In this document: positions 1 to 64,000 of the stretch, piece by piece
Position numbering within the stretch: position 1 is the first letter of the stretch
How the letters are laid out: each line of letters starts with the position of its first letter
DNA from: Curtobacterium sp. ZW137
GTDB taxonomy: Bacteria > Actinomycetota > Actinomycetes > Actinomycetales > Microbacteriaceae
Direction: 5' to 3'
DNA length: 64,000 nucleotides
NCBI RefSeq assembly: GCF_003762905.1
Contig: NZ_RJKS01000002.1
Coordinates: 124,001-188,000 of the forward strand
Notes under the pieces: generated by a model
Databases searched by the model: none
Told to the model about the DNA's origin: nothing
The model's input: the letters and a program-made list of their open reading frames with translations, nothing else
Translations under genes and position numbers: made by a program

Positions 1-39
1 GACCGCGCCGCGCACGCGATGACGAACGCGTTCGACTGA
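1..39 (+). CDS. 3' end of an unidentified CDS
   Basis: The window opens inside a reading frame whose last twelve codons end at a TGA at 37-39. Only the C-terminal tip is visible (ending TNAFD), so no function can be given. A perfect 42-bp palindrome follows 26 bp downstream and probably ends this transcript. Confidence 0.5.
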   Translation, partial: DRAAHAMTNAFD

Positions 40-65
40 CGGGCGATCCGGGCGCACGCCCGCAG

Positions 66-107
66 GGACGGGAGGCCCGGTGCCAGCTGGCACCGGGCCT
101 CCCGTCC
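66..107. repeat. Palindromic element B, copy 1; probable bidirectional terminator
   Basis: A perfect 42-bp palindrome with arms starting GGACGGGAGGC and centre CCAGCTGG. It lies between the end of a plus-strand gene and the end of a minus-strand gene, so it could terminate both. Near-identical copies occur at 33731-33774 and 39007-39048. There is no clear T-run, which is common for terminators in GC-rich actinobacteria. Confidence 0.8.
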
Positions 108-245
108 GTCATCCGGTCGCGTCCACGGTGCCGCACCCGCATCGAGACGCCGCCCCGCCTGCGATGCGCCGTTCTGTGGCCGAGACGCCGCCTGATCCGG
201 CGGCGTCTCGCCGAGTGTGCGGCGTCTCGCCGGGAGTGCGGTGTG

Positions 246-1088
246 TCAGCGCGCGTACGAGCCGGTGGCCAGGTCCTCGAGCAGGCTCGGACGCGTCGGC
301 TGCCAGCCGTAGGCGGCACGCGCATGTGCGCCCGAGCACTCCTGGTGCATGAGGAGCGCGTCCGCGTACTCGGTACCGAGCCGCGCACGCGAGTCGTCGA
401 CGCTCTCCGCCACCACCGGCGAGCCGTGCGCCGCCGCCTCGGCGATCTCCCGGACCGTCGGGTTGTCGCCCGTCGCCGCCAGGACGTAGCCGTCCTGCTC
501 ACCGCGCTCGAGCGCGAGCACGTAGAGCGCACCGAGGTCGTCCGTGTGCACCGTCGCCCACCGCTCGGAGCCGTCGCCGACCAGGCGGACCTCGTGCTCG
601 CCGTCGCCGACGAACATCGCCGGGATGCCCGCACCGTGCCCGTACACGATGCCCGGAGCGACGATCGTGGTGCGCACGGAGCTCGCGCGGACCACGGCCT
701 CGTTCGCACCGCGCCACGCCGTCATCGCGGGGGGTGACGCCGGGGACTGCTCGGAGATGTCGGTCGAGTTGCCGAAGGTGAAGATGCCACCCGTGTGGAC
801 GAAGGGCTTCGGGGTGCCCGCCAACGCGCCGAGCACGGTGGCGATGAAGGCCTCGTCGACGGCCTTCGCACTCGCGGTGTGCACGACGGCGTCGGCCTCG
901 TGCGCGAGCCGCTCGACCACGTCGGTGTCGGTGACGTCCTCGACGAGCGCCCGGCCGCCGGCGTCACGGACGGCCTGCGCCTTCTGGTCGGAGCGGACGA
1001 TCGCGGTGACGTCGTGCCCGCGGGCGACGAGTGCGCGGAGGACGGAGGACCCGATGTAGCCGGACGCGCCGGTCAGGAAGACGTGCAT
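246..1088 (-). CDS. NAD(P)-dependent epimerase/dehydratase (extended SDR family)
   Basis: A 280-residue Rossmann-fold protein of the extended short-chain dehydrogenase family. The N-terminus reads MHVFLTGASGYIGSSVLRAL, with the nucleotide-binding TGxxGxxG motif. Later segments (HTGGIFTFG, VAPGIVYGHG, VHTDDLGALYVLAL) are typical of NmrA/epimerase-like members that act on sugars or other small molecules. The Tyr-x-x-x-Lys dyad is not obvious, so catalysis may be atypical. I chose the ATG at 1088; a TTG 12 bp upstream is also in frame. The substrate is unknown. A short tandem repeat separates it from the gene upstream on the same strand. Confidence 0.8.
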   Translation of the reverse strand: MHVFLTGASGYIGSSVLRALVARGHDVTAIVRSDQKAQAVRDAGGRALVEDVTDTDVVERLAHEADAVVHTASAKAVDEAFIATVLGALAGTPKPFVHTGGIFTFGNSTDISEQSPASPPAMTAWRGANEAVVRASSVRTTIVAPGIVYGHGAGIPAMFVGDGEHEVRLVGDGSERWATVHTDDLGALYVLALERGEQDGYVLAATGDNPTVREIAEAAAHGSPVVAESVDDSRARLGTEYADALLMHQECSGAHARAAYGWQPTRPSLLEDLATGSYAR

Positions 1089-1118
1089 GACCCCAGCCAA
1101 CCACGCGCTGGTCCGGCG

Positions 1119-1202
1119 GTGGTCGGTGCTCGGCGGTCGGTGCTCGCCGGTCGCTGCTCGGTGCTCGCCGGTCGCTGCTCGGTGCTCGGTGCTCGGTGCT
1201 CG
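1119..1202. repeat. Short tandem repeat (GGTGCTCG-type)
   Basis: Imperfect tandem copies of GGTGCTCG and a roughly 20-bp unit built from it (TCGGTGCTCGCCGGTCGCTG, twice in succession) fill the gap between two minus-strand genes. It looks like slippage-prone simple sequence. No gene is seen here. Confidence 0.7.
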
Positions 1203-1904
1203 CTAGGAGGCGAGGGTCCAGGCGCGACGCTTCACGAGGACGTGGCCCCGCGACGTCGTCAGGCGGCTCCACGGGCCGGTCTCGAACAACCGCACCGGGT
1301 CGTGCCCGAGGAACCCGAGACTCTCCCCCGCGAAGCCCGCACCAGCCGGGACGTGCTCGATGCCCGGGATGGGCGCACCCCAGACCTCGGAACGGACCTT
1401 GCGGACGATCGCTTCTCCGGCATTGGTCGGGACGGCGTCGGCGACCTCGGCGATGCCGGCCTTCGCGGCACGGCGGAGGAGCTCGGCCGAGATGTCCGGC
1501 AGCGGGATCCACCCGCCGCGGGGCGGGGAGATCGCCGCCCAGGTGACCGTGTGGACCTCGTGCGGGAGCTCGACCTCGATCGGGGTGGCACGGGTGGGGT
1601 CCGCGCCTTCGGCGTGCTCGGCGTCCTGCGCCTCGGCGAGCAGCCGGAGCCGTTCCTGGAACGACGCCAGCGGCACGACGGCGTCGATGGACGCCGGCTG
1701 CGTCAGCGAGAAGGTGCGCAGGCCGAGGACGGTCGGGAGCTCGTCGAGCAGGCCGATCGGGTACATGATCGCCGTGTAGACCGCGAGCACCCCCGAGTCG
1801 GCGATGAGTCGGACGGAGCCGTCCTCGACGCGCGCAGCACGTCCGAGGTACGTGCGGAGGTCTCCCAAGGAGGCGGCGTCGGGCAGCGTGAACGAGGTGC
1901 TCAT
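1203..1904 (-). CDS. Conserved hypothetical protein, 233 aa
   Basis: I do not recognise a domain. The protein starts MSTSFTLPDAASLGDLRTYL from the ATG at 1904. It has no signal peptide or membrane span and is mixed alpha/beta in character, with acidic and proline-rich stretches and a basic C-terminus (LVKRRAWTLAS). Codon usage is typical of the window, and the longer upstream extension of the frame lacks good coding character. It lies divergently from the thioesterase at 1983 with 78 bp between, so the two probably share a promoter region. Probably a lineage-restricted cytoplasmic protein. Confidence 0.6.
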   Translation of the reverse strand: MSTSFTLPDAASLGDLRTYLGRAARVEDGSVRLIADSGVLAVYTAIMYPIGLLDELPTVLGLRTFSLTQPASIDAVVPLASFQERLRLLAEAQDAEHAEGADPTRATPIEVELPHEVHTVTWAAISPPRGGWIPLPDISAELLRRAAKAGIAEVADAVPTNAGEAIVRKVRSEVWGAPIPGIEHVPAGAGFAGESLGFLGHDPVRLFETGPWSRLTTSRGHVLVKRRAWTLAS

Positions 1905-1982
1905 GTCGTCGCCGATCTTACCGGGACGCGCTGTCAGCTCGGGGTCCGCGCGGTGCGACCCGGTCGTTCGTAGACTGCGGGA

Positions 1983-2843
1983 GTGGTGAACGGCGAACCG
2001 GACTTCCTGCGGACCCTGCGACTCGAGGACACGGGCGCGTCGACGCGCGAGACGATCCTGACCGGGGCGAGCCACTGGTCCCCCGGCGGACGGGTCTTCG
2101 GCGGGCAGGTCCTGGCACAGTGCATCGTCGCGGCGCAGTCCACCATCGAGGACCGGGCCATCCACTCGGTCCACGGGTACTTCCTCCGCCCGGGCGACAT
2201 CGAGACGCCGATCACGTTCGGCGTCGAGCGCATCCACGACGGCCGCTCCTTCGCCGCACGTCGAGCGCAGGCGTACCAGAACGGTGTGCCGATCTTCTCG
2301 ATGATCGCGTCGTTCCAGACCGAGGACGACGGGGTCGAGCACCAGGACCCGTTCCCCGTCGACACGCCGTCACCGGAGTCGATCCCCTCGGCCGCGTCGA
2401 TCCTGTCCGCGATCGACCACCCCGTCGCCCGTGCCTGGGCCGAACGGTCGATCGACCTCCGGCACGTCGAGGGGCCGGTCTTCGTCGACGTCCAGGGCGA
2501 ACACGTGGCGCACCAGGCCGTCTGGTTCCGGGTGCAGGGCGACCTCCCCGCGGACCCGGCACTGCACCGAGCGGTCCTGGCCTACGCGAGCGACCTGTCG
2601 ATCCTCGAGCCGATCATGCGCCGGCACGGCGTCGCCTGGGGAACTCCGGGGGTCAAGAGCGCGAGCCTCGACCACGCGATGTGGTGGCACCGGGACGGCC
2701 GGGCCGACGAGTGGATCCTGTACACGCAGGAGTCCCCGAGCGCGCAGGGCGGCCGGGGACTCGCGTTCGGTCGGATGTTCTCCCGCGACGGACGCCTGCT
2801 GGCGAGCGTCGCGCAGGAGGGGATGATGCGCATCCCGCGCTGA
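1983..2843 (+). CDS. tesB: Acyl-CoA thioesterase II (TesB family)
   Basis: A double-hotdog acyl-CoA thioesterase that hydrolyses acyl-CoA to free fatty acid and CoA in the cytoplasm. The N-terminal hotdog shows GGRVFGGQVLAQ and SVHGYFLRPGD, both TesB hallmarks. The second domain contains the conserved LSILEPIMRRHG and SLDHAMWWHR segments, then YTQESPSAQGGRGLAFGRMF. At 286 residues it matches the usual TesB length. GTG codons at 1983 and 1986 both fit as starts. It ends 23 bp from the end of a second, single-hotdog thioesterase on the other strand. Confidence 0.9.
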   Translation: MVNGEPDFLRTLRLEDTGASTRETILTGASHWSPGGRVFGGQVLAQCIVAAQSTIEDRAIHSVHGYFLRPGDIETPITFGVERIHDGRSFAARRAQAYQNGVPIFSMIASFQTEDDGVEHQDPFPVDTPSPESIPSAASILSAIDHPVARAWAERSIDLRHVEGPVFVDVQGEHVAHQAVWFRVQGDLPADPALHRAVLAYASDLSILEPIMRRHGVAWGTPGVKSASLDHAMWWHRDGRADEWILYTQESPSAQGGRGLAFGRMFSRDGRLLASVAQEGMMRIPR

Positions 2844-2866
2844 GGCACGGGATTGCTCCGGCCGTT

Positions 2867-3349
2867 CTACGGACGGGAGAAGACCACCGGGTCCTCGACG
2901 TACGGCTCACACGCTGCACGCTCGGCCGGGGTGAGTCGCCGCGGGCGGTTCGTCGTCGCGTCCACCATCACCAGCGCCGTCGTCGCCCGCGTGTACAGCT
3001 CCGCGGGCTCGTGACCCGCAGGGGACCAGACCTCGTACGAGATGTCGAGGCTCGCGCCCCCGATCCGCCCGATCCACAGCTGGATGTCGAGCGGACGCCG
3101 GAAGTACGGGGTCGACGCGAGGTACTCGAGCCGCTGCGCCGCGATCACGGTCATCGTGCCCGAGCCGGGGCGCCCGTCGATGATCGGCTCCGGCGCGGAC
3201 CCCGACTCGTCGACCTCGTCGGGGTCCGGCGCCCAGAACGCGAGCACACGGGCTTCTTCGAGCAGGCGCAGCATCGCCGAGTTGTTCACGTGCCCGTAGG
3301 CGTCGATGTCACTCCAGCGGATGCGGACCGGCGCGTGCAGCCTCGCCAC
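2867..3349 (-). CDS. Single-hotdog acyl-CoA thioesterase (YbgC/FcbC type)
   Basis: A 160-residue hotdog-fold protein of the 4-hydroxybenzoyl-CoA thioesterase group. The signature IRWSDIDAYGHVNNSAMLRL carries the usual catalytic Asp followed by GHVNN. The acyl substrate is unknown. The start is the GTG at 3349, only 4 bp after the ettA stop on the same strand, so it is probably translated from the ettA message. It is convergent with tesB. Confidence 0.88.
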   Translation of the reverse strand: MARLHAPVRIRWSDIDAYGHVNNSAMLRLLEEARVLAFWAPDPDEVDESGSAPEPIIDGRPGSGTMTVIAAQRLEYLASTPYFRRPLDIQLWIGRIGGASLDISYEVWSPAGHEPAELYTRATTALVMVDATTNRPRRLTPAERAACEPYVEDPVVFSRP

Positions 3350-3353
3350 GGGG

Positions 3354-5039
<1,686 letters not shown>

Positions 5040-5267
5040 AACGTGAAAACCCAATCCTGTTCGTCGAGCGACTCAGCGGACCAGCCTACCGGCCGCAGTG
5101 CCCTGTCCGCTCAGCGCCGTGTCGCGCCGACGGGGGGTGTTCTTCTCGCGGTGATCGACGTAGCGTGACTTCGCCCTGCTCCGTGAGACCCACCCCCTCG
5201 CGGCCGGACGGCCCCCCAGGAACCTCGTCCGGCACACCCGACGCGAACTGACCGAAGGAACACGTTC

Positions 5268-5990
5268 ATGTCGACCACTCGACTTCGTCGCATCGTCCTG
5301 CCCGCCGTCGGGGCACTCGCCCTCTTCGTCGGTCTCGTCGTCCCCGGTGGCGCGTCCGCGTCCGCCGCCACCGTCGCCCCGCACGGGACGCCGTACATGG
5401 TGTACTCCGCCAACATCTCGGAGAACGGCTCCGGGACCGGGTACTCGTCGTACATCAACGTGCACGACGCCCACAACAACGCCTTCGCGGTGGGGATCCA
5501 GTCCGACAAGGGCTCGGCCACGAGCAAGGGCAACCCGCGCTACATCTGGGAGCGCGTGCAGAACGGGAAGTTCACGTACGGGTACCTGGGCGCGGCGTCC
5601 CACAACCTCACCCCGGTGCAGATGCGGTGGTACCAGAACGACGTCGCCACGTTCCTGGTGAACGGGCACACGATCGCTGCGGTGTCGATGAAGCTGCAGG
5701 GCCGGTTCTTCTTCAACGCCGAGGGCAACGCGCGGCTCAACGGGGACGTCGTGCACTCGTCGATCCGCGACGTGAAGATCACCGTCGGCGCGCACCCGGG
5801 CCAGATCGGTCTCGCCGGGACCTGGAACACCGGGTTCTCGTTCCACGGGCTGAAGGCGCGGCAGTTCAACTCCGCGAAGAACCAGGGTGCGAGCTTCTGG
5901 ATCGACGGCCGGGTCACCGGGCTGCCGAAGGGCGGCAACTGGGACACGACCGAGGTGGCCGGCATCGCGATGATCGCGCAGGCGTACTAG
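5268..5990 (+). CDS. Secreted protein of unknown function
   Basis: A 240-residue exported protein with a Sec signal peptide: a basic start (MSTTRLRR), a hydrophobic core, and probable cleavage after the ASASA region near residue 34. The mature part is rich in Gly, Asn and aromatic residues and looks like an extracellular beta-sandwich, possibly lectin or carbohydrate-binding in type, but no family is recognised. It has no catalytic motif and no anchor, so it should be released. AAGGAA lies just upstream of the ATG. It is followed by a hairpin shared with the convergent ssb gene. Confidence 0.75.
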   Translation: MSTTRLRRIVLPAVGALALFVGLVVPGGASASAATVAPHGTPYMVYSANISENGSGTGYSSYINVHDAHNNAFAVGIQSDKGSATSKGNPRYIWERVQNGKFTYGYLGAASHNLTPVQMRWYQNDVATFLVNGHTIAAVSMKLQGRFFFNAEGNARLNGDVVHSSIRDVKITVGAHPGQIGLAGTWNTGFSFHGLKARQFNSAKNQGASFWIDGRVTGLPKGGNWDTTEVAGIAMIAQAY

Positions 5991-5996
5991 GAACGG

Positions 5997-6046
5997 GCGG
6001 TCCGCTCCGCGGATCAGTCCGCGCATCAGTCCGCGGAGCGGTCCGC
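5997..6046. terminator. Hairpin between convergent genes
   Basis: 17-bp arms (GCGGtCCGCTCCGCGGA at 5997-6013 and its complement at 6030-6046, one mismatch) form a strong hairpin just after the secreted-protein stop. Further TCCGCGGA-type palindromic fragments continue to about 6075. It is probably a bidirectional terminator. Confidence 0.65.
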
Positions 6047-6115
6047 GGAGCAGCGCGCCGAGCGGCCCGCGGCGTGCGAGCAACCCGCGCCCCAGCGTGA
6101 CCGCCGACCCGACGC

Positions 6116-6769
6116 TCATGCGACGTCGAGGTCGGCGGGCGGCGCGAAGGCGGGATGCACGTCGTCGCCGTGCAGTGCCTCCGTTGCGGCAGCTGCCGCA
6201 GCGGCCTCGGGCAGCTCGTCGTGATGGCCTCCGCCGAGGTGCGCGTCGGCGTCGCGCTGCGCGTCGGCATCGCGCTGCGCATCGGCGTCCCGCGATCCGG
6301 CATCCCGCGATCCGACCTCGGCACGCGGTCCGGCGTCGGCTCCGCCGACCTCTCCCGTGGCGAGGTTCACCCGCGGACTGCTCCCCGGCGCCGCCGATGC
6401 TTCCGAGGCGTGGCGCGGGACCCGGATCCAGTTGCTGATCCCCCACGCCAGGTCGTGCCCGAGGCCCTCGGCGTCGATCTCGATCGAGGTCCCGCCGCGG
6501 CCGTCGCGTTCCCACGTCCGGATGCGGACCCGCCCGGTCACGATGATGCGGTCGCCCTTCTTCAGCGACTTGTGCGCGTTCGCGGCGAGGGACCGGAAGG
6601 CCGTGACGGTGAACCAGTTGGTCGGACCGTTGGTCCAGGTGGCGTTGGCACGGTCCCAGCGACGGGACGGCGATGCCAGACGCATGCTCGTGATGGCGAT
6701 GCCGGTCTCGGTGACGAGGTGACGCGGCTCGGTCGCGACGATGCCGCAGATGGTGATGGTGTCGTTCAT
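6116..6769 (-). CDS. ssb: Single-stranded DNA-binding protein paralogue
   Basis: A 217-residue SSB-like protein. Residues about 1-115 form the OB fold, with NWFTVTAFRSLAANAHKSLK and GDRIIVTGRVRIRTWERDG typical of bacterial SSB. The tail is low-complexity, with RDADAQRDADAQRDADAH repeats encoded by tandem DNA repeats, and ends PPADLDVA. It lacks the acidic DDDIPF-like tip that housekeeping SSB uses to recruit repair proteins. It stands alone, not in the rpsF-ssb-rpsR operon, so it is probably a second SSB used in recombination, competence or repair. That role is inference. Confidence 0.85.
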   Translation of the reverse strand: MNDTITICGIVATEPRHLVTETGIAITSMRLASPSRRWDRANATWTNGPTNWFTVTAFRSLAANAHKSLKKGDRIIVTGRVRIRTWERDGRGGTSIEIDAEGLGHDLAWGISNWIRVPRHASEASAAPGSSPRVNLATGEVGGADAGPRAEVGSRDAGSRDADAQRDADAQRDADAHLGGGHHDELPEAAAAAAATEALHGDDVHPAFAPPADLDVA

Positions 6770-6912
6770 GCACCGATCGTCATCGAGCCCCGGACCGCCG
6801 AGGCGGGCCGAGGCTCGATGTGTGGGGTGTTGACCCGATCAGGTGACCTGTGGAGGAGGAGTCCCCCGAGCCTCCAGGCCGGTCCTGCCGGGACGCACCG
6901 GACCGTCACCGG

Positions 6913-7149
6913 TCAGTGCGCGTGGAACTCCGGACGCGACGCGAGCGGTCCGAGTGCCGCGTGGACCGCGCCCTTCGCCGTCTCCAGGGTCGGGTACGTC
7001 CCGCTCCTGGCGCCACGGTGACCGTAGAGCTCGACCCGGAAACCGTCCGGCGCGCGATGGATGCTGCCCACCGCGCCCGCCGGTCCGACCGCGACCCACG
7101 TCCCTGCCGTCGTCGTGTCGTTCGTCGTCGTCGTCGTGTTGTTCGTCAT
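6913..7149 (-). CDS. Small conserved hypothetical protein, 78 aa
   Basis: A strong ribosome-binding site (AAGGAGG, about 10 bp before the ATG) supports this as a real gene. The protein starts with a Thr/Asn-rich stretch (MTNNTTTTTNDTTTAG) followed by a compact, probably beta-alpha region with GFRVELYGHRGARSG and TLETAKGAVHAAL. It has no cysteines, membrane span or signal peptide. It sits between ssb and msrA on the same strand, but gaps of more than 35 bp leave operon membership open. Function unknown. Confidence 0.65.
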   Translation of the reverse strand: MTNNTTTTTNDTTTAGTWVAVGPAGAVGSIHRAPDGFRVELYGHRGARSGTYPTLETAKGAVHAALGPLASRPEFHAH

Positions 7150-7186
7150 CGTGCGACCACCTCCTTGTGGCCCCGACGCCCGTGGT

Positions 7187-7720
7187 TCAGGACGCCAGGA
7201 TGTACTGACTGTAGGCCTTGCGGACCTTGTTCACCTTCGGCAGCGCCACCGCGAGGCAGTAGCCCTGGCCGGGGTTCTTCGCGAAGAAGTCCTGGTGGTA
7301 GTCCTCCGCCGGGAAGAACGTCGTGAGCGGCTCGATCGTCGTGACGATCCCGCCGTCCCAGATGTCCGACGCGCGCTCGATCGCCTTCTCGAACAGTGCG
7401 CGCTGCTCGTCGTCCGCGGGGAACATCGCCGAGCGGTACTGCGTGCCGACGTCGGCACCCTGCCGGTTGAGCTGGCGCGGGTCGTGGAGCGTGAAGAAGA
7501 CGTCGAGGATGACGTCAGCGGGGATGACCGACTCGTCGAAGGTCACTGCGACGGCTTCGGCGTGCCCGGTCCTGCCGGTGCACACCAGCTCGTACGAGGG
7601 GTCCTCGACGGTCCCTCCGATGTAGCCGGACACGACGTCCTGCACACCCTGGAGCGTGCGGTACACGGCGTCGAGACACCAGAAACATCCACCTGCGAGC
7701 ACGAACGTGGTCATGGGCAC
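7187..7720 (-). CDS. msrA: Peptide-methionine (S)-S-oxide reductase MsrA
   Basis: Reduces methionine-S-sulfoxide in proteins and free methionine, using thioredoxin as reductant, as part of oxidative-stress repair. The catalytic GGCFWCLDA motif is near the N-terminus, and YIGGTVEDPSYE, GHAEAVAVTFD and DPRQLNRQGADVGTQYRSA are all family signatures. A distal Cys (GQGYCLAV) is present as a possible resolving residue. AGGAAGG lies 7 bp before the GTG at 7720, which favours that start (177 aa); the ATG at 7714 is the alternative. Confidence 0.95.
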   Translation of the reverse strand: MPMTTFVLAGGCFWCLDAVYRTLQGVQDVVSGYIGGTVEDPSYELVCTGRTGHAEAVAVTFDESVIPADVILDVFFTLHDPRQLNRQGADVGTQYRSAMFPADDEQRALFEKAIERASDIWDGGIVTTIEPLTTFFPAEDYHQDFFAKNPGQGYCLAVALPKVNKVRKAYSQYILAS

Positions 7721-7863
7721 AACCTAGCCTTCCTGGGCTCCGGAGAGCTCCGAGTTGGGGGACACCTCCTCCACAACACACTTCGGGTCCGCACTGTTCC
7801 CCGGTCGTCCAGCTGACCTCCAGCGTGTCAGTGGTCGCCCGTACCGTCGTCACCACACCGACC

Positions 7864-7907
7864 CGAACGTCACCGACCTCGGCGTCGACGACACGAACGT
7901 CACCGAC
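7864..7907. promoter_or_regulatory. Direct repeat upstream of small gene, possible regulator site
   Basis: CGAACGTCACCGAC occurs twice (7864-7877 and 7894-7907), spaced exactly 30 bp, about three helical turns, just ahead of the ribosome-binding site of the gene at 7928. This arrangement would suit a regulator binding the same DNA face twice. No regulator can be named. Confidence 0.4.
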
Positions 7908-7927
7908 ACGGAACAGGAGGCACCACG

Positions 7928-8194
7928 ATGCAGACCACGATCGAACCCAGCCTGCGCATCCGCACTGCGCACCCCGTCGCCCGCTCCCGCGGCGACCTCC
8001 GGATCCTCGACGTGCGGGACGACCTCGCCCGCGTCACCCGTGCGAACGGCGAGATCGTCGGCTACGTCGACCGCGTCGACGTCGCCGGCGACACCGCCTA
8101 CCGGGCGCGTCGGTACGTCGCTGCCGAACGCCGCTTCGTCGAACTCCCCAACGTGTGGTCCGCGGACGACGCCGTGGACTGCCTCCGCTGGTGA
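7928..8194 (+). CDS. Small conserved hypothetical protein, 88 aa
   Basis: A good Shine-Dalgarno (AGGAGG, 8 bp before the ATG) supports the gene. The product (MQTTIEPSLRIRTAHPVARS...) is Arg- and Asp-rich, with a beta-strand pattern in the middle (DLRILDVRDDLARVTRANGEIVGYV) and a conserved-looking RARRYVAAERRFVELP. It resembles small stand-alone proteins found in related genera but no domain is recognised. It has no membrane span. The upstream direct repeat hints at regulated expression. Confidence 0.65.
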   Translation: MQTTIEPSLRIRTAHPVARSRGDLRILDVRDDLARVTRANGEIVGYVDRVDVAGDTAYRARRYVAAERRFVELPNVWSADDAVDCLRW

Positions 8195-8216
8195 TCCTGA
8201 CGCCTCTCGCATGATG

Positions 8217-8229
8217 TTCCACATTGGAA
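8217..8229. promoter_or_regulatory. Short palindrome TTCCA-CAT-TGGAA
   Basis: A perfect 13-bp inverted repeat, flanked by the less perfect GATG/ATCA, lies 75 bp before the gene at 8304. Its AT content is unlike the surrounding sequence, so it may be an operator for the downstream gene. The regulator is unknown. Confidence 0.35.
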
Positions 8230-8303
8230 TCAAGTGCGACCGGATGGACGGAACGCCGCCCGATCTCCCCTGGAACTGACCCACACGTGGATATGGTGCG
8301 CGC

Positions 8304-9449
8304 ATGGACTGGTGGAACGACTTCATCGACTGGACCGCGTCGGACACGGGCTGGCGCGTGATCTCCGGAGCGCTGATCCCCTTCGTGGCGATCATCGTGG
8401 CCGGTGTCGTCGCGGCGCTCATCGGCCGCGGCGCCACCAAGCGCGTCGTGTCGCTGCAGGAGCGCGAATCGAAGAACGCGGCGGTCGCCGCGATCATCTC
8501 CGCCGCGCGCAAGGCCGCGACGTGGGGCACGCTCGGGCACGACGAGCGGAACTACGCCGACCACCTCGCCGAGGACGCCGACATCCGTCTCCGACTCCTG
8601 CCGATCGCCGGCGCGCCGCTCGCGGCGAACTGGGCGCAGCACGAGATCGCCGACATCAAGAAGAACTCCTCGACCTTCAGCTTCCAGGCGGAGCAGTCGC
8701 TCGCGGAGTTCCGTGACCGCCTCCTCGACTGGCAGGCCCGTCCCGGTCGCGCCCGCAAGCTGTTCAAGAGCGACCTCGAGCGCTGGAAGTTCGAGTCGCC
8801 CGACCCGGATGCCGACCTGATCAAGCGTCAGCAGGACTGGAGCGCCGACCAGACGGACGCCAAGCGTCCGGCAGCGGCACCGACGACGCCCGCCCCGACT
8901 CCCACGACGACGTCGCTCCGCCCCGCTGCACCCCGCCCGGGAGGCACTCCCTCCCCCGCCCCGCAGGGCACCCCCGCAGCCGCCGCGTCCACGGCCGCGG
9001 TCGCGCCGGCCGGGGCCGCTGCGTTCAGTGCCACCCGGAACGCCGGCACGCCGGTCCGGACGACGGACCCGAACGCGACCACTCCGATCTCGGACGGTCA
9101 GACGCGGTCGTACGGCGACGGGGTGACGCGTCCCTACGGCGACGACCAGACCCCGGTGCGCCCGGCGCTCGGGTCGCCCCGGTCCCCGGCTCCCACGTCG
9201 AACCAGTCGGATGACGACAACGCCGACGTCGTCGACGACGCGCCGCGCAACGACGTACGAGGCGACGAGCCAGGCAAGCTCACCGCGGGCCCCATCGACG
9301 CCGCCGCAACGCCGAACACCACCTCGGTGCCGACTCGGATCGCGGACGCGCCCGTCGAGCCCGCCGATTCGAACGAGACCTCCGAAGCGACGCACACGCA
9401 GCCGATCAGCGCGAACGAGCTGCGTCGCCGCGCGGAGGACGACGAGTAG
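8304..9449 (+). CDS. Membrane-anchored protein of unknown function, 381 aa
   Basis: An N-terminal membrane helix (about residues 22-44, VISGALIPFVAIIVAGVVAALI) is followed by a helical, probably coiled-coil cytoplasmic region to about residue 190. That region includes VSLQERESKNAAVAAIISAAR and the Lys/Arg-rich RARKLFKSDLERWKFESP. The remaining half is a disordered Pro/Thr/Ala/Asp-rich tail. I recognise no catalytic motif. The layout resembles actinobacterial envelope or cytoskeletal scaffold proteins, but this is only a resemblance. It is monocistronic, ending at a perfect hairpin. Confidence 0.7.
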   Translation: MDWWNDFIDWTASDTGWRVISGALIPFVAIIVAGVVAALIGRGATKRVVSLQERESKNAAVAAIISAARKAATWGTLGHDERNYADHLAEDADIRLRLLPIAGAPLAANWAQHEIADIKKNSSTFSFQAEQSLAEFRDRLLDWQARPGRARKLFKSDLERWKFESPDPDADLIKRQQDWSADQTDAKRPAAAPTTPAPTPTTTSLRPAAPRPGGTPSPAPQGTPAAAASTAAVAPAGAAAFSATRNAGTPVRTTDPNATTPISDGQTRSYGDGVTRPYGDDQTPVRPALGSPRSPAPTSNQSDDDNADVVDDAPRNDVRGDEPGKLTAGPIDAAATPNTTSVPTRIADAPVEPADSNETSEATHTQPISANELRRRAEDDE

Positions 9450-9470
9450 TCGATCCGTTCCAGCTCGACA

Positions 9471-9504
9471 CGAGGGCCGCCATCCGATCGGATGGCGGCC
9501 CTCG
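9471..9504. terminator. Perfect 34-bp hairpin terminator
   Basis: CGAGGGCCGCCATCCGA at 9471-9487 and its exact complement at 9488-9504 give an uninterrupted inverted repeat between the end of the membrane-protein gene and the 3' end of the minus-strand tRNA. It probably terminates both. Confidence 0.8.
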
Positions 9505-9511
9505 TCGTCGG

Positions 9512-9584
9512 TGCCCCCGGCAGGAATCGAACCCGCGGCACGGTGGGTAGAAACCACCTGCTCTATCCACTGAGCTACGGAGGC
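9512..9584 (-). tRNA. tRNA-Arg (anticodon TCT)
   Basis: A 73-nt cloverleaf on the minus strand. The acceptor arms GCCTCCG/CGGGGGC pair with one G-U. The D arm is TAGCTCAGTGGATAGAGC, the anticodon stem GGTGG/CCACC encloses the loop TTTCTAC (anticodon TCT), and the T arm contains GGTTCGATTCC. CCA is not encoded. It reads the rare AGA codon. Confidence 0.95.
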
Positions 9585-9598
9585 GGACGCCCACGATT

Positions 9599-10159
9599 CT
9601 ATTCCGACGGGCGCAGCAGGCGATCGACCCACGCGTCGACGTCCGCTCGGGAGCGGAGCCGCACGATGCGCAGGTGCGGTGCCGTCCGTTCCACCGCCGG
9701 GACCATCTGCTGCATCTTCCGCCGTGTGCGCATCCCCCAGCGGATGATGTGGTCGCGGTTCGTGAAGAAGGTCCAGAGCGGGGGCTCGACGTTCCCGTTC
9801 CACAGCTCGATCCGACGGACACGACGACGGACCGTCCGCCGCAGCAGCCGCCAGAACGCCACCGGGACCGGCAGGTCGAGCCAGACGAGGGTGTCGGCCC
9901 GGGCTGCCAGCATCGCCCGTACCTGGCTGTACTGCCACTCGGTGACCCAGGCAGGTTCGGCGGAGTAGGCGTCGACGTCCGCCTCGAACGTCGGACGCGG
10001 CTCCCAGTCCCTTCCGTGGAAGAGGCTGTCGATCTCGGTGTGCGGGATGCCGAGCGCCCGAGCGATCCGCCCCGCTGTGGTCGTCTTGCCGACGCCGGTG
10101 GTCCCGGCCACGAGCACACGCCGCGGCGGTGGGTCGAGGACGTCTTCCGCTCCGAGCAC
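9599..10159 (-). CDS. P-loop kinase-like NTPase (FlaR / adenylate kinase-like group)
   Basis: A 186-residue P-loop protein: RRVLVAGTTGVGKTTTAGRI is Walker A near residue 20, then TEIDSLFHGRDWEPRP, as in the 'DNA topology modulation protein' FlaR-like group. The lid-type region is Arg-rich (RLLRRTVRRRVRRIELWNGN), consistent with small-molecule phosphate transfer. The true substrate of this group is not known to me, and the FlaR name is historical. The start is GTG at 10159. It follows the tRNA-Arg gene on the same strand and has two copies of palindromic element A upstream. Confidence 0.75.
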   Translation of the reverse strand: MLGAEDVLDPPPRRVLVAGTTGVGKTTTAGRIARALGIPHTEIDSLFHGRDWEPRPTFEADVDAYSAEPAWVTEWQYSQVRAMLAARADTLVWLDLPVPVAFWRLLRRTVRRRVRRIELWNGNVEPPLWTFFTNRDHIIRWGMRTRRKMQQMVPAVERTAPHLRIVRLRSRADVDAWVDRLLRPSE

Positions 10160-10244
10160 CTCACGACCCTACCGATCGAGCCGCACCCCCCGCGGTGACG
10201 TCGCACACCGTCACTCCGCCGACCTCGGACTCGCCCGCCCCGTT

Positions 10245-10300
10245 GAGCGGGCGAAACACCCTGGTCGCCCCGGCCGCGGACGCTGGCATTTCGCCCGCTC
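10245..10300. repeat. Palindromic element A, copy 1
   Basis: The arms GAGCGGGCGAAA and TTTCGCCCGCTC enclose a variable GC-rich loop of about 30 bp. The 404-bp gap 10160-10563 holds this copy, a second at 10363-10420 and a half copy at about 10347-10360. I see no gene in it. Confidence 0.85.
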
Positions 10301-10362
10301 GACCGGCGCACGCGCGACCCGCGCTCACCCCTGTCGCGAACCGGGTGATTCGCCCGTTCGGC

Positions 10363-10420
10363 CGAGCGGGCGAAACACCCCGGTCGCCCCGGCCGCTGCC
10401 CCGGGCATTTCGCCCGCTCG
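10363..10420. repeat. Palindromic element A, copy 2
   Basis: A 58-bp copy with arms CGAGCGGGCGAAA and TTTCGCCCGCTCG. It shares the inner sequence CGGTCGCCCCGGCCGC with copy 1, so the two probably arose by local duplication. It lies on the 3' side of the thioredoxin-like gene. Confidence 0.85.
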
Positions 10421-10563
10421 ACCGGCGCACGCGCACGCGCGCGCGCACGGCGACGGTCACGCGCTCGCGGTGACCACCGTCGGGCGGTCAGCGCGTGGAG
10501 AAGGTGATCCGAGCCTCCCGTCCGGCCCGTTTGGAACGCAACCAGCCGCGAGCAGCCGAGCCG

Positions 10564-10827
10564 TCAGTCGACGGCGCGCGCGACCGCCATCAGCAGCTGA
10601 TCGCGCGACGGGACCCCGGGCGAACGGAAGACCTCGGCTCCGTCCGCCCGCCGCACGATGATCGTGGGGGTGGACCGGATGCCGAGGTCTTCTGCGTCGT
10701 CCGGGTGTGCCGCGACGTCACGCTCGACGACGTCGAGCCCCGGGACGATCCGCGCTGCGTCGGCTGCCACCCGGCGGGCAGCGGCGCACGGCGCACAGAA
10801 GGCGGAGGTCCAGAGGTCGAGCTGCAT
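10564..10827 (-). CDS. Thioredoxin/glutaredoxin-like protein (CAPC active site)
   Basis: An 87-residue thioredoxin-fold protein starting MQLDLWTSAFCAPCAAARRV, with a CxxC redox motif (CAPC) and the cis-Pro region RSTPTIIVRRADG. It should carry out thiol-disulfide exchange in the cytoplasm. It lacks the WCGPC motif of canonical thioredoxin and is short, as in the small thioredoxin/glutaredoxin group. I chose the ATG at 10827; a TTG at 10839 is an alternative. It follows the gene at 10857 by 29 bp, probably as one operon. Confidence 0.8.
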   Translation of the reverse strand: MQLDLWTSAFCAPCAAARRVAADAARIVPGLDVVERDVAAHPDDAEDLGIRSTPTIIVRRADGAEVFRSPGVPSRDQLLMAVARAVD

Positions 10828-10856
10828 GTCGTCCTGCAACGTCGGGGCGGGTCGGA

Positions 10857-11147
10857 CTACTCCCGGTCGAACTCGCCGCTGCGGTCGCCGCGGTCCTGCA
10901 GGTCGTCGACCGGGTCGGACTCGCTCGGGACCCAGGTGTAGTCGACGGAGGTCTGGTCGAGGACCTGACGGGCGTGCGTGGCCTTGTAGGTGAAGGCGGT
11001 CTGCAGGCCTTCGACGTCCGCGAACACCGTGACCTCGTCCTCGACCGCGTCGCCGGTGGCGGTGCGGGTGTCCGTCGTCCCGTCGAAGGGGCCCTGGTGG
11101 AAGATGGCGGTGTACTCGTCGCCCTCGTGGATGGTGATGTCGCTCAT
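10857..11147 (-). CDS. Conserved hypothetical protein, 96 aa
   Basis: A small acidic protein starting MSDITIHEGDEYTAIFHQGP, with the pattern of a compact beta barrel (GTTDTRTATG, DEVTVFADVEGLQTAFTYKA) and an Asp/Glu-rich tail. No domain is recognised. It is the first gene ahead of the thioredoxin-like gene on the minus strand and is divergent from marR with 61 bp between, so the MarR operators may also affect it. Confidence 0.6.
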   Translation of the reverse strand: MSDITIHEGDEYTAIFHQGPFDGTTDTRTATGDAVEDEVTVFADVEGLQTAFTYKATHARQVLDQTSVDYTWVPSESDPVDDLQDRGDRSGEFDRE

Positions 11148-11173
11148 GCCTCTTGTCTACCAGGGGCGACCTG

Positions 11174-11211
11174 TTGCCTGATTCATAGCAACGCTATATA
11201 GTTCTGCTATG
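11174..11211 (+). promoter_or_regulatory. marR promoter with twin ATAG-N5-CTAT operators
   Basis: A -35-like TTGCCT (11174-11179) and -10-like TATAGT (11197-11202) are 17 bp apart, which puts the expected transcript start at or next to the marR ATG (11209). Two abutting 13-bp palindromes, ATAGcaacgCTAT (11185-11197) and ATAGttctgCTAT (11198-11210), cover the -10 box and start codon. No Shine-Dalgarno is present. This fits leaderless, self-repressed expression. Confidence 0.65.
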
Positions 11212-11643
11212 GAAACATCGCGCGAGCAGACGATCGAGACGCTCCTGGTGTCCGTGAACCGCCTGATCCGCACCGCCGTCCAGTCCACGGGGAACACGAC
11301 GTCCCCCGCGGTGTGGCGCACGCTCGGCATCCTCGAGACCGACCAGCCGCTCCGGCTCGGCGAACTCGCGAAGGCGTCCCGCGTGTCCCAGCCCACCATG
11401 ACCCGCCTCGTCGCCGGCATGCTCGCCGACGACCTCGTTTCACGGTCCGTCGACCCCGGGGACTCCCGCGGCCAGCTCATCGAGATCACCGACGCGGGGA
11501 TCGCCCGCCTGGTGGAGTGGCGCGTCACCCTGACGCGCACCGTCGGCCCGGTGTTCGCGGACCTCGACGACGACCAGTGGGACGTCCTGCACGAAGCATC
11601 GGCCCTCATCGCATCGAGGACCAGAACGGAGATCACCGCGTGA
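11209..11643 (+). CDS. MarR-family transcriptional regulator
   Basis: A 144-residue winged-helix repressor. The core reads LRLGELAKASRVSQPTMTRL (recognition helix region), then LVSRSVDPGDSRGQLIEITD, which is the MarR wing. The flanking N- and C-terminal helices form the usual dimer interface. Such proteins dissociate from operators on binding phenolic or other small ligands. It overlaps the downstream MFS gene by 4 bp (GTGA) and has twin palindromes on its own start, so it very probably controls the efflux pump and itself. The ligand is unknown. Confidence 0.9.
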   Translation: METSREQTIETLLVSVNRLIRTAVQSTGNTTSPAVWRTLGILETDQPLRLGELAKASRVSQPTMTRLVAGMLADDLVSRSVDPGDSRGQLIEITDAGIARLVEWRVTLTRTVGPVFADLDDDQWDVLHEASALIASRTRTEITA

Positions 11644-12890
11644 ACGCGCACGCCCCTGCCCACGCTCCTTCGCAGAAGGGCAGCATCCTGAAGCAGTCCA
11701 AGGCGGTCTGGGCGATCGCGTTCGCCTGCGTCGTCGCCTTCATGGGCATCGGCCTGGTGGACCCGATCCTCCCGGCGATCGCGGCGTCCCTCAAGGCGAC
11801 CCCGGCACAGACCGAGCTCCTGTTCACCAGCTACCTCGCCGTCACCGGCGTCGCGATGTTCTTCACCAGCTGGGTGTCGAGCCGCATCGGCGCGAAGAAG
11901 ACCCTGATGATCGGGCTCGCCCTCATCGTGGTGTTCTCGGTGCTCGCCGCGGTGTCGAACGACGTGTGGACGATCATCGACTTCCGCGCCGGCTGGGGAC
12001 TCGGGAACGCGCTGTTCATCTCCACCGCGCTCGCCACCATCGTCGGTGCCGCATCCGGCGGCACGGCCTCCGCGATCATCCTGTACGAGGCCGCGCTCGG
12101 CCTCGGCATCGCGATCGGCCCGCTCGTCGGCGGCCTGCTCGGCTCGATCAGCTGGCGCGGTCCGTTCTTCGGCGTCACGACCCTGATGGCCGTCGCGTTC
12201 ATCGCCATCGTCGTCCTGCTGAAGTCCTCCGGCCTCGAGAAGCCCACCCCGACGAAGCTCTCCGCGCCGTTCCGTGCACTCGCCCGGCCGGCACTCGCCG
12301 CGCTCGCCGCGACCGCGCTGTTCTACAACATCGGGTTCTTCGTCCTGCTCGCCTACACGCCCTTCCCGCTCGGGTTCGGGGCGCTCGGGATCGGGTTCAC
12401 GTTCTTCGGCTGGGGCGTCGGCCTGGCGATCACCTCGGTCTGGGTCGCGCCGATGCTCACCGCCCGGCTCCGGCGGACGACGGTGCTGCGGATCGCGCTG
12501 CCCCTGCTCGCGCTGGACCTCTTCGCCGCCGCGATCGTCGTGCGGTCGCAGGTCGGGCTCATCATCTGCGTGGTCATCGGCGGACTCGTGCTCGGTGTCC
12601 TCAACACGGTGCTCACGGAGTGCGTGATGGAGGCGACGGACCTCCCCCGCTCCGTCGCATCGAGCGCGTACTCGGCCGTCCGCTTCATCGGTGGCGCGAT
12701 CGCCCCGCCGGTCGCCACGCTCCTCGCCGACGCGTACTCGCCCTCGGCTGCCTACGTGTTCGCCGGGGCGTCCGTCACGGTCGCGTTCGTCGTCACGCTG
12801 GTGACCGCTCGGGTGCTGCGGCGGGTCGACGACGGCGCGGAGGCGGAGCCCGTCGAGGCCGAGGCCATCGGCGCGGGCGAGATGGCGTAG
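11640..12890 (+). CDS. MFS drug/metabolite efflux transporter
   Basis: A 416-residue major facilitator superfamily protein with about 12 membrane helices. The first helix contains VAFMGIGLVDPILPAIAASL, the pattern of DHA1-type drug exporters. The helix 2-3 loop carries a variant of motif A (SRIGAKKTLMIGLAL), and the helix 5 region has ALGLGIAIGPLVGGLLG (motif C-like antiporter signature). The start is the GTG at 11640, overlapping the marR stop, so translation is coupled. Export of a toxic compound sensed by MarR is the natural inference. Two palindromic elements follow. Confidence 0.88.
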   Translation: MNAHAPAHAPSQKGSILKQSKAVWAIAFACVVAFMGIGLVDPILPAIAASLKATPAQTELLFTSYLAVTGVAMFFTSWVSSRIGAKKTLMIGLALIVVFSVLAAVSNDVWTIIDFRAGWGLGNALFISTALATIVGAASGGTASAIILYEAALGLGIAIGPLVGGLLGSISWRGPFFGVTTLMAVAFIAIVVLLKSSGLEKPTPTKLSAPFRALARPALAALAATALFYNIGFFVLLAYTPFPLGFGALGIGFTFFGWGVGLAITSVWVAPMLTARLRRTTVLRIALPLLALDLFAAAIVVRSQVGLIICVVIGGLVLGVLNTVLTECVMEATDLPRSVASSAYSAVRFIGGAIAPPVATLLADAYSPSAAYVFAGASVTVAFVVTLVTARVLRRVDDGAEAEPVEAEAIGAGEMA

Positions 12891-12979
12891 GGCGCGGCGG
12901 CACTGGCGGGCGAGCGGGCGGCGCGGGCGCGGCGTCACGTTCGGGTCCCGTCCGAACCGCGTGTGTGCGCGTTCCGTCC

Positions 12980-13034
12980 AACGGGCGAAATGCCCGGGTC
13001 CACCACGAGGTCGACTCGGACATTTCGCCCGTTC
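12980..13034. repeat. Palindromic element A, copy 3
   Basis: A variant copy with AACGGGCGAAAT arms. The 411-bp gap 12891-13301 holds this copy, copy 4, and an unrelated inverted repeat at 13205-13262. No gene is seen. Confidence 0.8.
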
Positions 13035-13095
13035 GTCGTCCCGGAGGACGGGATCGGCCCGGGGCGCGAGCCCTGCTGGCGGGTGGGCGGGCGCA

Positions 13096-13153
13096 CGAGC
13101 GGGCGAAATGCCCGGGTCCGCCGAGCGGACCACCCGGGTATTTCGCCCGTTCG
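13096..13153. repeat. Palindromic element A, copy 4
   Basis: A 58-bp copy, CGAGCGGGCGAAATGCCCGG on the left and CCCGGGTATTTCGCCCGTTC on the right, 62 bp after copy 3. The two copies are downstream of the MFS gene. Confidence 0.85.
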
Positions 13154-13204
13154 ACGAGGCGGGCGGGCGAGCGCAGCCGCGGCGCAGGCCCGGCAGCGGG
13201 GCGG

Positions 13205-13262
13205 CGACCGCCTGGAGGCCCGGGCGGGCGCGGCGGGCCGGCACCGGGCCTCCAGGCGGTCG
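13205..13262. repeat. Inverted repeat upstream of orn (GCCTCCAGGC-type)
   Basis: 19-bp perfect arms starting CGACCGCCTGGAGGCCCGG flank a 20-bp GC loop. The GCCTCCAGG core recurs elsewhere in the window (for example near 6870, 15136 and 23572), so it may be a third short repeat type. It lies 40 bp before orn and could terminate upstream reads. Confidence 0.6.
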
Positions 13263-13301
13263 GGTCCAGGGCCCCGCCCGGCCGGGAATAGGATCGTTGC
13301 C

Positions 13302-13988
13302 ATGGCAACCGCGAATGACCGCCTCGTCTGGATCGACTGCGAGATGACGGGCCTCGACATCGAGGTCGACGAACTCGTGGAGGTGGCCGTGGTCATCACC
13401 GACTTCGACCTGAACCCCGTGCACCCCGGGTTCGACATCGTGATCAAGCCGGACCAGTCGGCGCTCGACAACATGAACGAGTTCGTGACGAACATGCACG
13501 TCACGTCGGGCCTCATCGAGGAGATCCCGAACGGCGTGTCCCTGGCGGACGCCGAGTACCAGGTGCTCGAGTACATCCTCGCCCACGTCCCCGCCGAGGG
13601 CTCAGCACCCCTGGCCGGCAACACCATCGGGACCGACCGTGCCTTCCTCGCGAAGTACATGCCGCGGGTCGACGGGCACCTGCACTACCGCAGCGTCGAC
13701 GTGTCGAGCATCAAGGAGCTCTGCCGCCGCTGGTTCCCACGCGTGTACTTCAACGCGCCGGAGAAGCACGGTGGGCACCGGGCGCTCGCGGACATCCTCG
13801 AGTCGATCCGCGAGCTCGAGTACTACCGCCGCGCCGGGTTCGTCGCGGAGCCGGGGCCGACGACGGAGGACGTGAAGGCGATCTCGGCCGAGGTGGTGGA
13901 GTCGTGGGCACCCCGCCTGGCGCCGCAGTCCGCGGACGCCAGCGCGGAGCAGACCGCGGACGCCGGCGCGGAGCAGACCGCCGAGTAG
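13302..13988 (+). CDS. orn: Oligoribonuclease
   Basis: A 3'-5' exoribonuclease of the DEDDh family that degrades 2-5-nt RNA remnants, including linearised c-di-GMP products (pGpG), to mononucleotides. [12 protein letters not shown] carries the first two acidic residues (D-x-E). [15 protein letters not shown] and [15 protein letters not shown] supply the remaining Asp and catalytic His. The family domain covers residues about 1-185; the tail has two ADAxAEQTA repeats and is not conserved. The start is ATG at 13302. It is monocistronic, 63 bp before tRNA-His. Confidence 0.96.
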
Positions 13989-14029
13989 TGTCCCGAGGAC
14001 CCTCCTGCGTGTACTACTATTGAGTGGTT

Positions 14030-14045
14030 GCCCGGCACGCCGGGC
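14030..14045. other. Small hairpin ahead of tRNA-His
   Basis: GCCCGG-CACG-CCGGGC is a perfect 6-bp hairpin just before the mature 5' end of tRNA-His. It may be in the precursor leader. TACTAT at 14012-14017 could be the -10 box of the tRNA promoter. Confidence 0.35.
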
Positions 14046-14051
14046 GGACAT

Positions 14052-14128
14052 GGTGGGTATAGCTCAGCTGGTAGAGCGCCTGGTTGTGGTCTAGGAGGTC
14101 GCGGGTTCGAGCCCCGTTACTCACCCCA
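14052..14128 (+). tRNA. tRNA-His (anticodon GTG)
   Basis: The cloverleaf has acceptor GTGGGTA/TACTCAC, anticodon stem CCTGG/CTAGG around TTGTGGT (anticodon GTG), and T loop GGTTCGAGCCC. The extra G at position -1 (14052) that defines tRNA-His is present and pairs with discriminator C73. CCA is encoded (14126-14128). Confidence 0.97.
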
Positions 14129-14164
14129 ATGTTCATGAGCACGACCGAAGTGCATGAACACGCC

Positions 14165-14196
14165 CGAAGGCCCTCGTCGCGAGACGGGGGCCTTCG
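14165..14196 (+). terminator. Hairpin terminator after tRNA-His
   Basis: CGAAGGCCC ... GGGCCTTCG with a 14-bp loop, followed by TCGTCGTC. Just before it, TGTTCATG and CATGAACA (about 14131-14160) form a second, weaker hairpin. Confidence 0.7.
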
Positions 14197-14232
14197 TCGT
14201 CGTCCAGGCGGATGTGCCACGATCGTGCCGTG

Positions 14233-14577
14233 ATGGAGATGTCCGCCGACGCGTTCGAGGCCCTCGTGACCGACGAGCTCGACCTGCTCCCCGACGAGAT
14301 GGTCGACGGCCTCGACAACGTGGTGTTCGTGGTCGAGGCCGAACCGGAGGACGGCTCGGAGCTGTTCGGCATCTACGACGGCGTCGCCCAGACCGAGCGC
14401 GGGCAGTACGGCTTCGGCGAGCTGCCCGACCGGATCGTGGTGTTCCGGAAGCAGCACCTCGCGGAGTGCGACACCGAGGAAGAGCTCCGCGACGAGGTGC
14501 ACACCACGCTCGTCCACGAGATCGGCCACTGGTACGGCATCGACGACGAGCGCCTGCACGAGCTCGGCTGGGCGTAG
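14233..14577 (+). CDS. Zinc metallopeptidase-like protein (PF06262 family)
   Basis: A 114-residue minimal zincin. The zinc motif TLVHEIGHWYGIDDERL is HExxH followed by Asp six residues later, as in the PF06262 group found next to many actinobacterial genes. The N-terminal part (MEMSADAFEALVTDELDLLP) is also typical. The substrate is unknown and family activity has not, to my knowledge, been demonstrated widely. I chose ATG 14233; GTG at 14230 and ATG at 14212 are in frame. Confidence 0.85.
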   Translation: MEMSADAFEALVTDELDLLPDEMVDGLDNVVFVVEAEPEDGSELFGIYDGVAQTERGQYGFGELPDRIVVFRKQHLAECDTEEELRDEVHTTLVHEIGHWYGIDDERLHELGWA

Positions 14578-14609
14578 CGAGCCAACCAGACCGCAACGCC
14601 ACCAGCCCG

Positions 14610-15251
14610 CTACGTCCCGAGCACCACGTCCGCCGATGCGCGCGGGTCATCCGCCGCGATGAACGCGTCCTCCTGGAGTGCCCACCGCTCCCACTCCGCC
14701 GCGAACACCGCGCCGTCCCGGTCGAGCGCCCGCCGCTTGCGCAGCCCGTCCTCGGCGGTCATCCACACCCGGAGCGTGGCGAGCGGTGCCGAGGCGCGGG
14801 ACAGGGACCCGCACCCCTCGATGACGAGCGGCGCGCCGGGTTCGAGCGACACCCACCCCGCGGGCGCCGATGTCTCCCAGTCCCACCGCCGGTACCCCGA
14901 CGGCGGTCCGAGGACGTCGCGGACCACGGCCTCGGCAGCGTCGGCGAGGCCGTCCCAGCCCGGGTAGAGGTCGTCCAGGTGCACGACCCGGCATCCGAGC
15001 GCGTCGCCCAGGGCGTTCCCGAGCGTGGTCTTCCCGGTCCCGGAGCGCCCGTCGACCAGGACGACGGACCGGCGGCCGGATGCCCGAGCAGCCGACCGTG
15101 CGCGCGAGGCGAGTTCCGTTGCGGGGCCGGGGCGAGCCTCCAGGCCGGTGTGGACGGGGCAGACGGGCCCGACGGGACCGACGGGGCCGACGGGGCCGAC
15201 GGGGCCGGTGCGGCCGGTGCGGCCGGTGCCGCCCTCGCGCGACTCAGCCAC
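14610..15251 (-). CDS. P-loop kinase (uridine kinase-like) at end of TPP-riboswitch operon
   Basis: A 213-residue P-loop kinase. Walker A is VDGRSGTGKTTLGNALGDAL, followed by VVHLDDLYPGWDGL, the acidic substrate-side motif seen in uridine/pantothenate kinase-like enzymes, and VIEGCGSLS. The N-terminal 35 residues are a collagen-like GPV repeat encoded by tandem repeats and are surely dispensable; the fold begins near residue 60. The GTG start at 15251 overlaps the ykoC stop by 8 bp, so translation is coupled to the thiamine-precursor transporter. I infer, but cannot show, that it phosphorylates a salvaged thiamine-related compound. Confidence 0.8.
   Translation of the reverse strand: MAESREGGTGRTGRTGPVGPVGPVGPVGPVCPVHTGLEARPGPATELASRARSAARASGRRSVVLVDGRSGTGKTTLGNALGDALGCRVVHLDDLYPGWDGLADAAEAVVRDVLGPPSGYRRWDWETSAPAGWVSLEPGAPLVIEGCGSLSRASAPLATLRVWMTAEDGLRKRRALDRDGAVFAAEWERWALQEDAFIAADDPRASADVVLGT
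15171..15231. repeat. Tandem 9-bp repeat coding for GPV
   Basis: GACGGGGCC-type 9-bp units repeat about six times, drifting to GGTGCGGCC. They encode the collagen-like stretch at the N-terminus of the kinase. Copy number could vary without shifting frame. Confidence 0.8.
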
Positions 15252-16050
15252 GCCACGTCCCCGCAGCGACCGACACCGCGATCGACACCAGGCCGATCCC
15301 GACCAGGACCGCGATCATCGCCCACTCGCGTCCGCCGAACCCGGCTGGCCTGGCCCACGTCCGACGACCGGGCGCTCCGAACCCGCGCGACTCCATCGCG
15401 ACCGCCAGGGTCGTCGCCCGTCGCAACGCCAGCACCAGCAGCGCGAACGCCATCGAGGCACCACGCCGCAGCCGCCCGGTGTCCGCCAGTCCCCGTGCCC
15501 GCCGGGCCATCGCGAGCTGCCGCCAGTCGTCGACCAGGAGCGTCATCATCCGGATCGCCGCCAGCGCTCCGAGCACGAAGCGGGCCGGCAGCCGCAGGAT
15601 CTGTGCCAGCCCGTCCGCGAGGTCCGTGGGATCCACCCGGATGAACAGCACGATGCTCGGCACCCCCACGGCGAGCACGCGGAGCATCGTCGCGACCGCG
15701 AGCAGCAGGGACCCGTCGGTGACGTGGACGAAGCCGAGGTCGAGCCACTCCCGTCCGGAGGCCCGCCCGTAGAGCGCGATGCTCACGCCGGTCAGGGGGA
15801 CCGCGAGGAGCACCGGAGACGTCCGGAGGAGCAGCGTCCGCACCGGGATGCGGAGGATCGGCAGCAGGGCGAGCTCGAGTCCCAGCGCGACCGCGGCGGA
15901 CACCACGTCGAGGCTCAGCACCAGGCACAGGCCGAGGCCGAGCACGCCGAGGAGCGTGGCCACCGGTTGGACGGCGCGCACGCCTCGGACGGGCCGGACG
16001 GGAGGCTCGGCTCGGCTCGACGGGGCCGCCTGCGTCGCGGGGGCGGTCAC
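15244..16050 (-). CDS. ykoC: ECF transporter T component (YkoC-like)
   Basis: A 268-residue integral membrane subunit of an energy-coupling-factor importer. The coupling helices include the Ala-Arg-Gly signature (QLAMARRARGLADTG), and a second such segment (VAMESRGFGAPGRRTW) matches the EcfT family. About five to six membrane helices are visible. It links the YkoD ATPases to the YkoE substrate subunit. The GTG at 16050 overlaps the ykoD stop (GTGA). The N-terminal 25 residues are disordered and include one copy of the GACGGGAGGC motif. Confidence 0.88.
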   Translation of the reverse strand: MTAPATQAAPSSRAEPPVRPVRGVRAVQPVATLLGVLGLGLCLVLSLDVVSAAVALGLELALLPILRIPVRTLLLRTSPVLLAVPLTGVSIALYGRASGREWLDLGFVHVTDGSLLLAVATMLRVLAVGVPSIVLFIRVDPTDLADGLAQILRLPARFVLGALAAIRMMTLLVDDWRQLAMARRARGLADTGRLRRGASMAFALLVLALRRATTLAVAMESRGFGAPGRRTWARPAGFGGREWAMIAVLVGIGLVSIAVSVAAGTWRG

Positions 16051-17816
16051 CGCGGGACCTCGGACCGGGGTCGGGTGGGCGCGGTCGCGGTCGGCGCGGT
16101 CGTCGCGCTCGTCGCGCTCGTCGCGCTCGTCGCGCCCGTCGCGCCCGTCGCGCTCGTCGCGCCCGTCGCGCTCAGGACGAGTTCGTCCGCGTCCAGGGCC
16201 CGGACCAGGTCGCGGTCGTGGGTCACGGCGACCACCGCTGTCCCGGCGTCCGCGAGGGCTCCGAGCCGGTCGACCACCGCCTGCCACGTCGCGCGGTCCT
16301 GCCCCGAGGTCGGTTCGTCGAGCACGATGACCGGGGGCCTCGTCGCGACGACGGTGCCGATCGCGAGGCGCCGAGCCTCCCCACCCGAGAGCGTGAAGGG
16401 GTTCGCGTCCGCGAGGTGCCGGAGCCCGAACGCGTCGAGGAGCTCGTCCACGCGCTGGTCCGTGTCCGGCATGCCGAGGGCCCGCGGGCCGGCGGCGAGT
16501 TCCTCGCGGACGGTGCGGGCGACGAACTGGTGCTCGGGGTCCTGGAAGACGGTGCCGATGCGGGCGGCGAGCTCGCGGCTGGACCAGGCGTGCGGAGCGG
16601 TCGTGGCGGTGGTGGTGCTCAGGGCCTCGGTCGCACGGAGGGTGCCGTCGGCGGGGCGGAGGAGTCCGGCGAGCGTGAGGCCGAGCGTGGACTTGCCGAC
16701 GCCGTTCGGCCCGGTGATCGCGAGGACCCGGCCGGCGCGGACCCGGAGGTCGATGCCGCTCCCGACGCGCTGCCGTTTGCCCCGCGCGGTCCCGAGTCGC
16801 TCCGCGACGAGGAGCGCCGCGTCGGGCGCTTCGCGCGGGGCGCCCTCGTCCTGCGGGCCGCCCTCGGCGAGCGGGCGAAATGCCCGGGCGGGGGCGTCGG
16901 CGGACGCCGGTATTTCGCCCGCTCGACCGGGCGCGGACTCGAGCGGGCGAAATGCCCGGGTGGGGGTCGCGGCGGACCCGGGCATTTCGCCCGCTCGACC
17001 CGGAGTGCGAGCGGGCGTGCGCGCGGAACCCCTCGCGGGTTCGGCGCCGGGGACCCACACGCCGGCCGCGGTCAGGGCAGCGCCGTGGGCGGCGAGCACC
17101 TCGGCGGGCGGCCCGTCGGCGACCACGCCTCCGCCGGGCTCGAGGAGCACGAGACGGTCGACCAGGTCGAGCCAGGTGCCGATCCGGTGCTCCACCACGA
17201 GGAGGGTCGCGCCGGTGTCGGCGAGCAGGGCCTCCACGGCGTCGTGCACCTGGGTGACGCCCGCGGGGTCGAGGTTCGCGCACGGCTCGTCGAGGACGAG
17301 GGCGCCCGGGCGCATCGCGAGCACCCCGGCGAGCGCCAGCCGTTGCCGCTGCCCGCCGGAGAGCATCGTCGTGGACCGGTCGAGCGCCAGGTCGAGCCCG
17401 ACGACGTCGAGTGCCGACCGGACCCGCTCCCACGTCTCGCCACGCGGGACACCGGTGTTCTCGCACCCGAACGCCACGTCGTCGCCGACGCGGGACATCA
17501 CGGTGTGCGCCTCGGGGTCCTGCATCACGAGTCCCACGCGGCCGCGGACGGACTCGGGCGCCGCTCCGTCGACGAGCACGGTGCCCTGCGCGGCGGCGGC
17601 GGTGTCGTCCTCGGGGTCCGGCTCGTCCGGCAGCACCGCGGCGACTGCCCGGAGGAGCGTCGACTTCCCGGCGCCGGAGGGGCCGACGATCGCGACGCGC
17701 TCCCCCGGCTCGACGACGAGGTCGACGCCGCGGACGGCCCAGGCGTCGCGGTCGGCGTACCGCCAGCCCCAGTCGTCGAACGCGATCCGGGCCGGGTGCA
17801 CGCCCGGCGTGCTCAC
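16047..17816 (-). CDS. ykoD: ECF transporter fused double ATPase (YkoD-like)
   Basis: A 589-residue protein with two ABC ATPase domains that power the ECF transporter. Domain 1 has Walker A GPSGAGKST, signature MLSGGQRQRLALAG and Walker B LVLDEPCANLD. Domain 2 has GPNGVGKST, LSGGEARRLAIG and VIVLDEPTSGQD. The linker is abnormal: it contains two copies of palindromic element A, translated as [20 protein letters not shown] and RAGEIPASADAPARAFRPLA. The C-terminus is a long Ala-Thr-Gly repeat from 9-bp tandem repeats. The GTG start at 17816 overlaps the ykoE stop. Confidence 0.9.
   Translation of the reverse strand: MSTPGVHPARIAFDDWGWRYADRDAWAVRGVDLVVEPGERVAIVGPSGAGKSTLLRAVAAVLPDEPDPEDDTAAAAQGTVLVDGAAPESVRGRVGLVMQDPEAHTVMSRVGDDVAFGCENTGVPRGETWERVRSALDVVGLDLALDRSTTMLSGGQRQRLALAGVLAMRPGALVLDEPCANLDPAGVTQVHDAVEALLADTGATLLVVEHRIGTWLDLVDRLVLLEPGGGVVADGPPAEVLAAHGAALTAAGVWVPGAEPARGSARTPARTPGRAGEMPGSAATPTRAFRPLESAPGRAGEIPASADAPARAFRPLAEGGPQDEGAPREAPDAALLVAERLGTARGKRQRVGSGIDLRVRAGRVLAITGPNGVGKSTLGLTLAGLLRPADGTLRATEALSTTTATTAPHAWSSRELAARIGTVFQDPEHQFVARTVREELAAGPRALGMPDTDQRVDELLDAFGLRHLADANPFTLSGGEARRLAIGTVVATRPPVIVLDEPTSGQDRATWQAVVDRLGALADAGTAVVAVTHDRDLVRALDADELVLSATGATSATGATGATSATSATSATTAPTATAPTRPRSEVPR
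16085..16175. repeat. 9-bp tandem repeat in the ykoD C-terminus
   Basis: GTCGCGCTC/GTCGCGCCC units repeat about nine times and encode the ATGATSATGATGATS tail of YkoD. The length is a multiple of three, so slippage would change the tail length without a frameshift. Confidence 0.8.
16868..16925. repeat. Palindromic element A, copy 5, inside ykoD
   Basis: A 58-bp copy within the interdomain linker coding region. It starts exactly 72 bp (24 codons) before copy 6. Both copies keep the ykoD frame open. Confidence 0.9.
16940..16997. repeat. Palindromic element A, copy 6, inside ykoD
   Basis: A 58-bp copy (60 bp with the flanking T/A pair), one of the best-matched arms in the window: CGAGCGGGCGAAATGCCCGG and CCGGGCATTTCGCCCGCTCG. 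It encodes the first linker insert peptide of YkoD. Confidence 0.9.
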
Positions 17817-18469
17817 GCTGCCGAGGAGCTGGGACGGCGTCGGGTGTGCTCGCGACCGACCGCGAAGGATGACAGCACCCCGGTGCGCGCGAGTGCCCGG
17901 ACGATCAGCCACGAGCCGATGCCGGCGATCACGGCACCCGAGATCGTGCCGCTGACGATGTAGACGGTCTTGAACGCGGCGTCGTACCCCGCGTACCAGA
18001 GCACCGAGTCGTTGATGCCCATCGCGAGGCCGGCTGCGGCTCCGGCGAGGACGACCACGGGGAGGCGGTACACGCGGTACAGGAACAGCGCGAGCACGAT
18101 CTCGGCGCCGAGGCCCTGCACGAGGCCCGCTTCGAGGGTGCTCCAGCCCCACTGCGTCCCGAGGAGCGCCTCGACGCTGGCCGCGACGATCTCGGCGAAG
18201 AGCGCGGCGCCGGGCTTCCGGACGACGAGCGCGACGATGGGTCCGGCGAGGAGCCAGACGCCGCCGAAGAGCGCCTGGGTCCCGGGGAGCAGCAGGGCGA
18301 CCGCTGCGGAGAGGGGCTCGTAGCCGAACTCCCAGAGCTTGAAGACGACGCCGACCGCGACGGCGAGCACGCTCGCGACGACGATGTCGACGACCCGCCA
18401 GCGGAGCGACCGCTTCGGCGCGGCCGACGTGGGGGTGGTTCGGACGGTGGACGGCGTGCTCGTAGGCAT
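17813..18469 (-). CDS. ykoE: ECF transporter S component for thiamine precursor (YkoE family)
   Basis: A 218-residue membrane protein with about six helices, homologous in pattern to YkoE: WRVVDIVVASVLAVAVGVVFKLWE, then a GGVWLLAGPIVALVVRKPGAA segment and LLGTQWGWSTLEAGLVQGLGAE. It should bind the imported substrate, probably hydroxymethylpyrimidine or thiamine. The TPP riboswitch directly upstream supports the thiamine link. The order ykoE-ykoD-ykoC matches other bacteria, with overlapping stop/start codons throughout. The start is ATG at 18469. Confidence 0.9.
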   Translation of the reverse strand: MPTSTPSTVRTTPTSAAPKRSLRWRVVDIVVASVLAVAVGVVFKLWEFGYEPLSAAVALLLPGTQALFGGVWLLAGPIVALVVRKPGAALFAEIVAASVEALLGTQWGWSTLEAGLVQGLGAEIVLALFLYRVYRLPVVVLAGAAAGLAMGINDSVLWYAGYDAAFKTVYIVSGTISGAVIAGIGSWLIVRALARTGVLSSFAVGREHTRRRPSSSAA

Positions 18470-18479
18470 CTGTCAGGAC

Positions 18480-18568
18480 TCCTCCCTGCGCCGGCATGAC
18501 CCGGATCAGGTTCGACGGTCGGAGCGCTGCTCGCTCCCTCTCAGCCCGGCGATCCCGGACTCCCGTGT
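18480..18568 (-). ncRNA. TPP riboswitch (THI element)
   Basis: On the minus strand, about 10-100 nt before the ykoE ATG, the conserved core elements are all present in order: GGGCTGAGAGGG, CGAACCTGATCCGG, then ATGCCGGCGCAGGGAGG. The last part also includes the ykoE ribosome-binding site (GGGAGGAG), so TPP binding would hide it and block translation. The variable P3 arm is the GAGCGAGCAGCGCTC hairpin. Confidence 0.95.
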
Positions 18569-18611
18569 GTGTCCTGGCAGTGTACCGCTGCCCTCGGCCC
18601 TGTGACGGGGG

Positions 18612-18935
18612 CTACTTCTTCAGGACGCGGACGAGCTTCCGGAGCACCGTGCCGGTCACCCAGACCAGCGGGATGCTGACGGCGACGAGCGAGATGAGGT
18701 TGGGCTCGAACTCGAGGTCCTTGCCCGGGCGACGGATGTACGCGCCGATCGGCACGGAGACGCCGCCGCCTCCGCCGCCACCGTTGTCGTCGCCGTCCCC
18801 GCCGCCCCCGAAGCCGAACCACCCGAGGGACACCGGGATGAGTGTCTGGTCGCCGACCTCGACCGGTTCCCCGTAGTTCGTGGAGACGCCGATGGGACGG
18901 ACCTTGTCTGCGATCTGCGTGACGATGTTGGCCAT
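18612..18935 (-). CDS. GerW/YtfJ-family protein
   Basis: A 107-residue protein starting MANIVTQIADKVRPIGVSTN, with YGEPVEVGDQTLIPVSLGWF and a Gly-rich middle, then VSVPIGAYIRRPG, as in the sporulation protein YtfJ/GerW family. A C-terminal hydrophobic helix (LISLVAVSIPLVWVTGTVL) could place it at the membrane. Members occur in non-sporulating actinobacteria with no known role. I chose the ATG at 18935. It is divergent from glgX, with 115 bp between that must hold both promoters. Confidence 0.8.
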   Translation of the reverse strand: MANIVTQIADKVRPIGVSTNYGEPVEVGDQTLIPVSLGWFGFGGGGDGDDNGGGGGGGVSVPIGAYIRRPGKDLEFEPNLISLVAVSIPLVWVTGTVLRKLVRVLKK

Positions 18936-19050
18936 GCCGGCGACGCTACTCCGCTGTGGATGGACGCCGTTCGCCCACAGACCTGCGTGCGCGGCGGACA
19001 GCACAGGGACCCGTCGATACCTTTGGCAGGACCCATCTCAGGAGGATCGT

Positions 19051-21293
<2,243 letters not shown>

Positions 21294-21297
<4 letters not shown>

Positions 21298-23801
21298 CCA
21301 GCCGTGTGCCGGTGTCGACGTACCGGCTCCAGGTCTCGCCCGACTTCGACCTGGCCGCGGCGGCCGACGTCGTCGACTACGTGCGGGACCTCGGCGCCGA
21401 CTGGCTCTACCTCTCCCCCGTGCTGCAGGCGGAGCCCGGCTCGAACCACGGTTACGACGTGGTCGACCACACCCGGATCGACGCCGAGCGCGGCGGGGAC
21501 GACGCCTTCCGCGCGCTGACCGAGGCGGCCCACGCGGCGGGCCTCGGTGTGCTGGTGGACGTCGTCCCGAACCACGTCGGCGTCGCGACGCCGGAGAGCA
21601 ACCCGTGGTGGTGGTCCCTGCTCGAACAGGGCCAGGGCTCCCCGGTCGCGCCGGCGTTCGACGTCGACTGGCAGGCCGGCGACGGCAAGATCCGGATCCC
21701 GGTGCTCGACGACCGGCTGCTGGACGCCGTCACGCTCGACACGACCCGGCAGCCCGCCGTGCTCCTCGTCGGCACGACCGCGTACCCGACCGCACCCGGG
21801 ACGGTGCACGACGACGACAGCGGCCCGGACGCCGTCGCCGCGGTGCACGCCCGGCAGCACTACGAGTTCGTGCACTGGAAGCGCGCCGACCACGACCTGA
21901 ACTACCGCCGGTTCTTCGCGGTGAACACCCTCGCCGCGATCCGCGTCGAGGACCCCGAGGTCTTCGCGGCCTCGCACGTCCTCGTCGGGGAGTGGTTCCG
22001 GGACGGCCTCGTCGACGGCCTCCGGACCGACCACCCGGACGGGCTGTACGACCCGGCCGGCTACCTCCAGGACCTCCACGAACTGACCGGCGGTGCCTAC
22101 ACGCTCGTCGAGAAGATCCTCGAGCCGGGTGAGGAACTCCCGGCGAGCTGGCCGGTGGACGGCACCACCGGCTACGACGCGCTCGGCATCGTCGACCGGC
22201 TGTTCGTCGACCCCCGTGGTGAGGAACCGCTCTGGGCGACCGTGGACGCCGAGCCCGCCGACTGGCAGGCGCTGACGCACGACACCCGGCGCGGGATCGC
22301 CGAGGGCATCCTCGGCAGTGAGGTCGACCGGCTCGCGCGGCTCCTCGGGGCGGACGGCACGGCGCAGGACCTCGACCACGCCCGCGTCGTCGATGCCCTC
22401 GCCGAGGTCATCGCGTCGTTCGACGTCTACCGCACCTACCTCCCCGAGGGCGCGCACCACCTCCTCACCGCCCTCGAGCTCGCCGCCGAGACCCGCCCCG
22501 ACCTCGACGACGTCATCGACCGGATCGCCCCGGCGCTCGTCGACCCGTCGAACGCAGCCGCGATCCGGCTCCAGCAGACCAGCGGCATGGTGATGGCGAA
22601 GGGCGTCGAGGACACCGCCTTCTACCGCACCGCGAAGCTCAGCTCCCTGAGCGAGGTGGGCGGCGACCCGAGCATCTTCTCGGTCGGTCCGGACGAGTTC
22701 CACGCCGCGCAGCGCGAGCGCCTCGCCAGCTGGCCCCACACGATGACGACGCTCACCACCCACGACACGAAGCGCAGCGAGGACACCCGCGCCCGGATCG
22801 CGGTGCTCGCCGAGCTCGGCGACGAGTGGACCGAGACCTTCCAGCGGCTGCACGCCCTGGCCCCGCTCGAGGACGAGGTCTTCGCGAACCTGCTCTGGCA
22901 GGCGATCGTCGGCGCCCGTCCGGCCTCGCGCGAACGACTGCACGCCTACGCCGAGAAGGCCGCGCGCGAAGCGGGGAACAGCACGACCTGGACGGAACCG
23001 GACGAGGACTTCGAGGGCCGCATGCACGCGCTCGTCGATGCGTCCTTCGACGATCCCGCCGTGGTCGCACTGCTCGACGACCTGGACCAGCGGATCGATG
23101 CTGCCGGCTGGTCGAACGGCCTCGGCGTGAAGCTCGTCCAGCTCACCGCGCCCGGCGTCCCGGACGTCTACCAGGGCACCGAGCTCTGGGACCGCTCCCT
23201 CGTCGACCCGGACAACCGGCGCCCGGTGGACTACGCCGAACGCCGGCACCTCCTCGCCGAACTCGACGGCCCCGACGACGACGGGCCCGAGGTCCTGCCG
23301 TCCGTCGGCATCGACGGCGCCGCGAAGCTCCTGGTCACCAGCCGTGCCCTGCGCCTCCGCCGTGACCGGCCGGAGCTGTTCACCCGGTACCTCCCGATCG
23401 AGGCCACCGGCAGCGCGGCCGACCACGTCGTCGCGTTCGACCGCGGCGGCGCCGTCACGGTCGCCACCCGACTCCCGATCGGGCTGGCACGGGTCGGCGG
23501 GTGGGGCGACACGCTCATCCACCCGGCTCCCGTCGACCGCGTCGACCTCCTGACCGGGAGGCCCGTCCCGGCCTCCAGGGGCATCGCACTGTCCGAGCTG
23601 CTCACCACCTACCCCGTGGCCCTGCTGGTCCCGGCGGCGGACGTGGACGAGACCGGCCACGTCGCCGACGCGGCGACCGGGGCGGACGCGGGGCGCGCCT
23701 CCCGTCCGGCTGAGACCGCACCGACGCCGGATCCGAGCCGGACCGACTCGACCGAGACGCCCGAACAGGCGGAGATCGACATCCTGGAGGGCCACGCATG
23801 A
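21294..23801 (+). CDS. treY: Maltooligosyl trehalose synthase TreY
   Basis: An 835-residue GH13 enzyme that isomerises the reducing-end alpha-1,4 bond of a maltodextrin to alpha-1,1, giving maltooligosyl trehalose. It starts VPVSTYRLQVSPDFDLAAAA, and DGLRTDHPDGLYDPAGYL, YTLVEKILEPGEELP and MTTLTTHDTKRSEDTRAR are the usual catalytic blocks. LFTRYLPIEATG is typical of the C-terminal domain. The last about 40 residues (after VADAATGADAG) are disordered and contain the short GCCTCCCGTC motif. Start and stop overlap both neighbours (ATGA), so translation is coupled. Confidence 0.96.
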
Positions 23802-25552
23802 CCGCACCCGACCGCTACGCCGTGTGGGCGCCGGACCCCGAGCGGGTCCGCCTGGTCGTCGACGGCACCGAGTACCCGCTGACCCGGGGCGACGACGACT
23901 GGTGGCGCACCGACGAGATCGTCCCCGTGGTCGGTGCCCGGTACGGGTTCCGCATCGGCGACGACGACGCCGTCCGCCCCGATCCCCGCAGCCGGTACCA
24001 GCCGGACGGCGTACACGGTCCGTCGGAGGTCGTGGACCCGGCGCGGTTCGCGTGGACCGACGAGTCGTGGACCGGTCGGCCGGCCCGCGGCGCGGTGATC
24101 TACGAGATGCACGTCGGCACCTTCACCCCCGAGGGCACGCTCGACGCAGCCGCCGAACAGCTCGACCACCTCGTGGAGCTCGGTGTCGAGTTCGTCGAGC
24201 TCCTGCCGGTGAACGGCGTCAACGGCGAATGGAACTGGGGCTACGACGGCGTTGCCTGGTACGCGGTGCACGCACCGTACGGCGGCCCGGACGCCTACGA
24301 CCGCTTCGTCGACACCGCGCACGCGCTGGGCCTCGGCGTCATCCAGGACGTCGTCTACAACCACCTCGGACCGAGCGGCAACTACCTGCCGCTGTACGGG
24401 CCGTACCTGGTGCAGGGGCTCGCGAACACGTGGGGTGACTCCGTGAACGTCGAGCACCCGGAGGTCCGTCGGTACGTCCTCGACAACGTGCGGATGTGGT
24501 TCCGGGACCACCACGTCGACGGGCTCCGGCTCGACGCGGTGCACGCGATCCGGGACACCTCCCGGCCGCACGTGCTGGCCGACATGGCGTCGGAGACGGA
24601 TGCATACGCGTCCTTCGTCGGCAAGCCGCTCTCGCTCATCGCGGAGTCGGACCTCAACGACCCGGTCATGTTCCGGCCTCGCGAAGCCGCGGGGTACGGG
24701 CTCGCGGGGCAGTGGTCCGACGACTTCCACCACGCCGTGCACGTGGCGCTGACCGGGGAGACGAACGGCTACTACGCCGACTTCGCCCCGCTGTCGGCGC
24801 TCGCGAAGGTACTGCGGGACGGCTTCTTCCACGACGGCACGTGGTCCTCGTTCCGCGGCAAGCGGCACGGGCGGCCCATCGACCGCGGCACCTCCCCCGC
24901 GACGGCACTCGTCGTCGCGAACCAGAACCACGATCAGATCGGCAACCGCGCGGCCGGCGACCGTCTCGCCGCATCGCTGTCCGACGAGGGCCTGGTCATC
25001 GCGGCGGCCCTGACGCTGCTCGGCCCGTTCACGCCGATGCTCTTCATGGGCGAGGAGTTCGCCGCGACGACCCCGTGGCAGTTCTTCACCTCGCACCCCG
25101 AGCCGGAACTCGGCAAGGCCACCGCAGAAGGACGGATCGCGGAGTTCGCGGAGCACGGCTGGGACGAGTCGGTCGTGCCGGACCCGCAGGACCCGTCGAC
25201 GTTCCAGAACTCGAAGCTCGACTGGTCCGACGTGACGTCGGACCGGGGCACGGCGATCCTCCGCGCGTACCGGGTCCTCGTCGCGCTGCGGCGGACCGAC
25301 GAGGCCTTCGTCGACGACCGTTACGAGGCGAACGCCGTCCGCATCAGTGAGGAACGGCGCTGGCTCGTCCTCACGCGCGGGCTCCTCGGGCCGACCGCAG
25401 CACCGGTGCACGTCGTGGTGAACTTCCTCGACGACGCGGCCGAGGTCCCGGTGCCCGGCGCGACCGGCGAGGTCCTGTACGCGTTCGGTGAGGCCTCGGT
25501 CGCGACCGACTGCGTCCGGTTCACCGGGCGCGGGGTGGTCGTGCTGCGGTAG
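23798..25552 (+). CDS. treZ: Maltooligosyl trehalose trehalohydrolase TreZ
   Basis: A 584-residue GH13 enzyme that releases trehalose from maltooligosyl trehalose. The N-terminal domain (RYAVWAPDPERVRLVVDG) is the CBM48-like module. Catalytic blocks are VDGLRLDAVHAIRD (nucleophile), SLIAESDLNDP (acid) and ANQNHDQIGNRAAGDRL. With GlgX and TreY it completes the glycogen-to-trehalose pathway, important for osmotic and desiccation tolerance. The ATG at 23798 overlaps the treY stop. A large hairpin follows. Confidence 0.96.
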   Translation: MTAPDRYAVWAPDPERVRLVVDGTEYPLTRGDDDWWRTDEIVPVVGARYGFRIGDDDAVRPDPRSRYQPDGVHGPSEVVDPARFAWTDESWTGRPARGAVIYEMHVGTFTPEGTLDAAAEQLDHLVELGVEFVELLPVNGVNGEWNWGYDGVAWYAVHAPYGGPDAYDRFVDTAHALGLGVIQDVVYNHLGPSGNYLPLYGPYLVQGLANTWGDSVNVEHPEVRRYVLDNVRMWFRDHHVDGLRLDAVHAIRDTSRPHVLADMASETDAYASFVGKPLSLIAESDLNDPVMFRPREAAGYGLAGQWSDDFHHAVHVALTGETNGYYADFAPLSALAKVLRDGFFHDGTWSSFRGKRHGRPIDRGTSPATALVVANQNHDQIGNRAAGDRLAASLSDEGLVIAAALTLLGPFTPMLFMGEEFAATTPWQFFTSHPEPELGKATAEGRIAEFAEHGWDESVVPDPQDPSTFQNSKLDWSDVTSDRGTAILRAYRVLVALRRTDEAFVDDRYEANAVRISEERRWLVLTRGLLGPTAAPVHVVVNFLDDAAEVPVPGATGEVLYAFGEASVATDCVRFTGRGVVVLR

Positions 25553-25581
25553 TCACGCTCCGTGCCGCTCGGGCGAGGGGC

Positions 25582-25652
25582 GGAGTGGTGCGCGAAAGCG
25601 ACAGTGCTCGACCGGAATCCGGCCGAGCACTGTCGCTTTCCGGGACCACTCC
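25582..25652. terminator. Large hairpin between treZ and the convergent mannosyltransferase gene
   Basis: An inner perfect 17-bp stem (GAAAGCGACAGTGCTCG at 25594-25610 with its complement at 25624-25640) is nested in outer arms GGAGTGGT/ACCACTCC. It lies between convergent genes, so it is probably a bidirectional terminator. It is not a copy of elements A or B. Confidence 0.8.
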
Positions 25653-25709
25653 CGGCGGAAACTCCGCGGCGCGAGCGCCAGCGCCACCGCCGCGCGCGCC
25701 GCGCGCTCG

Positions 25710-26504
25710 TCAGTGGATCGGGTTGGACACCGCGTGCGCGTTGCGCCGCACCGACGGCAGCGGCTTGTGCTCCTTGGCGAGCGCCCGGGCCTCGCGGAGG
25801 CGCCGGTCGATGCCCCACTTCGTGACCAGGGTCAGGCTCTCCCGGACGATGTTCCCGCTCATCTTCGAGACGCCGAACTCCCGCTCGGTGAAGGTGATCG
25901 GGGTCTCGACGACCTGGAGCCCGGCCTCGAGGGCGCGCCAGCACAGGTCGACCTGGAAGCAGTACCCCTTCGAGGCGATGCCGTCGAGGTCGATGCGCCG
26001 GAGCGCCTCGGAGGTGAACACCCGGAACCCACCGGTGGCGTCCCGGACCGCGATGCCGAGTGCGAGTCGTGTGTAGAGGTTGCCGCCGCGGGACAGGAGT
26101 TCGCGGTACCAGGGCCAGTTCTCGACCTCGCCGCCCTTGATCCAGCGGGACCCGAGGACGAGGTCGTTCGTGTCCGCCAGCTCGATCAGCCACGGCAGGT
26201 ACTCCGGGTGGTGCGAGCCGTCGGCATCCATCTCGACGAGCTTGTCGTACCCGTGCTCGAGGCCCCACGCGAAGCCGGACAGGTACGCGCCGCCGAGGCC
26301 GTCCTTGACGGTGCGGTGCAGCACGTGGACGCGATCGGTCGAGGCGGCGATCGAGTCCGCGATGTCGCCGGTGCCGTCGGGCGAGTTGTCGTCGACGACG
26401 AGCACGTGCACCGTGTCGTCGGTCGCTGCAAGGGTGCGCGACACGATGGGGCGGACGTTCTCCGCCTCGTCGTAGGTCGGGATGATGACCAGGGTCTCGC
26501 TCAT
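25710..26504 (-). CDS. ppm1: Polyprenol monophosphomannose synthase (GT2)
   Basis: A 264-residue GT2 enzyme that transfers mannose from GDP-mannose to polyprenyl phosphate at the inner membrane face. The product feeds GT-C mannosyltransferases. It starts ETLVIIPTYDEAENVRPIV, with VLVVDDNSPDGTG, KLVEMDADGSHHPEYLP (DxD motif) and KGYCFQVDLCWRALEAG, all typical of DPM1/Ppm1. Other prenyl-P-sugar synthases of this type are possible. It lies 46 bp after the sortase gene, at the end of the polysaccharide locus. Confidence 0.9.
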   Translation of the reverse strand: MSETLVIIPTYDEAENVRPIVSRTLAATDDTVHVLVVDDNSPDGTGDIADSIAASTDRVHVLHRTVKDGLGGAYLSGFAWGLEHGYDKLVEMDADGSHHPEYLPWLIELADTNDLVLGSRWIKGGEVENWPWYRELLSRGGNLYTRLALGIAVRDATGGFRVFTSEALRRIDLDGIASKGYCFQVDLCWRALEAGLQVVETPITFTEREFGVSKMSGNIVRESLTLVTKWGIDRRLREARALAKEHKPLPSVRRNAHAVSNPIH

Positions 26505-26550
26505 GGTGCTCCTCGAAGTTCCGTGTCGAAGGTATCGGTCGGGTGCTGGA

Positions 26551-27294
26551 TCAGCTGTCGGACAGGGATGCGAACACGATCAGGTTGTCCGTGTAGTGCC
26601 CGGTGGCCGTGTCGAACGTGCCGTCGCACGTGATCAGGCGGAGTTGCGGGGTGGGGGTGGTGCCATAGACGTCGCTCGTCGGGAAGGCGGACTTCGAGGC
26701 GCGCTCGGTGTCCTGGACGGTGAAGGTCCGGGTGCTGCCGTCGGACATCGCGACGTGGATCTCGTCGCCGGACACGAGTTCGTCGAGACGGAAGAACACC
26801 GCGGCGCTCGTGGGGCTGTCCACGTGTCCGGCGATGACCGCGGGGCCGACCTCGCCGGGGACGATCCCGTCGCTGAACCACCCGGCGTTGTCCCAGCCCT
26901 TCGGCGGGTCCAGTTCGCCGGCGGAGCCGCGGTGCAGGTCCTCGAGCGAGGCGTCCACGCCGATCGCCGGGATCGTCACGCGGGTCGGGGTGGCGTCGGA
27001 CTTCGCTGCGGGTGCGGCCGGGTCCTGGAACCCGGTCGTGTCCCCGTCCCCCGCGGCAGCCGAGGCCGACGAACCGGACGACCCGGCCCCGGACGACCCG
27101 GCCCCAGACGACGAAGACGACGACGACGACGCACCCGCGACCGGGCCGGAACCCGATCCGGAGGCGAACGCCACCCCCGTCACGACGGCCCCCGCGACGA
27201 CGACCGCAAGAGCGGCAGCCCCCACGGCCACCCACCGACGCCGAAGACCGCGAACCGGACCAGCAGGCCCACGCGCCGACCGCCGCCCGGTCAC
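26551..27294 (-). CDS. Class F sortase
   Basis: A 247-residue membrane-anchored transpeptidase. An N-terminal helix (VAVGAAALAVVVAGAVVTGV) is followed by a Ser/Gly/Ala-rich linker with a run of Ser encoded by a GAC/GTC repeat, then the sortase fold. VIAGHVDSP carries the catalytic His and LRLITCDGTFD the catalytic Cys. The position usually taken by Arg reads GHYTDNLIVFASL, which I recall as usual for class F. The GTG start overlaps the GH8 stop (GTGA). The DUF4397 protein encoded nearby is the likely substrate, by position. Confidence 0.88.
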   Translation of the reverse strand: MTGRRSARGPAGPVRGLRRRWVAVGAAALAVVVAGAVVTGVAFASGSGSGPVAGASSSSSSSSGAGSSGAGSSGSSASAAAGDGDTTGFQDPAAPAAKSDATPTRVTIPAIGVDASLEDLHRGSAGELDPPKGWDNAGWFSDGIVPGEVGPAVIAGHVDSPTSAAVFFRLDELVSGDEIHVAMSDGSTRTFTVQDTERASKSAFPTSDVYGTTPTPQLRLITCDGTFDTATGHYTDNLIVFASLSDS

Positions 27295-28448
27295 GACGCG
27301 CCTCCGGCCGAGGTCGCGCACCCGCCGAGCACGTCGGAGGTGAGCATCGTCGCCCCGAGCGCCGCCCACGCATCGCCGTAGTACGTCGGCGTCGTCGCGG
27401 CGGTCCGGTCGGCCCGGTCGACGTCCTTCGCGGCCGCACCGGTGGACCCGGCGGCCTGCTCGGCAGCGGCACGCGCGACGTACGCCAGCGCACTCCTGTC
27501 CCCGGTCACAGCGGTGCCGCCCAGGTCGAGCTGCGCCGCGAGCTGCGTCGTCCGGCGGAGTGTCGGCGCGATCGACGCCGCGAGGGAACGGTCGGCGCTC
27601 GTGCACGCCTCGGCGTACCGGAGCGGCATCCGCATCGCGTCGTAGCCGTACAGCACCCGGGCGTCGTTCCCGGTGGAGGGCATCGGGTCGACGCTGCCGT
27701 CCGCGTGCACCTGCGACCAGTCGCTCGGCAGGTCGGACTTCTCGAGCACGGCCTTCGTGACGGCCCGGGAGCCCGCTTCGAGCTCCTTCCAGCGGTCGTC
27801 CCCGGTGGCGGATGCGAGCACCCGGTAGGCGGCGGGCGACGCGTACGAGGCGTCGTACCGGTACGGCTCCGAGTCCGCCCACGGCCCGGGCAGCAGGATC
27901 CGCCCGAGGTCCGTCGTCGCGGTCTCGTGCTCGAGCACGGCGGCGGCCATCCGCTTGCCGGCCTTCGTGTAGGTGTCGTTCCCCCACGACGACCCGGCGA
28001 GCACGAGGGCCCGGGCGGTGTCGAGGTCGGCGTCGCTCGCGGACTGCCCGTCGGCGATGCCGCCGTCGGTCGTCCAGCGCCATGCGAGCAGGTCGTCGTC
28101 GGTGAGCATGTGCTTCGCCGTCCACTTCCAGATGTCACCGAAGCGCTCACGGTCACCCGAGGCGTAGGCGATGAGCAGGCCGTACGCCTGCCCCTCGCTG
28201 ACCGTGTCGTCGCCCTGGTCGGTGCGGACGATGCGGCCGTCCTGCTCGTACCGGTCGAGGAACGCGGCGCGCAGCTCGGCGGCGGAGCGGGTGCCGTCCG
28301 GCGCGGTTGTCGAGGTCGGGGTCGACGCGCCACCGGCGTCCGGCGCGGGGTCCGACCAGGGTCGGACCGCCGCGACGGCGATGCCGCCGGCGACGAGGAC
28401 CGCGGCGAGGCCGACGGCGGTGACGGGGATCCAGTTCCTGCGGGTCAT
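27291..28448 (-). CDS. Glycoside hydrolase family 8 (endoglucanase-type)
   Basis: A 385-residue secreted or membrane-anchored GH8 enzyme. The N-terminus (about residues 7-28) is a signal anchor. The catalytic acid is E85 in TVSEGQAYGLL, and ASDADLDTARALVLAGSSW (from about 137) matches the GH8 signature with its catalytic Asp. GH8 enzymes cut beta-1,4 glucans, and the cellulose-synthase-associated BcsZ belongs to this family. Beside a BcsA-like GT2 it probably trims a nascent beta-glucan. It is translationally coupled to the sortase. Confidence 0.88.
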   Translation of the reverse strand: MTRRNWIPVTAVGLAAVLVAGGIAVAAVRPWSDPAPDAGGASTPTSTTAPDGTRSAAELRAAFLDRYEQDGRIVRTDQGDDTVSEGQAYGLLIAYASGDRERFGDIWKWTAKHMLTDDDLLAWRWTTDGGIADGQSASDADLDTARALVLAGSSWGNDTYTKAGKRMAAAVLEHETATTDLGRILLPGPWADSEPYRYDASYASPAAYRVLASATGDDRWKELEAGSRAVTKAVLEKSDLPSDWSQVHADGSVDPMPSTGNDARVLYGYDAMRMPLRYAEACTSADRSLAASIAPTLRRTTQLAAQLDLGGTAVTGDRSALAYVARAAAEQAAGSTGAAAKDVDRADRTAATTPTYYGDAWAALGATMLTSDVLGGCATSAGGAS

Positions 28449-28473
28449 GCTGGCCTGCTCTCTGCTGGTTGAC

Positions 28474-28534
28474 GTGGACGACGGGCTGGTCGCCGTGGAC
28501 GACGGGCTGGCCGCCGTGGACGACGGGCTGGCTG
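28474..28534. repeat. 21-bp tandem repeat between GH8 and DUF4397 genes
   Basis: GTGGACGACGGGCTGGTCGCC repeats nearly three times. A GACGGGAGGC motif follows at 28543-28552. The rest of this 154-bp gap shows nothing I can name. Confidence 0.75.
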
Positions 28535-28602
28535 GGGCAGCGGACGGGAGGCTCGGATCACGTCAGCGGATCGGCGGACGTCAGCCGGGCCTCCGGTCCG
28601 GA

Positions 28603-29427
28603 TCAGTGGAACAGTCCGCGGAACACACGCACCACCGCGTGCAGGAACCCCGTTGCCGGGCGGTCGGCGGCCGTGCCGCCACCGCCGGTCTGGACCCCGC
28701 CCTTCGGCGTCGCTGCGGTGGCGGCAGCGTCGGTCACGGGCACGATCGTCAGGTCGCCCGCGCTGTTGTCGAGGACGAACAGGGTGGAGACGGTGTTGCC
28801 CTTGAGGTCGACGTCCGCGGTGCCGGTCTGGCCGCTCCCCGCGATGTCGAGGTCCCACTTGCCGGCGTCTACGGTGGCGTACTCCGTGGCGGTGCCGAAC
28901 GCGGCGTTCGTTGCGACGTCGGTGCCGTCCGCGGTGACGTCGACCTTCTTCGCCGTGGTCGCGGCCTGGACGAGCCGGAGCTTCGCCTTGCCGTCACCGG
29001 GCTGGGCGAGGTCGTCGGAGAACGCCGCGGTCTTCAGCGACTTGTTCTTGCCGTACGCGACGACGGTGCTCGCGTCGCCGCCCTGCACCGTGACGTCGGT
29101 GGAGATCACCGGGGTCGAGTCCGGTGCGTCCGAGGCGCGCATCGAGAGCACGTAGGTGCCGGCGGCGAGCTCCTGGTACGGGCTCACCTGGCCGTAGGTG
29201 ACGTCGTCGAGCTCGAAGACCTTCTTGCCGCCGGACAGGCTCGACAGTTCGACGTCGACGCCCTTCGTGTCCGGGGAGAGGTGGCCGACGCGGAGCCAGC
29301 CCTCGTCGGCGGTCGCGGCGCTGGCGGCCTGGGGTGCGGCGAGGCCGACGGTCGCGGCGACGAGGGTCGCGGCCAGGGCGCCGACGACGGCGACGCGACG
29401 GCGGGAGGTGCGTGCGGTGGCGTTCAT
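28603..29427 (-). CDS. DUF4397 secreted surface protein
   Basis: A 274-residue exported protein with a signal peptide (RRRVAVVGALAATLVAATVG, cleavage near AASA-ATA) and two beta-rich DUF4397 repeats (GWLRVGHLSPDTKGVDVELS and KLRLVQAATTAKKVDVTADG). The C-terminus reads GGVQTGGGGTA and then a short hydrophobic/basic tail, but no LPXTG. Similar Gly/Thr-rich tails occur near class F sortases, so covalent anchoring is plausible but is inference. A ribosome-binding site (AAGGAGC) precedes the ATG. Confidence 0.85.
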   Translation of the reverse strand: MNATARTSRRRVAVVGALAATLVAATVGLAAPQAASAATADEGWLRVGHLSPDTKGVDVELSSLSGGKKVFELDDVTYGQVSPYQELAAGTYVLSMRASDAPDSTPVISTDVTVQGGDASTVVAYGKNKSLKTAAFSDDLAQPGDGKAKLRLVQAATTAKKVDVTADGTDVATNAAFGTATEYATVDAGKWDLDIAGSGQTGTADVDLKGNTVSTLFVLDNSAGDLTIVPVTDAAATAATPKGGVQTGGGGTAADRPATGFLHAVVRVFRGLFH

Positions 29428-29487
29428 GGTGGTGCTCCTTCGGGTCGGTTGGTGCTGGTCGTTCCGGGTCAGGGCCGCGCGCGCTCC

Positions 29488-29546
29488 GTGAGCGGGCGAA
29501 ATGCCGGGGTGGTCGTGCCGCCGACCGTGGTGTTTCGCCCGCTCAC
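29488..29546. repeat. Palindromic element A, copy 7
   Basis: Arms GTGAGCGGGCGAAA and TTTCGCCCGCTCAC, with the loop CGTGCCGCCGACCGTGGT. It lies between the DUF4397 start and the 3' end of the GT-C gene, so it follows a gene end. Confidence 0.85.
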
Positions 29547-29617
29547 GGGAGCCCGCTCACGGGGCTCGTGCACGGGACGCACACGGGGCTCGCGCGGGAC
29601 GCACACGGGGGCGGCGG

Positions 29618-31606
29618 TCACGATGCGCTGACCGCGGTGCTCGTCGGGTCGGTCGTCGGGAAGACGATCGTCAGGGTGTCGCCGTCGCGTTCGACCGAGG
29701 TCGGGCGGAAGGCGCTGGACATGGCCTCGAGGGTCTGCTCGGTCCGGCTCGCGGCCTGCGTGCTCGACGCGTGCAGGACCACGCGGCGGAAGGCCTGGCC
29801 GGTCTCGCCGGTCATCGGGGTGAAGCGGTCGACCCGCACGGACCGGTCGGCGAGGACCTGGCCGAGGGCGATCATCGCCCGGGAGTCGACCTGGCCGGCG
29901 CGGAACTGCGACTTCGTCCCGGAGTCGGCCTCGAGTGCCGGGTTCTGGGCGAGCTGCGTGCCGAGCGTCTTCCGCTGGTCGGTGGCCTTCGTGATCTCCT
30001 GCTTCGCGGTGGTCTCGCCCTGCGGGTGGATCTGCCGGACGTCGACGGCCTGGTTGCCGGTACCGAAGGTCGCCACGCTCGTGGAGTTCGCGATCGCCTG
30101 ACGGACGTCCGACGACGAGTTCCCGCCGGTGCGCATCGAGTCCGTCGTGACGACGTAGTCGGAGTCCTTCCAGCCGTTGGGCGACTGCTTCTCCACGGCT
30201 CCGTCGGTGTCGAGCTTGTAGTACCAGACCACGTTGTTCCGGGCGAAGCCGTCGTTCACCAGGTCGACCCACATCGCGTCGTCGACGAGCATCCGGGAGC
30301 GCTTGTCGACGTTGTCGCCGATCCAGTTCTCCGCCTGCGCCATCGGCTTGTCGAGGTCGGTGACGAGGAACCCGCGGAGCTGCGAGCCCCAGAGCGGCAC
30401 GGCGGCCACGAGCGCGGCGACGGTGACGAGCGCCCACGCACCGCCGAGGGCGCGACGCGAGACCCCGCGGAAGCGGGTCCGGGCGCGGAAGGCGGTGATC
30501 CCGCTCAGGGCGAGGACGGCCCGCTCGCCGACGTAGGCGACGAGGAGCGCGGCGAACGGCACGAGCATGATCACGTACGGCACGGGCAGGTACCCGTTCG
30601 GACGGAACATCATCGCGAGGAGGAACACGAGCATCGCGGCGATCGGGCGGACGCGGCGCAGGAAGACCCCGACGATCGCGGCGGCCGAGCCGAGCACGAT
30701 GAAGACCGGGTCGAGCGCCCACCACTGCGACGCCGCCTCGTTCGCCAGGCTGCCGCCGGTGAAGAGCGACCCGCTCGCCTCGCGGCTGCCGAGCTGGTAG
30801 GTCACGCCCTCGAGCAGGCTGACCTTGCCGGCGCTCGGCAGGAGCTCTCCCTTGACCGCGGCGAGCAGGATGTACCCGCCACCGATCACGGCGAGGACCG
30901 CGCCGGCGACGCTGAGCGTGTACCGGCGGGTGCTCGGGTCGGCACGGCGGAACGCCATCCAGACCAGGAACGGCAGCGCCAGCAGGTAGGTCTCCTTGCT
31001 GAGCACCGCGACGCCGAGGCAGGCGGCCGCGCCGACGAAGCCCGCGAGCTGCTGCCGGCGGCTGAGCACCAGCACGAACGCGGCGAGGAGCCACGGGGTC
31101 GCGACGTTGTCGATGTAGACCGTGCGGTGGTACTGCAGCGCGAGCGGCGACAGGCCGAAGACGAGCACCGCGATCGCGGCGGTCGGACGGGCGGTGCCGA
31201 GGCGTCGGGCCAGCACGAACACCAGCACCGCGGAGACGGCGGCGAAGAACACCATCGCCTCACGCGCGGCCTCGACCGCGAACGGGTACCGCGCGAACGC
31301 TCCCGTCAGCGACGTGTAGCCGGCGATCTGGATCCAGCCGAGCGGCGGGTGGTCGTACCAGTACGTGTAGTGGGTCAGTTCGCCGAGGTGGGTGATCGCC
31401 CACGCCTGGGCGGTGTACGTGCCCTCGTCGTCGATGCGCTGCGGGATGCCGCCCATGTTCCAGGCCTGCACCACCGCGGCGATCGCCACGACGGGGAGGA
31501 GCCACGCGAGGCTCCGGGCGTGCACCTGGAACCAGAGGCGCACACCGGTGGCGGTGGTGGTCCCCCGGACCGGGATGCCGGTCGTGTGGGTGATGCTGGC
31601 GGTCAT
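29618..31606 (-). CDS. GT-C glycosyltransferase (GT39/ArnT-like)
   Basis: A 662-residue polytopic membrane protein with about 11-12 helices. The first extracellular loop has IPQRIDDEGTYTAQAWA and YWYDHPPLGWIQIAG, the acidic and DHPP motifs of polyprenyl-phosphate-sugar-dependent GT-C enzymes. The large C-terminal domain (about 430-662) is extracytoplasmic. It should transfer a sugar, perhaps mannose from Ppm1-made polyprenol-P-mannose, outside the membrane. The ATG at 31606 overlaps the GT2 stop (ATGA), so it is in one operon with GtrA and GT2. Confidence 0.88.
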   Translation of the reverse strand: MTASITHTTGIPVRGTTTATGVRLWFQVHARSLAWLLPVVAIAAVVQAWNMGGIPQRIDDEGTYTAQAWAITHLGELTHYTYWYDHPPLGWIQIAGYTSLTGAFARYPFAVEAAREAMVFFAAVSAVLVFVLARRLGTARPTAAIAVLVFGLSPLALQYHRTVYIDNVATPWLLAAFVLVLSRRQQLAGFVGAAACLGVAVLSKETYLLALPFLVWMAFRRADPSTRRYTLSVAGAVLAVIGGGYILLAAVKGELLPSAGKVSLLEGVTYQLGSREASGSLFTGGSLANEAASQWWALDPVFIVLGSAAAIVGVFLRRVRPIAAMLVFLLAMMFRPNGYLPVPYVIMLVPFAALLVAYVGERAVLALSGITAFRARTRFRGVSRRALGGAWALVTVAALVAAVPLWGSQLRGFLVTDLDKPMAQAENWIGDNVDKRSRMLVDDAMWVDLVNDGFARNNVVWYYKLDTDGAVEKQSPNGWKDSDYVVTTDSMRTGGNSSSDVRQAIANSTSVATFGTGNQAVDVRQIHPQGETTAKQEITKATDQRKTLGTQLAQNPALEADSGTKSQFRAGQVDSRAMIALGQVLADRSVRVDRFTPMTGETGQAFRRVVLHASSTQAASRTEQTLEAMSSAFRPTSVERDGDTLTIVFPTTDPTSTAVSAS

Positions 31607-33099
31607 CGGGTACCTCCGGCGCTGGTCGACGAGCCGGCGGTCGCGAAGACCGGCTCGGGGCTGGTGACGGCGGACGGGAAGCCGACCACCTCGGGCTGCT
31701 GCACCGGGGTGCGGTGCTGCCCGGTGTGCTCCGTCTTCTCCCAGCCGTTCTGCTTCCGGGCGTGCCGGATCACGGCTCGGACGGCCGCCGCGGCGAGGAA
31801 GACCTGGTACGGGATCAGGCCGAGGACGAGCTTCACGTAGTCGCGGATCCGGACCTTCTCCTTGTAGAGACGTCCGAACTCGCCGAGCCCGGCGATCTCC
31901 ACCGCCAGGAGCATCAGCGTCGGGGCGAGTGGGATGAAGGACACCAGGGCGATCGCCGTCGGGACCTTCACGAACGCGATCATGACCACGCTGAGCGGGA
32001 TGAGCAGTCCGGTCGCCGCCTGGATGAACGGCATCGTGAGCAGGTAGCGGGCGAAGAAGCGCTGCTTCAGCGTCGGGAGCTTCTTCCACTCCCCCTTCTC
32101 CAGGACCTGCAGGAAGCCCTGGTTCCAGCGGGTGCGCTGCTTCAGGAGGGACGCGAAGGTCGGCGGGGTCTCCTCGCGGGTGACCGCCTCCGGGCTGTAC
32201 GCCACGACGACCTTGGCGCCGTCGGCGGAGAGCCGGACCCCGAGCTCGCAGTCCTCGGCGAGGCAGTGCGCGTCCCAGCCGTTCGACCAGTCCAGGCGCT
32301 CCTTCGTCACGAAGACGGTGTTGCCGCCGAGCGGGATGAACTTCGACTCGGCGTGGAAGTGCAGACGCGAGCGGAACCAGAAGTAGTACTCGAGGACGTT
32401 CCGGAGCGACCACCAGCTGGACTTGAAGTTCATCAGCTGCACGCCGCCCTGCACGACGTCGGCGCCGGTCTCCTGGAACCGCGAGTCGACCAGGGTGAGC
32501 AGGTGCGGGTACACCTCGTCCTCCGCGTCGAACACGCCCACGACGTCACCGGTGGCGTGCTGCAGCGCCAGGTTCATCGCCTTCGGCTTGTTCTTCGGCA
32601 GGGTGTCGTCGACGACCACCTTGATCAGCCCGGGGTGGCGGGCAGCGGCCTCGCGGACGACCCGATCGGTGCCGGGGTCGTCCTCGCCGACGATCGCGAT
32701 GATCTCGAAGTCGGGGTGGTCCTGCGTGGCGAGCATGTCGAGCGTCTGCCCCATCACGTCCTCCTCGTGCCGGCCGGGCACCAGGAGCGTGAAGCGGTGC
32801 GCCGCGGGACGCGGCGTCTGGCTGAAGCTCGTCGCGCGGAGCGCGGAGCGCGAGCGCCAGGCGTGCAGCATCCACCACAGGGTGGACAGCGCGACCAGCG
32901 TGAGCAGGACGGAGATGGCGATGAGGGCGCTGTAGCCGATCCACTCGCCCACCGACCAGGCGGCGTGCGGGACCTGACCCGAGCCTCCCGTCGGGACGTC
33001 CGTGGTGCCCCGGTTCGGGACGTTCCCCGACGTGCCGGACTGGTCCTTCGGCTGCAGCAGTGGCCCCGCAGCGATGGTCAACGTGCTCAGCGGTGTCAT
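31603..33099 (-). CDS. Processive GT2 glycosyltransferase (cellulose synthase-like)
   Basis: A 498-residue membrane GT2. One N-terminal helix (about 50-75) precedes the catalytic domain with VVDDTLPKNKPKAMNLAL, GVFDAEDEVYP (D-x-D type), CLAEDCELGVRLS (general-base acidic motif) and KQRTRWNQGF (QxxRW). Three or four helices follow. These D, DxD, ED and QxxRW motifs are the hallmarks of cellulose, hyaluronan and related polymer synthases. With the adjacent GH8 a beta-glucan is likely. No PilZ domain is present. Neighbouring stops and starts overlap on both sides. Confidence 0.9.
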   Translation of the reverse strand: MTPLSTLTIAAGPLLQPKDQSGTSGNVPNRGTTDVPTGGSGQVPHAAWSVGEWIGYSALIAISVLLTLVALSTLWWMLHAWRSRSALRATSFSQTPRPAAHRFTLLVPGRHEEDVMGQTLDMLATQDHPDFEIIAIVGEDDPGTDRVVREAAARHPGLIKVVVDDTLPKNKPKAMNLALQHATGDVVGVFDAEDEVYPHLLTLVDSRFQETGADVVQGGVQLMNFKSSWWSLRNVLEYYFWFRSRLHFHAESKFIPLGGNTVFVTKERLDWSNGWDAHCLAEDCELGVRLSADGAKVVVAYSPEAVTREETPPTFASLLKQRTRWNQGFLQVLEKGEWKKLPTLKQRFFARYLLTMPFIQAATGLLIPLSVVMIAFVKVPTAIALVSFIPLAPTLMLLAVEIAGLGEFGRLYKEKVRIRDYVKLVLGLIPYQVFLAAAAVRAVIRHARKQNGWEKTEHTGQHRTPVQQPEVVGFPSAVTSPEPVFATAGSSTSAGGTR

Positions 33100-33611
33100 T
33101 CGACGATCTCCTTCGTGCGACGTGCGTCCCGGGAACGGAAGACGAGTGCCTTGTACGCGGCGAACCGGAACGCGGTGCCGAGGACCAGGCCGACCCCGTT
33201 GCCGGCGACGTTGTCGGCGAGGGTGGAGGTGAATCCGAGGAGGTAGTGCGAGACGTAGAGGCACCCGGCGGCGATGCCGAGGCCGATCAGGTTCGTGAGC
33301 GCGAACAGCAGGCCCTCGCGGATCGTCTCCCGACGTCCGGTGGTGCGCTCGGCGCGGAACGTGATGAAGCGGTTGAGGACGTACGCGACGGCCGTCGAGA
33401 CGACGGCCGAGGCGACCTTCGCGCCGATCGGCTTGTCGTCGAGCACCGTGGCGCGCAGCAGGTTGTAGACGCCGAGGTCGACGAGGAAGCAGAACGCGCC
33501 GATGGCGCCGAAGGACACGAGTTGGCGGGCGGTCGCGATCAGGGTCGCGAACCGGCCTGCGGATGTCACCCGTTCAGGTGGCACCACAACGAGGGTGTCG
33601 GTCGAGGTCAT
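33096..33611 (-). CDS. GtrA family membrane protein
   Basis: A 171-residue four-helix membrane protein of the GtrA family (VSFGAIGAFCFLVDLGVYNL, AYVLNRFITFRAER, FRFAAYKALVFR). GtrA proteins are proposed to help move polyprenyl-phosphate-linked sugars across the membrane. It is the first gene of the GtrA-GT2-GT-C operon (ATGA overlap with GT2), which fits supply of lipid-linked sugar to the GT-C enzyme. Confidence 0.9.
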   Translation of the reverse strand: MTSTDTLVVVPPERVTSAGRFATLIATARQLVSFGAIGAFCFLVDLGVYNLLRATVLDDKPIGAKVASAVVSTAVAYVLNRFITFRAERTTGRRETIREGLLFALTNLIGLGIAAGCLYVSHYLLGFTSTLADNVAGNGVGLVLGTAFRFAAYKALVFRSRDARRTKEIVE

Positions 33612-33730
33612 GCCCCCGATTCGGGGGGCTTCTCGTCTGGGTTTGGGTGGGGTACGTACTTACCCAGGGGTCTGCCAGACGCGCGACACGCGTTGTTCAT
33701 CCGGGGTACGCGTGGTGCGGTCCGCAACTG

Positions 33731-33774
33731 CGGACGGGAGGCACGGTGCCAGCTGGCACCGTGCCTCCCGTCCG
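33731..33774. repeat. Palindromic element B, copy 2; probable terminator
   Basis: A perfect 44-bp palindrome (arms CGGACGGGAGGCACGGTGCC, centre AGCT) 15 bp after the stop of the aldo/keto reductase gene on the minus strand. It differs from copy 1 by a compensated base pair in the arm, which argues for selection on the hairpin. Confidence 0.85.
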
Positions 33775-33788
33775 TGGTGGGGTGGCGT

Positions 33789-34793
33789 CTACGCGGGGCG
33801 CGAGGTCGGGCTCACGCTCTTCGAGGAGTCGCGTTCCGGGATGTCGCCGAGCGCTTCGTCGATGGCACGCAGTGCATCGGCGTCGAGCGTCACGCCCGCG
33901 GCCTTGACGTTGTCCGTGACCTGCGACGGACGGGAGGCCCCGACGATCGCGCTGGCCACGTTCTCGTTCTGCAGCGTCCACGCGATGGCGAGCTGGGCGA
34001 GGGTCAGACCAGCCTGGTCGGCGACCGGCTGCAGGCGCTGGACGGCCTCGAGGACCTCGTCGCGCATGAACCGCTTGATCATGTCCGCGCCGCCCTTCTC
34101 GTCCGTGGCGCGGGAGCCCTCGGGCAGCGGCTGGCCGGGCTTGTACTTGCCCGTCAGCACACCCTGCGCGATCGGCGACCAGACGATCTGGGACAGGCCG
34201 AGCTCCTTCGAGGTGGGGACGACCTCGCCCTCGATGACCCGCCAGAGCATCGAGTACTGCGGCTGGTTCGAGATGAGCTGGAAGCCGAGCTCCTTCGCGA
34301 GCGACGCGCCCGCGCGGATCTGCTCCGCGGTCCACTCGGAGACGCCGATGTAGAGCGCCTTGCCCTGTCGCACCACGTCGGCGAAGGCCTGCATGGTCTC
34401 TTCGAGCGGGGTCTCGTAGTCGTAGCGGTGCGCCTGGTAGAGGTCGACGTAGTCCGTCTGGAGGCGGGTCAGCGAGCCGTTGATCGACTCCATGATGTGC
34501 TTGCGGGAGAGGCCGACGTCGTTGTGCTGCTTCGGGCCGGTGGGCCAGTAGACCTTCGTGAAGACCTCGAGGCCGGCACGACGCTCACCCTTGAGCGCTT
34601 CGCCGAGGACCGTCTCCGCCGCCGTGTTGGCGTACGTGTCCGCGGTGTCGAACGTGGTGATGCCGGCGTCGAGCGCTGCCCGGACACACTGGGTGGCGAC
34701 GTCGTTCTCGACCTGCGAGCCGTGGGTGAGCCAGTTGCCGTACGTGATCTCGGAGATCTTGAGGCCGGAGTTGCCGAGGTACCTGAATTCCAT
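33789..34793 (-). CDS. Aldo/keto reductase (Kv-beta/YghZ-like)
   Basis: A 334-residue NADPH-dependent TIM-barrel oxidoreductase. It starts MEFRYLGNSGLKISEITYGN. The catalytic tetrad is visible: Asp and Tyr in TTFDTADTYANTAAE, Lys in EVFTKVYW and His in DLYQAHRYDYE. IVGASRPSQVTDNVKA is the cofactor 2'-phosphate-binding end. It should reduce aldehydes, possibly methylglyoxal-like, but the substrate is not certain. It is monocistronic, with element B as its terminator. Confidence 0.92.
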   Translation of the reverse strand: MEFRYLGNSGLKISEITYGNWLTHGSQVENDVATQCVRAALDAGITTFDTADTYANTAAETVLGEALKGERRAGLEVFTKVYWPTGPKQHNDVGLSRKHIMESINGSLTRLQTDYVDLYQAHRYDYETPLEETMQAFADVVRQGKALYIGVSEWTAEQIRAGASLAKELGFQLISNQPQYSMLWRVIEGEVVPTSKELGLSQIVWSPIAQGVLTGKYKPGQPLPEGSRATDEKGGADMIKRFMRDEVLEAVQRLQPVADQAGLTLAQLAIAWTLQNENVASAIVGASRPSQVTDNVKAAGVTLDADALRAIDEALGDIPERDSSKSVSPTSRPA

Positions 34794-34879
34794 GCTCCGA
34801 CGCTACCGCGCGCGCCCGGCGCCGCGGGAGGCCCCCGCGGGGCCTCCCGCGCGGCGCGCCGCGCGCCGCGGCCGCGCTC

Positions 34880-34940
34880 CCGCGGGAGGGGGAGGTCGAG
34901 CGGGAGGGACGGGGGAGGTCGAGCGGGAGGGACGGGGGGG
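34880..34940. repeat. GC-rich tandem repeat and G-run in a divergent intergenic gap
   Basis: GAGGTCGAGCGGGAGGGACGG is repeated, ending in a run of nine G residues at about 34934-34942. The 314-bp gap 34794-35107 also holds nested GCGCGC palindromes (about 34810-34880) and element A copy 8. No promoter box is obvious. Confidence 0.7.
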
Positions 34941-34947
34941 GGGACGT

Positions 34948-35005
34948 CGAGCGGGCGAAATACCCGGGTCCGTCCGCCGTCGGACACTGGCATTCCGCCC
35001 GCTCG
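34948..35005. repeat. Palindromic element A, copy 8
   Basis: Arms CGAGCGGGCGAAATACCCGG and GGCATTCCGCCCGCTCG, one arm with a T-to-C change that breaks one pair. Unlike most copies it lies between divergent genes. Confidence 0.85.
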
Positions 35006-35107
35006 ACTTCCGTGGCGCCTCCTCCACAAGCGGGTGTCCGTCTCGACGGTCCACAGTGGAGGCTCGACTCACCACCTGGACGGCGGTCCCCCTACGAGCA
35101 TGTGGAG

Positions 35108-36040
35108 ATGACCGCCAGACGTCGACTCCCGTCGGCACTCCGCAATGCCTCGTTCCGCGTACGCAACGCACTCCACCGAGGGGTTCCCCGAGGCCGACTC
35201 GACGCGCGAGACCTCGTCCGTCCGTACCACGGGGTGCGCTCCCCGGCGCCGCCAGGAACCACCGAGGAACGTGCTCGAGCGCTCGCCCCGCGGCTGCGAG
35301 CAGACCAGGTCTTCAGCCATGTCACCGCTGCGGCGATCATCGGCGTCCCGCTCCCCCGACGGATCGAACGGGATCTCCGGCTGCACGTCACGACGATCGG
35401 CGTCGACCAGGCACTCCGCGTCCGTGGTGCCGTCGGACACCGCGCGCGGTACGGCACGGTGCGCTGGTCACACGCGCGCGGGGTGCCGATCAGTCATCCG
35501 GCCGACACGTTCGTCGCGCTCGCGACCCTCCTCACCCTCGACGAGCTCATCGTCGCCGGCGATGCACTCGTGGGCTGGCTCGGATGGCTGACCGTCGACG
35601 AGTTGACCGCAGCGGTTCGGCGCCGTCGACGGATCAGGGGCATCGTGAAACTGCGCGCGGCGCTCCTCGAGATCCGGGTGGGATCGCGGTCCCCAGGAGA
35701 GACCAGAACGCGACTCGCACTCGTTCGCCGTGGACTCCCCGAACCGGCCCTGAACCACGACGTCGTGGTCGACGGAGTCTGGATCGCCTGCGTCGACCTC
35801 GCGTACCCGGAAGCCCGAGTGGCGATCGAGTACGAGAGCGACCTCCACCGAACCGATCCAGGCACGTTCAAGAAGGACCTCACCCGTGGTGAACACCTGA
35901 AGGACGTCGACTGGTGGCTGGTCCGATCGACAGCGGACGACCTCGGACGGAACGTGGACCGCTTCGTCTGGCGCATCCGTCGGCTGCTCGACGTCGGTAC
36001 CGCTGGACGCCACGACACGCGGTCGACGGCGCTCCGATGA
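35108..36040 (+). CDS. DUF559-type protein with AbiEi-like N-terminal region
   Basis: A 310-residue protein typical of actinobacterial stand-alone 'AbiEi-like/DUF559' genes. The N-terminal half (DQVFSHVTAAAIIGVPLPRR) resembles the winged-helix substrate region of AbiEi-like antitoxins. The C-terminal part (IACVDLAYPEARVAIEYESDLHR, then WWLVRST) matches the Vsr/DUF559 nuclease-like fold, with D and E-x-E-like acidic residues. No toxin gene is adjacent, so a toxin-antitoxin role is not supported. I chose the ATG at 35108. Codon use is slightly less GC-biased than its neighbours. Confidence 0.7.
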   Translation: MTARRRLPSALRNASFRVRNALHRGVPRGRLDARDLVRPYHGVRSPAPPGTTEERARALAPRLRADQVFSHVTAAAIIGVPLPRRIERDLRLHVTTIGVDQALRVRGAVGHRARYGTVRWSHARGVPISHPADTFVALATLLTLDELIVAGDALVGWLGWLTVDELTAAVRRRRRIRGIVKLRAALLEIRVGSRSPGETRTRLALVRRGLPEPALNHDVVVDGVWIACVDLAYPEARVAIEYESDLHRTDPGTFKKDLTRGEHLKDVDWWLVRSTADDLGRNVDRFVWRIRRLLDVGTAGRHDTRSTALR

Positions 36041-36042
36041 AC

Positions 36043-36076
36043 ATTGGTTGACGCTTCAACCAATTGGGTGCACAAT
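36043..36076 (+). promoter_or_regulatory. yceI promoter with 22-bp palindromic operator
   Basis: A perfect inverted repeat, ATTGGTTGA-CGCT-TCAACCAAT (36043-36064), overlaps a -35 box TTGACG (36048-36053). A -10-like CACAAT (36071-36076) follows after 17 bp. The operator form (TTGA...TCAA) resembles MarR-family sites. A repressor bound here would block RNA polymerase; its gene is not adjacent. Confidence 0.7.
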
Positions 36077-36169
36077 GGCGTAGCATCAACTTCGATGCGG
36101 GCGCATGGATCGGGGCTCCGGTTCGCTCGCGTCGCACCACGAACTCCGTCGTCCCGGAAGGACACCACC

Positions 36170-36730
36170 ATGACGCTCACCGCTGACACCGTTCCCGGCT
36201 ACCAGACCGGCACCTGGAAGATCGACCCGACCCACTCCGAGGTCACCTTCTCCGTCCGCCACCTGGCGATCAGCAAGGTGAAGGGCAAGTTCGAGAACTT
36301 CGACGCGACCGTCGTCACCGCTGAGAACCCGCTCGAGTCGACCGTCGAGGCGAACATCGACGTCGCGTCCATCAACACGGGCCAGGAGCAGCGCGACCAG
36401 CACCTCAAGACGAGCGACTTCTTCCTCACGGAGGAGCACCCGCAGCTCACCTTCCGTTCCACCGGCATCGAGGCCAAGGGCGACAACCTGCACATCGCCG
36501 GTGACCTGACCCTCCGCGGCGTCACCAAGCCGGTCGTCCTCAAGGCCGAGCTCGGCGGCTTCACGACCGACGGCTACGGCCAGGTCAAGTTCGGCGCCGA
36601 GGCGACGACCAAGATCGACCGGACCGAGTTCGGCGTGAACTGGAACGCAGCGCTCGAGGCCGGCGGCTTCACCCTCGGCAACGACGTCACCATCAACCTC
36701 GACGTCCAGTTCGTCCTCCAGGCGGCCTGA
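36170..36730 (+). CDS. yceI: YceI family protein
   Basis: A 186-residue lipocalin-like YceI protein that binds polyisoprenoids or similar long lipids. Typical segments are GTWKIDPTHSEVTFSVRHL, SKVKGKFENFDATV, SINTGQEQRDQHLKTSDFF and GDLTLRGVTKPVVL. It has no signal peptide, so it is cytoplasmic here, unlike E. coli YceI. GGAAGG precedes the ATG by 8 bp. An 85-90-nt leader separates it from the predicted transcript start. It is monocistronic, ending at a clear hairpin. Confidence 0.93.
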   Translation: MTLTADTVPGYQTGTWKIDPTHSEVTFSVRHLAISKVKGKFENFDATVVTAENPLESTVEANIDVASINTGQEQRDQHLKTSDFFLTEEHPQLTFRSTGIEAKGDNLHIAGDLTLRGVTKPVVLKAELGGFTTDGYGQVKFGAEATTKIDRTEFGVNWNAALEAGGFTLGNDVTINLDVQFVLQAA

Positions 36731-36792
36731 CCCTCGAACGACAACCGCTGCCCGACTGCGGCCTCGCGCCGCACGGCAGCCCTCCCCCTAGT

Positions 36793-36827
36793 CGAAGCCC
36801 CGACGCCATCCCGGCGCCGGGGCTTCG
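36793..36827 (+). terminator. Hairpin terminator after yceI
   Basis: CGAAGCCCCG ... CGGGGCTTCG with an inner CGCC/GGCG extension, followed by TCGTCG. It is in the same style as the tRNA-His terminator. Confidence 0.8.
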
Positions 36828-36858
36828 TCGTGCCCGGCGTCCGCAACGCACGCCCACT

Positions 36859-36916
36859 CGAGCGGGCGAAACACCCGGGCCGCCCGCCCCGTGCACCGCG
36901 GCATTTCGCCCGCTCG
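36859..36916. repeat. Palindromic element A, copy 9 (tandem array)
   Basis: First of three copies in a direct array with 124- and 126-bp periods. The 709-bp gap 36731-37439 holds the yceI terminator, this array and a simple-sequence tract; I see no gene in it. Confidence 0.9.
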
Positions 36917-36982
36917 GCACCCCCGGCGCCCCCGGCGCGCGCGGGCGGTCGGACGAGGACGCCGCTCGACTCCGCATCCACT

Positions 36983-37040
36983 CGAGCGGGCGAAACACCC
37001 GGGCCGCCCGCGCCATGCACCGCGGCATTTCGCCCGCTTG
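36983..37040. repeat. Palindromic element A, copy 10 (tandem array)
   Basis: Second copy of the array. The spacer between copies is also conserved (GCGGTCGGACGAGGACGCCG and similar), so the unit duplicated as a whole. Confidence 0.9.
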
Positions 37041-37108
37041 GCGCCCCCGGCGCCCCCGGCGCGCGCGCGGGCGGTCGGACGAGGGCGCCGCTCGACGCCG
37101 CATCCGCT

Positions 37109-37166
37109 CGAGCGGGCGAAACACCCGGGCCGCCCGCCCCGTGCACCGCGGCATTTCGCCCGCTCG
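37109..37166. repeat. Palindromic element A, copy 11 (tandem array)
   Basis: Third copy of the array, with the same loop (CACCCGGGCCGCCCGCCCCG) as copy 9. Confidence 0.9.
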
Positions 37167-37258
37167 TGCACGGTGGGGCGGGCCGCGGGGCGGAGCGCGC
37201 AGCGCGTACGGTGGGCAGCGCGGCGGCACGCCGGGAATCCCGGGCATCGTGCGCCGGT

Positions 37259-37415
37259 TCACGCACAGCACCAGCACGCACGCAGCGCACAGCACCAGCA
37301 CGCACGCAGCACGCAGCACGCACGCACGCACGCGCAGCACGCACGCACGCAGCACGCACGCACACGCAGCACGCACGCACGAGCACGCGCAGCACGCACG
37401 CAGCACACACGCACG
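37259..37415. repeat. CACG/CAGCACG simple-sequence tract
   Basis: About 155 bp built from CAGCACGCACG and CACG units lead up to the ribosome-binding site (AAGGAG) of the gene at 37440. Length changes here could alter its promoter or leader. Confidence 0.85.
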
Positions 37416-37439
37416 CCCCCTCGAACAAGGAGCACCACC

Positions 37440-38006
37440 ATGGCCACCGACTGGATCGCGTTGCAGGCCCTCGCCGCAGCCGAGTTCGGCCGCCGCGTCG
37501 CCGCCGTCACCGAATGGGACGCGCCGACGCCCGACTCCGAGTGGACCACCAGGGACCTCGTCGCCCACGTGGTCGACGAGCAGCGCTGGATCCCGCTCCT
37601 CCTCACCGGGTGCGACTACGCCCAGGCCGAGGCCGACCTGGAACCGATCGGCGACGACCTCGTGACGGAGTGGCAGCGCTTCGCCGGCGCCGCCACCGAG
37701 GCCTGGCAGCGCGCCCCGAAGGACACCCCGGTGCACCTCGCGACGGACGTCGTGACCGCGGGCGAGTACCTCGCGGAGCAGACGAGCGACATCACGATCC
37801 ACACGTGGGACCTCGCCCGTGCCACCGGGAGCGACGACGCGCTGCCCGACGAACTCGTCGAGGCCGTGTGGAAGCACTTCGAACCGCAGATCGAGTCCCT
37901 CGCGGCAACGGGCCTCTACGCGGCCCCCGTCGAGGTCGGCGAGGACGCACCGCTCCAGGTCCGCCTGCTCGCCGTCACAGGCCGCGATGCCAGGGTGGCT
38001 GCATGA
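37440..38006 (+). CDS. DinB/mycothiol-dependent-type metal-binding protein (TIGR03086-like)
   Basis: A 188-residue four-helix-bundle protein of the DinB superfamily, TIGR03086-like group. Metal-binding His residues appear in RDLVAHVVDEQRW and the paired ITIHTWDLARATG. Known relatives use mycothiol as cofactor or bind a divalent metal; this one's reaction is unknown. AAGGAG sits 8 bp before the ATG. It overlaps the downstream aldo/keto reductase by 4 bp (ATGA), suggesting joint handling of an electrophile or aldehyde. Confidence 0.85.
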   Translation: MATDWIALQALAAAEFGRRVAAVTEWDAPTPDSEWTTRDLVAHVVDEQRWIPLLLTGCDYAQAEADLEPIGDDLVTEWQRFAGAATEAWQRAPKDTPVHLATDVVTAGEYLAEQTSDITIHTWDLARATGSDDALPDELVEAVWKHFEPQIESLAATGLYAAPVEVGEDAPLQVRLLAVTGRDARVAA

Positions 38007-38992
38007 GCATCAGCACGACCCGCCTCGGTGGCACCGGCCTCGAGATCAGCAACGTCGTCCTCGGGATGATGTCCTACGGCGACCCGACGAAGGGCTCCCA
38101 CGAGTGGAGCGTCGGCATCGACGAGGCCCGCCCGTTCGTCCGTCGGGCCTTCGACGCCGGCATCACGACGTTCGACACCGCCAACGTCTACTCCGACGGC
38201 TCCAGCGAGGAGATCACCGGCATGCTGCTCCGCGAGCTCGGCCCGCGCGAGGACGTCCAGGTCCTCACGAAGGTCTTCAACCGGATGCGTCCCGGCCGGA
38301 ACGGTGCCGGGCTCTCCCGCGTCGCGATCATGCACGAGATCGACGCGTCCCTGACCCGCCTCGGCACCGACTACGTCGACGTCTACCAGATCCACCGCTT
38401 CGACCCGAACACCCCGGTCGAGGAGACGATGGGAGCGCTCCACGACGTCGTCAAGTCCGGCAAGGCGCGCTACATCGGCGCGAGCAGCATGTGGGCGTGG
38501 CAGTTCGCCGAGATGCAGCACACCGCCGAGCTGCACGGGTGGACGAAGTTCGTGTCCATGCAGGACCAGTACAACCTGCTCGAGCGCGAGGAAGAGCGCG
38601 AGATGCACCCGTTCTGCGAGCACACCGGTGTCGGGGTGATCCCGTGGAGCCCCCTCGCCCGCGGCAAGGTCACCCGCCCGTGGGACGCGCAGGGCTCGGG
38701 GTCCCGTGCCGACACCGACCAGTTCGGCAAGACCCTGTACCGCCAGGACGAGGACGCCAACCGCGCGATCGTCGGCACGGTCGAGCAGATCGCCACGGAC
38801 CGCGGCGTGAGCATGGCCCAGATCGCGCTCGCGTGGGTGGCCGGCAAGAGCGCGGTGTCCGCACCGATCGTCGGCGCGACGAAGGAGCACCACATCGACG
38901 ACGCTGTCGCAGCCGCGTCGATCGACCTCACCGAGGACGAGGTGACGCGGCTCGAGTCCGCGTACACGCCCCGGGTGCCGTCCGGTTTCTGA
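38003..38992 (+). CDS. Aldo/keto reductase
   Basis: A 329-residue NADPH-dependent aldo/keto reductase, TIM barrel. The tetrad residues lie in TTFDTANVYSDGSSEE (Asp, Tyr), VLTKVF (Lys) and DVYQIHRFDPN (His). IVGATKEHHIDDAVAA is the C-terminal cofactor loop. It is more similar to the YajO/plant-type group than the reductase at 33789. It is coupled to the DinB-like gene and ends at element B copy 3. Confidence 0.92.
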   Translation: MSISTTRLGGTGLEISNVVLGMMSYGDPTKGSHEWSVGIDEARPFVRRAFDAGITTFDTANVYSDGSSEEITGMLLRELGPREDVQVLTKVFNRMRPGRNGAGLSRVAIMHEIDASLTRLGTDYVDVYQIHRFDPNTPVEETMGALHDVVKSGKARYIGASSMWAWQFAEMQHTAELHGWTKFVSMQDQYNLLEREEEREMHPFCEHTGVGVIPWSPLARGKVTRPWDAQGSGSRADTDQFGKTLYRQDEDANRAIVGTVEQIATDRGVSMAQIALAWVAGKSAVSAPIVGATKEHHIDDAVAAASIDLTEDEVTRLESAYTPRVPSGF

Positions 38993-39006
38993 CGTCACCA
39001 CGTGAC

Positions 39007-39048
39007 GGACGGGAGGCACGGTGCCAGCTGGCACCGGGCCTCCCGTCC
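39007..39048. repeat. Palindromic element B, copy 3; probable bidirectional terminator
   Basis: A 42-bp palindrome with one A/G mismatch in the arms (GGCAC against GGGCC), 15 bp after the reductase stop and 17 bp before the convergent oxygenase stop. Confidence 0.85.
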
Positions 39049-39064
39049 GGTCGTGAGCCGGGTC

Positions 39065-40000
39065 CTACCCCACCGGATCCGCTGGTGACGCGGCCGAGCG
39101 CTCCAGCCGCGCGATGCGCACGAGCGCTGCGCGCTCGCTGCCGGTCTGGTTGCCGAGCACCGCGCCGATGCCGTCGAGGACGAGGCCCGTCGTCCGCCCG
39201 ACCGGGAACTCGAGGGGGCCGAGCGAGGGCGCTCGCAGCCCGAGCATCGACCGGTGCCGCGGGTCGAGCGTCGACGCGGCACCCTGGAACAGCGCCTGGT
39301 AGCCCGGCCGGAGCATGCGCGCGAGCGGCGGGTTCCTGATGAAGCGGACGACGTCACGGGTGCGCGGCGTCACGGCGAGTTCCCCGCGGTCGAGGTACCC
39401 GTTCATCTGGGCGCGGAGCTCCGCCTCGGACTCCGGCGGGTCCTCGACGCGCATGAGCCGTCCGGCGATGGCCCATTCCCGGACGTAGGCGTCGGCGCCG
39501 CCCGGGATGGGGTCGCCCCACTGCTCGGCGGCACGGAGGAAGGCGTCGGTGAAGGCGAGGTGCACCCAGCGGGCCAGGTCGGGGTCGTTCGCGGTGTAGT
39601 CACGCGTGACACCGTGGCCGTCGACGTACTGCCCCCGGACCTTCTCGTGCAGGCGCAGGACCCACTCGCTCGCGCCACGGGCCGTCGCGGTGTCGCCGTG
39701 GGAGACGGTGTAGATCCAGCGGATCGTGCCGGCGAGGCGGCCGAAGGGGTCCTCGCGGTAGCGGGAGTGGTCGGCGACGCCGGCGAGCGCACCCGGGTGC
39801 AGCGCCTGGACGAGGAGCGCCCGGACGCCCGCGACGATCGTCTGCTTGCCGCCGTGCACCGCCCAGGTCGCGGAGCCGGGGCCGAAGAAGCCCGCGTCGT
39901 CGCCCTGTTCGAGTTCGTCCACCCACGCGGGACGCTCGGTCGCACCGCCGGTGAACGTGGTGTTGAGCCGGGAGCGGAAGGCGTCGGTGACGAAGGACAT
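39065..40000 (-). CDS. MpaB/DUF2236 family oxygenase-like protein
   Basis: A 311-residue alpha-helical protein of the DUF2236/MpaB family, relatives of the rubber oxygenase Lcp that hold heme or metal. Family marks are GPGSATWAVHGGKQTIVAG, LLVQALHPGALAGVADHS (conserved His), RLAGTIRWIYTVSHGD and the paired LHEKVRGQYVDGHG/WVHLAFTDAFL. The native substrate is unknown. It is divergent from the acyl-CoA ligase gene, with 59 bp between. Confidence 0.85.
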   Translation of the reverse strand: MSFVTDAFRSRLNTTFTGGATERPAWVDELEQGDDAGFFGPGSATWAVHGGKQTIVAGVRALLVQALHPGALAGVADHSRYREDPFGRLAGTIRWIYTVSHGDTATARGASEWVLRLHEKVRGQYVDGHGVTRDYTANDPDLARWVHLAFTDAFLRAAEQWGDPIPGGADAYVREWAIAGRLMRVEDPPESEAELRAQMNGYLDRGELAVTPRTRDVVRFIRNPPLARMLRPGYQALFQGAASTLDPRHRSMLGLRAPSLGPLEFPVGRTTGLVLDGIGAVLGNQTGSERAALVRIARLERSAASPADPVG

Positions 40001-40059
40001 GCGCCCATCGTCCGTCGTGCTCCTGACATTGCCCCGGGCACGCCAGCTAGGTTGGACGG

Positions 40060-41745
40060 GTGAGCATCGACACGCCCCGTCCCTGGCTTGCCGCCTACGC
40101 CCCCGGCGTCCCCCACGACATCGAGGAGCCGACCGGTTCGCTCGTCGACCTGGTGGAGCAGTCGGCGAAGCGGTTCCCGAAGAAGGTCGCCCTCGAGTTC
40201 TTCAAGCGCACGACGACGTACGCCGAACTCGAGGACCAGATCGTCCGCGCGGCGAACGGGCTCCGGAAGCTCGGCGTCACGGCCGGCGACCGCGTGGCCC
40301 TGGTGCTGCCGAACTGCCCGCAGCACGTCGTGGCGTTCTACGCGGTCCTGCGGCTCGGGGCGATCGTCGTCGAGCACAACCCGCTGTACACGCCGCGGGA
40401 GCTCCGCCACCAGTTCGAGGACCACGGCGCCCGGGTCGTCATCGCGTGGGACAAGTCCGTCGCCACGCTGCAGGAGTTCCCGTCCGACGTCCGGCTCGAC
40501 GCGATCGTGTCGGTCGACCTGACGAAGGCGATGCCGCGGAGGACCCGGCTCGCGCTGACCCTGCCCGTTGCGAAGGCCCGGGAGTCCCGCGCGAAGCTCA
40601 CGACGAAGGTCCGTGGCACCACGAAGTGGGACGACCTCGTCGCGTCGCGGCGGCTGCCCCGGAAGCACCCGCGTCCGGCGACGACGGACACCGCGCTCAT
40701 CCAGTACACCTCCGGCACGATGGGCACCCCGAAGGGCGCCGTGCTCACGCACCGGAACCTCATCGCGAACGCCGCGCAGGCCCGCGCTTGGGTGCCGCAG
40801 ATCCAGCCCGGCGACGGCAGCGTCGTCTACGCGATCCTGCCGATGTTCCACGCGTACGGGCTGACGCTCTGCCTGACCTTCGCGATGAGCATGGCCTCCC
40901 GGCTGGTGCTGTTCCCGGCGTTCGACCCGGACCTCGTGCTCACCGCCATGAAGCAGCACCCGCCGACGTTCCTGCCGGCCGTGCCGCCGATCTACGCCCG
41001 GCTCCAGCACGCCGCCGACTCGAAGAAGGTCTCTCTACAGGGGATCGAGATCGGGATCTCCGGCGCGATGCCGCTGTCGCAGGACATCGTCGAGCCGTGG
41101 GAGGCGCGCACCGGCGGGTACCTCGTCGAGGGCTACGGGCTCTCCGAGTGCTCCCCGGTCATCATGGCGAACCCGGTGTCCGACGCCCGGCGGCTCGGGA
41201 CGATCGGGCTGCCGTTCCCCTCGACCGAGGCCCGCGTCGCCGACCTGGACGACGCCACCCGGGTCCTCGGCGTCGACGAGTCCGGCGAGCTGCAGGTACG
41301 CGGGCCGCAGGTGTTCAGCGGGTACTGGGGCAAGGCCGAGGCCACCGACGAGGTCTTCACCCCGGACGGCTGGTTCCGCACCGGGGACATCGTCGCGATC
41401 GACGCGGACGGGTACGTGCGGATCGTGGACCGGCTCAAGGAGCTCATCATCACGGGCGGCTTCAACGTCTCGCCGTCCGAGGTCGAGGACGCCCTGGTCA
41501 AGCACCCGAGCGTCCGGGAGGTCGCGGTCGTCGGCATCACCCAGGCGGGCAACGAGCAGGTCGTCGCCGCGGTGGTGCCGCGTGACCCGGCCTCGTTCGA
41601 TGCCGACGCGCTGCGGGCCTACGCCCGGGAGCACCTGGCGGCGTACAAGGTGCCGCGCCGGGTCGTCGTCGTGGAGGACCTCCCCCGCTCGATGATCGGC
41701 AAGGTGCTGCGCCGGAAGGTGCGCGACGCGATCCTCGAGGGGTAG
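40060..41745 (+). CDS. fadD: Long-chain fatty acid-CoA ligase (FadD type)
   Basis: A 561-residue adenylate-forming enzyme that makes acyl-CoA from a fatty acid, ATP and CoA. The AMP-binding motif LIQYTSGTMGTPKGAVLTH, LVEGYGLSECSPV, DGWFRTGDIVAIDADGYV and KELIITGGFNVSPSEVED are all present, and the catalytic Lys lies in PRSMIGKVLRRKVRD. The start is GTG at about 40060. With the thioesterases at the start of the window it points to active acyl-CoA turnover, but no beta-oxidation genes are adjacent. Confidence 0.93.
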   Translation: MSIDTPRPWLAAYAPGVPHDIEEPTGSLVDLVEQSAKRFPKKVALEFFKRTTTYAELEDQIVRAANGLRKLGVTAGDRVALVLPNCPQHVVAFYAVLRLGAIVVEHNPLYTPRELRHQFEDHGARVVIAWDKSVATLQEFPSDVRLDAIVSVDLTKAMPRRTRLALTLPVAKARESRAKLTTKVRGTTKWDDLVASRRLPRKHPRPATTDTALIQYTSGTMGTPKGAVLTHRNLIANAAQARAWVPQIQPGDGSVVYAILPMFHAYGLTLCLTFAMSMASRLVLFPAFDPDLVLTAMKQHPPTFLPAVPPIYARLQHAADSKKVSLQGIEIGISGAMPLSQDIVEPWEARTGGYLVEGYGLSECSPVIMANPVSDARRLGTIGLPFPSTEARVADLDDATRVLGVDESGELQVRGPQVFSGYWGKAEATDEVFTPDGWFRTGDIVAIDADGYVRIVDRLKELIITGGFNVSPSEVEDALVKHPSVREVAVVGITQAGNEQVVAAVVPRDPASFDADALRAYAREHLAAYKVPRRVVVVEDLPRSMIGKVLRRKVRDAILEG

Positions 41746-41774
41746 CGCGCGGGTCCGTCTGCAGCGTGCGCGCG

Positions 41775-42791
41775 TCAGCGCCGCGCGCGCCGCGCGGGCA
41801 GCGCCAGCAGCGCGAGCCCGAGCACGACGAGCACGATGCCCGCCCAGCCCGCGGCACCGAGGTGCTCACCGACCACGAGCACAGCGAGCACCGCGGCCAC
41901 GACGGGCTCGAGCAACGACAGCAGCGTCGCACCCGACGCGCTGACCGTCCGGAGCCCGAGCGCGTACAGCGAGTGCCCGAGGACCGTCGGCACGAGCGCG
42001 AGGTACAGGAACACCGGCCAGTTCCCCGCGACCACGAGCGCGTCGTGCCCGACCACCACCGCGAGCACCACGAGCGGGACCGCGGCGAGCCCGAACACCG
42101 CGCCGACGAGGCCCTGCTCGCTCGGCCGCGCCCGCTCCGCGATCTCGACGCCCGGCCCACCGGGAAGCGTCCCGACGGCAACCGGCGCCGCGCCCGGCCC
42201 ACCGGGAAGTGTCCCGACAGCACCCGACGCCGCGCCCATCCCCCGTGCGATCGCCCACGAGTACAGCGCGTACGTGAGGCCGGCCACGAGCGCGCACGCC
42301 AGCCCGACCGGCAGCGACTCCGAGGCGCCGTTGCCCCCGGGCCGCGCGAGCGTCACGACGACCATCCCGACCACGCTCACGAGCGTCGCCACACCCCAGC
42401 GCAGCGTCGGCCGCCGGTGCTCCGCCGCCCACTCGACGAGTCCCGCGAACACCGGCGACGACCCGATCGCGACCGTCGTGCCGAGCGCCACCCCCGCGTC
42501 GGCCAGCGCCGCGTAGAACGTCACCGCGTACACGGCGAGTGAGGCCGCCCCGAGCCATGCCCAGCCCCTGGTGCCGCTCGCGGTGAGGGCGCGGATCGTG
42601 CCACGCCCGGCCGCGGCGGCGAGCACGAGGCCGCCGAGCCCGAACGTCACGGCGCCGAACACGGACGCCGGCACGCCCGGCGCGAAGTGGGTCGCGGTCC
42701 CGGTGGTCCCCCAGACGACGGCGGCGACCGCGATCGCGGTCACGCCGGCGAGCGGACGGGAGGCTCGGCTCGCCTCGACCGCGCCGGTCAC
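41775..42791 (-). CDS. EamA/DMT-family exporter
   Basis: A 338-residue protein with ten predicted membrane helices in two EamA repeats ([20 protein letters not shown] and [18 protein letters not shown]), typical of metabolite/drug exporters. The central loop carries two direct repeats of a small palindrome ([10 protein letters not shown] twice). The N-terminus includes one GACGGGAGGC motif copy. The GTG at 42791 overlaps the APC permease stop. Substrate unknown. Confidence 0.85.
42150..42218. repeat. 27-bp direct repeat in the EamA loop
   Basis: GCCCGGCCCACCGGGAAG, followed by CGTCCCGAC (42150-42176) and TGTCCCGAC (42192-42218). The copies are 42 bp apart, and each contains the small palindrome CCCGG-CCCA-CCGGG. 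Both are in frame and code for part of the cytoplasmic loop. Confidence 0.75.
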
Positions 42792-44779
42792 GACACGTGG
42801 ACGCTCGGTCGCCGCGTCACCTCGGGTTCCGCTTCGCGCAGGACCTCGCGGGTCACCGGTGCGACGTCCCCGACGCCCGTGAACACGAAGCGGATCGCGT
42901 TCCGGATCGGGGAGCCCTCGTTCCACTCGAAGTAGATGCTCGGGACGACCCCGGCGATGTCCCGGATCGCGAGGAGGGTCGAGGCGATCGTGTTCGGGAC
43001 GTTCCCGGAGCGCACCTTGAGCACGCGGAACCCGTGGATGACGTGCCCCTCGACGACGAGGTCCTCCTCGAAGTCCGACGAGTCGGCGGGCAGCACCTCG
43101 AGGAACATCGTCGGGACCCGGGCGGGGATGCCGGAGTCGCGACGTTCCTCGCGCCCCTTCGACCGGTACGCCTCGGCGGTCCCGGCGCCCGGCTCGTTCG
43201 CGATGATGCACACGGCACTGAACTGGTCGGCGTCGGCCTCGACGAACTGCCGGGCGGTGGCGTCCAGCTCGATGGAGGACGCGCGGAGTTCGAACGACCG
43301 GCGGACCCGGGACACCAGGGACACGACGACGATCGCGACGATGAACACCGTGGCGATCCGCACGCCGTCGGGCCGCTCGAAGACGTTCGCGATGGTCGTG
43401 TAGATGAACACCAGCGCGATCACGGCGTACGCGATCATCCGCTTCCGCTGCTGCCGGCATCGGGCGGAGAGGGTCACCGCGACCGCGGCGCTCGTGATGA
43501 GGACGAGCACCCCCGTGGCGTACGCGCCGCCCTGCGCGTCGACGTTCGCCTGGAAGATGATCGTGATGAGGAAGGCGATGAGCGTGAAGATGATGACGAG
43601 GGGCCGGGTCGCCCTGGCCCACTGCGGCGCCATGCCGTATCGCGGCAGGAACCGGGGCACCAGGTTCAGCAGCCCGGCCATCGCGCTCGCGCCCGCGAAC
43701 CACAGGATCGCGACCGTCGAGAAGTCGTACACCGACCCGAACACGCCCCCGAGGTACTCGTGCGCCAGGTACGCCAGCGCACGACCGTTCGCACCGCCGC
43801 CCGGCTGGAACTCGTGCTGGGGGATGAGGAAGGTCGTGACGATCGAGGAGGTGATGAGGAACGTGCTCATGATCACCGCCGCAACGGTGAGCAGCCGTTT
43901 GGTCCCGCGGATGCGGCCCTCCGGTCGGGGGCCGGTGGCGTCGTCGGCGTCGCCCCGCACCTGCGGCATCACCGCGACACCGGTCTCGAACCCGGACAGG
44001 CCGAGCGCGAGCTTCGGGAACACGACGAGCGCGATCCCGATCATCACGAGGGGGTTGCTGTGCTCGGCCGTCAGGCCGCTCCACCAGTCGCTCGCCACGG
44101 TCGGTCGCTCGAACACGTGCCAGAGCGCGACGACCACGACGACCGCATTGAGCACCAGGTAGACGGCGACCAGTCCGACGGCGATGCCGATCGCCTCCTT
44201 GAAACCGCGGAGGAACACGACGCCGAGCAGGAGCAGCAGCGCAAGGGTCAGCGGCACCGGGATCTCGGTGAACCAGTGCGGCGTGAACGGGTTCTCGGCG
44301 ATGTGGGCCGTGGCGTCCGCGGCGGAGAGGGTCATCGTGATCATGAAGTCCGTCACGGCGAACCCGAGCAGCACCAGCACGAACAGCTTGCCCGCCCACC
44401 ACGGCAGCAGCTTCTCGAGCATCATGATCGATCCGGCACCGCGGAAGCTGTCCTGGGCGACGCGGCGGTAGACCGGCAGCGCACCGAACAGCGTGACGAG
44501 CACGAGCACGATGGTCGCGATCGGTGACAGGAGTCCCGCGGCGAGCGCCGCGATGGCGGGCTGGTACCCGAGCGTGGAGAAGTAGTCGACGCCGGTGAGG
44601 CACATGACCCGCCACCACGAGTGGGTCTTCTCCACCTCGACCTGGTGCGGCCCCTGGTGGGACGCACCCTGTTCGGAGCCGTGGAGCATCCAGCGGCGCA
44701 TGCGAGTGCCGCGGTCCGGGGCGGGGCCAGTCGCGTCGCGTTCCGCGGCTCGCTCGGCGTCTGTCGCGGTCACGGTCAC
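42788..44779 (-). CDS. APC-superfamily permease with long C-terminal cytoplasmic domain
   Basis: A 663-residue transporter. A cytoplasmic N-terminus of about 55 residues leads to around 12 membrane helices in the APC fold ([45 protein letters not shown]-like motifs). The last 180 residues form a soluble domain ([20 protein letters not shown], then [20 protein letters not shown]) that could sense a ligand. This architecture occurs in actinobacterial 'APC family permeases' whose cargo, amino acid or K+, is not settled. The start is GTG at 44779. EamA follows with a GTGA overlap. Confidence 0.85.
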
Positions 44780-44854
44780 GATGGTAGGCCGTGGCGCATC
44801 GATCCGCGTGCCGGCTGGACGATCAGCGCTCGGTCGACCGGCGCGGCCGGTCGA

Positions 44855-45112
44855 TCAGCGCTTCGGCCTGGCGATCACCGATGCGATGCCGGCGACCACG
44901 AGCAGCACCCCCGCGGCGATGCAGGCGCCCAGCGCGAGCGTCGTCGGGTCCACCGAGAACCACGGGAGCACCGTGACCGCCATCGCCGCGGCGAAGACGA
45001 GGAGCAGGACGCCCCAGAAGATCGTCCCGAAGCGTGCCGAGGGTCGGGGTCGCGGTGCCGGGACCGGGGTGGTCGCGGTCGGGTCGTCGTTCGTCATGTG
45101 CTCGTTCGTCAT
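44855..45112 (-). CDS. Small two-helix membrane protein
   Basis: An 85-residue protein (MTNEHMTNDDPTATTPVPAP...) with two membrane helices (FWGVLLLVFAAAMAVTVLPW and LALGACIAAGVLLVVAGIAS). AGGAA, 7 bp before the ATG at 45112, supports this start; a GTG at 45127 overlaps the PspC stop. It is co-transcribed with the PspC-domain protein and may be an accessory of it. Confidence 0.75.
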   Translation of the reverse strand: MTNEHMTNDDPTATTPVPAPRPRPSARFGTIFWGVLLLVFAAAMAVTVLPWFSVDPTTLALGACIAAGVLLVVAGIASVIARPKR

Positions 45113-45123
45113 GCGCTCGTTCC

Positions 45124-46455
45124 TCACTGGTCCACTCGGACGGCGCGGGGCACGTCGACGCCCCCGCCGACGATCCACACCTGCACGGTCGTGACGTCGG
45201 CGGCCGCCGCCGTCCGCGCCGCCCGGTTCTCGACGGTCGTGGTCCCGAGGACGCCGCCCAGGTCGTCGTCCCCGTCCGTGTCGGTGTCGGTGTCGGTGTC
45301 GACGCCGTAGCCGACGCCGCTCACGTGCACCCGCACCGGGGCGTCGGCCGGCAGCAGGACCTCGGCTCCCCCGGCTCCGAGCCACAGGGTGACCCGCCCG
45401 CCCCCGTCGGCCTCGTCCAGCCCGCGCAGGTCGAGCGTCGGGCCACCGACGAGCATCGCGTAGTTCCGCTCGACGCCCTGCCCGACGTCGTCGACCCGCC
45501 AGGTCGTCCCACCGATCACCGTGACCTGCGTGCCTCCGGGCAGGATCCCGGTGACGACCAGCGCGACGACGCCGACGGTGGAGAAGAACCCGAGCCCGCC
45601 GCTCTCCCGTCCGCGGACGCCGGCGACGATCGTCGCGACGGCGAGCACGGCGACCGCGGCGGCGATGCCGAGCACGGCGATCGGCAGGTCCGTCTGCTGG
45701 GCCCAGACCGCGACCCCGGCACCGGCCACCAGGGCGATGCCGATGCTCACGGCGACGAACGGTGCGCCCGGCTGGCGCTCCGCACGCTCCGTGCGCCGCT
45801 CCGCCGCTCGCTCCCGCTCGGCCCGCACCCGTTCCTGGTGCTGACGGCTCCGGTCCGCCTCGGTGGCGGGCGCGGTCCACCGCCAGGAGGCACCGCTCGC
45901 GTCCGCCGGGGACGGCTCGTCGGCGCTGGTCCAGATGTCGCGTCGCGTGGCGGCTCCGGCGGTGTCCTGTCCGTCCGGTGGCCGTGGGCCACGACGGGCG
46001 AGCACCACGACGAGCCACACCGCGCCACCGACCAGGACGATCGTCCACGCGGTGCCGAGGGTCGCCGAGAGCCAGTCGGGCATGCCCCACGCCACCGGGA
46101 CGCCCTGCCACCAGATGCCCTGCACGGCCGGCACGAAGGTCAGCACCACGAGGACGCCGATCGCGACGACGGCGGGGTCGAACACCCCGCGGACCAGTCG
46201 CTCGGCGTGGATCCGTCCCTCGGTGTCGGGCAGGAGCGCCCAGCCCGCGGCGTAGGCGAGGAACACCGGTCCGCCGAGCAGCGCGACGACGATCGCGACG
46301 CCGCGCACGACGAGCGGGTCGAGCCCGGTGCGCTGGGCGACGGCGCCGCAGACGCCGGCGAGCCAGCGGTCGTCCGAGCGGACGACGTGGATGCCCCGGA
46401 TCCAGTCGAAGAAACGTGTCGCCGACGCGGGGCCGCCGGTCTCCTGCTGTGTCAT
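45124..46455 (-). CDS. PspC-domain membrane protein
   Basis: A 443-residue membrane protein. Residues about 15-75 are a PspC domain (GIHVVRSDDRWLAGVCGAVA, GWALLPDTEG), followed by several helices, a charged coiled stretch (ERVRAERERAAERRTERAER), more helices and a C-terminal beta-rich region with a DTDTDTDTDGDDD run from a 6-bp repeat. This is the layout of actinobacterial envelope-stress PspC proteins paired with a LiaS-like kinase. It is divergent from the PspC-kinase gene, which strongly suggests joint function. Confidence 0.85.
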   Translation of the reverse strand: MTQQETGGPASATRFFDWIRGIHVVRSDDRWLAGVCGAVAQRTGLDPLVVRGVAIVVALLGGPVFLAYAAGWALLPDTEGRIHAERLVRGVFDPAVVAIGVLVVLTFVPAVQGIWWQGVPVAWGMPDWLSATLGTAWTIVLVGGAVWLVVVLARRGPRPPDGQDTAGAATRRDIWTSADEPSPADASGASWRWTAPATEADRSRQHQERVRAERERAAERRTERAERQPGAPFVAVSIGIALVAGAGVAVWAQQTDLPIAVLGIAAAVAVLAVATIVAGVRGRESGGLGFFSTVGVVALVVTGILPGGTQVTVIGGTTWRVDDVGQGVERNYAMLVGGPTLDLRGLDEADGGGRVTLWLGAGGAEVLLPADAPVRVHVSGVGYGVDTDTDTDTDGDDDLGGVLGTTTVENRAARTAAAADVTTVQVWIVGGGVDVPRAVRVDQ

Positions 46456-46569
46456 GGGCACCAGCCTCGTGCCACCGGGACGTCGACGCCATCGGGGTTC
46501 GCCCTGATCGTCCCCTGATCCCTGCCCCGAGGACGACGGTCCCGGTGCCCGTGGTGCCAGGATTGCCCC

Positions 46570-47811
46570 ATGCCGACCGCCAGCATGTCCCGACCGGCCC
46601 TCCGGGTCGTCGGTGGCGTCTGCGCCGGGTTCGCCGCGCACACCGGGATCCCGGTCGGCACGGTGCGCCTGGCCACGGCCGTGCTCGCGGTGTGCGGCGG
46701 CGCGGGGGTCCTGCTCTACGCGTGGCTCTGGGCGACGACCCCGACGCAGGGACCGGCGACACCGACGGCCCGCACGGCGATGCTGACCGAGCCGGCGACG
46801 GCCGCTGATGCGCACCGACGACGGGCACCGGTGGTGGAGATCCTGCTCGGCGCCGCGCTCCTCGCCGCCGGTGGGGCGATGGTCGCTGCGCGGCTCGGCG
46901 TGGACGTGCCGCTGGAGTTCGTCGTGCCCGGGATCGTCGTCGCGACCGGTGCCGCGCTCGCCTGGCGGCAGCTCGACGCCCTCCGGGACGTCCGCTCGGC
47001 GGGGTCCTCCGCGGTCGTCGTCCGTGCCCTCGGCGCGCTCGTGCTCGTCGTGCTCGGCATCCTGCTCTTCTTCACCTCGAGCACGCACCCGAACGTGTGG
47101 ACGGTGCTCACGGCTGCCACCGCCGTCCTGCTCGGTGTCGCCGTGGTGGTCGCACCGTGGGTGGTCCGACTGGTCAGGGACCTCGCGGAGGAACGCGCGG
47201 GCCGCGTTCGCGAGGTCGAACGCGCCGAGATGGCCGCGCACCTGCACGACTCGGTGCTGCAGACACTGGCGCTCATCCAGCAGCGGGCCGAGCCGGGCTC
47301 CGACGCCGCCCGCCTCGCCAGGGCCCAGGAACGCGAGCTGCGCTCCTGGCTGTTCACGGATCAGGAGGAGCCGACGAGCGACCTCGGCGCGCAGCTCCGC
47401 GCGGTCGGCGCCGAGATCGAGACCGAGTACCCGGTGCGCGTCGAGGTGATCGCGATCGGGCCCGCCCGCGCAGACCTGCCGGACGGGCTCGTCGCCGCCG
47501 CGCGCGAAGCCGTGCTGAACGCCGCTCGGCACGCGGGCGGCACCGTGAGCGTGTACGCCGAGACGGCGGCCGACCGCGTCGAGGTCAGTGTCGGCGACCG
47601 CGGACCGGGGTTCGACGCGACGGCGATCCCGGAGGGCCGGTACGGCGTCCGTGAGTCGATCATCGGTCGGATGCGCCGGCTGGGCGGGACGGCGACCATC
47701 GGGCCGGGTCCTGGACGCACCGGGGCCGAGGTCCGGCTCACGCTGCCACTCCCCCACGGCGATGTGCGCGCCCACCCCGCCGAGGACCGTGCGACGAAGG
47801 AGACCCCGTGA
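46570..47811 (+). CDS. PspC-domain sensor histidine kinase (NarL/LiaS type)
   Basis: A 413-residue sensor kinase. Residues about 8-60 are a PspC domain (LRVVGGVCAGFAAHTGIPVG), then four membrane helices with hardly any extracellular loop. HLHDSVLQTLALIQQRA is the HisKA_3 phospho-acceptor site, and EAVLNAARHAGGTVSV and VGDRGPGF form the HATPase. Intramembrane sensing kinases of this type respond to membrane or envelope stress. The regulator gene overlaps its stop (GTGA). Confidence 0.9.
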   Translation: MPTASMSRPALRVVGGVCAGFAAHTGIPVGTVRLATAVLAVCGGAGVLLYAWLWATTPTQGPATPTARTAMLTEPATAADAHRRRAPVVEILLGAALLAAGGAMVAARLGVDVPLEFVVPGIVVATGAALAWRQLDALRDVRSAGSSAVVVRALGALVLVVLGILLFFTSSTHPNVWTVLTAATAVLLGVAVVVAPWVVRLVRDLAEERAGRVREVERAEMAAHLHDSVLQTLALIQQRAEPGSDAARLARAQERELRSWLFTDQEEPTSDLGAQLRAVGAEIETEYPVRVEVIAIGPARADLPDGLVAAAREAVLNAARHAGGTVSVYAETAADRVEVSVGDRGPGFDATAIPEGRYGVRESIIGRMRRLGGTATIGPGPGRTGAEVRLTLPLPHGDVRAHPAEDRATKETP

Positions 47812-48473
47812 CCGAGCACGCCAGCCCACTGACCGTCGCGATCGTCGACGACCACTCCATCTTCCGAGCCGGCGTGCGCGCCGGACTGCCACCGAGCCTC
47901 CAGGTCGTCGGTGAGGCCGCGACGGTCGACGAGGCGGTCGACCTCGTCGCCACGACCGCGCCGCGCGTCGTCCTCCTCGACGTCCACCTGCCCGGCGGAG
48001 CGGGCGGTGGCGGCGCCGAGGTGATCACGCGGTCCGCGCCGGGGCACCCGGACACCCGGTTCCTCGCCCTGAGCGTCTCCGACGCGGCCGAGGACGTCGT
48101 GCGGGTGATCCGAGCCGGAGCCCGCGGCTACATCACGAAGAGCTCCTCGAGCACCGACGTCGCCGAGGCGGTCCGCCGGATCGCCGAGGGGGACGCCGTG
48201 TTCTCGCCGCGGCTCGCCGGGTTCGTCCTCGACGCGTTCGGCGCGGTGAGCGGGGAGACCGCGCAGGTCGACTCCGAGCTCGACCGGTTGTCGGCGCGGG
48301 AACAGGAGGTGATGCGGCTGATCGCCCGCGGCTACGCGTACAAGGAGGTCGCCGGAGACCTGTTCATCTCCGTGAAGACCGTCGAGACGCACGTCTCGAA
48401 GGTCCTGCGGAAGCTCCAGCTGTCCAACCGCCACGAGCTGACGGCCTGGGCACTCCAGCGGAAGCTGCTCTGA
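47808..48473 (+). CDS. LuxR/NarL-family response regulator
   Basis: A 221-residue regulator. The receiver has the acidic pair in VAIVDDHSIF and phospho-acceptor Asp in VVLLDVHLPG. The HTH is LSAREQEVMRLIARGYAYKE, with VSVKTVETHV-type recognition (ISVKTVETHVSKVLRKLQLS). The GTG start with AAGGAG upstream overlaps the kinase stop. The DrrAB-like exporter, whose 3' end is only 3 bp away on the other strand, and the divergent PspC gene are candidate targets. Confidence 0.92.
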   Translation: MTEHASPLTVAIVDDHSIFRAGVRAGLPPSLQVVGEAATVDEAVDLVATTAPRVVLLDVHLPGGAGGGGAEVITRSAPGHPDTRFLALSVSDAAEDVVRVIRAGARGYITKSSSSTDVAEAVRRIAEGDAVFSPRLAGFVLDAFGAVSGETAQVDSELDRLSAREQEVMRLIARGYAYKEVAGDLFISVKTVETHVSKVLRKLQLSNRHELTAWALQRKLL

Positions 48474-48476
48474 GCA

Positions 48477-49325
48477 CTACTTCGAGCTGATCCGCGTGTA
48501 CTTGTTCACCGACCACGGCACGAAGACGACGAGCATCACCGCGATGCCGATGAGCACCGTCGTGATCGGGTGCTGCATCGTCCAGATGTCCGGCACGGGG
48601 GCCGATCCGACGTTGCCGAACAGCTGTCGAGCCGCCTGCACCAGGGAGGACACCGGGTTCCACTCGGCGAACACGCGGAGCACCAGCGGCAGCGTGTCGC
48701 TCGGCACGAACGCGTTCGAGATGAACGTCAGCGGGAACAGGATCATGAACGACGCGTTGTTGATCACCTCCGGTGTCTTCACGCTCATGCCGAGCAGCGC
48801 CATCACCCAGCTGAACGCGTAGCTGAAGAGCAGCAGCAGTGCGACGCCGGCGAGGAACTCCAGCGGCGACGAGTTCACGCGCCACCCGACCGCCACACCG
48901 GTGAGCATCATGATGACCATCGAGATCGTGTTGAGCACGAGGTCGCTGTTGGTCCGGCCGACGAGCACCGCGGACGAGGACATCGGCAGGGTGCGGAACC
49001 GGTCGATGAGCCCTTCCTTGAGGTCCTGCGCCATCGCGGAGCCGGAGAACGTGGCGCCGAAGACGACCGTCTGGGCGAAGATCCCCGCCATCAGGAACTG
49101 CGTGTAGTCGGTGCCCTCGACCGAGATCGCGCCGCCGTACACCTGGCTGAAGAGCAGGACGAACATGATCGGCTGCAGGACCGCGAACACGAGCATGTCC
49201 GGCGACCGCTTGAGCTTGATCAGGTTCCGCTTCGTGACGGTCCAGCCGTCCTCGAACCAGACGGCGACCGGTGAGGTGACGACGACGGGCAGCTGTCGGC
49301 CCGGCGCGGTGATCGTGGCGGTCAT
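48477..49325 (-). CDS. ABC exporter permease (DrrB type)
   Basis: A 282-residue six-helix ABC-2 permease. MLVFAVLQPIMFVLLFSQVY and TLPMSSSAVLVGRTNSDLVL are typical of the DrrB/ABC-2 group. With the ATPase upstream (ATGA overlap) it forms an exporter for a hydrophobic drug, antibiotic or lipid. It is convergent with the response regulator, with only 3 bp between and no visible terminator, so the transcripts may overlap. Confidence 0.9.
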   Translation of the reverse strand: MTATITAPGRQLPVVVTSPVAVWFEDGWTVTKRNLIKLKRSPDMLVFAVLQPIMFVLLFSQVYGGAISVEGTDYTQFLMAGIFAQTVVFGATFSGSAMAQDLKEGLIDRFRTLPMSSSAVLVGRTNSDLVLNTISMVIMMLTGVAVGWRVNSSPLEFLAGVALLLLFSYAFSWVMALLGMSVKTPEVINNASFMILFPLTFISNAFVPSDTLPLVLRVFAEWNPVSSLVQAARQLFGNVGSAPVPDIWTMQHPITTVLIGIAVMLVVFVPWSVNKYTRISSK

Positions 49326-50329
49326 CGTGCCGCCTCCTTCTGCTTCGACTGCTTCGCGGGGGCGGCGTCGCCGTCGTCTTCCGTCGCGGCGTGCCCGGTG
49401 AGCCGGAGGAACACGTCGTCGAGGGTCGGCCGGCGCATCCCGGCGTCGTGGAGGTCGATGCCCGCGTCGCCGAGGTCGGCGAGCACGCGCTGCAGCGCCG
49501 ACGGACCGGCGTCGACCGCGATGGCACGGGTGCGGCCGTCGCCGGAGATCTCCACCTCGCCGACGCCGTAGCGGCGGAGGACCGTCGTGGTGGCGTCGCC
49601 GTCGCTGTCGTCGACGAGCGTGACCACGACCCGGTGCCCGCCGACCTGGGCCTTGAGGTGGTCGGAGGTGCCCTCGGCGATCACCGTCCCGTCGTCGATC
49701 ACCGCGATGTCGTCGGCCAGCCGGTCGGCTTCCTCGAGGTACTGCGTGGTGAGCAGCACGGTCGCTCCCTCGGCGACGAGGTCCTCGATGATGCCCCACA
49801 GCGCCAAGCGGCTCCGCGGGTCGAGCCCGGTCGTCGGTTCGTCGAGGAAGAGCACGCTCGGGTTCATCACGAGCGCGCCCGCGAGGTCGATCCGTCGCCG
49901 CATGCCGCCGGAGAAGCCCTTCACGGGTCGGTCGCCGGCCTCGGACAGGTCGAACACGTCGATGAGTTCGCGGGCCCGCTGCCGGGAGGCCTTGCCACCG
50001 AGGTGGTAGAGCCGGCCGATCATCTCGAGGTTCTCGAACCCGGTGAGGTTCTCGTCGACCGCGGCGTACTGCCCCGAGACCCCGATCGAGCGCCGGGTGG
50101 CCTGCGGGTCCGCGACGACGTCGATCCCCGCGATGGAGGCCGAACCGCTGTCCGGCTTGATGAGCGTCGTGAGCACCTTGACCGTCGTGGTCTTGCCGGC
50201 CCCGTTCGGTCCGAGCAGCGCCTTCACGGTGCCCTGCGGCACCGAGAGGTCGAGTCCGGCGAGCGCGTGGACGGGTCCCGACTTCGATCGGTAGGTCTTG
50301 GTCAGCCCTGAGGCTTCGATGATGGCCAT
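49322..50329 (-). CDS. ABC exporter ATPase (DrrA type)
   Basis: A 335-residue ATPase of the daunorubicin-resistance DrrA family. Walker A GPNGAGKTT, Q-loop IGVSGQYAAVDENLTGFENL, signature VKGFSGGMRRRIDLAGAL and Walker B LFLDEPTTGLD are followed by the longer DrrA C-terminal region. It is coupled to the permease downstream. The ATG at 50329 is followed upstream by AT-richer sequence (CATGGAATGTATCAGTAG region, 50345-50363) that may hold its promoter. Confidence 0.93.
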   Translation of the reverse strand: MAIIEASGLTKTYRSKSGPVHALAGLDLSVPQGTVKALLGPNGAGKTTTVKVLTTLIKPDSGSASIAGIDVVADPQATRRSIGVSGQYAAVDENLTGFENLEMIGRLYHLGGKASRQRARELIDVFDLSEAGDRPVKGFSGGMRRRIDLAGALVMNPSVLFLDEPTTGLDPRSRLALWGIIEDLVAEGATVLLTTQYLEEADRLADDIAVIDDGTVIAEGTSDHLKAQVGGHRVVVTLVDDSDGDATTTVLRRYGVGEVEISGDGRTRAIAVDAGPSALQRVLADLGDAGIDLHDAGMRRPTLDDVFLRLTGHAATEDDGDAAPAKQSKQKEAAR

Positions 50330-50388
50330 GCCGCTCCCTTGTCGAACATGGAATGTATCAGTAGTCCGGTTCGGAGCAGACCGCGGGA

Positions 50389-51117
50389 TCAGACGTCGAA
50401 GCCGCCGCCGAAGTCACCACCGAAGTCGTCGAAACCACCACCGCCACCGCCGCCGCCGCCGAAGTCGGAACCGGAGCCGCTGTCGTCCCACGACGCGTTC
50501 TCGGCCCCAGTGTCCCCCGAACCACCGTCACTCGCATCCCCCGATGCGTCCGTACCGCCGTCGAAGGAGGACGGATCGGGCAGGAAGGCGCTCATCAGGG
50601 TCGACCCGATGACGTAGCCGGCCACGGTGCCGAGGATCGAGGCGCCGATCATGCTGCCGAACGACGGCCCCTGACGCTGCCCGAAGCCGCCGCCCATGCC
50701 ACCGTTCGTCCCGCCGTTCATCCCGCCGAGCGACCGTTCGATGAACCCGGGCTGGCGGATCTCCGAACGGGTCGCCGACTGCGCGAGCGAGCGGGCGTCG
50801 TCACCACGGGGCGCGTCACCGGGCGGCGCGGTGCGGGTGAACTCGTCGTAGACCATCCGGCGCTGCTCGGGGGTGAGTCGCTCGAAGGCCTCGGCGTGCA
50901 CTTCCTCGATGCGCTCGGGCGGGGCCGTCCGGAGCAGGTAGCGGTACCGGTCCACGGCCTGCTGGTCCTCGGGGCGAGCTCCGGCACCACCCCCGGCCGG
51001 CGCGGCGTCGTACGACTGCTGCCCGTACCGGTAGCCCTGCGGCTGCTGCGCGTTCCAGCCCTGCTGCTGTTGCTGCGATCGGTCTTCACGGCCGAGCAGA
51101 CGGTCGAGGAATCCCAT
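50389..51117 (-). CDS. Low-complexity cytoplasmic/membrane-associated protein, 242 aa
   Basis: It starts MGFLDRLLGREDRSQQQQQG, then a Gln/Gly/Tyr-rich segment, a helical block (about 60-140; AVDRYRYLLRTAPPERIEEV and LTPEQRRMVYDEFTR) and a Gly-Met-rich hydrophobic segment (SMIGASILGTVAGYVIGSTL). It ends in a Ser/Asp/Gly tail (GGGGGGGGGFDDFGGDFGGG). Similar stand-alone actinobacterial proteins exist, but I know no function. The N-terminal amphipathic helix could touch the membrane. The start is ATG at 51117 with AAGGAGC upstream. Confidence 0.75.
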   Translation of the reverse strand: MGFLDRLLGREDRSQQQQQGWNAQQPQGYRYGQQSYDAAPAGGGAGARPEDQQAVDRYRYLLRTAPPERIEEVHAEAFERLTPEQRRMVYDEFTRTAPPGDAPRGDDARSLAQSATRSEIRQPGFIERSLGGMNGGTNGGMGGGFGQRQGPSFGSMIGASILGTVAGYVIGSTLMSAFLPDPSSFDGGTDASGDASDGGSGDTGAENASWDDSGSGSDFGGGGGGGGGFDDFGGDFGGGFDV

Positions 51118-51251
51118 GGTGATGCTCCTTCGGGTGCGGGCACGATGTCCGTGGCTGCCACAGTAGGGTCGCCGATCGACGGGTGACTGAGTGCCCGCAC
51201 AGAGTTCGCCCCAGAACACGAGGGCCACGCCACGAGGAGGAGGATGCCACC

Positions 51252-51683
51252 ATGACCGCCGACGTCGAGGAGCTCCGTCGCCTGCGCCGTGCCCGCAGCC
51301 GGATGGACCGCGAGTACGCCGAACCGCTCGACGTCCCCGCGCTCGCCGCCGGGGCGTTCATGTCGACCGCGCACTTCAGCCGCCGCTTCCGCGACGCGTA
51401 CGGCGAGACCCCCTACGCGTACCTGATGACCCGACGGATCGAACGCGCCCAGGCACTCCTCCGCGCCGGGGACATGAGCGTCACCGACGTCTGCGTGGCC
51501 GTGGGCTGTACGAGTCTCGGGTCGTTCTCGTCCCGGTTCACGGAGCTCGTCGGCATGACGCCGACCGAGTACCGCGCCGCCGACCACTCCGACCTCGCCG
51601 GGGTGTGGAGCTGCCACGCGATGGTCGTCACCCGGCCGGTCCGAGCAGTTCTGGAGAAGCGCGCCGCCCCCGCCGGGACCTAG
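51252..51683 (+). CDS. AraC-family regulator (HTH domain only)
   Basis: A 143-residue protein that is essentially the AraC DNA-binding domain. DVPALAAGAFMSTAHFSRRF is the first HTH and MSVTDVCVAVGCTSLGSFSS the second, then RFTELVGMTPTEYR is the family signature. A strong ribosome-binding site (AGGAGGA) fixes the ATG at 51252. There is no sensory domain. It precedes the VOC gene by 10 bp, so the pair may form a small operon, a common AraC-glyoxalase arrangement. Confidence 0.9.
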   Translation: MTADVEELRRLRRARSRMDREYAEPLDVPALAAGAFMSTAHFSRRFRDAYGETPYAYLMTRRIERAQALLRAGDMSVTDVCVAVGCTSLGSFSSRFTELVGMTPTEYRAADHSDLAGVWSCHAMVVTRPVRAVLEKRAAPAGT

Positions 51684-51693
51684 TGTCGCTCGC

Positions 51694-52098
51694 ATGACGA
51701 TCCAGATCAGCGGCGTGCACGTGCTCGCCGACGACATCGACGCCGCCGTCGCCTTCTACCGCGACGCGATCGGCTTCTCCGTGCGCAACGAGGTCGAGAA
51801 CAGCGGGTTCCGCTGGGTGACCCTCGTGAGCGACACGCACCCGGACCTCGAGCTCGTGCTCTCCGAACCGCACGCCGGCCGGTCCCAGGCGGACGGCGAC
51901 GCGATCGCCGCGCTCCTGGCGAAGGGGGCGCTGTCGATGCTGCAGCTCCGCGTCACGGACCTCGACGCGGTCTTCGACCGGATCACGGCGAGCGCCGACG
52001 CCGAGGTGCTGCAGGAACCCACGGAGCAGTTCTGGGGTGTCCGCGACGCCGCGGTCCGCGACCCCGCGGGCAACATGGTCCGCATCGCCCAGGCCTGA
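51694..52098 (+). CDS. VOC-superfamily (glyoxalase-like) protein
   Basis: A 134-residue vicinal-oxygen-chelate protein: ISGVHVLADDIDAAVAFYRD, LVLSEPHAG and VRDPAGNMVRIAQA are the paired beta-alpha-beta modules with metal-site positions (His, Glu). It probably detoxifies or rearranges an electrophile; the substrate is unknown. It is probably co-transcribed with the AraC-type gene just before it. The ATG is at 51694. Confidence 0.88.
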   Translation: MTIQISGVHVLADDIDAAVAFYRDAIGFSVRNEVENSGFRWVTLVSDTHPDLELVLSEPHAGRSQADGDAIAALLAKGALSMLQLRVTDLDAVFDRITASADAEVLQEPTEQFWGVRDAAVRDPAGNMVRIAQA

Positions 52099-52099
52099 C

Positions 52100-52195
52100 C
52101 GCCCCGCCGCCGCAGCGGCCGGTCACCCGCCGCCGCAGCGCCCGGTCACCCGCGGCCGGTCATCCGCCGCCGCGGCGCCCGGTCACCCGCGCAGC
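52100..52195. repeat. CGCCGCCGCAGCGCCCGGTCACC tandem repeat
   Basis: Four imperfect units containing CGGTCACCCGC or CGGTCATCCGC fill the gap between the VOC gene and the convergent fusion gene. Self-complementary CCGG cores might help end transcription. Confidence 0.65.
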
Positions 52196-53754
52196 GCGTC
52201 CACCCACACGGCGTGCAGCTCGTCGGCCGCCCCGGGGTGCGCCACCAGGAACGGCACCCCGACCGGCGGGAACCCGTCGACCGGGCCGTCCGCCGTCATC
52301 ACGACGCCACCGGCCTCGTGCACGAGGAGCACCGCGGCCCCGTGGTCGACCGGGTCGAACGCCGACACGCATCCGCCGATCCCCCGGCCGGCCGCGACCT
52401 GCGCGATCGTGAGCGTCCCGGAGCCGAGCACCCGGAGCGTGCAGGAGCGGGCGGCGAGCGCGTCGAGGAACGTCCCGAAGCCCGGCCACGGCAGGTGCCC
52501 GTCGAGCTCGGTCCCGACGACGGCGCCGGCGAGCGGCCGCGGGGTGTCGTCGAGCCGGAGCTGCCGGTCGCGGATCGTGGCACCGCGTCCACGCCGTGCC
52601 TCGAGCACCTCGCCGCGCCACGGGTCCGCGACGACGCCGACGACCGGGTGCCCGCTCCGCGTGAGGCAGAGCGACATGCTGGTCCACGGGATGCCGTTCG
52701 CCAGGTTCGTCGTGCCGTCGACGGGGTCGAGGTACCACCGGTGCTTGTCCCCGGGCGCCGCGCCGTACTCCTCGCCGGTGAAGCCGTGCGTCGGGAACAC
52801 CGCGCGGACCCGGCCGCGGACGTGCTGTTCGACGAGCCGGTCGACGTCGGTGACCAGGTCCGCGACGTGCGCCTTCGTCGTCACGGAGCCGACGGGGTGC
52901 TCCCGTGTGAACGCGATCACCTCGTGCGCGATCCGGTGGGCGAGCGCCCGCGCGCGCGACGCCACCTCGGCCTCGGTCGGCTCGCGGACGGCGTCCGGCC
53001 ACCCGTCTCGTTCGGCCGCCTCGAGCGCGGCCCGCACCGGGCCGACGTCGTTCGTCGTGATCGAGTCGACGCCGAGCCGCGCCGCCCAGATCGCCGGCTC
53101 GACGTCGTCGACCGTCCACACGGACACCTGCAGGCCGAGGTCGTGCGCCGCCCGGACGGTGGCCGGGGTGAGGAACGCCACGTCGAGGTTCAGCGTCGCC
53201 GGCGCGAGCTCGTCCAGGTCCGCCGGCGTCGGCGGCTCGAGCGACTCCCACGCCAGCCACACGTCGGCCTCCGGCAGCACCGACCGGACCGCGACCATCG
53301 CCTCGGGCGCACCGCACCACGCCACCGACACGGCGCCGGCGAACGCGGCGACGGCGTTCGCCGCCACCAGCGCGTCCGCCGCCGAGGTCAGGTCGACGAG
53401 GAGCGTCGACCGGCATCCGTCCAGGCGCTCCAGCACGGCGTCGAGCCGCGGGATCCGGTCGAGGCCGTTCCCGAGCCGCGCCACGTCGCACCACGACACG
53501 TCCGCGATGCGCCGCGCGTCGCCCCACATCCGGCCGAGGGTCTCGTCGTGCAGGAGCACCGCGACCCCGTCGGCGGTGCGCCGGACGTCGACCTCGATCG
53601 CGTCGGCGCCGAGCGCCTCGGCGACCGCGACGGCGGGCAGCGTGTTCTCCCGGCGGACCCGCGGCGCACCGCGGTGCGCGACGAGCCGTGGCGGACGCAC
53701 GCCGGGCCTCCCGTCCGGGGTGACGGCGACCGCCTGCACGACCTCCGCGCTCAT
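52183..53754 (-). CDS. Fusion of glycerophosphodiester phosphodiesterase and inositol monophosphatase
   Basis: A 523-residue two-domain enzyme. Residues about 24-245 are GDPD: H27-R-G, E36-N-T, E54-x-D56 and H69-D are all present, so this half should hydrolyse glycerophosphodiesters to glycerol-3-phosphate and an alcohol. Residues about 265-515 are an IMPase-family phosphatase: GEEYG, LDPVDGTTNLANGIPW and FDPVDHGAAVLLVHEAGG are the Mg2+ sites. Together they could turn glycerophosphoinositol, via a phosphorylated intermediate, into free inositol. The gene is coupled (ATGA) to a binding-protein ABC importer. It has no signal peptide, so it acts inside the cell. Confidence 0.9.
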   Translation of the reverse strand: MSAEVVQAVAVTPDGRPGVRPPRLVAHRGAPRVRRENTLPAVAVAEALGADAIEVDVRRTADGVAVLLHDETLGRMWGDARRIADVSWCDVARLGNGLDRIPRLDAVLERLDGCRSTLLVDLTSAADALVAANAVAAFAGAVSVAWCGAPEAMVAVRSVLPEADVWLAWESLEPPTPADLDELAPATLNLDVAFLTPATVRAAHDLGLQVSVWTVDDVEPAIWAARLGVDSITTNDVGPVRAALEAAERDGWPDAVREPTEAEVASRARALAHRIAHEVIAFTREHPVGSVTTKAHVADLVTDVDRLVEQHVRGRVRAVFPTHGFTGEEYGAAPGDKHRWYLDPVDGTTNLANGIPWTSMSLCLTRSGHPVVGVVADPWRGEVLEARRGRGATIRDRQLRLDDTPRPLAGAVVGTELDGHLPWPGFGTFLDALAARSCTLRVLGSGTLTIAQVAAGRGIGGCVSAFDPVDHGAAVLLVHEAGGVVMTADGPVDGFPPVGVPFLVAHPGAADELHAVWVDALRG

Positions 53755-54812
53755 CGCGTGCCCCCGACCAGGACGCCGGAGCTGTAGACGAGGACGGCAC
53801 CGATCCGGACACCGGTGGTGCTGCCGACCACCGGTGGCGGGCCGGTGACGAAGGAGCGGAGCTCCGACTCGCCGGCCGTGAGGACGACCTCGGCGAAGTG
53901 GCCGCGCATGAGCACCCGGGACACCGTCGCGGTGACGGGGCCGTCCGCGACCAACGTCACTGCTTCCGGGCGGACCAGGACCTCGTCGCCCGCGGCGGAC
54001 GGCGTCGTGACCGCGGCGAGGAACGCGCCGGAGACCGTGCTGGTCGAGCCGATGAACGACGCGACGAAGCGCGTCGCCGGAGCCGCGTAGAGTTCCGCCG
54101 GCGCCGCGACCTGCTCGATCCGTCCGTCGTGCATCACCGCGATCCGGTCCGAGACGCTGAGCGCCTCGTCCTGGTCGTGGGTGACGATCACGGTCGTGAT
54201 GCCGAGGCGCTGCTGGATGCGCCGGATCTCGTCGCGCACGCTCACCCGGAGCTTCGCGTCGAGGTTCGACAGCGGCTCGTCGAGGAGCAGCACGTCCGGC
54301 TCCTGGACGATCGCACGAGCGAGCGCGACGCGCTGCTGTTCGCCGCCGGAGATCGCCGTCGGCTTCGAGGTCGCGTGGTGCGTCAGCCCGACGAGGTCGA
54401 GCGCCGCTCGCACCCGGTCCGCGATCTGCGCCTTCGGCACACGACGGGTCCGGAGCGGGAAGGCCACGTTCTGGGTCACCGTCATGTGCGGCCACAGCGC
54501 GTAGTTCTGGAACACCATCGCGCTCGGACGGCGTTCCGGCCCGAGCGGGGTGACGTCGCGGCCGCCCATGGCGACCGTGCCGCCGTCCACGGCGAGGAAG
54601 CCGGCCACCATGCGGAGCGTGGTCGTCTTGCCGCAGCCGGACGGCCCGAGGAGCGAGACCAGCTCGCCCTTCGCGACGTCGAGGTCGATCCCGGCGACCA
54701 CGTCGCGGCCGCCGAGCGTCTTCCGCAGACCGCGCAGCGCCAGTCCGTCGGTGGTCGGGATGTCGGTCTGGAGGCTCGGTGCGGGTTCCGCGACGAGCGT
54801 CGTGTCCGTCAT
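53751..54812 (-). CDS. ABC importer ATPase (PotA/FbpC/UgpC-like, with TOBE domain)
   Basis: A 353-residue importer ATPase. Walker A GPSGCGKTT, Q-loop MVFQNYALWPHMTV, signature ISGGEQQRVALARAI and Walker B LLLDEPLSNLDAK are textbook, and the C-terminal TOBE-like region (VLVRPEAVTLVADG, MRGHFAEVVL) is usual in PotA/FbpC-type systems. I chose the ATG at 54812 (GAAAGG 8 bp upstream); the ATG at 54842, overlapping the permease stop, is also possible. It drives the two permeases upstream. Confidence 0.92.
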   Translation of the reverse strand: MTDTTLVAEPAPSLQTDIPTTDGLALRGLRKTLGGRDVVAGIDLDVAKGELVSLLGPSGCGKTTTLRMVAGFLAVDGGTVAMGGRDVTPLGPERRPSAMVFQNYALWPHMTVTQNVAFPLRTRRVPKAQIADRVRAALDLVGLTHHATSKPTAISGGEQQRVALARAIVQEPDVLLLDEPLSNLDAKLRVSVRDEIRRIQQRLGITTVIVTHDQDEALSVSDRIAVMHDGRIEQVAAPAELYAAPATRFVASFIGSTSTVSGAFLAAVTTPSAAGDEVLVRPEAVTLVADGPVTATVSRVLMRGHFAEVVLTAGESELRSFVTGPPPVVGSTTGVRIGAVLVYSSGVLVGGTR

Positions 54813-54838
54813 GGGGTCGCCTTTCGTGCTGGTGAGGG

Positions 54839-55651
54839 TCATCGGATCTGGAAGCCGTCCGCGAGGCGGCCGCCCATGATGTGCTTCCGGGCGAGCGTCA
54901 TGAGCACCACCGACGGGATGCTCAGCGCGATCGCGAAGACCGCCGAGACCTGTCGTGGCGAGTTCAGGACGAGGGAGTACATCGCGGTCGGCATCGTCAT
55001 GTAGGTCGGGGCGCCGACGAGGTACGTGCCCTGGGCCTCGTCGAAGGACGCCAGGAACGACATCACCGCGGCGACGAGGATCCCGGGCCAGGCGATCGGG
55101 AACGTCACGCTCCAGAACGTCCGCCAACGGCTCGCCCCGGCGTCACGAGCCGCTTCCTCGAGCGAACGCGGAACCGCCGAGAATGCCGCGGCGGGCAGCC
55201 ACGTCATGAACACCACGCACCCGAGGACGTGCACGATCAGGATGCCGGTGACGGTGTTCATCAGGTTCAGGGCCGTGAACATCGCGGACATCGTCACGAA
55301 GAGCCCCATCTTCGGGAACGCGTTCGTCGCGAACAGCCCGACGAGGACGATGCGCCGGCCCGGGAACTCGATGCGGCTGATCGCCCAGGCCGCGGGGAGG
55401 CAGATCACCGCGGCGATGAGGACCGTCAGCGGTGCGAGCACGAGCGAGTTCTGCACCGCGACGCCGAGGGACGGGTCCTCGAAGACCGTCGCCCACCACT
55501 GCATGGTCCAGCCGTCCGGCAACAGGTTCGGGTACGTCCACGACGTGGCGAACGCGCGCGCGGCGAGCCACAGCAGGGGGCCGGCGATGAACACCGCGAG
55601 CACGACCGCGGTCGCCCAGACCAGGGTGGTGCCGGTGAGTCGCTTGATCAC
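54839..55651 (-). CDS. ABC importer permease 2
   Basis: A 270-residue permease with six helices. The EAA loop is LEEAARDAGASRWRTFWSV, the cytoplasmic contact to the ATPase. The GTG start at 55651 overlaps the stop of permease 1 (GTGA). It belongs to the spermidine/Fe3+/aminoethylphosphonate-type importer group; the cargo must be inferred from the associated GDPD-IMPase enzyme. Confidence 0.9.
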   Translation of the reverse strand: MIKRLTGTTLVWATAVVLAVFIAGPLLWLAARAFATSWTYPNLLPDGWTMQWWATVFEDPSLGVAVQNSLVLAPLTVLIAAVICLPAAWAISRIEFPGRRIVLVGLFATNAFPKMGLFVTMSAMFTALNLMNTVTGILIVHVLGCVVFMTWLPAAAFSAVPRSLEEAARDAGASRWRTFWSVTFPIAWPGILVAAVMSFLASFDEAQGTYLVGAPTYMTMPTAMYSLVLNSPRQVSAVFAIALSIPSVVLMTLARKHIMGGRLADGFQIR

Positions 55652-56697
55652 GAAGGCTCCTTCTGCAGTTCGCCCGCGTTCGAACGGACCGTCGAGCGGA
55701 GGTAGAAGACGCTGGCCGCCGCGGCGAACGCGAACACGATGAAGGCCATCGCGGTCGACTGCTGCGGTCGGTTGTACGCCTGGAAGTACTTGGAGATGTC
55801 GACACCGAGCATCGTCGGGGCGTTCGGGCCGGTGAAGTACGGCACCGTGAACGAGCCGAGGACCCCGATGACGGTGAAGGTCACGGCGATGACGATCGGC
55901 GTCGTCGCCATCGGCAGGAGCACCTGCCAGACCACCCGCCACGTGCTCGCGCCGGCGTCCTTCGCGGCCTCGATGAGGGCGTCCGGCGTCCCCTGGAGGG
56001 CACCGGCGATCATCAGCACCGCGAACGGCAGGCTCGTCCAGACGCTGCCGAAGACGACGGCGACGAGGGTGTACCCCCAGACCGGGAAGTCCATCCCGAA
56101 CTGCGCCGCGATGCTCCGGAGGAAGCCCTGCGCGTTGGTGAACGTCAGGATCGACCAGCTCGCGATGACGACCGGGACGAAGATCGGCACGACGGCCAGC
56201 ACGCTGAGCGTCTTCCCGACGACGCCGCCGCGGAGCCGCAGGATCACCGCGACGACGACCGCCAGCGCGATCGTCAGGCCGGTGGACAGCGCGGTGACGC
56301 CGAGCGTGGCGGCGAGGTCACGGAGGAACACCGGGTTGCCGAGCAGCGTGCCGTAGACCGCGAGCGAGAAGCCGTGCACGGTGTCCTGGCCGATGTCCGC
56401 GAGTGCCTGGTTCAGGCCGCCGGTGAACCCGAGGCTGAAGAGCGCGGCGTTCACCACCGGGACGCCGACGAACAGGACCACGACGAGGACCGGCGCGGCG
56501 ACGAGGGCGATGCCCTGGACCCGCCGGCGGCGGCCGGTCCGCTCCTCGGCCCGGCTCGGCTGTCCGGGCGTGCTCCGGCCGGGCTGCCCGGGCGTGCGCT
56601 GGCTCGGCTGCCCGGGCGTGCCCTCGACGCGAGCGGGGACGGGCGGGAGGCCCGTGGCGGAGTCGCCGCGGGCCTCCCGGTCGGTGATCTGCGTCAC
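55648..56697 (-). CDS. ABC importer permease 1
   Basis: A 349-residue permease. The EAA loop is LIEAAKDAGASTWRVVWQV. An unusual N-terminal extension of about 55 residues is encoded by tandem repeats (TPGQPSQRTPGQPGRSTPGQ) and an imperfect palindrome related to element B (56641-56682). That part is probably disordered and cytoplasmic. The GTG start at 56697 overlaps the binding-protein stop (GTGA). Confidence 0.9.
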   Translation of the reverse strand: MTQITDREARGDSATGLPPVPARVEGTPGQPSQRTPGQPGRSTPGQPSRAEERTGRRRRVQGIALVAAPVLVVVLFVGVPVVNAALFSLGFTGGLNQALADIGQDTVHGFSLAVYGTLLGNPVFLRDLAATLGVTALSTGLTIALAVVVAVILRLRGGVVGKTLSVLAVVPIFVPVVIASWSILTFTNAQGFLRSIAAQFGMDFPVWGYTLVAVVFGSVWTSLPFAVLMIAGALQGTPDALIEAAKDAGASTWRVVWQVLLPMATTPIVIAVTFTVIGVLGSFTVPYFTGPNAPTMLGVDISKYFQAYNRPQQSTAMAFIVFAFAAAASVFYLRSTVRSNAGELQKEPS

Positions 56698-57851
56698 TGC
56701 GGGACCTTCGCGTCCCACGCCGCGTTCATGTCGGCGGCGAAGTCGCTCTGGAACCCGAGGCGGAGCTTCGACGGGTTCGCGTCCGCGAACTGGTCCGCGA
56801 CCGACTTCGGCAGCGAGTCGAGCGGGATGACCGGGTAACCGGAGACGGCACTCGCGACGAGCTGCTGGCCCTTCGAGCTCAGGACGAAGTCGGCGAGTTC
56901 TTCGGCAGCGGCCTTCTTCGCCGCCGGCTCCGTCTTCGGGATGCCGAGGAAGCTCGCGCTGCCCGTGAACGACGGGTCGGTGATCTGGATCGCCTTGACC
57001 GTCTTCGGGATCACGCCGGTCTTCTGCGAGGTGATGAACTGGTCGCTCCAGACCGGCGCCATCGAGATCTGGCCGCTGCCGAGGAGCTGCACGACCTGGT
57101 CGTTGCCGTTCGGGTAGACGCCCTTCTGGTACATCGAGGAGCCGAGGGCCTCGAGCTTCGCGAAGCCCTCGTCCCACTTCGACTCGAGCGACTTGTCGTA
57201 CGTGGTCTGCATCGTCTCCTGCTCGGACGCCGACAGGTACTTCGCGAGGACCGTGGCGACGAACGAGCCGCCGGAGCCACCCGAGGACGGGGAGTTGTAC
57301 GCGAACTGGCCCGGGTTGGCCTTGATCCAGGCGAGGAGGTCGTCGAGGGTCTCCGGGGCGTCCGTGACCTTCGTCGAGTCGTAGGCGAGCAGCACGCTCG
57401 AGGCCCGGTACGGGATCGCGCTCGTGCCGCCCTGCTCCTTCGTCGCCTCGGGGACGTCCTCGAGGTTCGGGATGCTGCTGTCGCTGACCTTCGCCATCAG
57501 GCCGGCCTTGCCCGCGGTGGTGACGAAGCCGGCGTCGACCAGGTCGTACGCGACGGACTTACCGGCCTTGACGGCGGTCGCGAGGTTCGCCTGGGTCTGG
57601 GCGTCGTGCTCGCCGTGCAGGTCGATGCTCGTGCTGACGTGGATCTCCGGGTTCGCCTTCTCGAAGGCGGGGATGAGCGACTTCTCCCAGAGGTCCTGGA
57701 CGTTCGTGTCGCCGCTGATGAACACGGTGAGGTTGACTGTGCCGCTGCTGGAGTCGGCGGCGTTCGAGGCGTTGGCGCTCTGCACGCAGCCCGACAGCGC
57801 GACGGTCGCGGCGGCCGCGATCGCGAGGCCGGCGAGGACTCGGGTCTTCAC
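56694..57851 (-). CDS. ABC importer substrate-binding lipoprotein
   Basis: A 385-residue extracellular binding protein. The lipobox ALSGCVQSA near residue 22 predicts lipid anchoring on the outer face of the membrane. The mature part (VNLTVFISGDTNVQDLWEKS, and FAYNSPSSGGSGGSFVATVL) has the two-lobed type II binding-protein pattern related to Fe3+/phosphonate/polyamine binders. GGGAG, 8 bp before the GTG at 57851, supports the start. It is the first gene of the five-gene importer/GDPD-IMPase operon, with a 20-bp palindrome upstream. Confidence 0.9.
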   Translation of the reverse strand: MKTRVLAGLAIAAAATVALSGCVQSANASNAADSSSGTVNLTVFISGDTNVQDLWEKSLIPAFEKANPEIHVSTSIDLHGEHDAQTQANLATAVKAGKSVAYDLVDAGFVTTAGKAGLMAKVSDSSIPNLEDVPEATKEQGGTSAIPYRASSVLLAYDSTKVTDAPETLDDLLAWIKANPGQFAYNSPSSGGSGGSFVATVLAKYLSASEQETMQTTYDKSLESKWDEGFAKLEALGSSMYQKGVYPNGNDQVVQLLGSGQISMAPVWSDQFITSQKTGVIPKTVKAIQITDPSFTGSASFLGIPKTEPAAKKAAAEELADFVLSSKGQQLVASAVSGYPVIPLDSLPKSVADQFADANPSKLRLGFQSDFAADMNAAWDAKVPQ

Positions 57852-57913
57852 GTCGATGTTCTCCCTGGTTCGTGGGGTGGGGGTGATGTGGTGCGGGTGG
57901 TGGTGCGGTGGTG

Positions 57914-57933
57914 GTGCGGGAACGTTCCCGCAC
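57914..57933. promoter_or_regulatory. 20-bp palindromic operator of LacI type
   Basis: GTGCGGGAACGTTCCCGCAC is a perfect palindrome with a central CG, as LacI-family sites have. It lies 63 bp before the binding-protein start and between the divergent importer and DUF3054-LacI operons. The nearby LacI regulator is the obvious candidate to bind it. Confidence 0.75.
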
Positions 57934-58040
57934 CGTGGTCGAGTGTGGCGCTGCCCGGTGAACGGCGGGTGCCCCGCCCGTGCAGCCCCGGTGAACGCTG
58001 CGGTGCGCGCGGCCCCGAGGAGGGCTGCGAGAATGGCGTC

Positions 58041-58523
58041 GTGACCGATCGCACCTGGGGCTGGCTCGCAGCCGTCATCGACGTCGTGCTCATCGTGGTG
58101 TTCGCCCTCATCGGGCGTTCCTCGCACGGGGAGACGAACTCCATCGGCGCGCTGTGGACCACCGCGTACCCGTTCCTCGCCGGCTGGGCGATCGCCTACG
58201 TCACGAGCGGGGCATGGGCTCGACCGCTGAAGACCTGGCCGACCGGCGTCGTCGCGTGGATCCTGACCGTCTTCGTCGGCATGGCGATCCGGGTCGCGAC
58301 GGGACAGGGCGTCGTGGACGGCAACCCGCTCCCCATCTCGTTCCTCATCGTCGCCACGGTCGTCCTCGGGGTCTTCCTGCTCGGTTGGCGGCTCGTCGCC
58401 CGCGGCGCCCTGCGCGCGGTGGCCGCACGGAGGAGCACATCCGCCCCCGCCCTCGGCGACCCGACGAAGGGCGACCCGGCAGCGGACCCGTCGAACAGCC
58501 CGGGCGTCACTCCCGGCACGTGA
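58041..58523 (+). CDS. DUF3054 membrane protein
   Basis: A 160-residue protein with four membrane helices. VVFALIGRSSHGETNSIGAL is the DUF3054 signature, common across actinobacteria. No function is known. The GTG at 58041 is used. Its stop overlaps the lacI-type gene (GTGA), so the regulator is made from the same message. Confidence 0.85.
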   Translation: MTDRTWGWLAAVIDVVLIVVFALIGRSSHGETNSIGALWTTAYPFLAGWAIAYVTSGAWARPLKTWPTGVVAWILTVFVGMAIRVATGQGVVDGNPLPISFLIVATVVLGVFLLGWRLVARGALRAVAARRSTSAPALGDPTKGDPAADPSNSPGVTPGT

Positions 58524-59533
58524 ACGGCACACGGGGAACGCAACCGACGATCCTCGACGTCGCGGCACGAGCCGGCGTGTCGAAGTCCGCGGTGAGCCGC
58601 GTGCTGTCCGGTTCCGGCCGGTTCTCCGACGAGACCCGTGAACGTGTCGAGCGCGCGGTCGCCGAGCTCGGCTACGTCGCGAACGCGATGGCCAGGGGTC
58701 TCGTCAGCGGACGGACCAACACCATCGGCATGCTCGTCCGTGACGCCTCCTCGATGCTCTACACCGCCCTGCACGCGGTCATGGAGCAACGGGCCTCCGA
58801 GCTCGGGTACCGCGTCGTCACCACCACCGGTGTCGGACGCGTCGAGGACGAGAAGTCGGCGCTCGCAGCCCTGGTGTCGATGCGGGTCGACGGGCTCGTC
58901 GTCTGCAGCGGCCTGCTGCCCTCGGCTGACATCGCCGAGTTCGCACCACGGATCGCGACCGTGGTGGCCGGTCGACCGGAGCTCCATCCGGCACTGTCGA
59001 GCGTGTACTGCGACGAGGCCGACGGTGGCGCACGGATCGCCGACGCCGTTGCCGACGCCGGACACCGGAAGGTCGTCGTGCTCACCGTCCCCATCGACAA
59101 CGCACTCACGCAGCATGCTCGTTCCCGCGCGATGGTCGGACGGTTGCGCGAACGCGGCATCGCGACGGTCGACATCGACGCGAGCTTCGTCCGTCCCGCC
59201 GACGACATCGCGGCAGACGTCATCGAGACGATGGAACTCTCCGGCACGACCGCGGTGATGTGCCCGACGGACCGGATGATGCTCGACGTGTGCGATGCCC
59301 TCGCGAAGCGCGGCATCGACGTCCCCGGTGATGTCTCGGTGACCGGTTTCGACGGCGTCTACCCGCTCGCGAACGACTGGATCGGGTTCACGACGCTGCA
59401 GCAACCCGTCGACCGCATCGGTCGGGAGGCCATCGACCTCGTCATCGGCCGCATCGACGACCCGACACGGCCGGTGGAGCACCGCTCCCTCCGAGGAACG
59501 GTCGTGCCGGGACGGACGCTCGTCCGCCGGTAG
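58520..59533 (+). CDS. LacI-family transcriptional regulator
   Basis: A 337-residue repressor. The HTH TILDVAARAGVSKSAVSRVL and hinge ANAMARGLVSGRTNTIGMLV are followed by a periplasmic-binding-like ligand domain (VTGFDGVYPLANDWIGFTTL). It probably binds the 20-bp palindrome at 57914 and controls the divergent importer operon. The ligand is presumably the imported compound or a breakdown product such as inositol or its phosphate (inference). The GTG start is coupled to DUF3054. Confidence 0.92.
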   Translation: MNGTRGTQPTILDVAARAGVSKSAVSRVLSGSGRFSDETRERVERAVAELGYVANAMARGLVSGRTNTIGMLVRDASSMLYTALHAVMEQRASELGYRVVTTTGVGRVEDEKSALAALVSMRVDGLVVCSGLLPSADIAEFAPRIATVVAGRPELHPALSSVYCDEADGGARIADAVADAGHRKVVVLTVPIDNALTQHARSRAMVGRLRERGIATVDIDASFVRPADDIAADVIETMELSGTTAVMCPTDRMMLDVCDALAKRGIDVPGDVSVTGFDGVYPLANDWIGFTTLQQPVDRIGREAIDLVIGRIDDPTRPVEHRSLRGTVVPGRTLVRR

Positions 59534-59566
59534 GCACGAACGGCGGGCACGACGCGCGGCCATCCG

Positions 59567-60214
59567 TCAGAACAGGCCTCCGCGCGACCCGTCCCCCTCG
59601 AGTCCGCGGAACATGTCCGACACCAGTGCTTCGATCTGCGGCTCGACGAGACGCTCCACGGCCTCGGTGATCCGCGGTCGGTGGTCGATCAGCGCGAGGC
59701 ACACGGCAGTGCCGGTCGACCGTGCGCACTCGTCGGAGAGGTCGATCTCGTGACGGAGCGCCGCCTTCGCCTCGTCCGACAGCGGTTCGCGCGGCGCGGC
59801 CTGTGACGCTCCGGTGCCCGCGAGCCCCTCGAGCGTGAAGAGGAACGGCGCTCCCTCTTGCGGCTGCGGGTCGACGTCGAGCCCCTGGAACTCGGGCGAG
59901 AGCCCCTCGGCCGGCTGGTACCCCTCGTGCCGCTTCCGTGCGGCGGCACGCTCGAGCTCACGCTGCAGCAGCGGCAGGTTCTTCGCGGTGTAGTCGTCGA
60001 CCGAGTCCTCGATGATGGTCGAGATGCGGCCGATCAGGGCGTGCTGCACGGGGTGCGGCACGTCCGGTCCGAACCCCGCGGCGCTGGCGATCGGCGACCC
60101 GGTGCACTTCCGGCAGATGCGGGTGCGCGGTCGGGCGGTGCCGATCTGCCACCGTGGGAGCCACCGCAGCCAGACGTCGACGGCGTTCCGCACGCGCCCG
60201 TCGATGCCGTCCAT
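59567..60214 (-). CDS. Conserved hypothetical protein, 215 aa
   Basis: It starts MDGIDGRVRNAVDVWLRWLP at the ATG 60214. A Cys pair in TRICRKCTGSPIAS, then HPVQHALIGRISTIIEDSVD, is followed by a helical, charged region and an acidic C-terminus. No domain is recognised. A single CxxC is not enough to call a zinc finger. It is on the same strand as the DUF3097 gene, 35 bp after its stop. Confidence 0.6.
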   Translation of the reverse strand: MDGIDGRVRNAVDVWLRWLPRWQIGTARPRTRICRKCTGSPIASAAGFGPDVPHPVQHALIGRISTIIEDSVDDYTAKNLPLLQRELERAAARKRHEGYQPAEGLSPEFQGLDVDPQPQEGAPFLFTLEGLAGTGASQAAPREPLSDEAKAALRHEIDLSDECARSTGTAVCLALIDHRPRITEAVERLVEPQIEALVSDMFRGLEGDGSRGGLF

Positions 60215-60249
60215 GGTCCAACGATACGGACTGCGCGCCCGGAGCGGCG

Positions 60250-61170
60250 CTATGCGGTCGGCTCGGTGACGAAGTCGATGAGCTCCTCGACGCGCCCGAG
60301 CAGCGCCGGCTCCAGGTCGGCGAAGGTCCGCACCTGCCCGAGGATCCGCTGCCAGGCCCTGGCGATGTCGGCCTGCTCGGCGTTCGGCCACCCGAGCGCC
60401 TGGCAGATCCCCTTCTTCCACTCGATCGACCGCGGGATCGTCGGCCAGGCCGTCAGCCCCACCCGCGCGGGCTTGACCGACTGCCAGACGTCCACGAAGG
60501 GGTGCCCCACGACGAGCACGTGGGCTCCCCACTTCCCGCGCATCACGGCGTCCGCGAACCGGGACTCCTTCGACCCGGGGACCAGGTGGTCGACGAGCAC
60601 CCCGACGCGACGCTCCCGTGACGGCCGGAACTCGTCGAGCACCTCCGCCAGGTTGTCGACGCCGGACAGTTCCTCGACGACGACGCCCTCGACGCGGAGG
60701 TCCGCTCCCCAGACCTTCTCCACCAGTTCGGCGTCGTGCTTGCCCTCGACCATGATCCGGGAGGGCAGCGCGATCCGCGCGCGCTGCGACTCGACCGCGA
60801 AGGAACCCGAGGCGGTCCGGAGCCGACCACCATCGGACGCGTGCCTGACCGTGGGACCGGCACCGGGCCTCCTGGCCGGCGGAGCAGCCGCGGCAGACCG
60901 CCCGACCGGCGCCTGCGGCCGACCCAGCGTGACGAGCTCGCCCTCGAGCAGGAACTGCCCGTCGAAGGGGAAGGCGCGGGTGCGGCCCTTCCAGTCCTCG
61001 AGGGAGACGTTGCCGGCCTCGAGCCCGACGACGGCGCCGGCCCACCCGGATGCCGGGTCCTCCAGCACCATGTCGCGTTCGAGCGGCACCTGCCGCACCT
61101 TGTTCACGCCCTTCGAGCGCCAGTCGCCCGAGAGCACGTCGCTGCCGTACCGGTCGTCGTCCACCCGCAC
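60250..61170 (-). CDS. DUF3097 family protein (TOPRIM-like)
   Basis: A 306-residue actinobacterial protein. The N-terminal part (DDRYGSDVLSGDWRSKGVNK) is the family hallmark. The C-terminal half has a TOPRIM-like pattern: RIMVEGKHDAELVEKVWG (Glu) and VGVLVDHLVPGSKES (D-x-x motif). No activity is established to my knowledge; the motifs suggest nucleic-acid or nucleotide chemistry. GTG codons at 61170 and 61164 both fit as starts. Confidence 0.85.
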   Translation of the reverse strand: MRVDDDRYGSDVLSGDWRSKGVNKVRQVPLERDMVLEDPASGWAGAVVGLEAGNVSLEDWKGRTRAFPFDGQFLLEGELVTLGRPQAPVGRSAAAAPPARRPGAGPTVRHASDGGRLRTASGSFAVESQRARIALPSRIMVEGKHDAELVEKVWGADLRVEGVVVEELSGVDNLAEVLDEFRPSRERRVGVLVDHLVPGSKESRFADAVMRGKWGAHVLVVGHPFVDVWQSVKPARVGLTAWPTIPRSIEWKKGICQALGWPNAEQADIARAWQRILGQVRTFADLEPALLGRVEELIDFVTEPTA

Positions 61171-61257
61171 GAGGGTACTGTCGAGTGGTCCCGCAACGGC
61201 GCTGGCGGACGGCGCGTTCCCGCGCCCGAACGAACCACAGAACGGAAAGGCACGCCC

Positions 61258-62307
61258 GTGCGCGCAGCAGTCATCCACGCCCCTCGCGACATCCGCGTCG
61301 AGGACCTCGACCAGCCCGAGCTGATCAGCCAGCGCGACGTCGTCGTCAAGGTCGCCGCAGCCTGCGTGTGCGGGTCGGACCTCTGGCCCTACCGCGGCGT
61401 CACCGAGACCAAGCACGCCCGACCGATCGGCCACGAGATGGTCGGCGAGGTCACCGCGGTCGGGGCCGAGGTCACCGGCATCGCGGTCGGCGACTTCGTG
61501 ATCTCCCCCTTCACCATGAACGAGGGCACCTGCCAGGCGTGCCGAAACGGCATGACCTCCGGCTGCGAGCACCTCTCCGGCTTCGGCGGGAAGGACGCCT
61601 ACGGCGACCCGGTCGGCGGCGCGCAGGCCGAGTACGTCCGCGTCCCCGACGCATCGGCGACCCTGGTCGTCGTCCCCGGACCGGTCGACCCCGCGCTCGT
61701 CCCGTCGCTCCTGACGCTGTCCGACGTGTTCTCCACCGGGCACCACGCCGCGGTCTCCGCGGGCGTCGGCCCCGGCAAGACCGTCGTCGTGGTCGGTGAC
61801 GGCGCCGTCGGGCTCTGCGCGGTCCTCGCGGCGAAGCGCCTCGGCGCCGAGCGCATCATCGCGATGAGCCGGCACGCGGACCGGCAGGCGCTCGCACAGG
61901 AGTTCGGTGCGACCGACATCGTCGAGACCCGCGGCGACGAGGGCGTGCAGGCGGTCCGGGACCTGCTCGGCGGCGACCTGGCGGACTGCGCGGTCGAGGC
62001 GGTCGGCACCGAGCAGAGCATGGACCAGGCACTGCACGTCGTCCGGCCCGGTGGCGCGCTCGGCTTCGTCGGCGTCCCGCACGGGGTGCCGACCATCGGG
62101 ATGCGGTACCTCTTCGACACGAACATCACCGTCGGTGGCGGGATGGCCCCGGCCCGGGCGTACATCCCGGAGCTGCTGCCGGACGTGCTGTCCGGCGCCA
62201 TCGACCCCGGCCGGGTCTTCGACCTGGAGCTCCCGCTCGACGAGGCCGCCGAGGCCTACGCCGCGATGGACGAGCGCCGCGCGATCAAGGTGCTGCTGCG
62301 CCCGTAG
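61258..62307 (+). CDS. Zinc-dependent alcohol dehydrogenase (MDR family)
   Basis: A 349-residue medium-chain dehydrogenase. The catalytic zinc site includes CVCGSDLWPYRG and GHEMVGEVTAVG. The structural zinc loop is short (CQACRNGMTSGCEHL, three Cys). The Rossmann motif is VVVVGDGAVGLCAVLAA. It oxidises an alcohol or reduces an aldehyde with NAD(P). GGAAAGG lies 9 bp before the GTG at 61258. It is divergent from DUF3097. Confidence 0.92.
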   Translation: MRAAVIHAPRDIRVEDLDQPELISQRDVVVKVAAACVCGSDLWPYRGVTETKHARPIGHEMVGEVTAVGAEVTGIAVGDFVISPFTMNEGTCQACRNGMTSGCEHLSGFGGKDAYGDPVGGAQAEYVRVPDASATLVVVPGPVDPALVPSLLTLSDVFSTGHHAAVSAGVGPGKTVVVVGDGAVGLCAVLAAKRLGAERIIAMSRHADRQALAQEFGATDIVETRGDEGVQAVRDLLGGDLADCAVEAVGTEQSMDQALHVVRPGGALGFVGVPHGVPTIGMRYLFDTNITVGGGMAPARAYIPELLPDVLSGAIDPGRVFDLELPLDEAAEAYAAMDERRAIKVLLRP

Positions 62308-62350
62308 GTGCACCGCGCGTTCCCACCCATGACGCTTGCGGTGGGAAGGT

Positions 62351-62397
62351 GAATCGCGCGTGGGAGGTCGGAACTTCCGACCGCCTACGCGCGATTC
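62351..62397. terminator. Nested hairpin between the dehydrogenase and ROK genes
   Basis: Outer arms GAATCGCGCGT/ACGCGCGATTC and inner arms GGTCGGAA/TTCCGACC. It follows the dehydrogenase by 43 bp. A further half copy of the outer arm (CGCACGATTCGAC) lies just downstream at about 62407, so it may be regulatory rather than only a terminator. Confidence 0.65.
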
Positions 62398-62520
62398 GAC
62401 TCACCACGCACGATTCGACCCGCTGACCCCGCCCCGCCACACTCCACCCCGCCCCGCCCCGCCCCCGCCGCGGACCCCCGGCGTGTTTCGCGGAACGGAA
62501 CGCGTGTTTCGGAACTGTGA

Positions 62521-62546
62521 ACAAACCTTTCAGTAAAGAAGGTTGT
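62521..62546 (+). promoter_or_regulatory. Probable autoregulatory site ahead of the ROK gene
   Basis: ACAAACCTT (62521-62529) and AAGGTTGT (62539-62546) form an inverted repeat with one extra base, with an inner CTTTcagtAAAG. The AT content is far above its surroundings. It sits 18 bp before the ROK ATG, which fits self-repression. Confidence 0.55.
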
Positions 62547-62563
62547 CCGTTACAGTCCTCGAC

Positions 62564-63805
62564 ATGACCACACGAGGACGCACCCCCGGGCAGCCCGCCC
62601 TGCTGCGCGTGCTCAACGACCGCGCCGCCCTCGGCATGCTCCTCGACGACGGCCCGATGACCCGGAACGAGATCGCGCAGCGCACCGGGCTGAGCAAGCC
62701 GACCGCCGCCGAGATCATCCGCCGGCTCGAAGCGGCCGGGCTGATCCACGAAGCCGGCACCGAGACCCAGACCGGCCGCCGCGGCCCGAGCGCCGTCGTG
62801 TACGGCGCGACGACCGACCGGGACCTCGCCGTCGCCGTGGACGTCCAGCTCGTCGACGTCCGCTCCACCGTGGTCGACGCCACCGGGCGCACCTACCCCG
62901 TGGCCGAGCACCGGATGAGCGACGCGGAGGTGCGCGCCCCCGGCGAGGACATCGTCGCCGCCGCGGTCGGCCGCGCCGCAGCAGCCGCCGGCGTCGACCC
63001 GGACCTGGTCACCGCCGTCGCCGTGGGCGTCCAGGCATCCGTCGACCACGCCACCGACACCCTCATCTTCACCGACGGGCTGCCCGGCTGGCCGCGCGAA
63101 CAGGTGTCGGCCACGCTCTCCAGGGCACTCGGTGTGCAGGTCGTCGTGGAGAACGACGCGAACCTCGCCGCGATCGCCGAACGGAACATGGGTGCCGGCC
63201 GCGCGCTCGGCTCCTTCGCCCTGCTGTGGATGGCGGAGGGCCTCGGCATGGCCCTCGACCTCGGCGGCCGCCTGCACGCCGGAGCATCCGGCGCCGCGGG
63301 TGAGATCGGCTACCTGAGCGTGCCCGCCGACGCGCTCCCCCTCGACCCGACGGCCACGATCGTCGCGGACCTCATCTCCGAGACCGCGATCACCGCGCTC
63401 GCCGCCGAACACGGGATCACCGCACCGGACGGCACCGCTGCCGACTGGCGCCAGGTGCTCCCGCAGCTGCCCGGCCTCCCCGAGCAGCACCCCTTCACGA
63501 CCGCCCTCGGCGAGCGCGTCGGGCACAACGTGCTCCCCGCGCTCGCCGTCGCCGATCCCGAGACGGTCGTCCTGCACGGCCCGACCGGGATCGCGGGCGG
63601 TCCCGCCCTGGCCGCCGCCGTGACCGCCTGGCTCCGGACCCGCTCCCGCTGGTCCACCGCCGTTGTGGCGCCCGGTGTCCCCGACACACCCGTCCTGCAC
63701 GGCGCACGTCACGTCCTCATCGACGTCGTGCGCACCGCGCTCGCGGACCGGCTCGACCGCATCAGTGACGATGCGACCGAACCGGATCCCGTCCAGCGCG
63801 CCTGA
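62564..63805 (+). CDS. ROK-family transcriptional regulator
   Basis: A 413-residue repressor: an N-terminal winged helix (MTRNEIAQRTGLSKPTAAEI) and a C-terminal ROK sugar-kinase-like fold (VAVDVQLVDVRSTVVDATG, VVENDANLAAIAER). The usual CxCGxxGC zinc motif is not seen in the region after GAAGEIGYLSVP, so zinc binding may be lost. ROK regulators sense sugars or sugar phosphates; this one probably controls sugar-uptake genes beyond the window end. I chose the ATG at 62564. Confidence 0.9.
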   Translation: MTTRGRTPGQPALLRVLNDRAALGMLLDDGPMTRNEIAQRTGLSKPTAAEIIRRLEAAGLIHEAGTETQTGRRGPSAVVYGATTDRDLAVAVDVQLVDVRSTVVDATGRTYPVAEHRMSDAEVRAPGEDIVAAAVGRAAAAAGVDPDLVTAVAVGVQASVDHATDTLIFTDGLPGWPREQVSATLSRALGVQVVVENDANLAAIAERNMGAGRALGSFALLWMAEGLGMALDLGGRLHAGASGAAGEIGYLSVPADALPLDPTATIVADLISETAITALAAEHGITAPDGTAADWRQVLPQLPGLPEQHPFTTALGERVGHNVLPALAVADPETVVLHGPTGIAGGPALAAAVTAWLRTRSRWSTAVVAPGVPDTPVLHGARHVLIDVVRTALADRLDRISDDATEPDPVQRA

Positions 63806-63962
63806 GCCAGCACCAACCGCCAGCTCCACCTCCTGTACCGGCACCACTCGAGCCACACCCCAGCCCTGCCAGAGGGCTCTTCGGCGCGCCCGGAACCGGC
63901 GCCGCACGTCCGTGCGGCGTCCACCGGACGCGTCGGAGCGAGACCAGAGAGCGAGTCATCCC

Positions 63963-64000
63963 GTGTCACTCCCCCGCACGCACCTCAGGCGGATCCTCAC
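63963..64000 (+). CDS. Possible start of a secreted protein (cut by window end)
   Basis: A GTG at 63963 opens a frame VSLPRTHLRRILT that runs off the window. The basic start would suit a signal peptide, and a sugar-binding lipoprotein often follows a ROK regulator. The evidence is only thirteen codons. The stretch 63806-63962 shows no other feature I can support. Confidence 0.35.
   Translation, partial: MSLPRTHLRRIL

Follow-up and report, generated by a model that had tools for sequence, protein, structure and literature searches.

In-frame palindromes in the YkoD linker of Curtobacterium: coding members of a family of putative protein-binding dyad sites

INTRODUCTION

Among described systems, REPINs are the closest in anatomy, and Rickettsia palindromic elements (RPEs) the closest in coding effect, to the palindromic elements reported here. 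REP/REPIN elements, which are RAYT-associated, are portrayed in excerpts of one study as short palindromes with two conserved inverted ends and a spacer of constrained length, arranged in tandem clusters and mostly intergenic (PMC3116915), and passages of another place some REPs within ORFs (PMC3733652); the family described below shares this anatomy. RPEs are likewise palindromic DNA that adds a peptide in frame to a protein; an excerpt of PMC10969869 gives their length as about 150 bp and their location as many unrelated genes. The resemblance to MITEs lies in inverted ends around a short core, and that to the matS/MatP and maoS/MaoP systems of Escherichia coli, whose matS and maoS sites mark Ter and Ori (PMC5441646), in a regional clustering of sites seen in most genomes mapped.

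Here we analysed a stretch of 64,000 nucleotides of Curtobacterium sp. ZW137 (NZ_RJKS01000002.1, positions 124,001 to 188,000; hereafter, the window), together with related genomes. A sequence-only reading of this window had described two copies of a palindrome inserted in frame between the ATPase domains of YkoD and had likened them to RPEs, i.e. to a mobile repeat that creates new peptide segments inside proteins. Intragenic palindromes are usually read as selfish DNA donating peptides; the evidence presented below points the opposite way.

RESULTS

The host gene ykoD (16047..17816, minus strand) encodes an ATPase with two ABC domains, recognised as two ABC_tran stretches. It lies in a ykoE-ykoD-ykoC operon with ykoE, an ABC_cobalt-family component (17813..18469, minus strand), and ykoC, a CbiQ-family membrane component (15244..15963, minus strand), both identified by family match, and a TPP riboswitch was found by Rfam upstream of the operon (18466..18575, minus strand); the yko names were assigned from family and gene order, not from annotation. 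Two 58-bp palindromes, each with arms of 21 nt, occupy 16868..16925 and 16940..16997, with a 14-bp spacer between them and starts 72 bp apart. Since 58 bp correspond to 19 codons plus one base, and 58 + 14 = 72, the reading frame is preserved: the minus-strand reading of the copy at 16868..16925 is RAGEIPASADAPARAFRPL plus 1 nt, and that of the copy at 16940..16997 is 19 residues plus 1 nt. One of the two peptides described earlier is RAGEIPASADAPARAFRPLA, and both read exactly as given there; the positions, the 58-bp unit, the 72-bp start distance and the maintained frame were thus confirmed by coordinates and translation. Both copies fall within the inter-domain linker (residues 264-331; 16824..17027, minus strand), which is predicted to be disordered (pLDDT <50) in a model that was computed from 13 sequences and in which the two ATPase domains are mostly confident. 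A predicted tryptic peptide of this linker is AGEIPASADAPAR. Nine-base repeats are present at 16075-16182, where ykoD codes for a disordered, SAT/GAT-rich C-terminal part of the protein.

The claim that the peptides had been inserted was examined by aligning the linkers of relatives. ykoE was located in 39 of 40 Curtobacterium genomes, with 30 loci retained, and 80 contigs were taken from named records. Among loci L020-L071, after exclusion of L055, which lacked a domain match, and of L063, whose second domain lay past the contig end, 41 distinct linkers were readable: 13 had no copy, 16 had one, 9 had two, 2 had three, and one, L025, was partly masked with two copies visible and was entered by hand as two copies in the tree. 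An additional genome, G020, had four copies. All 40 readable copies in ykoD are 19 codons plus a G, with 16-21 codons permitted by the search. Outside the genus, on the other hand, the peptide was absent from all 58 ykoD orthologue loci, whose linkers have a median length of 33 nt and reach 207 nt at most, and no element was found in the 715 kb of DNA from these loci. On a tree of 49 rows, in which the outgroup branches are long and the copy-free linker L069 branches inside Curtobacterium, presence or absence of copies takes five changes (5-6 in bootstrap trees; three forced by well-supported branches), for instance a single gain with four losses. In the sister rows L043 (one copy) and L049 (none), the sequences agree as far as the element's left edge and resume their agreement about 50 nt past its right edge. 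Empty and filled linkers were also aligned in search of a target-site duplication, for which the 3' side is too diverged. Because the peptide is absent outside the genus, copy number ranges from zero to three among the 40 fully readable linkers and the sister pair differs, these alignments indicate that the YkoD peptides are an in-frame insertion confined to Curtobacterium rather than an old conserved linker; the sharing of the same peptides with distant genera, which would have spoken for the latter, was looked for and not seen in the 58 orthologues. Beside the element copies in the ykoD linker of L025/L062 there is an N run, perhaps an unresolved palindrome.

The two palindromes in ykoD belong to a larger family with the consensus CGAGCGGGCGRAA-N31/32-TTYCGCCCGCTCG, a dyad of 57-58 bp with inverted half-sites. 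Scanning for the 21-nt half-site with up to 5 mismatches gave 23 matches in the window versus none in the reversed-sequence control. By our own gene calls, the remaining nine copies of the window are all intergenic: 10244..10301 and 10363..10420, 12978..13035 and 13096..13153, 29489..29545 (57 bp), 34948..35005 upstream of an aldo/keto reductase gene, 36859..36916 between the YceI and MDMPI_N genes, 36983..37040 and 37109..37166. Copies occur at conserved places in the genus, for example next to the genes for the aldo/keto reductase and YceI. Arm pairs 32-100 bp long were surveyed in 1.55 Mb of partly overlapping Curtobacterium sequence, with identical contexts counted once; 57 bp was found 74 times and 58 bp 121 times, every other length at most three times, and the reversed control was flat. 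Rfam, run on window positions 9500-38500, gave no match at the elements up to E 0.1; its only matches were two tRNAs and the TPP riboswitch. Literature searches with the 12-nt arm string, for Curtobacterium palindromes and for Microbacteriaceae repeats returned no description of the element in the titles and opening abstract lines of the matches listed.

With exact 9-nt arms, copies were found in 35 of 40 Curtobacterium genomes (control matches in 2), with 3-21 copies in each genome that held any. Five of the 40, namely G004, G010, G019, G027 and G035, had no exact-arm copy, and the family is therefore dispensable. An earlier search with GCGGGCGAAA arms, one spacing and up to 2 mismatches had given 23/40, as if the family were missing from many genomes; that search undercounted and was rejected in favour of the exact outer arms. 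The idea of a joint loss of the ykoD copies and the whole family was likewise dropped, as G017 and G028 have variant copies. Among the other genomes of the order sampled, 7 of 197 had a single match, always lacking the RAA/TTY extension (control matches in 3), and in a sample of the taxonomic family the four genomes with matches out of 100 were the window's own, one Curtobacterium and two with a single chance-like match (control matches in 3).

Regarding gene context, 141 of 159 copies were intergenic, 17 lay in ykoD and one in another gene, the last being a loosely matching copy located at 2.15 Mb in G001. In a group of four genomes, clade X (G015, G016, G026 and G039), there were three more in-gene calls, one of them probably arising from a mis-called start, and a spacing variant was seen in which 24 of 59 non-ykoD copies were 56 bp long. 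Two clade X genomes have an element-like palindrome of 57 bp (L255:13392-13448 and L260:12529-12585), reading ARAGGTEPHFALATLPFARS, in a glycosyltransferase-like gene whose type was judged from sequence alone; the gene was not taken as a second host, since the palindrome reads differently and chance is possible. Elsewhere, eight copies form an array between convergent genes in G000 (C2:231696-232314), mostly at 71-bp intervals and with one truncated half-site, and in G038 elements stand at or near the ends of contigs C62, C123, C129 and C301, so that short-read assemblies seem to break at the palindromes.

In order to see which part of the element is constrained, intergenic copies at orthologous sites in G001 and G032 were compared. 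Divergence in the arms was 0.058 for elements defined in G032 and 0.105 for those defined in G001, versus 0.185 and 0.178 outside the elements (P = 4e-11 and 1.0e-4, respectively) and 0.212 and 0.255 in the centres; the arm estimate is biased somewhat, since the elements were found through their arms. The two arms of 117 elements matched each other at positions 1-13 hardly, if at all, better than shuffled partners did (0.916 vs 0.911; 71 of 500 shuffles as high), and inner arm positions matched less within an element than in shuffled partners. At position 11, left A/G and right T/C were independent (counts 53, 30, 20 and 14; P = 0.61), and 19 of the 40 ykoD copies have an A-C mismatch there on the mRNA strand. 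Position 4 pairs slightly above the shuffles (29 of 500 reach it), which counts against reading the arms as half-sites. Overall the two arms vary independently, and therefore half-sites are kept rather than pairing. Centres at different sites were about as alike as shuffled ones in G000, G001, G017 and G033 (means within 0.04) and more alike in G028 (0.58 vs 0.47), and neighbouring copies in one array had more similar centres than copies at different sites; this pattern favours duplication in place and speaks against recent dispersal.

The constraint is also visible in the coding copies. The arms of the 40 ykoD copies contain CGA in 39 of 40 cases, ATA for 7 of 7 Ile, GCA for 23 of 23 Ala, GAA for 25 of 26 Glu and TTT for 9 of 32 Phe; the genome-wide frequencies of these codons are 3.8%, 0.2%, 5.9%, 12.9% and 0.1%, respectively, by our own gene calls, in which the rarest codons may come out too low because the caller is a simple one whose training used GC-rich codons, and in which two TTT counted genome-wide may be the elements' own. 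When one copy per linker was taken the pattern persisted (CGA 26/27, ATA 4/4, GCA 15/15, GAA 17/17, TTT 4/21). TTC is favoured in the right arm of the ykoD copies (23/32), and therefore codon or protein selection acts too. In clade X, the half-sites of 56 intergenic copies read G (87%), A (77%), A (67%) and C (63%) at positions 11-14, and the ykoD copies of this clade read the same consensus, by which the peptide shifts from RAGEM to RAGGT. C at position 14 was present in 5/5 clade X ykoD copies vs 1/35 elsewhere (P = 9e-6) and G at position 11 in 5/5 vs 7/35 (P = 0.0012), P values that overstate independence as the clade X rows are related. The constraint thus acts on DNA, namely on a pair of half-sites whose separation hardly varies from about three helical turns, and this applies also where the element is coding.

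The copies are not spread evenly over the chromosome. In G001 all 16 copies lie inside 299 kb and in G032 all 13 inside 295 kb, both clusters being about 1.0-1.35 Mb from the origin (distance from dnaA) on one arm, and all 17 copies of G017 lie inside 143 kb. When 20-kb stretches of G001 were sampled, 19 of 20 were copy-free, one of the 20 being inside the 299-kb span. Gene orientation in G001 turns near 1.9-2.0 Mb, with a minus-strand patch also at 1.25-1.35 Mb, which suggests that the terminus is near 1.9-2.0 Mb. In most of the genomes mapped, the sites are accordingly concentrated on a single chromosome arm. Two genomes count against regional confinement: in G025 (65% complete) copies are scattered over 1.6-3.4 Mb, and in G033 half-sites occur as far apart as 1.38 and 3.76 Mb. 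The source genome of the window has copies on two unordered contigs. The regional cluster may point to a part in chromosome organisation, by analogy with macrodomain sites such as matS and maoS (PMC5441646).

DISCUSSION

We class the Curtobacterium dyads as repetitive palindromic DNA and not as members of the RPE or REP/REPIN families, because tests for RAYT, for compensatory change, for genome-wide spread (with G025 and G033 as exceptions) and for multiple host genes all came out negative. Unlike RPEs, the element is 57-58 bp long, recurs in one host gene and shows selection on the DNA site. Unlike REPINs, it ends in CGAG/CTCG and has no GTAG or CGTC tag, its arms show no compensatory changes apart from the slight excess at position 4, and its copies, at most 21 with exact arms, are regional as in G001 and G032 rather than genome-wide, G025 excepted. 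In contrast to MITEs, its cores are mostly unrelated between sites. Unlike matS and maoS, the sites are mid-arm and the protein that would bind them is putative.

How, then, should the copies in ykoD be read? A mobile palindromic repeat of RPE, REPIN or MITE type, moved in trans by an unrecognised transposase into ykoD and intergenic places, would account for the sharp edges, the inverted ends, the near-fixed length, the tandem clusters (the last three being REPIN traits as well) and the presence or absence at the ykoD site, and the more alike centres of G028 are in its favour. We nevertheless consider it unlikely: Y1_Tnp, the transposase domain searched for, was found in 0 of 40 Curtobacterium genomes by a search that was positive in 5 of 14 control genomes, the half-site lists of G000, G001 and G033 held, by eye, no isolated inverted pair of IS size and no resident IS with these ends, centres in four genomes are about as alike between sites as shuffled ones, and the arms are conserved at orthologous sites. 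The RPE-like mobility proposed in the sequence-only reading was hence not borne out, as the copies are mostly intergenic, those in genes fall into one recurrent host (17 of 18), no Y1/RAYT accompanies them in the 40 genomes, signs of recent dispersal are slight and the constraint is on DNA half-sites.

Selection on pairing in the transcript is in our estimate quite improbable. An RNA hairpin acting as a terminator, an RNase site, a stabiliser or a pause between the ATPase domains would agree with the strong predicted folding of both ykoD copies of the window (z -8.3 and -5.1) and with the many intergenic sites between co-directional genes; however, the arms lack overall covariation, the A-C mismatch at position 11 is carried by nearly half of the ykoD copies, the arms keep an almost constant distance though the sequence between them is free, sites occur in divergent gaps as well, and Rfam had no match up to E 0.1 at the elements in window positions 9500-38500. 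Selection for the peptide as a functional linker, the palindrome being incidental, would explain the uniform 19-codon length, and retention of RAG...RPL is no evidence for it, as copies were found by that motif. This reading appears very improbable indeed, since the same arms are conserved in intergenic copies, rarely used codons are retained in the ykoD arms, changes of the peptide track the intergenic consensus of the clade, and 13 of 41 distinct linkers manage without it.

We therefore favour, as the probable explanation, that the ykoD palindromes are coding members of a family of putative protein-binding dyad sites, the peptide being a tolerated by-product. A protein would bind duplex DNA at both inverted half-sites CGAGCGGGCGRAA, 31-32 bp apart, at sites that are usually intergenic, often in small arrays, and mostly within part of one chromosome arm. 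The linker that joins the ATPase domains of YkoD, which is predicted to be disordered, may have acquired one such array; there the array would be translated in frame and retained for the usefulness of the DNA site, the sequence of the 19-residue peptide following that of the site. The in-frame insertion, the family, its near-fixed length, the slow arms, the independent half-sites, the codon constraint and the clade-wise tracking are observed; that 57 and 58 bp are both common, with 56 bp in clade X, makes the spacing not absolute and counts against a binding site. The role of the site is perhaps regional chromosome organisation. More speculatively, and in our view doubtfully, the sites could form a dedicated regional chromosome-organising system with three-turn dyads on one arm and a co-evolving reader protein, with one array so fixed that a vitamin-transporter gene carries it in frame and changes amino acids whenever the consensus changes. 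If the favoured explanation holds, the residues of a permissive linker are set by a selected DNA site that overlaps it (the change from RAGEM to RAGGT tracks a change of the site throughout a clade), so that the overlap of a DNA-site code and a protein code becomes measurable across a genus, and the regional clustering gives a way into the study of how an actinobacterial chromosome is organised.

A lead for the putative dyad-binding protein is a fast-evolving gene for an AraC-type protein of 274 aa, whose HTH_18 domain scores 32.2 bits, just under the Pfam cut-off of 33.6. It lies in the element region of G033 (L200:14567-15391, minus strand) and surfaced from a comparison of syntenic regions that treated G017 and G028 as element-free, though both carry copies. 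The protein is 40-50% identical between genomes, and neighbouring genes are mostly at 80-95%. Where the neighbourhood was covered, which leaves out G005, G016, G029 and G038, the gene was missing at the locus in all three family-less genomes (G010, G019 and G035) and in eight carriers (G006, G007, G012, G017, G020, G028, G030 and G039), and it was present at the locus in seven carriers (G000, G001, G015, G031, G032, G033 and, in pieces, G026). The window also contains a second palindrome family, GGACGGGAGGC...GCCTCCCGTCC, with a terminator-like look, at 66-127, 33732-33793 and 39007-39068.
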